DNA of 10,687 bases. Origin: an uncultured Alphaproteobacteria bacterium. Its GTDB lineage: Bacteria; Pseudomonadota; Alphaproteobacteria; RF32; CAG-239. Below, one piece after another: positions 1-10,687 of the stretch (the stretch's first letter is position 1; the number at the start of each line of letters is the position of its first letter). Under the pieces are notes generated by a model, which saw nothing but the letters and a program-made list of their open reading frames with translations, was not told the DNA's origin and did no database searches. The translations under genes were made by a program, and so were the position numbers. The stretch covers positions 1-10,687 of the forward strand of contig UQFU01000059.1 of NCBI GenBank assembly GCA_900540425.1. The letters run 5' to 3'.

Positions 1-113
1 GAACTGGCAAAAGTCTTGTCGCTGAAGTAGATATCTCCGACCTCGACTGCCCGGGTAGCAGGCGCCAGGAGGGTTGCTGAAAGGAGAAGTGCGGTTATAA
101 ATGTTTTGATCAT
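1..113 (-). CDS. Secreted Lcl/DUF1566-like paralogue, 5' end only (cut by the left window edge)
   Basis: Only the first 37 codons are present. The product begins MIKTFITALLL, continues with a hydrophobic signal-peptide core ending in a plausible AxA-type site (TRA before VEVGD), and then reads VEVGDIYFSDKTFAS to the edge. The 113 bases align without gaps to 569-681, the start of the next gene upstream in the operon, with six mismatches, so the two genes are recent tandem duplicates. Four of the six changes fall in the signal-peptide part and the first 55 bases are identical. The start is chosen at the ATG preceded by an AAAGGA ribosome binding site that lies in the 13-base gap after the previous stop. 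It is the last visible cistron of the operon that begins near 4330. Function is unknown; the protein is expected to be exported by Sec. Confidence 0.82.
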   Translation of the reverse strand, partial: MIKTFITALLLSATLLAPATRAVEVGDIYFSDKTFAS

Positions 114-126
114 AGCGTTGTCCTTT

Positions 127-681
127 CTAAAATGCGGTTATGCAGCGGACTTTGAAGGTTGCGCCGCTGCTTTGTGCATTGTTGGCGGAACCTGATTGCG
201 AAATACCGCCGGAGCTGGGGTTAAAGTTATAACACAATCCGGAACGGGTAACGTAAGCAGCGGCAGAAAGCTGTGCGGCAGCTTTGCCGTCTGCTTTGGT
301 GATAGTTTTTAACTTATTGTTTAAGACAGTAAATTTATTATTTGATGTTCCATTGATTTTTTCAGTACTCATGCGCAGCATTTCAATTCGTTTGGGCAGC
401 CACCAATCCCCGGCCAAAGTGCCGTCGGTAAAATATTCGGAACAATAAACGTCGGCATTATAGGCGTTCAGATTGGAAGCCGGTTCTTCCAAAGACATAA
501 TAAGCCCAAAATCCTTATTGGGAGAGACCCAATAAACCAAGCCGATGGCTTTTTTGCCAGATTGCATGGAACTGGCAAAAGTCTTGTCGCTGAAGTAGAT
601 ATCTCCGACCTCGACTGCCCGGGCAGCAGGCGCCAGAAGGGTTACGAAAAGGAGAAGTGCGGTTATAAATGTTTTGGTCAT
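127..681 (-). CDS. Secreted Lcl/DUF1566-like small paralogue, 184 aa
   Basis: Function unknown. Residues 1-22 form a Sec signal peptide (MTKTFITALLL, hydrophobic core, PAARA before VEVGD). The mature protein has the blocks shared with the two upstream paralogues: IGLVYWVSPNKDFGLIMSL (46-64), the GDWWLP block (91-96) followed by an alpha-helical stretch IEMLRM, LKTI (124-127), and a C-terminal VRC (178-180) four residues from the end. GDW(H/W)LP followed by a terminal (V/F)RC resembles the Lcl_C/DUF1566 pattern (GWRLPT...VRCV); that assignment is from memory and unconfirmed. Unlike its larger paralogues it lacks the N-terminal four-cysteine module; it has only three cysteines (80, 150, 180). 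The start is placed at 681, not at an upstream ATG at 711, because GGGAGA sits just before 681 and the upstream ATG lies inside the preceding gene. The gap to that gene's stop is 11 bases. Confidence 0.85.
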   Translation of the reverse strand: MTKTFITALLLFVTLLAPAARAVEVGDIYFSDKTFASSMQSGKKAIGLVYWVSPNKDFGLIMSLEEPASNLNAYNADVYCSEYFTDGTLAGDWWLPKRIEMLRMSTEKINGTSNNKFTVLNNKLKTITKADGKAAAQLSAAAYVTRSGLCYNFNPSSGGISQSGSANNAQSSGATFKVRCITAF

Positions 682-687
682 GATATT

Positions 688-693
688 TCTCCC
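688..693 (-). promoter_or_regulatory. Ribosome binding site deciding the 681 start
   Basis: On the minus strand this reads GGGAGA, six bases before the ATG at 681. Its first base is the last base of the TAG stop of the upstream gene (693-695), so terminating ribosomes sit on the next initiation site. This suggests translational coupling. Confidence 0.65.
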
Positions 694-1661
694 TAAAAAA
701 TGGCCATGCAACGGAAGTGTCCGCGCTGAGCACCGGTGTGAGAAACCCTGGAAGCTTCATATAAATCAACTGCATAAGGTTGTGTTTTGCTTAAGACATC
801 GCTAATGGTCCAATAAGAAGAACTGTAATAGAAAGGATAGCCTCCTCGAATATAATAAGCACTTTTATCGCTGCTATTAGCACACCCCGGAGCCGGATTA
901 TAATTAGCGGTGCTGTTATTAAACCAGTTGCTGTAGATTGTTCCCATGTTTAAATATTGTGAAGGGTATTGCCTACCTACATTGTCAAAATCGTACCAAC
1001 TACCTGATGGGCAGTTTAAGCTAGATATATCGCAATCGACCCAAAGATAGCCCGGATCGGAAGATTTATTAGAACATTTTTGCGAGTAGTAATAACTAAA
1101 AGAAACGCCGAGCGCCTGAGCACCGGGAATGGTTTTGAGCACTTCGTTCAATTTGGTAAACTGCGTCGTATCATCAATCAAATCGCCGTTTTGCATAGTC
1201 ATCATTTCGCCCAGATCCGCCAAGTGCCAATCGCCGACCTTGGTACCTTTGGTCACATAGTTGGCACAGTATTTGATTGCTTCGGCACGGGTTTGCACCG
1301 TCGGCTGGTTGAGCGCCATAATGATGCCATGGTTGCCTTCCGTATTGGGGTGAACGTAGGTGACAATCCCGACAGCGTCTTTATCGGCATTATAGAAGGT
1401 TCCGGTGGAGCCGTCGCTAAACACGACCTGATATTGGTAAATGGCATTTTTGAAGCTGAAATCCTCGCCGCCGAAACCGGAAACGCAAAACATCTTGCTC
1501 TTGTCAAAAGGGCAGCGAATACCGCCCTTGGGGCAGTCGGTTTGGGTGTAGCCCAGAGTATCGCAACTGGGGGATGCGGTACAGCTGATTTCTTCGGCCG
1601 GGGCGCCAAAGCTTAACAGGCTGCCGGAGGCCAGAGTAAGGATAAAAGATAATTTTTTCAT
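693..1661 (-). CDS. Secreted protein with four-cysteine LGY/CPFD module and Lcl/DUF1566-like domain, 322 aa
   Basis: Function unknown. A Sec signal peptide (MKKLSFILTLASGSLLSFG, cleavage near APA-EE, about residue 22) leads into a compact cysteine module at 33-59: C-x2-LGY-x4-C-x6-CPFD-x5-C. This module recurs in the 599-residue protein of the same operon. Then follow blocks shared with the neighbours: NADKDAVGIVTYVHPN (91-106), HGIIMAL (111-117), VGDWHLADL (142-150), LKTIPGA (175-181) and a terminal FRCMAIF. The stretch from about 190 to 310 has no counterpart in the paralogues, is rich in Tyr, Ser and Asn (for example YYIRGGYPFYYSSSYW, 269-284), and its DNA is more A+T-rich than the 5' half. 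The start has a strong AAGGAGGTC site, with a 12-base gap to the previous stop. A surface-binding or adhesive role is possible but only inference. Confidence 0.87.
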   Translation of the reverse strand: MKKLSFILTLASGSLLSFGAPAEEISCTASPSCDTLGYTQTDCPKGGIRCPFDKSKMFCVSGFGGEDFSFKNAIYQYQVVFSDGSTGTFYNADKDAVGIVTYVHPNTEGNHGIIMALNQPTVQTRAEAIKYCANYVTKGTKVGDWHLADLGEMMTMQNGDLIDDTTQFTKLNEVLKTIPGAQALGVSFSYYYSQKCSNKSSDPGYLWVDCDISSLNCPSGSWYDFDNVGRQYPSQYLNMGTIYSNWFNNSTANYNPAPGCANSSDKSAYYIRGGYPFYYSSSYWTISDVLSKTQPYAVDLYEASRVSHTGAQRGHFRCMAIF

Positions 1662-1673
1662 GTTGACCTCCTT

Positions 1674-2513
1674 TTAAAATTCTGCAACGCAGCGGAACTG
1701 CATCTTTTTATTATTTGCTACAGCAGCTAGTCCACTATGATAGTTGACCGAACTATAGAATACGTTGTTACCAGTAGAATAGTGAGAAGCAGACAGGAAA
1801 GCGGGCGAAGTATACCAGTTGGTGTTTCCGCCATTGTAAAATGTGTGACCACCCCAGTTGCCCTGGGTGTTAGCGGTATCCTTTTTATCTATACCATTGT
1901 TGAGACTGCCTATCGAATTCTCATAGAAGAAAGAGAATGACCATTCCAGGTCCCCGGCGGTGGGAATGGTCTTGAGAGCATCGCGGAACATGGTATAATC
2001 GTTGTTTGTTTCTTTTTCATCACCGGCGCTCATGGTGGTGAGTTCGGCCAAATCGGGCAGATGCCAATCCCCTGGCATGGTTCCGGCAGTAGTATAAGCG
2101 GCGCAGATTTTGCGGGCTTCGGCCTGATTTTGAATGGTAAAAGCCGGAAGCGACATCATGATCCCGTGTTTGCGATCCTTGTTTTGGTGAACATAGGTAA
2201 TGATACCGATAGCCGTTTTATCCGCATTGTAATATTTATTGGTCGTTCCATCGGAATAAGCGATTTGATAGCGGCTGATGGCGTTAACGAACTTGTAGTC
2301 GGAAGCGCCGCCTTCGCGAATGCAAAACATTTTGTTCTTGTCAAAGGGGCATTTGATGCCGCCTTTGGGACAACTGGTCTTGGTATAGCCGAGATCGGCA
2401 CAGTCGGGCGCCGCCGTACAGGTCAGCGCGGCGGCTTCTCCGCCAAGCAGCAGCGTTACTGCTGTTGCTGCGGCCAGTCGCATATAGTCTTTCTGTCTCG
2501 TTATCTTCTTCAT
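1674..2513 (-). CDS. Secreted protein with four-cysteine LGY/CPFD module and Lcl/DUF1566-like domain, 279 aa
   Basis: This is a close paralogue of the 693-1661 gene; function unknown. The N-terminus has a charged stretch (MKKITRQKDYMR) and a hydrophobic core LAAATAVTLLLGG ending EAAA, a Sec signal peptide with cleavage near 29. The four-cysteine module is at 38-64 (CADLGY...CPFD...C). Shared blocks follow: NADKTAIGIITYVHQN (96-111), KHGIMMSL (115-122), PGDWHLPDLAEL (147-158), LKTIP (180-184) and a terminal FRCVAEF. Residues 190-268 are the paralogue-specific region, rich in Asn, Gly, Ser and Tyr (NWGGHTFYNGGNTNWYTS). The start at 2513 is backed by a long purine-rich site (AGGAGAAGGAG, 2521-2531) overlapping the upstream gene's TGA. 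An internal ATG at 2483 would still leave a signal peptide and cannot be excluded. The Lcl_C/DUF1566 link is from family knowledge, not a search. Confidence 0.86.
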   Translation of the reverse strand: MKKITRQKDYMRLAAATAVTLLLGGEAAALTCTAAPDCADLGYTKTSCPKGGIKCPFDKNKMFCIREGGASDYKFVNAISRYQIAYSDGTTNKYYNADKTAIGIITYVHQNKDRKHGIMMSLPAFTIQNQAEARKICAAYTTAGTMPGDWHLPDLAELTTMSAGDEKETNNDYTMFRDALKTIPTAGDLEWSFSFFYENSIGSLNNGIDKKDTANTQGNWGGHTFYNGGNTNWYTSPAFLSASHYSTGNNVFYSSVNYHSGLAAVANNKKMQFRCVAEF

Positions 2514-2530
2514 TTTCTTTCTCCTTCTCC

Positions 2531-4330
2531 TCAGTTGCAGATCACCATATCGGTGTCATAGGGACAGCGCAAAATGTTGGCGCCGTCGCAGCTGCTTTGG
2601 CGATAAACCTTATAGCCAAGGGCAACGCAATCGGTCTCGGGCACATCGCAAAATCCGATGTAATCGGTTTTGCAGGCAAAGGGACCATAGGTGCCCGAAC
2701 ATTCGTCATAATTGCATTTGGCGCCTTCGGGACAAGATTTGTATTCGTAGGCATTCGGACATTCTTTACATTCTTTGTACAAGGTTTCGGTTCCGCTGAG
2801 GCATTGTGCCGTGTCGGATTTGGCCGGGCCGGCAAGGCAAACCTGATAGCCGTCGCAGGGATCGGGGATAATCTTGTGTTTGATGACGCCGCCCGAGATA
2901 CAACGCCCGGCCGAGACATATCCCTTGGGGATTTCGGTATAGGGATAATCGTTGCAGCTGGTAAATCCGCCGCAGATAACCTTGTCGGGATCATAAGGGC
3001 AAGGCAGCGTGTTCTGATCGGAACATTCGCTGATGTTTTTGTCGTACCCCAAATCCTCGCAGCTTTGAACCGGCCGTTCGCAATAGTAGGTATAGCCGGT
3101 TTTGCAGCCGACCGGACACTGGTTGCCGGAACATTCGTCGTACCGGCAAATGGCACCTTCGGGGCAGGTTTTGGTGTCGCAGCCGTTGGGGCAGTCCTTG
3201 CAGGACTTGTACCAGGTCTCGGAACCATGCAGGCAGGTTTGCCCTTCGGCACCGGCCGCCGGGCCGAACCGGCATTTCTGATAACCAGAACAGGAGGCCG
3301 GCTGCAGTTTGTAAAAAGTATTGCCGCAGCACCTGCAGGTCTCAGCGGCTTCATAGCCGTTGGGGATTTCAACCGCCTCAAAGCCTTCGCAGATTTTGCA
3401 GCAGGTGCCGTCGTCAGGCAGGCAGTAAACATGGCTGTTGTCATAGGGGCAATAAATCATGCCGCCGCCTTCGCATTGTTCGGGGATTTGAACATAGCCG
3501 AGCTGGTTGCAGTCGGTTTCGGGTTTGGTACAGAAGTAAGTCATGTCAATGGCGCAGCCGGTGACGCAATACCGCTGGGTGCAGGCTTCGTATTCGCAAA
3601 TCGACCCTGCGGGACATTCCTCCAAGTCGCAGCGCGCTTCGCAACGCTTGCAAACCTTGCATTTGGTGACGCCGAAAGAAACACAGGTGTCAGAACCGAT
3701 TTCACAGCCGTCCTGGCAGTCCCAGTAGCCCTCGCAGAGATTGAAACCGTCGGCGGCGCCGATATATTTTTTGCCGTCGCAGCTGTCACAGGACGCCACA
3801 GCCGTCTTGCCCTGCTCTTCCAGTTCCTCTTTGCTGACAAATCCCGGACAGGTGTTGCAGCAATGTCCGAAGTCTTCCGAAAACGAACAATGGTCATTGG
3901 GATCGATAATCCATCCGGCATCGCAAACGTCGGTATAGGTTGGATCCTCTTCTTTGCAGGCCAGTTCCTGATTGAGGGTGCATTCTTTGTACATCGGCTC
4001 GCCGTTGAGGCATTTGTCGGTGAGTTCGTAGGGCTCTTCACATTCGGTATAGATATAGTCGTTTAAGATGCACCATTGCTTGTTGTTACATTTGATGTAG
4101 TCGGAGTTGTAGGGACAGAACTCAACGATGGAATAAGTGTGGCAGACCCGGTTCTGATAGGATTCATAGCCTTCGTCACGGCACTTTTGAGCATCAACAT
4201 TAGAATCAACATCGGTCACTTTGTCGGCGCAATCGGGAAGAAAACAGATGGCAGCCCGCGCTGCCGGTACAGCCAGGAATATGGCGACGCCCAAAGAGAC
4301 ACCGCTTGCGATGTTGAACATTCTGCTCAT
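2531..4330 (-). CDS. Large secreted cysteine-rich modular protein, 599 aa
   Basis: Function unknown. Residues 1-26 are a Sec signal peptide (MSRMFNIASG, hydrophobic core, PAARA before AICF). By my count the mature chain has about 74 cysteines (12%), an even number compatible with complete disulfide pairing outside the cytoplasm. There are at least four copies of the module C-x2-(L/E)GY-x6-7-C-x7-8-CPY(D/N)-x5-C, at 50-81, 274-303, 424-453 and 568-598. The last three belong to a long internal repeat of about 145-150 residues, roughly 238-388, 389-532 and 533-599 (truncated). Each unit begins CP(E/A)G-x2-C-x-Y-(D/E)-x-C; the two complete ones also contain an SCSGYQKC- or PCDGYQVC-type element and an ETxYK-x-CK-x-CPN element. 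No membrane anchor, lipobox, LPXTG motif or catalytic motif is visible. It is the first gene of the operon, with 17 bases to the next. A structural, surface or matrix-like role is plausible but inferred. The upstream ATG at 4381 was not used because 4330 has the ribosome binding site and a proper signal peptide. Confidence 0.87.
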   Translation of the reverse strand: MSRMFNIASGVSLGVAIFLAVPAARAAICFLPDCADKVTDVDSNVDAQKCRDEGYESYQNRVCHTYSIVEFCPYNSDYIKCNNKQWCILNDYIYTECEEPYELTDKCLNGEPMYKECTLNQELACKEEDPTYTDVCDAGWIIDPNDHCSFSEDFGHCCNTCPGFVSKEELEEQGKTAVASCDSCDGKKYIGAADGFNLCEGYWDCQDGCEIGSDTCVSFGVTKCKVCKRCEARCDLEECPAGSICEYEACTQRYCVTGCAIDMTYFCTKPETDCNQLGYVQIPEQCEGGGMIYCPYDNSHVYCLPDDGTCCKICEGFEAVEIPNGYEAAETCRCCGNTFYKLQPASCSGYQKCRFGPAAGAEGQTCLHGSETWYKSCKDCPNGCDTKTCPEGAICRYDECSGNQCPVGCKTGYTYYCERPVQSCEDLGYDKNISECSDQNTLPCPYDPDKVICGGFTSCNDYPYTEIPKGYVSAGRCISGGVIKHKIIPDPCDGYQVCLAGPAKSDTAQCLSGTETLYKECKECPNAYEYKSCPEGAKCNYDECSGTYGPFACKTDYIGFCDVPETDCVALGYKVYRQSSCDGANILRCPYDTDMVICN

Positions 4331-4335
4331 CTTTT

Positions 4336-4343
4336 CCTTCTCC
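4336..4343 (-). promoter_or_regulatory. Ribosome binding site deciding the 4330 start
   Basis: The minus strand reads GGAGAAGG, five bases before the ATG at 4330. It sets the start at MSRMFNI, rather than 17 codons upstream at 4381 (MALFLHIY), where the added residues would spoil the signal peptide. A third ATG at 4321 is also in frame but lies further from the site. Confidence 0.65.
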
Positions 4344-4413
4344 GAATAGACAAAAGCATAAATATGTAAAAATAAAGCCAATAAAAGAATTTACGACTCT
4401 ATCACTAGGAATA

Positions 4414-4442
4414 ATCATATAATAGTTTTCCGAAAATTGCAA
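4414..4442 (-). promoter_or_regulatory. Candidate sigma-70-type promoter, proximal, for the cysteine-rich operon
   Basis: On the minus strand there is TTGCAA (4437-4442), a 17-base spacer, and TATGAT (4414-4419, 5/6 match to TATAAT). This would start transcription near 4407 and leave a leader of about 75 bases. It lies between the terminator of the parC operon and the first gene of the secreted-protein operon, where a promoter is required. Confidence 0.45.
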
Positions 4443-4448
4443 TAATTA

Positions 4449-4476
4449 ATTATAGTCCCCTAAGGAAATTTGTCTA
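4449..4476 (-). promoter_or_regulatory. Candidate sigma-70-type promoter, distal, for the cysteine-rich operon
   Basis: On the minus strand there is TAGACA (4471-4476, 5/6), a 16-base spacer, and a perfect TATAAT (4449-4454). A 12-base palindrome ATAATTAATTAT (4442-4453) overlaps the -10 box and ends at the -35 of the proximal promoter. It could be a regulator site or chance in A/T-rich DNA. The matches are by eye only. Confidence 0.45.
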
Positions 4477-4493
4477 TTATGTTTTAAATTATA

Positions 4494-4524
4494 AAATAAA
4501 CCCCGGGCTTTCCGGGGTTTATTT
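4494..4524 (-). terminator. Rho-independent terminator of the kdsA-recO-parC operon
   Basis: Perfect 13-bp inverted repeat AAATAAACCCCGG (4494-4506) / CCGGGGTTTATTT (4512-4524) with a 5-base loop. The minus strand continues into a T-rich tract after the stem. It lies 31 bases past the stop of the 60-residue gene. The T-run on the plus side (4522-4529) makes it look bidirectional, but no plus-strand gene needs it. Confidence 0.88.
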
Positions 4525-4555
4525 TTTTTAAAGAAAACAGATTTATTTTTGAGAT

Positions 4556-4738
4556 TTATTCTTCAGCCAAAGCTTTTTTCAAAACGTAGTTCAGACGTTT
4601 CATTGCCTGAAGCTTCATATCATCCTCGGACAATCCGGCCGGAACGACAACAGCCGCTTCTATGCGTGTTTCAGGTTCGATGGCAGTTACTTTTACGACA
4701 TTGCCGTTTCTGACAAACTCAAACAAAATCTCTGCCAT
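4556..4738 (-). CDS. Small conserved-looking protein downstream of parC, 60 aa
   Basis: The protein reads MAEILFEFVRNGNVVKVTAIEP at its start, then a segment predicted as beta (RIEAAVVVPAG), then an acidic-to-basic helical end (SEDDMKLQAMKRLNYVLKKAL). It has no signal peptide and no cysteines, so it is probably cytosolic. The pattern recalls a family of about 60-residue alphaproteobacterial proteins of unknown function (I think DUF6898); this is from memory and not firm. It starts five bases after the parC stop, with GAGGGA inside the parC end as a likely ribosome binding site, so it is co-transcribed and probably co-translated with parC. The start at 4738 is preferred over 4822 because the longer frame would overlap the parC coding region by 26 codons and lacks its own site. 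Confidence 0.72.
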   Translation of the reverse strand: MAEILFEFVRNGNVVKVTAIEPETRIEAAVVVPAGLSEDDMKLQAMKRLNYVLKKALAEE

Positions 4739-4743
4739 TTTTC

Positions 4744-6969
4744 TTAATCCCTCAAAAACTTGTTGCTTTTGGGAAAACCAAAAGGAGCCAGCTTGCCTAC
4801 CTGCCCGCGATGTCCGAGCCACCCCAGCAAATCGGTCTCGGTTTTGGTTCCGCCGGCACGGGTATAAACAAAGCCTTCTTCTTCTTTGAATATCTGGACA
4901 TCGGACATTCCGCCGTCTTTATATTTTTGCAAGGTAACGCCGCGACCGCGCGCCATGGTCGGGATTTCTTCAAGCTTGAAAACCAGGAGCTTGCGGTTAT
5001 CGCCGATAATTGCAACCATGTCTCCGCTAATACGGCGGCAAAAGACGGCTGCTTCGCCTTCGGCCAAATTCATAATCTTGCGGCCGTTGCGAGTTTGAGC
5101 CAAAATGTGATTTTCATCAACCAGAAAGCCTTTGCCGGCATTGGACGCAATCAGATATTGCGCCTTGGGATCAAAAACAAACATTTCGCAGATGTTGTCG
5201 CTGATACCCAAATCCACCATCAGGCGCAACGGCTGCCCGAAACCGCGACCGCTGGGAATTTCGCTGGCATTCAGGTTAAAAAACTTGCCGGACGTGTCAA
5301 ACAAAATGATTTTATCGGTGGTTTGCGCATGAATAGCCGCCTGCAAAGCGTCGTCGTCCTTAAACTTAAATTCTTCATTCAGGGCAGCATGACCTTTGAC
5401 GCAACGAATCCACCCTTTTTGGGAAAGGATAACCGTAATCGGCTCTTTCTCCACCAGGGCTTCAATCGGCACTTCAATATCATCGGGAACTTCGGCAAAC
5501 TCTGTCCGGCGGCGGCCGAGCGCCGTCTTTTTGCCGAATTTTTCGCGGATAAGCTTGATTTCTCCGGCAATAGCCTGCCATCTTAATTTTTCGTCGGCAA
5601 GCAAAGCTTCCAATTCGCCTTTTTCGGCCGTGAGGTCGTCAAATTCCTTGCGGATTTCGCTTTCTTCAAGTTTTCGCAGGTTGCGCAGTTTCATATTCAA
5701 AATCGCTTCCGCCTGATTATCGGTCAGCGAAAACTTGGCAACCATAACCGTCTTGGGGTCTTCTTCTTCGCGGATAATGCGGATAATCTCGTCCAAATTC
5801 AGATAGGCAATCAGGTAGCCGGAAAGGATTTCGAGCCGGCTGTTTATCTTGTCCAGCCGATAATTGACCCTGCGCACCAAAACGTTATGACGGTGTTTCA
5901 GAAATTCTGCCAGGACTTCTTTGAGACTCATTACCCGCGGCACACCGTCAGAATCGAGTACATTCATGTTCATGGCAAAACGGACTTCCAGCTCCGTCTG
6001 CTTAAACAGGTGCTCCATCAGCATTTTTGCGTCGACGCTGCGGTTTTTGGGTTCCAGCACAATCCGGACGTCATGGGTCGATTCATCGCGGATATCGCTT
6101 AACAACGGCAGCTTTTTCTCCAGCAGCAAGGCGGCAATTTTTTCAATCAGTTTGGATTTCTGCACCTGATAGGGAATTTCCTTAATTACGATTTGATATT
6201 GTCCGTGGGTCAGATCTTCGCTCTCCCAGCGGGCACGAATGCGGAAACCGCCGCGGCCTTGCTTATAGGTATTCAGAATACTATCAAAACTGTCGACGAT
6301 AATTCCGCCGGTCGGGAAATCGGGGCCTTTGATTTTGCGGACCAGCGGTTCCTCTCCGCAATCGGGATTATCTATCAGATAAAGCAAAGCGTCGCAGACT
6401 TCGCCCAGGTTATGCGGCGGAATATTGGTCGCCATGCCGACGGCGATACCGGCAGAGCCGTTGCACAACAAATTCGGAACCATGGCCGGCATGATAACCG
6501 GTTCATGTTCTTCCCCGTCATAGGTTTCGCGCATATCAACGGCGTTTTCATTCAGCCCTTCCATCAGAGCCATGGCAAATTCGGTCAGCCGGGCTTCCGT
6601 ATATCGCATAGCTGCCGGGCCGTCACCATCGATATTTCCGAAGTTTCCCTGCCCGTCGACCAGAGGATAGCGAACCGAAAAGTCCTGCGCCAGGCGAACC
6701 ATGGCCATATAAACCGCCGAATCGCCGTGGGGATGATATTTACCAATCACGTCGCCGACGACGCGGGCGCATTTCTTAAACCCGGATTTGGGGTCGAGAT
6801 GCAGCTGCCGCATGGCATAGAGCAACCGGCGGTGAACCGGTTTCAGCCCGTCGCGGACATCCGGAAGCGAGCGGGCCACAATCGTTGACATGGCGTAAGA
6901 CAAATATCTTTTGCTCAATTCTTCGGCAAGGTGGACATCTTTGATTTTTTCTTCGACAACTTCGGACAT
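4744..6969 (-). CDS. parC: DNA topoisomerase IV subunit A
   Basis: ParC forms the DNA-cleaving half of topoisomerase IV (with ParE, not in this window), which decatenates daughter chromosomes and relaxes supercoils using ATP. The 741 residues are usual for alphaproteobacteria. Visible signatures are [25 protein letters not shown] (split here as [14 protein letters not shown], 25-37, and [11 protein letters not shown], 38-48), [16 protein letters not shown] (72-87), and [10 protein letters not shown] (119-128), with the catalytic Tyr at 123 preceded by the usual Arg. A long coiled coil follows around 430-480. The C-terminal pinwheel domain (about 500-741) has [16 protein letters not shown] (672-687), where GyrA would carry a full GyrA box; its absence and the alpha-type wording favour ParC over GyrA. 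The quinolone-determining Ser is present (84), but the position four residues on, usually Glu or Asp, is Met 88. parC lies 19 bases after recO and only GAGA-like bases precede its ATG. Confidence 0.95.
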
Positions 6970-6988
6970 ATTTTTCTCAATTTCAAGC

Positions 6989-7705
6989 TTATAAGTTCAA
7001 CTGGCTTAGCAAATTAGCACGGTTTTCGGGGAATTTCAAGCCATGCGTATTAAAAAAGTTTTTTTGCAGGAAAAACTCCGTCATCTTTAGCAAATCCGCC
7101 ATTTCCGATGGCTTAGGGCGATATTCCCGCCGCAAAATAAACTGTGGATAAGCAAACAGCTTTTCCCGATACAAAAACCCGGCTTCCTCACAAACCGCCC
7201 GTCCGCTTTTCGGGGAAACATAGCGCAGGTTTTCGGTACTGCCGGTAGCGGCACATTCGCTTAAATCCAGTCCAATTCCCAAATTTTCGAGCAGGTAGAA
7301 TTCAAAATAGCAATAATGCGCCAGCCAATTTTCTTCGTTTATCAGGTTGAAAAAACTGTCAATATAATAATAAAAACGCTCAAGAGGCGCCTGCTCGGGC
7401 AGGCAATCGCGGCACAGGCTGCACAAAGATGCCAAAGCGGCCAGCTTGCCGCCGTCGGTCATAAAATTTACGGCGCCGGCATTTTGCAATTCCACCTTCA
7501 GGCTGAGCATATTTTCATCGACACGGGCGTAGGCCTCTATGGTCACGGAATTTCCGAGCTGATAGGTTCCGAGGTTTTTCTTATGCAAGCAGTTTTTGAC
7601 ATAACCGGTTATTTTGCCGTAATTTCGCGTCAACACGGTGAGAATCAACGAACTCTCACCGTGTTTGCGCAAACCGATTATGTATCCCTCATCACGAAAC
7701 TGCAA
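6989..7705 (-). CDS. recO: DNA repair protein RecO, TTG start
   Basis: RecO works with RecF and RecR to load RecA on SSB-coated single-stranded DNA and to anneal strands at gaps. The 238 residues match the usual length. The N-terminal OB-fold begins [19 protein letters not shown], matching the family's M-x-(W/F)-R-DEG start. The C-terminal half has [10 protein letters not shown] (147-156) and [10 protein letters not shown] (162-171), typical of alphaproteobacterial RecO. Cysteines at 95, 98 and 101 (C-x2-C-x2-C) are of unknown relevance. The start codon is TTG: no ATG or GTG exists between it and the in-frame stop upstream, and starting here gives the family N-terminus. Ribosome binding is weak (GGGAT upstream). 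It starts 14 bases after the kdsA stop, so it depends on the kdsA promoter. A 12-bp inverted repeat lies in codons 14-25. Confidence 0.93.
7632..7665 (-). repeat. Perfect 12-bp inverted repeat inside recO codons 14-25
   Basis: AACACGGTGAGA (7632-7643) is the exact reverse complement of TCTCACCGTGTT (7654-7665), with 10 bases between. In the recO mRNA it would form a 12-bp hairpin beginning about 40 bases after the TTG start. No T-run follows on the minus strand, so it is not a standard terminator. It could affect recO translation or mRNA stability, or be a protein-binding site. Confidence 0.75.
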
Positions 7706-7719
7706 TCCGGATATCCCGA

Positions 7720-8565
7720 TTAATAGTCATGAATCATGGTTTTTGTAATCCGGTCATAGGCCTGCAATTCGCCCAAAACCCGTTTCATATCATGCAACGG
7801 GATCATGTTCGGGCCGTCGCTCAGAGCCTTGGCTGGATTGTCATGGGTTTCAATAAACACCGCAGCAACCCCGACTGCAACCGCCGCCCGAGCCAGAACC
7901 GGAGCATATTCCGCCTGGCCGCCGGAGCAACCGCCCTGCCCGCCCGGCTGCTGAACCGAGTGGGTCGCGTCAAAAATAACCGGACAGCCGCTGTCTTTGG
8001 CCATTCGCGGCAGCCCCCGAAAATCGGTCACCAACGTATTATAGCCAAAACTGGAGCCGCGTTCGGTAATACAAACATTGACGTTTCCGGAATCATCAGA
8101 CTTTTTGACAATGTTTTTCATATCCCAAGGTGCCAAAAACTGGCCTTTTTTGATATTAACAACCTTTCCGGTCCGGGCAGCGGCAACAACCAGATCCGTC
8201 TGGCGGCACAAAAAAGCCGGAATTTGCAACATATCAACATGCGGCGCAACAATTTCACATTGTTCTTTTTCATGCACATCGGTTACAATCGGCAGTCCGG
8301 CATACAGTTTTTTTATTTCATCAAAGGTCCGCATGCCTTCTTCCAGTCCAACGCCGCGCGGCGTATTGATCGACGTCCGGTTGGCCTTGTCAAAAGAGGC
8401 TTTGAAAATATAATTCATTCCCAATTCTTTGGTGATTTCGACCATGGCGCCGGCCATATCGATGGCGTGCTGGCGGCTCTCAATCTGACAAGGGCCGGCC
8501 AACAGCGCCAGAGGCAGCTTGTTGCCGAGTTCAAAATCGCCGATTTTGATAATTCTTTGTTCCAT
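7720..8565 (-). CDS. kdsA: 3-deoxy-8-phosphooctulonate synthase (Kdo-8-P synthase), metal-dependent class
   Basis: KdsA condenses arabinose-5-phosphate with phosphoenolpyruvate to Kdo-8-phosphate, the committed step to Kdo of the LPS inner core; it is cytosolic. The TIM-barrel signatures are clear: LAGPCQIESR (22-31), FKASFDKANRTS (54-65), GLEEGM (73-78), QIPAFLCRQTDL (114-125), KKGQFLAPWD (139-148), FDATHSVQQPGG (198-209) and ALSDGPN (247-253). The residues equivalent to the Aquifex metal ligands are all present (Cys26, His202, Glu239, Asp250), whereas the E. coli metal-independent enzyme has Asn in place of the Cys; this one is therefore class II. Length (281) is normal. The start has an AAGGA site. 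It is the first gene of the operon with recO, parC and the 60-residue gene, an unusual pairing of envelope and DNA-maintenance functions. Confidence 0.96.
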   Translation of the reverse strand: MEQRIIKIGDFELGNKLPLALLAGPCQIESRQHAIDMAGAMVEITKELGMNYIFKASFDKANRTSINTPRGVGLEEGMRTFDEIKKLYAGLPIVTDVHEKEQCEIVAPHVDMLQIPAFLCRQTDLVVAAARTGKVVNIKKGQFLAPWDMKNIVKKSDDSGNVNVCITERGSSFGYNTLVTDFRGLPRMAKDSGCPVIFDATHSVQQPGGQGGCSGGQAEYAPVLARAAVAVGVAAVFIETHDNPAKALSDGPNMIPLHDMKRVLGELQAYDRITKTMIHDY

Positions 8566-8597
8566 CTCTGTTTCCTTTAGTTATTCCAGATATCCTA

Positions 8598-8626
8598 CCA
8601 ATAGCAAAAATTATTGTTTTTGGCAA
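8598..8626 (-). promoter_or_regulatory. Weak candidate promoter for the kdsA operon
   Basis: On the minus strand there is TTGCCA (8621-8626), 17 bases, then TATTGG (8598-8603). The -35 box is good and the -10 box poor. The 8566-8634 gap is the only non-coding DNA between the upstream terminator and kdsA, so some promoter must lie here or further upstream. The exact boxes are a guess. Confidence 0.28.
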
Positions 8627-8634
8627 TCAGAATA

Positions 8635-8674
8635 AAGCAAAATCCCCAGCGCCAAAGCTTCCGGGGATTTGCTT
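8635..8674 (-). terminator. Rho-independent terminator after the 336-residue gene
   Basis: Minus-strand stem GCAAATCCCC (8663-8672) pairs with GGGGATTTTGC (8637-8647) with a one-base bulge, and is extended by AAGC/GCTT at the ends. A 15-base loop region can form a smaller inner AGC/GCT stem. A short T-rich tract follows. It begins seven bases after the stop of the upstream gene and separates it from kdsA. Confidence 0.72.
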
Positions 8675-8680
8675 AAAAGT

Positions 8681-9691
8681 TTAACTTTGCTCTTTAAAAA
8701 AATCGCTTATATCCCTTTTCAGGTAAGAGGCATAAAAGCGCAACGCGATTTGCCACTTTATCCGTTGGAACAGATTTTCCTTAAACTGCGGCGCACACTG
8801 ACGAAAAAGATCAAGTTTCCGCCGGTGGTAGTCGCAATTTTCCTTAGGGCTGTTGCCAAGGCGGGCATAGGCTTCAATATTTTCCAACATATTCTGCAAC
8901 AAAATTTTTTTGGAAACATGGGGAGCTTTCCATAAATCTCCCAGTTTGCAATCCTTTATGCAACGCAGAACCGTAAGAGTTTTTTTGCGATGTTTTTGCA
9001 ACAATTCCAAAGAACGACAGCAAGTCAGCGGGTTGGCAACCAAGAGAACCGTACCGGGCAATTCTTCAAGGTTCTCACTATATTCTACTCCGCAGCCTTT
9101 GAGCAGTTGGCGCGCTTTGGCTGTCTGGTAGGGATTCCGGTGGTCTCCGAGCAGATAAATCCCGGGCTTCTTTCCTTGTTTGAGAGCAGAGGAATAAATT
9201 TCAAGTCCCCGCGGGATGATGTCCAAATCAGACGCATCAATCACAATACTGTTATATTCTCTGAACTCACAACTGACAACCCCCGGAAGGAAATCCACTT
9301 TGGGAATGTCCGTCAAGTTTTGCGGGCAAAACCAGATATGCGCCGAATGCAGAAAATTATGACAGATGTTATAAATCACTTTTGTTTCAGCAATGACAAC
9401 GATCGTTTTAGCCTGATATTTTGTCATAATCTTGCTGATTCTCTGATAATAACATCCCGAGCGGTCATATTTGCGCAACATCGGAAGGCTATCCTGACAA
9501 ATTTCCGGCATATGCCGATATTTTTCAGCATAAAAATCCGTCAAACACTTTACAATTCTGCTACTTTTCTTATTCCTGTCGGCAATAATCAGATCAACCT
9601 TCGGAATTGTCCATTCCAGATAATTGCTCCTCATCGTGCTAACTTGGAAAACATCATGAGCACAGGCAAAAAATTTATTAAACCTTTTCAT
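8681..9691 (-). CDS. Protein of unknown function, 336 aa
   Basis: I do not recognise this protein. It has no signal peptide and no clear membrane segment, so it is probably cytosolic. It contains alternating hydrophobic strands and helices that look Rossmann-like: KVDLIIAD (31-38), KTIVVIAETKVIYNIC (95-110), YNSIVIDASDLDIIPRG (146-162), KPGIYLLGDHRNP (175-187), and TVLLVANPLTCC (214-225). The C-terminal third is basic and helical (KILLQNMLENIEAYARL, 262-278; KWQIALRFYASYLKRD, 312-327). There are about 14 cysteines, high for a cytosolic protein, and no recognised motif. A two-domain nucleotide-sugar or glycosyltransferase-like enzyme would fit the pagP and kdsA neighbours, but this is inference only. 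The ATG at 9691 lacks a ribosome binding site; the next in-frame ATG (9634, MRSNYLEW) also lacks one, so the start is uncertain. A terminator follows at once, and a promoter may lie at 9734-9762. Confidence 0.72.
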   Translation of the reverse strand: MKRFNKFFACAHDVFQVSTMRSNYLEWTIPKVDLIIADRNKKSSRIVKCLTDFYAEKYRHMPEICQDSLPMLRKYDRSGCYYQRISKIMTKYQAKTIVVIAETKVIYNICHNFLHSAHIWFCPQNLTDIPKVDFLPGVVSCEFREYNSIVIDASDLDIIPRGLEIYSSALKQGKKPGIYLLGDHRNPYQTAKARQLLKGCGVEYSENLEELPGTVLLVANPLTCCRSLELLQKHRKKTLTVLRCIKDCKLGDLWKAPHVSKKILLQNMLENIEAYARLGNSPKENCDYHRRKLDLFRQCAPQFKENLFQRIKWQIALRFYASYLKRDISDFFKEQS

Positions 9692-9733
9692 AAAAAAATA
9701 ATATTAAAAATGAATAATTTTTACTTATTCAAA

Positions 9734-9762
9734 TTTTTAACACGGCGATTCAGCTTTTTCAA
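9734..9762 (-). promoter_or_regulatory. Candidate promoter for the 336-residue gene
   Basis: On the minus strand there is TTGAAA (9757-9762, 5/6), a 17-base spacer, and TAAAAA (9734-9739, 4/6). It lies in the 80-base, very A/T-rich gap between the pagP stop and the gene. No terminator-like hairpin is seen after pagP, so read-through is also possible. Confidence 0.35.
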
Positions 9763-9771
9763 GTTTTTTTA

Positions 9772-10338
9772 TCAGAACCGATAACGCAGCCATGTAAACA
9801 GGACGTTGCCGTCATTTTTTACGCCCGGAACGTACGCCGCCTGCACCGCCCAGTCTTTGTATTCTACCCCGGCCAACGGCAACGGCAGCGGCACGGGAAT
9901 ATAAAGATATTCGTGCCTCTGGGTCAGACTGACGGTAAAACCGACGCCGACCCGAAAATCAGGATTGCAGTTGACAAACCAGTTTTTTTGAAAAGCATAA
10001 CCGAAAATCGTTTGCGGATGATAATTAGAATCGTCAAAAACCATTGCATAGAGTGCATGCCAATCGCCATCTTCATCATAGCGCGCTTTTCCCAGCCCTA
10101 TTCCCCAAGGCATTTCATTGTACTCATCTATTTTGTCTTGGTCATACGCCAAGCGGTTGTGCCAGGTATTAATCGGTATAAACAGGTTATATTCTCCGTT
10201 TTGCCAGGTTTTTCCCACATTATGCCCAAATTTTTCAAGCAACGGCATATTTTCTTCATGGTTCAAAACTTCGGCCTTTGCAGGAAAGTGAGTCGATAAC
10301 ATACTGAAAAGCAATATAAAAGCATATAATTTTTTCAT
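9772..10338 (-). CDS. pagP: Lipid A palmitoyltransferase PagP (outer membrane acyltransferase), 188 aa
   Basis: PagP is an eight-stranded outer-membrane beta-barrel that moves an acyl chain from a phospholipid sn-1 position to lipid A, strengthening the outer membrane and altering TLR4 recognition. Residues 1-22 are a signal peptide (MKKLYAFILLFSML...PAKA). The mature protein tracks E. coli PagP: KTWQNGEYNLFIPINTWHNR (43-62), AYDQDKIDEYNEMPWGIGLG (65-84), GDWHALYAMVFDDS (91-104), YIPVPLPLPLAGVEY (146-160) and YVPGVKNDGNVLFTWLRYRF (169-188), ending in Phe as barrel proteins do. The catalytic set His60, Asp103, Ser104 corresponds to E. coli His33, Asp76, Ser77. The E. coli Gly88 'hydrocarbon ruler' position appears to be Ala115. 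The start at 10338 is preferred over 10359 because AGGA lies eight bases before it and the signal peptide begins MKK. In E. coli pagP is controlled by PhoPQ; no such site is evident here. Confidence 0.94.
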   Translation of the reverse strand: MKKLYAFILLFSMLSTHFPAKAEVLNHEENMPLLEKFGHNVGKTWQNGEYNLFIPINTWHNRLAYDQDKIDEYNEMPWGIGLGKARYDEDGDWHALYAMVFDDSNYHPQTIFGYAFQKNWFVNCNPDFRVGVGFTVSLTQRHEYLYIPVPLPLPLAGVEYKDWAVQAAYVPGVKNDGNVLFTWLRYRF

Positions 10339-10346
10339 TTCTTTAG

Positions 10347-10350
10347 TCCT
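10347..10350 (-). promoter_or_regulatory. pagP: Ribosome binding site deciding the pagP start
   Basis: The minus strand reads AGGA, eight bases before the ATG at 10338. The ATG at 10359 also has AAGGA upstream, but only one base separates the two, too close for normal initiation, and its seven extra residues would precede the MKK of the signal peptide. Confidence 0.6.
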
Positions 10351-10362
10351 AGTGTTCATATC

Positions 10363-10391
10363 CTTTTATGCTATAAATTAAAAATTGGCAA
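10363..10391 (-). promoter_or_regulatory. Weak candidate promoter for pagP
   Basis: On the minus strand there is TTGCCA (10386-10391), 17 bases, then TAAAAG (10363-10368). The -35 box is fair and the -10 box poor. The placement just upstream of pagP in A/T-rich DNA is sensible. Confidence 0.3.
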
Positions 10392-10424
10392 CAGATTTAT
10401 TAGCTGCACAGGCACGGCCTGAGC

Positions 10425-10527
10425 GCAGGCAGCGCCTGAGGCATGACTTGCTACTGATGTTTGGGTGCCATGAATCCGCGTTGCGGGCAGCGCCCGAGGC
10501 ATCACTTGCTACTTCGACTTGGGAGCC
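10425..10527. repeat. Two imperfect 45-bp direct repeats, 58-bp period, each with a small G/C hairpin
   Basis: Copy A is 10425-10469 and copy B 10483-10527; 36 of 45 positions match. The conserved core is GCRGGCAGCGCCYGAGGCAT followed by SACTTGCTACT; the five bases after it all differ, then TTGGG-x-GCC returns. Each copy starts with a hairpin around an AGC loop: CAGGC/GCCTG in A and CGGGC/GCCCG in B. The two differences in the stem are compensatory. Copy A can also pair its CAGGC with GCCTG at 10417-10421 just upstream. Confidence 0.72.
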
Positions 10528-10581
10528 CTAGAAGCGCGATGCTTACAATGTGCACTATCTCTACTTTCCAATAACTGTCAC

Positions 10582-10615
10582 CCCTCGTTTTTTCGGCAGA
10601 AAAAACGTCAGAGGG
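10582..10615. repeat. Compact hairpin: nine-bp A/T-rich stem, four-base loop, and flanking CCCTC/GAGGG
   Basis: CGTTTTTTC (10586-10594) and GAAAAAACG (10599-10607) form a perfect 9-bp stem with loop GGCA. CCCTC (10582-10586) and GAGGG (10611-10615) can extend it across a short bulge. On the minus strand the descending stem includes a run of six As, then G/C, and no T-run follows, so it is a poor terminator. It may be part of an interspersed repeat or end the transcript of a gene outside the window. Confidence 0.6.
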
Positions 10616-10642
10616 TCTACAAGTTTTTTTTCTGTTTCCTTT

Positions 10643-10687
10643 TGTCATTCCGGGCTTGTTTTTTTACTGTCATTCCGGGCTTGACCC
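10643..10687. repeat. Interspersed palindromic repeat, two copies, the second cut by the window edge
   Basis: TGTCATTCCGGGCTTG occurs at 10643-10658 and exactly again at 10668-10683. The second copy goes on ACCC, the start of the matching arm of a CCGGG-CTTGA-CCCGG palindrome common as a dispersed repeat in several alphaproteobacteria (from memory). The first copy lacks this arm and runs into a T-run instead, so it is a truncated copy. Confidence 0.7.

Follow-up and report, generated by a model that had tools for sequence, protein, structure and literature searches.

The window, the whole stretch of 10,687 nucleotides that was analysed, opens with a row of genes on the minus strand. The source is an Alphaproteobacterium for which the animal gut is the likely habitat. 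The first gene to be read encodes a cysteine-rich protein, D, predicted to be a stalk, and is followed by genes for Lcl-like proteins, two of which (C and B) are heads carrying a cysteine module that is also found in D. The features are as follows.

1..113, minus strand: A', start of another Lcl-like gene (5' part); start codon at 111-113; cut by the window edge
127..681, minus strand: A, Lcl-like protein of 184 residues; 3 Cys; no module; signal peptide by eye
693..1661, minus strand: B, head of 322 residues; one module and an Lcl-like domain; 11 Cys
852..1076, minus strand: variable loop of B, residues 196-270
1485..1565, minus strand: module of B, spanning residues 33-59 and preceded by a fifth Cys (residue 27)
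1674..2513, minus strand: C, head of 279 residues; one module and an Lcl-like domain; 7 Cys
1677..2288, minus strand: predicted C-type-lectin-like domain of C, residues 76-279
1779..1883, minus strand: variable loop of C, residues 211-245
2322..2402, minus strand: module of C, spanning residues 38-64 and preceded by a fifth Cys (residue 32)
2531..4330, minus strand: D, cysteine-rich protein of 599 residues; 74 Cys; four modules; predicted stalk
2537..2629, minus strand: module 4 of D, residues 568-598, C-terminal
2972..3061, minus strand: module 3 of D, residues 424-453
3422..3511, minus strand: module 2 of D, residues 274-303
4088..4183, minus strand: module 1 of D, residues 50-81
4449..4476, minus strand: promoter-like site (TAGACA-16-TATAAT) upstream of D, a consensus match only

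The preliminary description had proposed an operon of D, C and B. These three are present, but the row also includes A and the start of A', which is 95% identical to A over 113 nt (compared with 569-681). A itself scores 91 bits against an Lcl profile built in this analysis. Co-transcription, which had been asserted outright, is a prediction and a likely one, because the intergenic gaps are short (17, 12, 11 and 13 nt), an SD-like sequence is visible by eye at every start, and a promoter-like site precedes D. That site agrees with 11 of 12 consensus positions, and 13 such sites were observed compared with 6.8 in shuffles. Signal peptides, also claimed earlier, can be seen by eye in all four complete proteins. 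Nothing in the window reached the Rfam gathering score. The position beside parC is not conserved in the closest relative (L001), since its 16.9 kb contain no match to DUF6898, parC, recO, kdsA or pagP.

The cysteine motif occurs four times in D (from residues 50, 274, 424 and 568) and once each in B (33) and C (38), as first described, and the five-residue spacing behind CP(Y/F)(D/N) is identical in all six modules. In 20,000 shuffles per protein the motif count was zero. Although the four-cysteine motif stands, each head adds a conserved fifth Cys six residues upstream of it; D modules 2-4 have a Cys seven residues upstream, likely the equivalent of that fifth Cys. The extra Cys was considered as part of a lipobox, an idea that was dropped because the lipobox motif is absent (by eye) from most heads seen. 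The module might have turned out to be a common EGF- or TIL-like domain with random placement. However, neither D nor the module has a Pfam match to a cysteine-rich domain already described, of EGF, TIL or other type, with the fold model of D being poor, and the placement is non-random. Structures were predicted for C and D, each alone; the module of C was modelled at pLDDT of about 59-78.

D modelled alone gave a mean pLDDT of 65.7 and a pTM of 0.24, and comparison with the PDB yielded no usable match. Foldseek gave weak matches (NEL, Entamoeba Gal/GalNAc lectin) that were not taken as evidence, and profile A2 found nothing among PDB sequences at E<=1. The repeat array of D varies in unit number, the proteins being 599 to 831 residues long, and the C-terminal end of D is either a module or a shorter CxxC tail. 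In nine proteins a part of D is fused to an Lcl domain, seven without and two with a module between the parts. Fourteen proteins with only the N-terminal part of D are headless.

The heads are predicted to share a C-type-lectin-like fold with the C-terminal domain of Lcl. Matches to the corresponding Pfam family (Lcl_C / DUF1566, PF07603) are sub-threshold or missing in the window: C scores 14.9 bits (curated cut-off 34.9), and B and A have no match at E<=1. A sister head (L144) reaches 39.8 bits, and matches over the cut-off occur in 7 of 12 genomes. The window's families belong with the sister set of D-head pairs, because hhalign joins the two head alignments (A3 from the window and A6 from the sisters; 99.9%, E 2.9e-37) as well as the two D alignments (A1 and A7; 99.8%, E 5e-30). 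In some sister heads a heptad-like linker (NKITELTNKITEQTNKITEVT) joins module and lectin domain, the only feature that would suit a trimeric tip adhesin. In the window's heads variability is concentrated in a loop of the lectin domain. For example, conservation in the B loop is 0.52-0.75 per 15-residue block compared with 0.73-0.97 outside it (18 sequences), and in C it is 0.53-0.61 in the three 15-residue blocks of residues 211-255 (10 sequences).

Diversity-generating retroelements (DGRs) are found in the sister genomes, which have RT, Avd, a template and a variable repeat with adenine-specific mismatches. RVT_1 (PF00078) and bAvd (PF22296) exceed the Pfam cut-offs at L144 and L145, and 11 templates occur across six genomes. 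An initial BLAST of templates against heads gave zero matches; they were found with scoring tolerant of adenine mismatches, and with neutral scoring the adenine bias persists in the 18 accepted heads of one genome (G043). Template and head C-terminus differ at 19 of 44 A and 0 of 71 other bases in L145, at 13 of 41 and 0 of 71 in L144, and at 20 of 48 and 0 of 67 in L141. One genome has at least 18 DGR targets.

The window's heads were rejected as present DGR targets, as they match none of the templates compared (8 of 11). The tails of A, B and C score 24, 26 and 22 against those eight, with the shuffled 95% level at 30-32, and the best whole-gene scores (30, 37 and 27) are within reach of shuffled tails. 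RT was absent from the ten window proteins scanned and was not found in G001, the genome nearest the window. In these heads the lectin loop seems to vary by a route other than DGR. In G002 the same stretch has diverged between two copies of the cassette (L015 and L018), two contigs of one MAG that could be duplicated or derive from mixed strains. DGR variation was judged unlikely there, since length and third codon positions change; no template is known for these differences, and behind the loop, in the part that lines up with the DGR region, the copies are much more alike (1-8 differences in 60 bases per block).

The pairing of D with a head extends through the relatives. Among the D genes with repeat units, 45 in all, 37 adjoin a module or Lcl gene, 4 are cut by contig ends and 4 are unpaired by profile; for one of the last (L110) a module head was found by pattern. 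Since the search for heads was confined to the downstream side of D, and that for D to the upstream side of heads, gene order is partly fixed by construction. Several pairs occur inside single genomes, at dispersed loci. In a census of Lcl_C matches in G014, G031, G039 and G043, with paralogues counted apart, the module is present in all 43 heads that lie behind a D, compared with one of the ten that have none (Fisher p 2e-9). The single exception is preceded by a frame of 556 residues and 76 Cys with an IYWLPD motif, missed by the D profile. Secretion confounds the link between module and D, because module-less heads without D appear by eye to have no signal peptides. The median identity of D and heads is 0.90 and 0.46 in G043 and 0.89 and 0.55 in G057; for D and the rest of the head it is 0.75 and 0.50 in G014, and 0.61 and 0.38 in G001. 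The last two medians for D show that it is not near-constant everywhere.

Cysteine counts differ in parity between the partners. Module-ended D proteins have an even number in 34 of 34 cases, short D proteins an odd number in 32 of 32, and heads an odd number in 86 of 100, and the sum of short D and head is even in 29 of 32. These counts are inflated by relatedness; after clustering at 60%, module-ended D is even in 11 of 11, short D odd in 2 of 3 and heads odd in 35 of 42. Within the class to which the window belongs, 13 of 14 D proteins are even and 12 of 14 heads odd, and the sum is even in only 1 of 14, so that a 1:1 D-head disulfide does not close in this class. DsbA is present in 12 of 12 genomes searched.

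D is probably a stalk carrying interchangeable heads through the common module, as one assembly. An unlikely alternative is that D, C, B and A are secreted separately and merely co-expressed, with the module as a generic disulfide-knotted cap or spacer that perhaps binds a ligand common to all, for example mucus or the envelope. A proteins, with signal peptide and no module, occupy the same gene rows, and the D-less heads described above allow the module to mark secretion rather than D. Against this stand the adjacency at dispersed loci and the several pairs inside one genome; a module for a common ligand would need no adjoining D.

It is more doubtful that D is a dedicated periplasmic folding partner or cap for disulfide-rich variable heads, outside the final structure. 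A chaperone, too, would be better conserved than the variable client next to it, but a repeat array of variable unit number fits a structural part better, and so do the fusions of D parts to Lcl domains. Least probable is that in long-D cassettes, including that of the window, C and B form a head-head disulfide pair held non-covalently by the stalk; the odd counts of both heads beside an even D would suit this, and L003, L004 and L005 speak against it with a single module head per D and the second module head absent.

Under the preferred reading, a stalk with exchangeable heads, the N-terminal module of each head would dock on the C-terminal end of D, and we infer from the sequences that the module is the joint. 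In the short-D class an interchain disulfide would be likely at that joint. The complex may leave the cell, with gut glycans or surface molecules as its binding targets. Changeable heads on the stalk are likely because the sister lectin parts bear the DGR mutation pattern. Of the two possibilities first offered, assembly has gained indirect support from the adjacency, the module census, the nine fusions and the parity in one pair class; binding of the same ligand has become less likely, as the presumed binding parts are the most variable.

Compared with Legionella Lcl (C-terminal domain DUF1566/PF07603, PDB 8q4e), the predicted stalk is here a separate cysteine-rich protein, and a cysteine module precedes the head. 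Collagen-like repeats, which mark the Legionella-type Lcl adhesin, are absent by eye from the window translations, and NCBIfam adhesin_Lcl has no match among the window proteins (the L144 head scores 32.3 bits against 500). The C-terminal domain of Bdellovibrio Bd2740 (8oks) and the Bacteroides fimbrial BACOVA_04982 (4eps) have stalks that differ from the one here, and we know of no cysteine module in either. DUF1566 is reported to be the most frequent Pfam domain in DGR targets (PMC4159848, PMC6642488); Treponema denticola isolates are described as having a single RT with two to seven targets at dispersed sites (PMC4891356), and remote targets are described in cyanobacteria as well (PMC7517822). 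Unlike the DUF1566 targets of human microbiomes and those of T. denticola, the sister targets pair with a cysteine-rich gene, the module being common to both, and number at least 18 in one genome. No paper on such pairing appeared among the matches listed, in mostly openly accessible literature. A cysteine-rich partner was not met in passages of PMC4159848, PMC6642488, PMC7517822, PMC4891356 and PMC3521204, and a term search of PMC8144416 matched no passage.

A broader reading, put forward tentatively, is a bacterial constant-chain/variable-chain system made of numerous two-gene cassettes at dispersed sites, each encoding a conserved cysteine-rich stalk and a head of lectin fold. Stalk and head would be joined by matching modules, partly with an interchain disulfide, while one RT would rewrite many heads of the set. 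The window's operon would then be the long-stalk branch, not rewritten by RT, in which head loops are exchanged as blocks. For the lectin-type DGR targets common in gut metagenomes, a partner gene that accompanies many of the heads and shares a module with them is a candidate for the scaffold by which a cell holds and displays such hypervariable proteins. It would offer a natural case of one conserved type of partner for many variable binders, including, in the window's branch, binders that seem to vary without a retroelement.

Minus-strand genes are tightly packed in the left 4.3 kb of the window and read in the direction D to A′, with gaps of 17, 12, 11 and 13 nt.

2531-4330, minus strand: D, predicted stalk, 599 aa with 74 Cys
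1674-2513, minus strand: C, 279 aa, head with module and Lcl-like domain
693-1661, minus strand: B, 322 aa, head of the same kind
127-681, minus strand: A, 184 aa, Lcl-like without the module
1-113, minus strand: A′, start of a second A, reaching the window edge
right part of the window: DUF6898, parC, recO, kdsA, an unknown gene and pagP (Pfam scan)

The four-cysteine module C-x2-(L/E)GY-x4-7-C-x6-8-CP(Y/F)(D/N)-x5-C was confirmed at the numbers of the preliminary description, four times in D and once each in B and C, and had 0 occurrences in 20,000 shuffles per protein. D consists of an N-terminal part and repeats of ~147 residues, each closing with the module; the 831-residue D frame of a relative (L002) has one extra repeat unit. 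The closest locus, L001, holds two tandem cassettes (D plus heads) in the order D-C-B-A-A′-D-C-A, so the gene row may continue beyond the window edge. At the other side of the window, pagP (lipid A palmitoyltransferase; 9772-10359; PF07017, 202.7 bits) fits an outer membrane with lipid A, and the 336-aa gene at 8681-9691 has no Pfam match at E≤1. Near the right end (10425-10540 and 10643-10683), two head-to-tail 58-nt direct repeats, 74% identical, and two identical copies of the 16-nt TGTCATTCCGGGCTTG look like intergenic repeats.

A genome-contig scan with two D peptide patterns detected 13 loci in three MAGs, all titled Alphaproteobacteria (BRZ_DM__bin47, 8; BRZ_CI__bin121, 4; a roe deer cecum MAG, 1). 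D was matched in 35 of 129 genomes around the first MAG, that MAG included, and in 6 of 385 in a class-wide draw, where five were already among the relatives and the sixth, G122, is a weak match (E 1e-4). Within this sampling, D is thus almost restricted to a single lineage.

Pairing was examined in 60 regions around D matches, picked from the genome-set list and not at random, and only downstream of D. Repeat units are present in 45 of the D genes. Of these, 37 are directly followed by a gene with a module or Lcl domain, 4 are cut by contig ends and 4 are unpaired; at one of the last (L110), the motif pattern identifies a head with the module. Proteins with only the N-terminal part of D (n = 16) were paired once, at a contig end once and unpaired 14 times. 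In four 582-596-aa frames (L106, L130, L131, L132) this part is joined to another C-terminal half, alike in all four by eye.

To avoid selecting by D, a census was begun from Lcl_C (PF07603/DUF1566, the C-terminal domain of Legionella Lcl) in G014, G031, G039 and G043. Of 104 matches, 83 were entered by hand, and the 82 that fell within fetched stretches gave 79 frames; left out were unfetched places, templates and second domains within a single frame. D lies upstream of 43 frames, all 43 with the module; 10 have no D, and one of these has the module. The rest are at or near contig edges (21), fusions (4) or short (1). The sole module head without a profile-detected D (L187) is preceded by a 556-aa, 76-Cys frame missed by the D profile. 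By eye, heads without D also have no signal peptide, so secretion and D are inseparable as correlates of the module in this census; A proteins have a signal peptide and no module. Six Lcl_C proteins with no module, D or signal peptide visible by eye (L153, L157, L191, L192, L193, L203) are possibly cytosolic. In the heads of L120, L129 and L144, a heptad-like linker (NKITELT repeats) between module and lectin domain suggests a coiled coil, perhaps with trimeric heads.

Within a genome, D is better conserved between cassettes than the remainder of the heads. For D, head module and head rest, the median identities were 0.90, 0.91 and 0.46 in G043 (8 cassettes), 0.89, 0.62 and 0.55 in G057 (7), 0.75, 0.78 and 0.50 in G014 (3; a fourth was dropped when the module pattern failed), and 0.61, 0.70 and 0.38 in G001 (5; nearest to the window). 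D is therefore above the head rest in 4/4 genomes and near-constant only in two. Between two window-type cassette copies in G002, differences peak in the lectin loops (C, 29/60 bases; B, 85/237), which are also where relatives of B and C are most variable. The end of A′ differs less (14/60), and divergence is strong again past A′.

One source of variation in sister genomes is a diversity-generating retroelement (DGR). One reverse transcriptase gene (RVT_1, PF00078) exceeds the cut-off in 7/12 genomes, and in 6 of these it is preceded by an Avd-like gene and 1-3 adenine-rich templates; in the seventh, G003, no template was seen. Avd was checked with Pfam in L144 and L145 only, and the NCBI DGR Avd model scored 53.3, below its cut-off of 80. 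G031 and G043 show the arrangement D, head, Avd, templates, RT; in G039 and G054 a head precedes Avd and the contig ends there, and G002 and G057 have no adjoining head. Between template and adjacent head, adenines are changed at 19/44, 13/41 and 20/48 positions in L145, L144 and L141, other bases at 0/71, 0/71 and 0/67. A variable repeat was called in 18/28 G043 heads (score >100 and adenine rate >3x the rest; best of 300 shuffled tails, 34.5) by a scoring that favours adenine mismatches. With neutral scoring, pooled mismatches in these 18 were A 303/736, C 30/423, G 9/334 and T 18/540. The recognised targets in G002 are long D-Lcl fusion proteins or a fragment of one. Giant proteins of 987-1884 aa (L007, L008, L009, L010, L011) combine the D N-terminal part with several Lcl-like domains, and L011 ends in a variable repeat (16/30 A vs 2/79 other). 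L153 also has one (18/41 A vs 0/71 other). Window A, B and C gave no match above chance to eight of the 11 templates, so the DGR is a feature of relatives and not part of the window operon. The families are the same in the window and the DGR genomes (hhalign E 2.9e-37 for heads, 5e-30 for D).

Cysteine parity bears on how D and head might be joined; its counts include many close paralogues, and the effective number is small. Cys counts are even in 34/34 module-ended D, odd in 16/17 D with a short CxxC tail (the exception, L058, looks by eye like an Lcl fusion), 6 odd and 14 even for other ends, and odd in 86/100 heads. Of 53 D-head pairs, 32 belong to the short class, where D is odd in 32/32, the head is odd in 29/32 and the sum is even in 29. 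Among the 14 module-ended pairs, D is odd in 1/14, the head in 12/14 and the sum is even in 1; other types (n = 7) have an even sum in 2. An interchain D-head disulfide would fit the short class and would leave the window's class unexplained. DsbA is found in 12/12 genomes searched.

DGRs, their DUF1566 targets (PMC4159848, PMC6642488) and dispersed targets (PMC4891356, PMC7517822) are already known; the portions of the literature searched describe no dedicated cysteine-rich partner sharing a module beside DGR targets. The module closes each repeat of D and the C-terminus of long-class D proteins, and it opens the heads. In 7/9 D-Lcl fusions it is missing between the two parts, as expected of a joint. 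We infer docking of heads on D, the disulfide, secretion past the periplasm and the ligand; the most economical reading is that D is a stalk on which lectin-type heads are docked.
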